Positions 1-12,214 of a stretch of DNA of 12,214 bases are shown one piece after another. Location: the NCBI GenBank assembly GCA_026225435.1, contig JAMFST010000036.1, forward strand, positions 1 through 12,214. The letters run 5' to 3'. Positions within the stretch are counted from its first letter, which is position 1; each line of letters opens with the position of its first letter. The DNA comes from Labilithrix luteola (lineage in GTDB: Bacteria; Myxococcota_A; Polyangia; Polyangiales; Polyangiaceae). The position numbers and the translations under genes are program-made. A model generated the notes under the pieces. It searched no databases, was not told where the DNA came from, and saw only the letters and a program-made list of their open reading frames with translations.

Positions 1-2
1 GC

Positions 3-398
3 GCGATCACCAAGCAGAGCCTCGAGGGGCTCAACGAGAACATCAAGATCCGCATGGCGGCCAACGCGGCCGCGGCGCCCGTGGCGGCCCCTGCTCCGGC
101 GGAGATCGTCGCCGCGGCGACCGAGACCAAGGTCGAGGAGGCCGTGCCGATGATCCCGGCGCTCACCGCCGAGGGGCAGATGCCGATCGAGACCGCGCCG
201 GCGCCCGAGCCCGCAGCTGCGAAGACCGCGGCCATCGTCCCCGCGGCGCCCGCGCCGGTCGTCTACAAGAAGGCCGATCCGAGCGCGCTGGCGGCGGAGG
301 TGGCGCGCGAGGTGAGCAAGAGCCTGCCGCCCGCCGTGTACATCGCCATCGGGATGGTCATCGGCATCGCCGCGACCTTCCTCTTCATGCACCGCTGA
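3..398 (+). CDS. C-terminal part of an Ala/Pro-rich protein with a C-terminal membrane anchor (5' end outside window)
   Basis: The reading frame is open from the window edge, so the gene begins outside; 131 residues are visible. The ATG at 54 is an internal methionine because the frame upstream (reading ITKQSLEGLNENIKIR) is open and looks like normal protein. The middle (about residues 20-90) is low-complexity, rich in Ala, Pro and Glu, and probably disordered. Residues 110-129 (AVYIAIGMVIGIAATFLFM) form one hydrophobic helix, followed only by His-Arg, so the protein looks tail-anchored in the membrane with its bulk in the cytoplasm. I do not recognise a family, and no function can be given. 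It converges with coxE with no spacer at all: its stop ends at 398 and the coxE stop starts at 399. The rest of the island is functionally unrelated, so this gene probably marks its edge. Confidence 0.7.
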   Translation, partial: AITKQSLEGLNENIKIRMAANAAAAPVAAPAPAEIVAAATETKVEEAVPMIPALTAEGQMPIETAPAPEPAAAKTAAIVPAAPAPVVYKKADPSALAAEVAREVSKSLPPAVYIAIGMVIGIAATFLFMHR

Positions 399-1615
399 TC
401 AGGCCGGTCTGCGCCTCGGTGCTTCGGCGCCGAGGATGCGGGCGAGGTCCTCGAGGCTGTCGAGATGGTGGACGGTGCGAAAGTCGTCCACGTGGGCGAG
501 CATCGCCTTCACCCCGGCCGCGCGCGGCTCGAAGCCCTCGTAGCGCAGCAGCGGGTTGAGCCAGATGAGCCGGCGGCACGACTTCTGGAGCCGCTCCACC
601 TCGTGCTCCAGTGGAGCGGCGTCGCCTTGCTCGAGCCCGTCGGTGATGAGCAGCACGACCGCCCCCTGCCCGAGCACGCGTCGTGACCAGACCTTGTTGA
701 AGGTGCGCAGGCTCTCGCCGATGCGGGTGCCGCCGGACCAGTCGGTGACCTCGCGCCCCACCGCCGCCAGCGCCTCGTCGACGTCGCGCTCGCGCAGCCA
801 GCGGGTGACGTTGGTGAGGCGGGTGCCGAAGACGAACGAGCTGACTTTCGGCCGGCTGCGACTGAGCGCGTGGAGGAAGTGCAGCACCATGCGGCTGTAG
901 CGCTCCATCGAGCCGGAGATGTCGCAGATGGCGACGAGCGGCGGCGGTCGTTCGCGCGGTCCACGCCGACGCAACACGATGGCGTCGCCGCCGGAGCGCA
1001 ACGAGGCGGCGAGCGTACGGCGGAAGTCGAGCTTCGCGCCCCGCGCATCGGGCTGCAGTCGGCGCGTCTTCACCGTCGCCCGGGGGAGCGGCATCCGCTG
1101 GATCGCCTCGCGCGCGCGGGCCACCTCGTCGGCCGTCATCTTCTCGAAGTCGCGCGCCCGGAGCGTGTGCTCCGCCGACGCGGTCATCGTCACGTCGTAC
1201 TCGATGCGCTTCTCGCGCGGCGCGTCCGGATCGAGCGGAGGAGGCGGCTTCGGCTTCTGCAGCGCCTCGCGCGCGCGTCGCGAGCCCGGGTCGGGGCGGT
1301 TCCGGGCATCGGGGATCGACGAGCGAGACACCAGCGCTCCCAGCGCCTTGCTCATGGCGAACGGATCGCGGAAGAACAGATCGAAGACCTCGTCGAAGAG
1401 CAGCAGCTCTTCACGCCGGCGGACGAAGCAGGCGGCGAGCGCCCAGTAGACGTCCCACTTGTTCTCCACGCCGACCGCCTCCACCGCGCGGGTGGCCTCG
1501 ACGATCTGCCCGCTGCCGATGGGCAACCCGGCCGAGCGCAACGCGCGACCGAAGTGCGTGAGGTTGGCGCCCAGGTTCCCCTTGTAGCGCGCGCGTTCCA
1601 GCTGGAGATCCGGCT

Positions 1616-1619
<4 letters not shown>
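399..1619 (-). CDS. coxE: CoxE-like VWA-domain protein (Mo-hydroxylase maturation)
   Basis: 406 residues. CoxE proteins work with the CoxD AAA+ ATPase in post-translational maturation of the Mo/Cu or Mo active site of CODH-type enzymes in the cytoplasm. The N-terminal half carries the CoxE-type signature with a CFVRRREELLLFDEVFDLFF stretch at about 64-83, then a Pro/Lys-rich linker (about 122-134). The C-terminal half is a von Willebrand A domain with a complete metal site: DISGS at 233-237, the Thr of SGGTRIG at about 298, and Asp327 in LITDGLE. The start is a GTG that overlaps the coxD stop (GTGA, 1616-1619), so the two are translationally coupled, as expected for a MoxR/VWA pair. It is the last gene of the form II operon. 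The family call is secure; the exact substrate is inferred from context. Confidence 0.9.
414..435 (+). terminator. Stem-loop with UUCG tetraloop just past the first gene
   Basis: A 9-bp stem (414-422 with 427-435, one G-U wobble at 420/429) closes a TTCG loop, giving the very stable C(UUCG)G hairpin when read on the + strand. It starts 15 bases after the stop codon of the + strand gene, where a terminator would lie. No T-run follows, so it is not a classical intrinsic terminator. It also lies inside the last codons of coxE on the other strand, so codon content alone could have produced it. Confidence 0.35.
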
Positions 1620-2527
<908 letters not shown>

Positions 2528-2546
2528 GAAGCGATTCTTAGCAGTG

Positions 2547-3344
2547 TCAGTGAGCCGCCTCGACGGCTCGCTTGGCGAAGACGGTGACCATCTGCGCGCG
2601 GTAGTCGGCCTTGGCGTCGCGCTCGTTGACCAGATCCTCCTCCGACACCTTGATGCCGTCGAGCACCTTGGGGTCGAAGCTCTTGGCCAGCGCCGCCTCG
2701 AAGTCGGGGAGGCGGAACGCGACCGTCGCCGCGCCGGTGACGCCGACGCGGACGTTCGGCCCGTACTTGGCGACGTACACGCCGACGATGGCGTACTTCG
2801 ACGCCGGGTTGTTGAACTTGAGGTAACCGGCCTTCTCCGGCTTCTTGAAGCGCACCTCGGTGATGAGCTCCCCGTCCTCGAGAGCGGTCTCGAACATCGC
2901 CTTGAAGAAGTCGTCGGCCTTGATGGTGCGGCGGTCGGTCTTGATGGTGGCGTCGAGCGCCAAGATCGCCGCGGGGTAATCCGCCGCCGGATCGGCGTGC
3001 GCCACGGAGCCGCCGATGGTCCCGCGGTTGCGCACCTGCGCGTCGCCGATGCCGCTGGCGAGGACGGCGAGCGACGGGATGATCTTCTTCACCACGTCGG
3101 AGCCCGCGACATCGGCGTGGGTGGTGAGCGCGCCGATGACCAGCTCGTCGCCCTCGACCTTGATGTACGACAGCTCCTTCTTGAGCCCGGCGAGGCTGAC
3201 CAGATCGGTCGGCTGCGCGAGGTCCAGCTTGAGCACGGGGATCAGGCTCTGGCCGCCGGCGAGGAACTTCCCACCGCTCGTGCCCTTGCGGGTGGAGACG
3301 GCGTCAGCGACGGTCTTGGGGGTGTGAAAGACGAAGTTTTCCAT
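2547..3344 (-). CDS. coxM: CoxM-like FAD-binding medium subunit of a Mo-hydroxylase
   Basis: 265 residues, within the size range for form II medium subunits. It carries FAD and passes electrons from the iron-sulfur subunit to the acceptor. Both FAD motifs are visible: AGGQSLIP at 29-36 and [20 protein letters not shown] at about 105-124. The C-terminal CO_deh_flav_C-like region follows from about residue 165. It starts 12 bases after the coxL stop, behind a weak purine-rich site (AAAGAG), and precedes coxD by 19 bases. Its place after coxL gives the order S-L-M, which is typical of form II operons; form I operons run M-S-L. No defects were seen. Confidence 0.93.
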
Positions 3345-3356
3345 GACGGTTCTCTT

Positions 3357-5736
3357 TCACTCCGCGTCCGCGGAAGTTCCTTTGGCTTTGGCTTCCTGGA
3401 TCGCGCGCCACACCTTCTGCGGGCTCGCGGGCATGCTCATGTCGCGCACGCCGAGCGACCACAGCGCGTCGAGCACGCTGTTGATGACCGCCGGCGGGAC
3501 GCCGATGGCGCCGCACTCGCCGACGCCCTTCACGCCCAGCGGGTTGTGGGTGCACGGCGTGGCGTGGTTGCCCACCTTGAAGAAGGGGAAATCGCCCGCG
3601 CGCGGCATCGTGTAGTTCATGAACGAGGCGGTCAGCAGCTGCCCGTCCTCGTCGTAGGCCGCCTCCTCGAGGAGCGCCTGGCCGATCCCCTGGGCGAGCC
3701 CGCCCTGGATCTGCCCGTCGACGATCATCGGGTTGACGATCGTGCCCACGTCGTCGGCCACCGCCACGTCGACCACCTTGACCACGCCGGTCTCGGGATC
3801 GATCTCCACCTCGACGATGTGCGTGCCGCCCGGGAAGGTGAAGTTGAGCGGATCGTAGTACGCCTGCTCCTCGAGCCCCGGCTCCAGCGTCAGCAGCGGG
3901 TAGTTGTGCGGCACGTAGGCGGCGAAGGCGATCTCGCCGAAGGCCTTGGCTTTGTCGGTCCCCTTGACGGTGAAGTTGCCGTCCTTGAACTCGATGTCGG
4001 CGACGTCCGCCTCGAGCATGTGGGCGGCGATCTTCTTCCCCTTCTCGATCACCTTGGCGGTCGCCTTGATGATCGCCGAGCCGCCGACTGGCAACGAGCG
4101 CGAGCCGTAGCTGCCCATGCCGAAAGCCGTCTTGGCCGTGTCACCGTGCGAGTGCTCGATGTTCTCCATGGGGATGCCGAACTGGTCGGCGACGATCTGG
4201 GCGAAGGTCGTCTCGTGCCCCTGCCCGTGGCTATGGGTGCCGGTGAAGAGCGTGACCGAGCCGGTCGGGTTCACCCGCACGGTCGCCTGCTCGAAGAGAC
4301 CGGCGCGGGCGCCGAGCGATCCGGCGACCGCCGACGGCGCGATCCCGCAGGCCTCGACGTAGGTGGAGAAGCCGAGGCCGCGGAGCTTGCCGCGCCCCAA
4401 CGCCTCCTTGCGACGAGCCTCGAAGCCCTTGTAGTCGATGGCCTCGAGCGCCATGTCGAGCGTCGCCTGGAAGTTCCCCGTGTCGTACTGGAACGCGAGC
4501 GGCGTCTGGTACGGGAACATGTCGGTGGTGATCATGTTGCGCCGGCGGATCTCGATGCTGTCCATGTTCATCTCGCGCGCCGCCTTCTCCACCAGGCGCT
4601 CGAGCAGGTACGTCGCCTCGGGGCGACCGGCACCGCGGTAGGCGTCGACCGGCGTGGTGTGCGTGAAGTACGCCTTCACGTTCACGTGGATCGCCGGAGT
4701 TTTGTACACGCCTCCGAGCAGCGGCGCGTAGAGGTAGGTGGCCACCGACGGCGCGAAGAGCTGGAGGTACGCCCCCATGTTCGCGTGGGTGTCGAAGTCC
4801 ATCGCCAGGAAGTCCCCCTCCTTGGAGAGCGCCACCCGACCGGTGGAGACGTGGTCACGCCCGTGCGCGTCGGTCACGAAGGACTCGAAGCGCTCGCAGG
4901 TCCACTTGACCGGTCGGCCGACCTTCTGCGCAGCCCAGGTGACGAGCACCTCCTCCGCGTAGTGGAAGATCTTCGAGCCGAAGCCACCGCCGACGTCCGG
5001 TGCCACGACGCGCAGCTTGTGCTCGGGCACGTGCAGCGTGAAGGCCGCCATCAAGAGGCGAATGAGGTGCGGGTTCTGCGAGGTGGTCCACAGCGTGTAG
5101 TCGCCGGTCCCCGAGTCGTACTCGCCGATGGCCGCGCGCGGCTCCATCGCGTTGGGCACCAGGCGGTTGTTGGTGATCTCGATGGTGACGATCTTGTGCG
5201 CCTTGGCGAAGCCCGCGTCGGTCGCCGCGCGATCGCCGATCTCCCAGTCGTAACAGAGGTTCCCCGGCGCCTGCTCCCACACGTTGGGCGCGCCTTCCGC
5301 GCGAGCCGCGGCGATGCTGGCGACGACCGGCAGCATGTCGTAGTCGACGACGCAGGCCTGGGCGGCCGCCTTGGCCTGATCCTTCGTGTCGGCCACCACC
5401 ATGAGGATCGAGTCGCCGACGTGACGGATGGTGTCGGTCACCAGCATCGGGTGCGGCGGCTCCACCATCGGGCCGGTCTTGCCGGTCACCAGCCAGCCGC
5501 AGGGGAGCGTGCCGATCTTGTCGGCCTCGACGTCCTTGCCGAGGAAGATGGCGACCACGCCGGGCATCTGCTCGGCGGCGCTGATGTCGATGCCGGTGAT
5601 GCGCGCATGCGCCACCTGCGACCGCAAAATGTACGCGTAGGTCTGGTTCGGCCTCTTCAGGTCGTCGACGTACTGCCCCTTGCCGGTGAGAAAACGCTGA
5701 TCCTCCTTGCGGCGGATCGGCTGGCCCATCTTGGCT

Positions 5737-5744
<8 letters not shown>
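3357..5744 (-). CDS. coxL: Form II CoxL-like molybdenum-binding large subunit (CODH-like aldehyde oxidase/xanthine dehydrogenase family)
   Basis: 795 residues, full length. It binds Moco and carries the active site. The motif AYRGAGR (residues 368-374; 4623-4643) replaces the form I AYRCSFR, so this is the form II type, for which CO oxidation is not established. Other hallmarks are DVGGGFGSK (about 250-258, Moco binding), [16 protein letters not shown], and KGVGE near the C-terminus with the catalytic Glu at about 743. The start is the ATG at 5744: it has a strong AAGGAG 7 bases upstream, overlaps the coxS stop by 8 bases, and begins [20 protein letters not shown] as homologues do. The frame stays open up to 5789, but that adds an Arg-rich leader without support. 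The substrate is unknown; a purine, an aldehyde or another heterocycle is as likely as CO. Confidence 0.93.
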
Positions 5745-6249
<505 letters not shown>

Positions 6250-6396
6250 CCCTGAACGGTCGGTGAGAGCCGTCACCCGGTCAAGAGGGGCGTTATTTCT
6301 CGATGAATTTGCATTTGACCCAACGCGTTGCGTTCGCATGAAGCGATTCGCTACATGTGCGGGCGAGCGTCGGCGAAGCCGCCGAAGAGCGCTGCG
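6250..6396 (-). promoter_or_regulatory. Intergenic region between moaA and coxS with AT-rich island and palindrome; probable operon promoter
   Basis: This 147-base gap separates the moaA stop from the coxS start. Within it, 6293-6319 is clearly AT-rich against a very GC-rich background. It is flanked by a perfect 10-bp palindrome CAACGCGTTG (6321-6330) and a short inverted repeat AGCGATTCGCT (6342-6352). These are the marks expected of a promoter/operator for the coxSLMDE operon. I could not pick a convincing -35/-10 pair: the best is a TCAAAT-like -10 just below the palindrome, with a weak -35. The promoter role is inferred; the composition and palindrome are directly visible. Confidence 0.4.
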
Positions 6397-7415
6397 TCAG
6401 CCGCCGATGCCGCGCATCGACACGTCAGCCGCGCTGCTCTCGGTGCAGCCCTTGAAGACGTCGCCATCGGGCTTCATCGTCCAGGCGTCGGCGATGGCCG
6501 CGGCCACGCCACCTGCGTCGCCGGAGCGCGCGATGTCGGCGGCGGAGAGCCCGTCGTTGGTCGCCAGGCACGGACGGAGCATCCCGTCGCTGGCGACGCG
6601 CAGGCGGTCGCAGCCCTTGCAGTAGGTGTCGCTCGTGCCGGTGATGAAGCCGACCTTCTTGCTCGGATCGTGGCGGGCGACGAGGTAGCGCGCCGGGCCG
6701 CGATCCTTCTCGCGCTGCGCGTCTCCCGGCAGCAGGAGATCGCCGAGCTGCGCGCGCATCTCCTCGGCGGTGACCACGCGGTCCTTCAGCTTCGCCCCCT
6801 CGCCGATGGCCATCACCTCGAGCAGGCGCGGCACGATCCCGCGCTCCCAGGACCAGCGCACCAGCGACTCGAGCTCGACGTCGTTCTCGTCCTTCACGAC
6901 GACCGCGTTCAACTTCAGCTCGTCGAAGCCAACCGCGATGGCCGCGTCGATCCCGCGCAGGACGCCCGCGAGCTTGCCGCCACGGGTCATGCGGTTGAAG
7001 CGCGCGGCGTCGAGGCTGTCGAGCGACAGATTCACGCGGCGCAGACCCGCTGCCCGCAGCGGAGCGGCGAGCTTCTCGAGCCGGGTGGCGTTGGTGGTCA
7101 GGGCGATGTCGTCGAGCCCGACGGTGCCGAGGTACTCGACGACCCGCACGATGTCCTGATGCAGGAGCGGCTCGCCGCCGGTGAGCCGCACGCGCCGTAC
7201 ACCGGCCGCGACCAACCCCTGCACCATCGTCTTCCAGGCGGCGAAGTCGACCGCTCGTCCACGTAACCGTCCTGCTTGTGCGGCCGGCAGTACACGCAGG
7301 CGAGATCGCACCGATCGGTCAGCGAGAGGCGAACCGAGCGCGGCGGGGTGGCCGGCGCCGGGCGTGCGGCGCGGCGCGGCTGAAGGACGACGAGAGAGCT
7401 GGCGTGAGCAGACAT
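6397..7415 (-). CDS. moaA: GTP 3',8-cyclase MoaA, interrupted by an apparent one-base frameshift
   Basis: Radical SAM enzyme for the first step of Moco synthesis (GTP to 3',8-cyclo-GTP). The N-terminal 55 residues lie in one frame (ATG at 7415) and hold [20 protein letters not shown] with the SAM cluster cysteines C36, C40 and C43 (CX3CX2C). From about 7254 downward the protein continues in another frame as [14 protein letters not shown], with TGGEPLL, the second cluster CKGCDRLR ... RPC, and the C-terminal GG (MRGIGG). Together they give about 340 residues, the normal MoaA size, so only one base seems to be missing near 7252-7256. As written, no single frame encodes both clusters and the gene is inactive. 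A sequencing error is possible. It diverges from moaB across a 90-base gap. Confidence 0.85.
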
Positions 7416-7505
7416 GAGCCGGGAAGTGCGTCGAGCCTACTAAAGAGACGGCCAAGCGCCAGCCCGCGCAGAAAATGTCCGCGAGTCGACGTAAGCTGCG
7501 CGCCG
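7416..7505. promoter_or_regulatory. Divergent intergenic region between moaA and moaB
   Basis: 90 bases between two divergent starts, so promoters for both directions are expected here. A small AT-richer patch (7438-7447, CTACTAAAGA) gives a TTTAGT-like -10 for the moaA direction, but no matching -35 was found. No operator, riboswitch fold or Moco-riboswitch-like structure was recognised by eye. Confidence 0.3.
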
Positions 7506-8012
7506 ATGGTTGCTTCCGCGTCCACGCCTGGCCGAACGTCCCCTCGCGTCATCACCGTCACCGTCAGCGACACCCGCACGGCGGCCGACGACACGTCCGG
7601 TCGCGCGCTCGCCGAGGAGCTGGCCGCCTTCACGCGTGTGCGTCACGCCATCGTCGCGGACGAGCCGGAGAGGCTCCTCGACCTCGTCAAGGCGATGATG
7701 AAGCACGACGAGGCCGACGCCATCGTCTTCACCGGTGGCACCGGCATCGCCCCGCGCGACCGCACCGTCGAGGCGCTCGAGTCGATCTTCGACAAGCGAC
7801 TGGAGGGGTTCGGCGAGGCGTTCCGGCGGCTCTCCTGGGAGCAGATCGGTCCGCGCTCGGTGCTCTCGCGCGCCACCGCTGGGTCGGTCGGCAAGCACCT
7901 GGTGTTCTGCCTGCCGGGGAGCGAGAAGGCGGTGCGCCTCGGCGCCCACGAGATCATCGCGCCCATCCTCGGGCACGCCGTCGATCTGCTGCACGGCAGG
8001 ACTGGCCATTGA
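7506..8012 (+). CDS. moaB: MoaB/Mog-type molybdopterin adenylyltransferase-family protein
   Basis: 168 residues from the ATG at 7506. MoaB/MogA-fold proteins bind molybdopterin and adenylylate it before metal insertion. Seen in the sequence: the SDTRT...DDTSG segment (21-32), the molybdopterin-binding loop FTGGTGIAPRDRTVEA (75-90), and LPGSEKAVRLG (136-146), which together span the whole MoCF_biosynth domain. The frame is open upstream to 7278, but the homologous protein begins just before SPRVITVTVSD, and the upstream part runs antisense to moaA, so the shorter start is chosen. There is no clear Shine-Dalgarno sequence. It is translationally coupled to moaD. In organisms without MogA, MoaB is taken to do the adenylylation; I infer the same here. 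Confidence 0.9.
   Translation: MVASASTPGRTSPRVITVTVSDTRTAADDTSGRALAEELAAFTRVRHAIVADEPERLLDLVKAMMKHDEADAIVFTGGTGIAPRDRTVEALESIFDKRLEGFGEAFRRLSWEQIGPRSVLSRATAGSVGKHLVFCLPGSEKAVRLGAHEIIAPILGHAVDLLHGRTGH
7998..8001 (+). promoter_or_regulatory. Ribosome binding site of moaD
   Basis: AGGA within GGCAGGA at the end of moaB, 7 bases before the TTG at 8009. It supports the unusual TTG start and coupled translation with moaB. Confidence 0.5.
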
Positions 8013-8257
8013 AGATCGCCGTCCTGTACTTCGCCGCCGTGCGCGAGCTGGTCGGGCACGACGAGGAGTCGCTCGAGCTGCCGGCGGGTGTGGTGACGAT
8101 CGCCGATCTCGCGGTTCACCTTCCTCTCGTGCACCCGGTGCTCTCCGGGCGCCTGGCCGCGGTGCGCTTCGCCCGCAACGAGGAGTTCGCTCGCGGCGCG
8201 GACGCTCTTGCGGACGGCGACACGGTCGCGTTGATCCCGCCCGTCGCTGGCGGCTGA
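8009..8257 (+). CDS. moaD: MoaD, sulfur-carrier small subunit of molybdopterin synthase (TTG start)
   Basis: 82 residues. MoaD has a ubiquitin-like fold and carries the thiocarboxylate that MoaE uses to build the dithiolene of molybdopterin. The N-terminus MKIAVLYFAAVRELVG, the segment FARNEEFARGADALADGDTVALIPPVAGG (in two parts), and the essential C-terminal Gly-Gly are all typical. The start is TTG at 8009, overlapping the moaB stop as TTGA (8009-8012), with AGGA 7 bases upstream. No ATG or GTG lies near that would preserve the N-terminal beta strand. Its partner moaE is close by but on the opposite strand. The last codons form the left arm of an inverted repeat. Confidence 0.9.
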   Translation: MKIAVLYFAAVRELVGHDEESLELPAGVVTIADLAVHLPLVHPVLSGRLAAVRFARNEEFARGADALADGDTVALIPPVAGG

Positions 8258-8285
8258 GCACCGGCGCGCAAATGCCAGCGCGGGC
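8239..8285. repeat. Inverted repeat (12 bp arms, one bulge) across the moaD stop
   Basis: Left arm 8239-8251 (GCCCGTCGCTGGC) pairs with right arm 8274-8285 (GCCAGCGCGGGC) over 12 positions with one bulged T at 8244. The 22-base loop contains the moaD stop. The transcript could fold into a strong hairpin that ends moaB-moaD, although no T-run follows. The right arm already belongs to the BON-domain remnant, so the repeat spans a join between unrelated sequences. Confidence 0.5.
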
Positions 8286-8372
8286 GAGAAGCAGGTGATC
8301 GACAACCTGGCCCGCAGCGCGGCCGGCGCGAACCGGGTCGACGATCAGCTCGACATCGCGCCGAGCAAGTGA
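8259..8372 (+). pseudogene. C-terminal remnant of a BON-domain protein
   Basis: The frame ending at the TGA at 8370-8372 reads NASAGEKQVIDNLARSAAGA then NRVDDQLDIAPSK. This is the end of a BON domain: the EKQ...ARS helix, then the AGANRVDDQLDI strand, as in OsmY-type periplasmic or lipid-binding proteins. Nothing upstream in this frame continues the domain. Within about 15 bases the frame runs into moaD, which occupies a different frame with a complete protein. There is no start codon or ribosome binding site, so this is a 5'-truncated fragment and probably not translated. The likely truncation point is about 8259-8272. The BON assignment rests on about 30 residues. Confidence 0.55.
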
Positions 8373-8394
8373 GCCGCCGCAGTCACTCGTTCGA

Positions 8395-8892
8395 TCACTC
8401 GGGGGGGTGATGCTCGTCGTGCGCGTGGTGCTCGTGGCCGTCGGGGGAGCAGCGCGCGTCGACCCAGCCGACCCACTCGGCGCCATCCGGCCCGTACTCG
8501 CGCTTCCAGATGGGCACACGCGACTTGATACGGTCGATGAGCTCGCGGCATGCCTTGAACGCCTCGCCCCGGTGGGGGGCGCTCGCGGCACAGATGACCG
8601 CCGCGTCGCCCACGCCGAGGGAGCCCGTGCGGTGGGCGACCGCCAGCTGCACGCCGGGGATCTCCCCCTCGAGCTCGGCGACGATGGCGGCCATCTCGCG
8701 GCGCGCCATCCCGTCGTACGCGGAGTAGTCGAGCCGGGTCACGACGCGGCCGTCGCTGTGGTCGCGCACGACGCCCACGAAGGTGGCGATGCCGCCGGCT
8801 TCGGGGCGCTGCACCTGGTCCACGACCTCGTCGAGCGACAGCTTCGTGTCACGCAGCACGACGCGCGCGGTCACGGGAGACGCGGTGTCCAT
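8395..8892 (-). CDS. moaE: MoaE, catalytic large subunit of molybdopterin synthase, with His-rich tail
   Basis: 165 residues. MoaE binds precursor Z (cPMP) and transfers sulfur from MoaD thiocarboxylate to make molybdopterin. Conserved features: GGIATFVGVVRDHS (33-46, with Arg43), HRTGSLGVGDAAVICA (87-102), APHRGEAF (105-112), and the catalytic lysines K123 and K130 within IKSRVPIWKREYGPDG. The start at 8892 gives the usual short N-terminus; the frame is open further up, but that stretch overlaps an unrelated remnant. The last 15 residues (DGHEHHAHDEHHPPE) include six histidines, a possible metal-binding tail not needed for the fold. A C7 run lies in the last codons. It converges with moaB-moaD. 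Confidence 0.92.
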   Translation of the reverse strand: MDTASPVTARVVLRDTKLSLDEVVDQVQRPEAGGIATFVGVVRDHSDGRVVTRLDYSAYDGMARREMAAIVAELEGEIPGVQLAVAHRTGSLGVGDAAVICAASAPHRGEAFKACRELIDRIKSRVPIWKREYGPDGAEWVGWVDARCSPDGHEHHAHDEHHPPE

Positions 8893-8926
8893 GAGCGCAA
8901 TGTAGAGCCTGTGCACGCAGGAGCAC

Positions 8927-9173
8927 AGGCCGCCGTCGGTCGACATCGAGGGCGGCGGCGCGGATCCCGACCTGCTCGCGGCGAAGATCGAGGCCATCAA
9001 GCGCACCGCGCGGAGCTCCGGTGCCGATCTGTTCGTCAACGCCCGCACGGACGTCTACCTGCGGGGGCTGGACGCCGGCGAAGGCCTGCTGGCAAACGAC
9101 CGGCGGCTCGGACCCACTCCTGGAGAGGGCGATGGCCTACGGCCAGCTCCAGCAGCTCTTCACTCCGGGTTGA
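8927..9173 (+). pseudogene. Decayed isocitrate lyase/PEP mutase-family gene
   Basis: Three pieces of this family appear in order. At 8927-8952 RPPSVDIEGG resembles the early active-site strand (PVSVDIEGGY in relatives). It joins directly to ADPDLLAAKIEAIKRTARSS and GADLFVNARTDVYLRGL (about 8954-9070), which normally lies some 35-40 residues later. After about 9086 the frame changes, and TTGGSDPLLERAMAYGQLQQ then LFTPG (ending at the TGA 9171-9173) resembles the family C-terminus (weaker match). A stop at 8903-8905 closes the frame upstream and no proper start exists. The gene thus has at least two internal deletions and a lost 5' end. It converges on mocA, overlapping its stop. The family call is firm for the middle piece. 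Confidence 0.5.
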
Positions 9174-9777
9174 GCGCGGCGTAGTCCTCCGGGAGGTCCA
9201 CATCGAGCAGCACGTGGTCGCTCGGCATGGCGAAGGTGCGCACCAGATCGGCGTTGCGAGAGATGAACTGGCGGCAGCCGAAGTCGCCGCCTCGTTCGCA
9301 GATCGTCGCGAGGCTCACGCGTGGCAGGACGATCGGGTTCCCGCGGGCGCCGCCGTACGTCGGGACATGCACGTGAGCGGGGTCCGAGAGGAAGGCGTGC
9401 GCGATGAGCTCGAGATCGAACGGCGTCAACGCCGGTTGGTCGCCGAGGCACACCATCACCCCCTCCGACGGAGCGGCGAGCGCTCCCAGCGCCGCGTTCA
9501 CCGTGGTCATCTGCCCTTCCTCGTAGCGCGGGTTGCGCACGAAGCGGACAGGGAGCCCGTCGAGCGCGGCCTCCACCGCGTCCGCGTCGTGGCCGGTCGC
9601 CACGACGATCTCGGCGAACGGCAAGCAAGCGACGGCCGACACCGCGTGGCGCACCAGCGGCGCCCCGCGCAAGGGCAGGAGCAGCTTGTTCGCCTCTCCC
9701 ATGCGCCGCGAGAGACCCGCGGCGAGCACCACGGCGGTCAGCCGTGCTGCGTCAGGCGCCTGGCTTCGCAGCCGCAT
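9160..9777 (-). CDS. mocA: MocA-like molybdenum cofactor cytidylyltransferase
   Basis: 205 residues. It transfers CMP from CTP to Mo-molybdopterin, giving the dinucleotide cofactor (MCD) used by xanthine oxidase-family enzymes such as CoxL. Seen: the nucleotide-binding loop LAAGLSRRMG (18-27) with Lys31 (the AAG-S-R form is typical of the CTP enzyme rather than the GTP enzyme MobA), the metal-binding CLGDQPAL (110-117), and ARGNPIVLPR (144-153). The start ATG at 9777 lies 26 bases inside the end of the xdhC-like gene, so the two are coupled. The context, directly behind CoxF/XdhC and a CoxL, supports MCD rather than MGD synthesis. The 3' end meets a decayed gene on the other strand. Confidence 0.9.
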   Translation of the reverse strand: MRLRSQAPDAARLTAVVLAAGLSRRMGEANKLLLPLRGAPLVRHAVSAVACLPFAEIVVATGHDADAVEAALDGLPVRFVRNPRYEEGQMTTVNAALGALAAPSEGVMVCLGDQPALTPFDLELIAHAFLSDPAHVHVPTYGGARGNPIVLPRVSLATICERGGDFGCRQFISRNADLVRTFAMPSDHVLLDVDLPEDYAALNPE

Positions 9778-10678
9778 GGCAGCAGGACGCCTTCTTCTTC
9801 TCCCCGAGCTTGACGAGGGTCCCCTCGGACACCACCGCCGGCACGAGCGCGGCGGCGCGGGTCGCCTCCGGCCTTCGCACCTGTCCGTGGCGCCGGCGCG
9901 TGCTGACGATCTCCGCCATGACCGAGAGCGCGACCTCCTCCGGCTGCCGGCCGCCGAGGTCGATCCCCGCCGGCGCCTGCACCCGCGCCAGATCCGCGTC
10001 GCTGACGTTGCGCTCCCGGAGCGAGGCGAACACCTGGTCGCGCCGCTTCTTGCTGGTGACGAAGCCGACGTACGGCAGCTGCAGCTGCAAGGCTGCCTCG
10101 AGCGACTCCTCGTCGAAGATCCCGTGCGTCGAGACCACCGCGAAGGCGTTGGTCGCGTCGGTCGGCGGGAGCGCCTTGAAGCTGCGCACCGTGTCGATCT
10201 CCGCGCCCATCTGCGGCCGGTCGCTGAGATCGACCGAGGTGACCGCGTAGCCCATCATCTTGCCGAGGTTGCACAGCGCGCGCGCCACCGGCGAGTTGCC
10301 GAAGACCAGGAGCCGTGGCTGCGCGAGGAAGGGCTCGATGTAGATCTCGAGCTCGCCGCCGCTGTAGCACTCCATGCGGTGGACGCTGCGGCCGGTGCCG
10401 TCGTCCCCGCTCGGCACGCTCTGGTCCGGCGTGATGCGCAAGAGGCGGCACTCGCCATCGAGGAGCGCGGTCTCGGCGGTGCGCCGCACGATCGGCTCGG
10501 CGCAGCTGCCGCCGATCCAGCCGACGAGGAGCCCCGCATCGGTGAGCACGGCCTTGTCGCCGGGCTTGGCCGACGTGGGGGCCACTGCGCGCACCACGGT
10601 GGCCATGACGAACGGCTCGCCCCGCGCGCGGAGATCCGCGGCGGCGGCAAGAGGATCGACGGACGGTGAATACTGCAT
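9752..10678 (-). CDS. coxF: CoxF/XdhC-type Moco insertion and protection factor
   Basis: 308 residues. XdhC-family proteins bind MCD/MPT, help its sulfuration and deliver it into the large subunit. The N-terminal XdhC/CoxI domain has the hallmark GGSCAEP at 56-62. The C-terminal Rossmann-like domain runs from RLLVFGNSPVARAL (about 122-135) to AGIDLGGRQPEEVALSVMAE (about 250-270). A Lys-rich tail ends KASCCHAAAKPGA with an adjacent Cys pair. The start is the ATG at 10678, preceded by AAGGGAG. The frame is open much further up (to 11302), but that overlaps coxL coding and has no similarity. It follows the form I coxL by 14 bases and precedes mocA with a 26-base overlap, so all three form one transcript. 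Confidence 0.9.
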   Translation of the reverse strand: MQYSPSVDPLAAAADLRARGEPFVMATVVRAVAPTSAKPGDKAVLTDAGLLVGWIGGSCAEPIVRRTAETALLDGECRLLRITPDQSVPSGDDGTGRSVHRMECYSGGELEIYIEPFLAQPRLLVFGNSPVARALCNLGKMMGYAVTSVDLSDRPQMGAEIDTVRSFKALPPTDATNAFAVVSTHGIFDEESLEAALQLQLPYVGFVTSKKRRDQVFASLRERNVSDADLARVQAPAGIDLGGRQPEEVALSVMAEIVSTRRRHGQVRRPEATRAAALVPAVVSEGTLVKLGEKKKASCCHAAAKPGA

Positions 10679-10686
10679 GATCGTCT

Positions 10687-10693
10687 CTCCCTT
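10687..10693 (-). promoter_or_regulatory. Ribosome binding site of the coxF/xdhC-like gene
   Basis: AAGGGAG on the minus strand, overlapping the coxL stop (TGA at 10693-10695) and 8 bases before the ATG at 10678. It settles the start against the much longer open frame. Confidence 0.7.
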
Positions 10694-12213
10694 CAGTCGG
10701 TGACGCCAGCGGCGCGCAGAAGGCGCCAGACCTTCTGCGGGGTGATCGGGATGTCGATGTGGCGGACGCCGAGGTGCCAGAGCGCATCGACGACCGCGTT
10801 GGCGATGGCCGGCGGCGCGCCCACGGTCGGCGACTCCCCGACCCCCTTGGCGCCGAGCGGATGATGCGGCGACGGGGTGATCGTCTTGCCCAGCTCCCAC
10901 TTCGGGCTCTCGACCGCGGTCGGCAGCAGGTAGTCCGCGAAGGTCCCGGTCAGGTTCTGCCCGTTCTCGTCGTAGACGATCTCCTCGTACATCGCGGGGG
11001 CAAGGCCCATCGTCAGGCCGCCCTCGATCTGCCCCTCGACGATCATCGGGTTGATGATGTGCCCGCAGTCGTCGACGGCCACGAAGCGGCGCACCTTGAT
11101 GTCGCCCGTCCCCTTGTCGATGTCGACGACGCAGATGTAGCTGCCGAAGGGGAACGTGAGGTTCGGCGGATCGTAATAGTCGGTCGCCTCGAGCCCGGCC
11201 TCCATCCCCTGCGGGTGGTCGGTGTAGGCCGCGAAGGCGATCTGCTGGATGGTCTTGTGCCGCTCCGGCGAGCCCTTCACCTGGAAGCGGTCGATGCTCC
11301 ACTCGAGGTCGTCCTCGCTCGCCTCGAGCAGGTAGGCGGCGATCTTCTTCGCCTTCGCCTTGATCTTGCGCGCGGCCATGGCGGCGGCAGCCCCCGCGGT
11401 GGGGGTCGAGCGGCTGGCGTAGGTGCCGAGACCGTAGGGCGCCGTGTCGGTGTCCCCTTCTTCGATCTGGATGTCCGACGCCGGTAGCCCGAGCTCCTCG
11501 GCGAGGATCTGCGCGTAGGTCGTCTCGTGCCCCTGCCCTTGCGACTTGGTGCCGAAGCGCGCCATCGCCTTGCCGGTCGGGTGGATGCGGATCTCCGCCG
11601 AGTCGAACATCTTGATGCCGAGGATGTCGTAGTCCTTCGACGGCCCCGCGCCGACCACCTCGGTGAAGCTGGAGATGCCGATCCCCATCAATTCGCCGCG
11701 CGCGCGCTTCTCGAGCTGCTCCTTGCGGAGCGCGCGGTAGTCGATCATCTCCATCGCCTTCTCGAGCGCCGCTTGATAGTTGCCGCTGTCGTAGTCCCAG
11801 CCGGTCGGAGATTTGTACGGGAACTGGTCGGGACGGATGAAGTTCTTCATCCGGAAGTCGGCCGGGTCCTCGTCGAGGTGGTGCGCCATGATGTCGGTCA
11901 TGCGCTCGATCATGTGGACCGCCTCGGTCACGCGGAACGAGCAGCGGTAGGCGACGCCGCCCACGGGCTTGGTCGTGTAGACGCCGTCGACGGTGACGTG
12001 CGCCGCCTTCATGTCGTACGAGCCGGTGCAGATGCTGTAGAGCCCCGCGGGGAACTTCGACGGGTTGGCCGCGCCGTCCGCCGCGAGGCGCTCGTGCAGC
12101 CGCAGACTCTGCGAGACCGGCACCTCGGCGTCCGCGTCGCCGTGCACCAGCAGCGTGGGCGGCGCGGCGGGGCCGACATGCGTGATCGGGCTCGCCTCCG
12201 CCGCGAGGTCGGC
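10693..12213 (-). CDS. coxL: Form I CoxL (aerobic CO dehydrogenase large subunit), C-terminal part only, fused to a hydrolase fragment; open at window edge
   Basis: From about 12066 down, this is a form I CODH large subunit: FPAGLYSICTGSYDM, then AYRCSFR (11932-11952), whose Cys binds the copper of the Mo-Cu site, GWDYDSGNY, VGAGPSK, TKSQGQGHETTYAQI, GLGTYASRSTPTAG, and KGVGES with the catalytic Glu (codon 10834-10836). The spacing from that Cys to the Glu is about that of known form I CoxL. About the first 345 residues of CoxL, including the GGGFG Moco-binding region, are missing. In their place the frame continues without a stop into an alpha/beta hydrolase segment and out of the window. 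A GTG at 12145-12147 is not a convincing start, since it splits the hydrolase motif. The product as written cannot bind Moco normally. Confidence 0.85.
   Translation of the reverse strand, partial: ADLAAEASPITHVGPAAPPTLLVHGDADAEVPVSQSLRLHERLAADGAANPSKFPAGLYSICTGSYDMKAAHVTVDGVYTTKPVGGVAYRCSFRVTEAVHMIERMTDIMAHHLDEDPADFRMKNFIRPDQFPYKSPTGWDYDSGNYQAALEKAMEMIDYRALRKEQLEKRARGELMGIGISSFTEVVGAGPSKDYDILGIKMFDSAEIRIHPTGKAMARFGTKSQGQGHETTYAQILAEELGLPASDIQIEEGDTDTAPYGLGTYASRSTPTAGAAAAMAARKIKAKAKKIAAYLLEASEDDLEWSIDRFQVKGSPERHKTIQQIAFAAYTDHPQGMEAGLEATDYYDPPNLTFPFGSYICVVDIDKGTGDIKVRRFVAVDDCGHIINPMIVEGQIEGGLTMGLAPAMYEEIVYDENGQNLTGTFADYLLPTAVESPKWELGKTITPSPHHPLGAKGVGESPTVGAPPAIANAVVDALWHLGVRHIDIPITPQKVWRLLRAAGVTD
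12073..12213 (-). other. Alpha/beta hydrolase C-terminal segment joined in frame to CoxL
   Basis: About 47 residues read EASPITHVGPAAPPTLLVHG then DADAEVPVSQSLRLHERLAA. This is the region around the acid residue of the catalytic triad in esterases of the BD-FAE/dienelactone-hydrolase type (ASPITHV, LLVHGDAD..VP..QS..L). It has no counterpart in CoxL. The change to CoxL sequence falls at about 12064-12078, within ADGAANPSK. The catalytic Ser region would lie beyond the window, and the final His region is absent, because CoxL begins where it should follow. It could be a real gene fusion by deletion or an assembly chimera. Confidence 0.65.
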
Positions 12214-12214
12214 C

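Follow-up and report, generated by a model that had tools for sequence, protein, structure and literature searches.

Contig C1131, which is the entire window (the whole stretch of DNA analysed here, 12,214 bases, with position 12214 also being the contig end), finishes in an open reading frame in which pieces of two unrelated genes, an alpha/beta hydrolase and a form I coxL (the large subunit of CO dehydrogenase), are read as one. The retained coxL half is undecayed, and coxL runs without interruption in the relatives inspected. Judged from the sequence, a chimeric read or an assembly mis-join very probably explains this hydrolase-coxL junction; an artefact as such is a shade more probable still once the sub-case of a hydrolase piece derived from another organism is counted in. 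We infer that the join has its origin in the tube or the computer and not in the cell, and that coxL is probably intact in the organism.

The source draft genome consists of 1502 contigs totalling 6.8 Mb, with a completeness of 80.48 and a contamination of 2.84. From Pfam and TIGR matches and from translations, the gene content of C1131 is that of a molybdenum-hydroxylase and molybdenum-cofactor cluster, with the following features.

6397-9777: moaA-like (minus), MoCF_biosynth/mog-like (plus), ThiS/moaD-like (plus), moaE (minus) and mocA-like cytidylyltransferase (minus) genes
9752..10687, minus strand: xdhC/coxI-like maturation gene directly after coxL (PF13478, PF02625)
10693..12072, minus strand: C-terminal ~56% of a form I coxL, undamaged, stop at 10693-10695 (TIGR02416, 1n5w_B)
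12064..12084, minus strand: join zone, AADGAAN in the window versus AADAAAN in intact CoxL (codon-by-codon identity)
12073..12213, minus strand: alpha/beta hydrolase C-terminal-region fragment (BD-FAE / S9-like), 47 residues (PF20434 and hydrolase relatives)

C1131 carries two coxL-type large subunits, a complete one at 3357-5789 and the form I piece at 10693-12072, both on the minus strand, with the molybdenum-cofactor genes at 6397-9777 lying between the two cox regions. The complete gene is flanked by coxS upstream and coxM downstream and carries AYRGAGR, which we take to be form II / CoxL-like. At the left contig end, a truncated frame (3-398, plus strand) shows 46% over 52 aa to the coxG-like protein of locus L033, has no match in Pfam, and abuts the stop of a convergent coxE (399-1619, minus strand) with zero gap.

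The frame that contains the join runs on the minus strand from 12213 to 10693 and its translation gives 506 aa without an internal stop; the first 47 residues come from the C-terminal region of an alpha/beta hydrolase, and the second half of form I CoxL follows. In Pfam, residues 2-43 match BD-FAE (PF20434, E 2.4e-8, profile 174-215 of 215), after which come MoCoBD_1 (profile 179-244 of 244) and a complete MoCoBD_2 (profile 1-283 of 283, E 1.9e-90). An earlier note on this DNA had reported just such a stop-free, in-frame run from a hydrolase into form I CoxL, and this observation is correct because the Pfam, TIGR02416 and 1n5w_B matches cover both parts. The frame matches model positions 311-769 of 770 of TIGR02416 (aerobic CO dehydrogenase large subunit) with 769 bits, short of the family cut-off of 991 for the full-length protein, and aligns with residues 336-802 of the CO dehydrogenase large chain 1n5w_B, the coxL piece corresponding to about residue 341-345 onward. 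VAYRCSFR, presumably the form I active-site loop signature (AYRCSFR), is present in the translation and aligned to the same residues of 1n5w_B. The N-terminal half is missing from the frame: the hammerhead domain PF01315 is unmatched, and MoCoBD_1 sets in only at profile position 179. What is retained of coxL exhibits neither decay nor frame damage and reaches 94% identity with full-length CoxL.

The hydrolase fragment runs off the contig end, its upstream part being outside the contig, and its own continuation is absent past the join. The BD-FAE domain is consequently incomplete in the frame, and the cut falls ahead of a histidine-containing region into which the hydrolase relatives continue and which we assume to have a catalytic role. 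Taken alone, the tail (53 aa, P0001) matches PF20434 at E 4.1e-10 and PF00326 at E 1.5e-6, both exceeding the curated cut-off, and hydrolases from other genomes at about 33-62% identity. When its own bin was searched with the tail at E 1e-5, only the self-match was recovered. Seven other BD-FAE matches exist in the bin, all in open frames of 350-596 aa, and a full hydrolase relative found three other matches there, none at a contig end, a search that a short cut piece could escape. Of these three, we rejected the one on C1365 (L010) as the source of the tail because, with 38% identity to it (E 8.5e-4), it is a distant relative. An overlap of C1131 with another contig was likewise rejected: its last 315 bases match themselves and a 31-base, 90% stretch of C453 (E 1.5e-4), which we take as a chance GC-rich likeness; the frame there looks, from its translation, like a flagellar rod/hook protein (L004).

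The breakpoint itself is ambiguous within 12064-12084; its simplest placement is 12072/12073, which leaves about 142 bases before the contig end. Reading downward, similarity to coxL may set in at 12084 (AAD) and is clear once 12072 is reached; the hydrolase sequence may extend as far as 12064. Across this zone the commonest reading of intact relatives is SDCGAADAAANPSKFPAG, that of the window HERLAADGAANPSKFPAG. Our codon alignment relied on 72 of 85 loci, those with >0.60 DNA identity downstream (71 distinct ones, L019 and L033 being one contig). In these 72 loci, codons agree well at 12072 and downward, in part at 12076-12084 (AAD) and poorly beyond that, with a mean DNA identity of 0.78 over 60 downstream codons versus 0.36 (maximum 0.43) over codons -48 to -10. 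The G encoded at 12075-12073 in the window occurs at that place in none of them. A comparable L..AG(V/A) is found in hydrolase relatives at the place of the join, followed in L112 by AN. The breakpoint therefore lies inside a short shared GC-rich stretch. This microhomology is no more than suggestive, and we rejected it as proof: what is shared amounts approximately to AAD and AAN, separated by a codon that differs. Alignments starting at query residue 26 (64 of the 120 homologues listed) give an appearance of coxL similarity on the hydrolase side; we rejected this as chance extension because amino-acid agreement there is mostly about zero in the 72 loci, with isolated residues at 0.14-0.76.

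No relative that we inspected has the same arrangement. The best alignment reaches query residues 1-25 in 0 of the 120 homologues listed from at least 8000 scored, and the six listed proteins shorter than 650 aa start within ordinary CoxL sequence. Three of 59 genomes (58 relatives and the own one) match at E 1e-80, the own genome included, the other two in 812-aa frames. A search of 377 genomes of the phylum (own included), in most of which four candidates were scored, gave six matches at E 1e-180, again including the own genome; the other five are in 781-812-aa frames, and two of these are the matches already seen in the 59-genome search. Among the best 80 coxL loci of at least 440 relatives from named genomes, the N-terminal half is located directly upstream in 78, with at least 300 of 350 residues matched, and in 78 the upstream frame is open, and in frame with coxL, for at least 313 codons; the remaining two (L067 and L097) are cut by the start of the locus after 64 and 160 codons of still open coxL. 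A stop inside the 340 upstream codons is present in 20 of the 80 loci, the nearest lying 313-339 codons upstream, and we take these stops to mark the starts of shorter CoxL proteins. At E 0.01, a hydrolase match was found in none of these 80 loci (756,124 bases, coxL included), and the same two queries recovered the window and nine of nine hydrolase control loci. The search for the same hydrolase-CoxL architecture elsewhere, which the earlier note had recommended, thus yielded none among the 120 listed homologues, the 59 and 377 genomes, and the 80 loci. In the Myxococcales MAG of locus L033, translations give the order coxE, coxG, coxM, coxS, coxL, xdhC/coxI; the gene following coxL in the window is therefore in its usual place, and it is the upstream side that departs.

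In the 59-genome search at E 1e-80, form I CoxL was matched in none of the 36 other genomes of the same family (G001-G036), and the matches within the order belong to another family (G040, G049, G397). Close relatives are found in MAGs titled Acidobacteriota, Gemmatimonadota and Chloroflexi. This distribution may reflect horizontal spread or a misbinned contig.

We envisage that the end of C1131 was extended by a chimeric read, a chimeric read pair or an assembler mis-join, that this extension carried ~142 bases from a high-GC hydrolase gene with no relation to coxL, and that the piece became attached in the middle of coxL across the short GC-rich similarity. The coxL of the organism would then, in all likelihood, run on into its usual N-terminal half, and coxS and coxM would probably lie upstream of it. 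An artefact is favoured because the join lies ~142 bases from the contig end in a short shared stretch, the arrangement is absent from the relatives examined, and the retained coxL half is undecayed. A random join would fall this near to either contig end in about 2% of cases, a figure that is after the fact since the finding was picked partly for its end position. Several observations run against an artefact. The join is in frame, which chance would give one time in three, and both genes are on the same strand. The third-position GC is equal across the join (0.958 and 0.956), as fits one genome, but it fits any similar high-GC organism as well. The shared stretch is short, imperfect (AADG versus AADA) and below the usual assembly k-mer, and a plain de Bruijn mis-join is for that reason less natural than a chimeric read. 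Finally, the other coxL half was not found on the remaining contigs of the bin, which is what a real loss would lead to as well. Local assembly errors and chimeras are named as limits of metagenome assemblies in PMC7111523, where missing read or pair support is given as the sign of such errors and scaffolds of two joined organisms are described as rare in the authors' experience. In PMC12108083, a possible misassembly is suggested where alignment assigns the two regions of a gene to different sources and the overlap between them is small.

The missing half of coxL was sought in the bin. TIGR02416 revealed no other form I coxL piece, its matches being the second coxL of C1131 and weak ones on two other contigs. 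The N-terminal half of the L033 CoxL found only distant molybdenum hydroxylases, the best (34%) again being the second coxL of C1131, and the L033 coxM recovered no close form I coxM, with matches of 40% and 32%, the better one to the other coxM of C1131. These absences do not show loss because the bin is only 80.5% complete, and the absence of the coxL N-terminal half elsewhere in the bin is a weak sign of it. The earlier note's conditional claim, that with a real join the N-terminal half of the form I CODH is lost from the strain, finds no support: the bin is 80.5% complete, the break sits where the contig stops, and this half is in frame in 78 of 80 relatives, the other two being cut by the contig start. 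C1131 remains evidence that the bin contains a form I coxL.

A fusion formed within the cells of this lineage, in which the 5' part of a hydrolase became linked with the catalytic half of form I CoxL, would be an unlikely explanation. Its principal version, a recent deletion or rearrangement in the strain that joined the hydrolase to coxL, removed the N-terminal half, and left the form I CODH non-functional, is marginally more doubtful; such an event would probably also have removed coxS and coxM. It draws on the shared strand, the in-frame join and a third-position GC that is the same to either side of the join; in addition, neither a close form I coxM nor the coxL N-terminal half was found elsewhere in the bin. 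However, none of 80 relatives has a hydrolase match near coxL, so that the loci seen offer no ancestor for a simple neighbour deletion, and we rejected a deletion between neighbouring genes on this ground, the controls of the search having worked. Moreover, the remaining coxL half and the xdhC/coxI-like gene next to it are undecayed, the join sits at a contig end, and absence from a bin that is 80.5% complete counts for little. Where the earlier note had listed a deletion fusion, a recombination product or a misassembly, our data favour the artefact, keep a real deletion as a minor rival and lend no support to a working fusion.

That the hydrolase piece stems from another organism in the sample, a special case of the artefact, is very improbable. 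The tail matches only itself in its own bin at E 1e-5, and its GC content is 0.79 versus 0.67 in the coxL part; yet the third-position GC is equal, the own contigs compared (0.68-0.72 GC) fall between both parts, 142 bases are too few for assigning an organism, and the bin is incomplete. That the cell produces a true bifunctional hydrolase-CoxL protein has a single open frame in its favour but is scarcely credible, given a CoxL that lacks about 340 N-terminal residues compared with the solved enzyme (and positions 1-310 of the 770 in the model), a hydrolase cut before its histidine-containing region, and an architecture seen in no homologue among those inspected; the view of the earlier note that both partners are cut inside their domains, and that a working bifunctional enzyme is unlikely, is upheld by the partial CoxL model and the partial BD-FAE.

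We claim no novelty for the hydrolase-coxL join. Were the fusion to exist in the cell, it would signify that CO oxidation had been lost very recently or, with much lower probability, that a new protein uses the C-terminal Moco domain of CoxL. The join would then represent a disrupted member of a known gene family, a new domain arrangement being far less probable. With a chimeric read or mis-join as the preferred reading, caution is due, as the output of a gene caller would include a hydrolase-CODH fusion and imply a lost form I CODH, both of which would probably be wrong.

Compared with known systems, the window resembles form I CoxL (TIGR02416; 1n5w_B) in its C-terminal ~457 residues, in VAYRCSFR and in the xdhC/coxI-like gene that follows, and the 120 listed homologues are 86-94% identical to it; it differs in lacking the N-terminal ~340 residues, with a hydrolase piece in their place. 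From the BD-FAE family (PF20434) it has the final 42 positions of the profile, among them the HGDAD...VP region, but neither anything earlier, which is outside the contig, nor the continuation afterwards. The chimeric genes and contigs described in PMC7111523 and PMC12108083 rest on reads, coverage or taxonomic placement, whereas the short side of the window is recognised by its sequence only; like them, it combines two regions with separate relatives and a small shared overlap.
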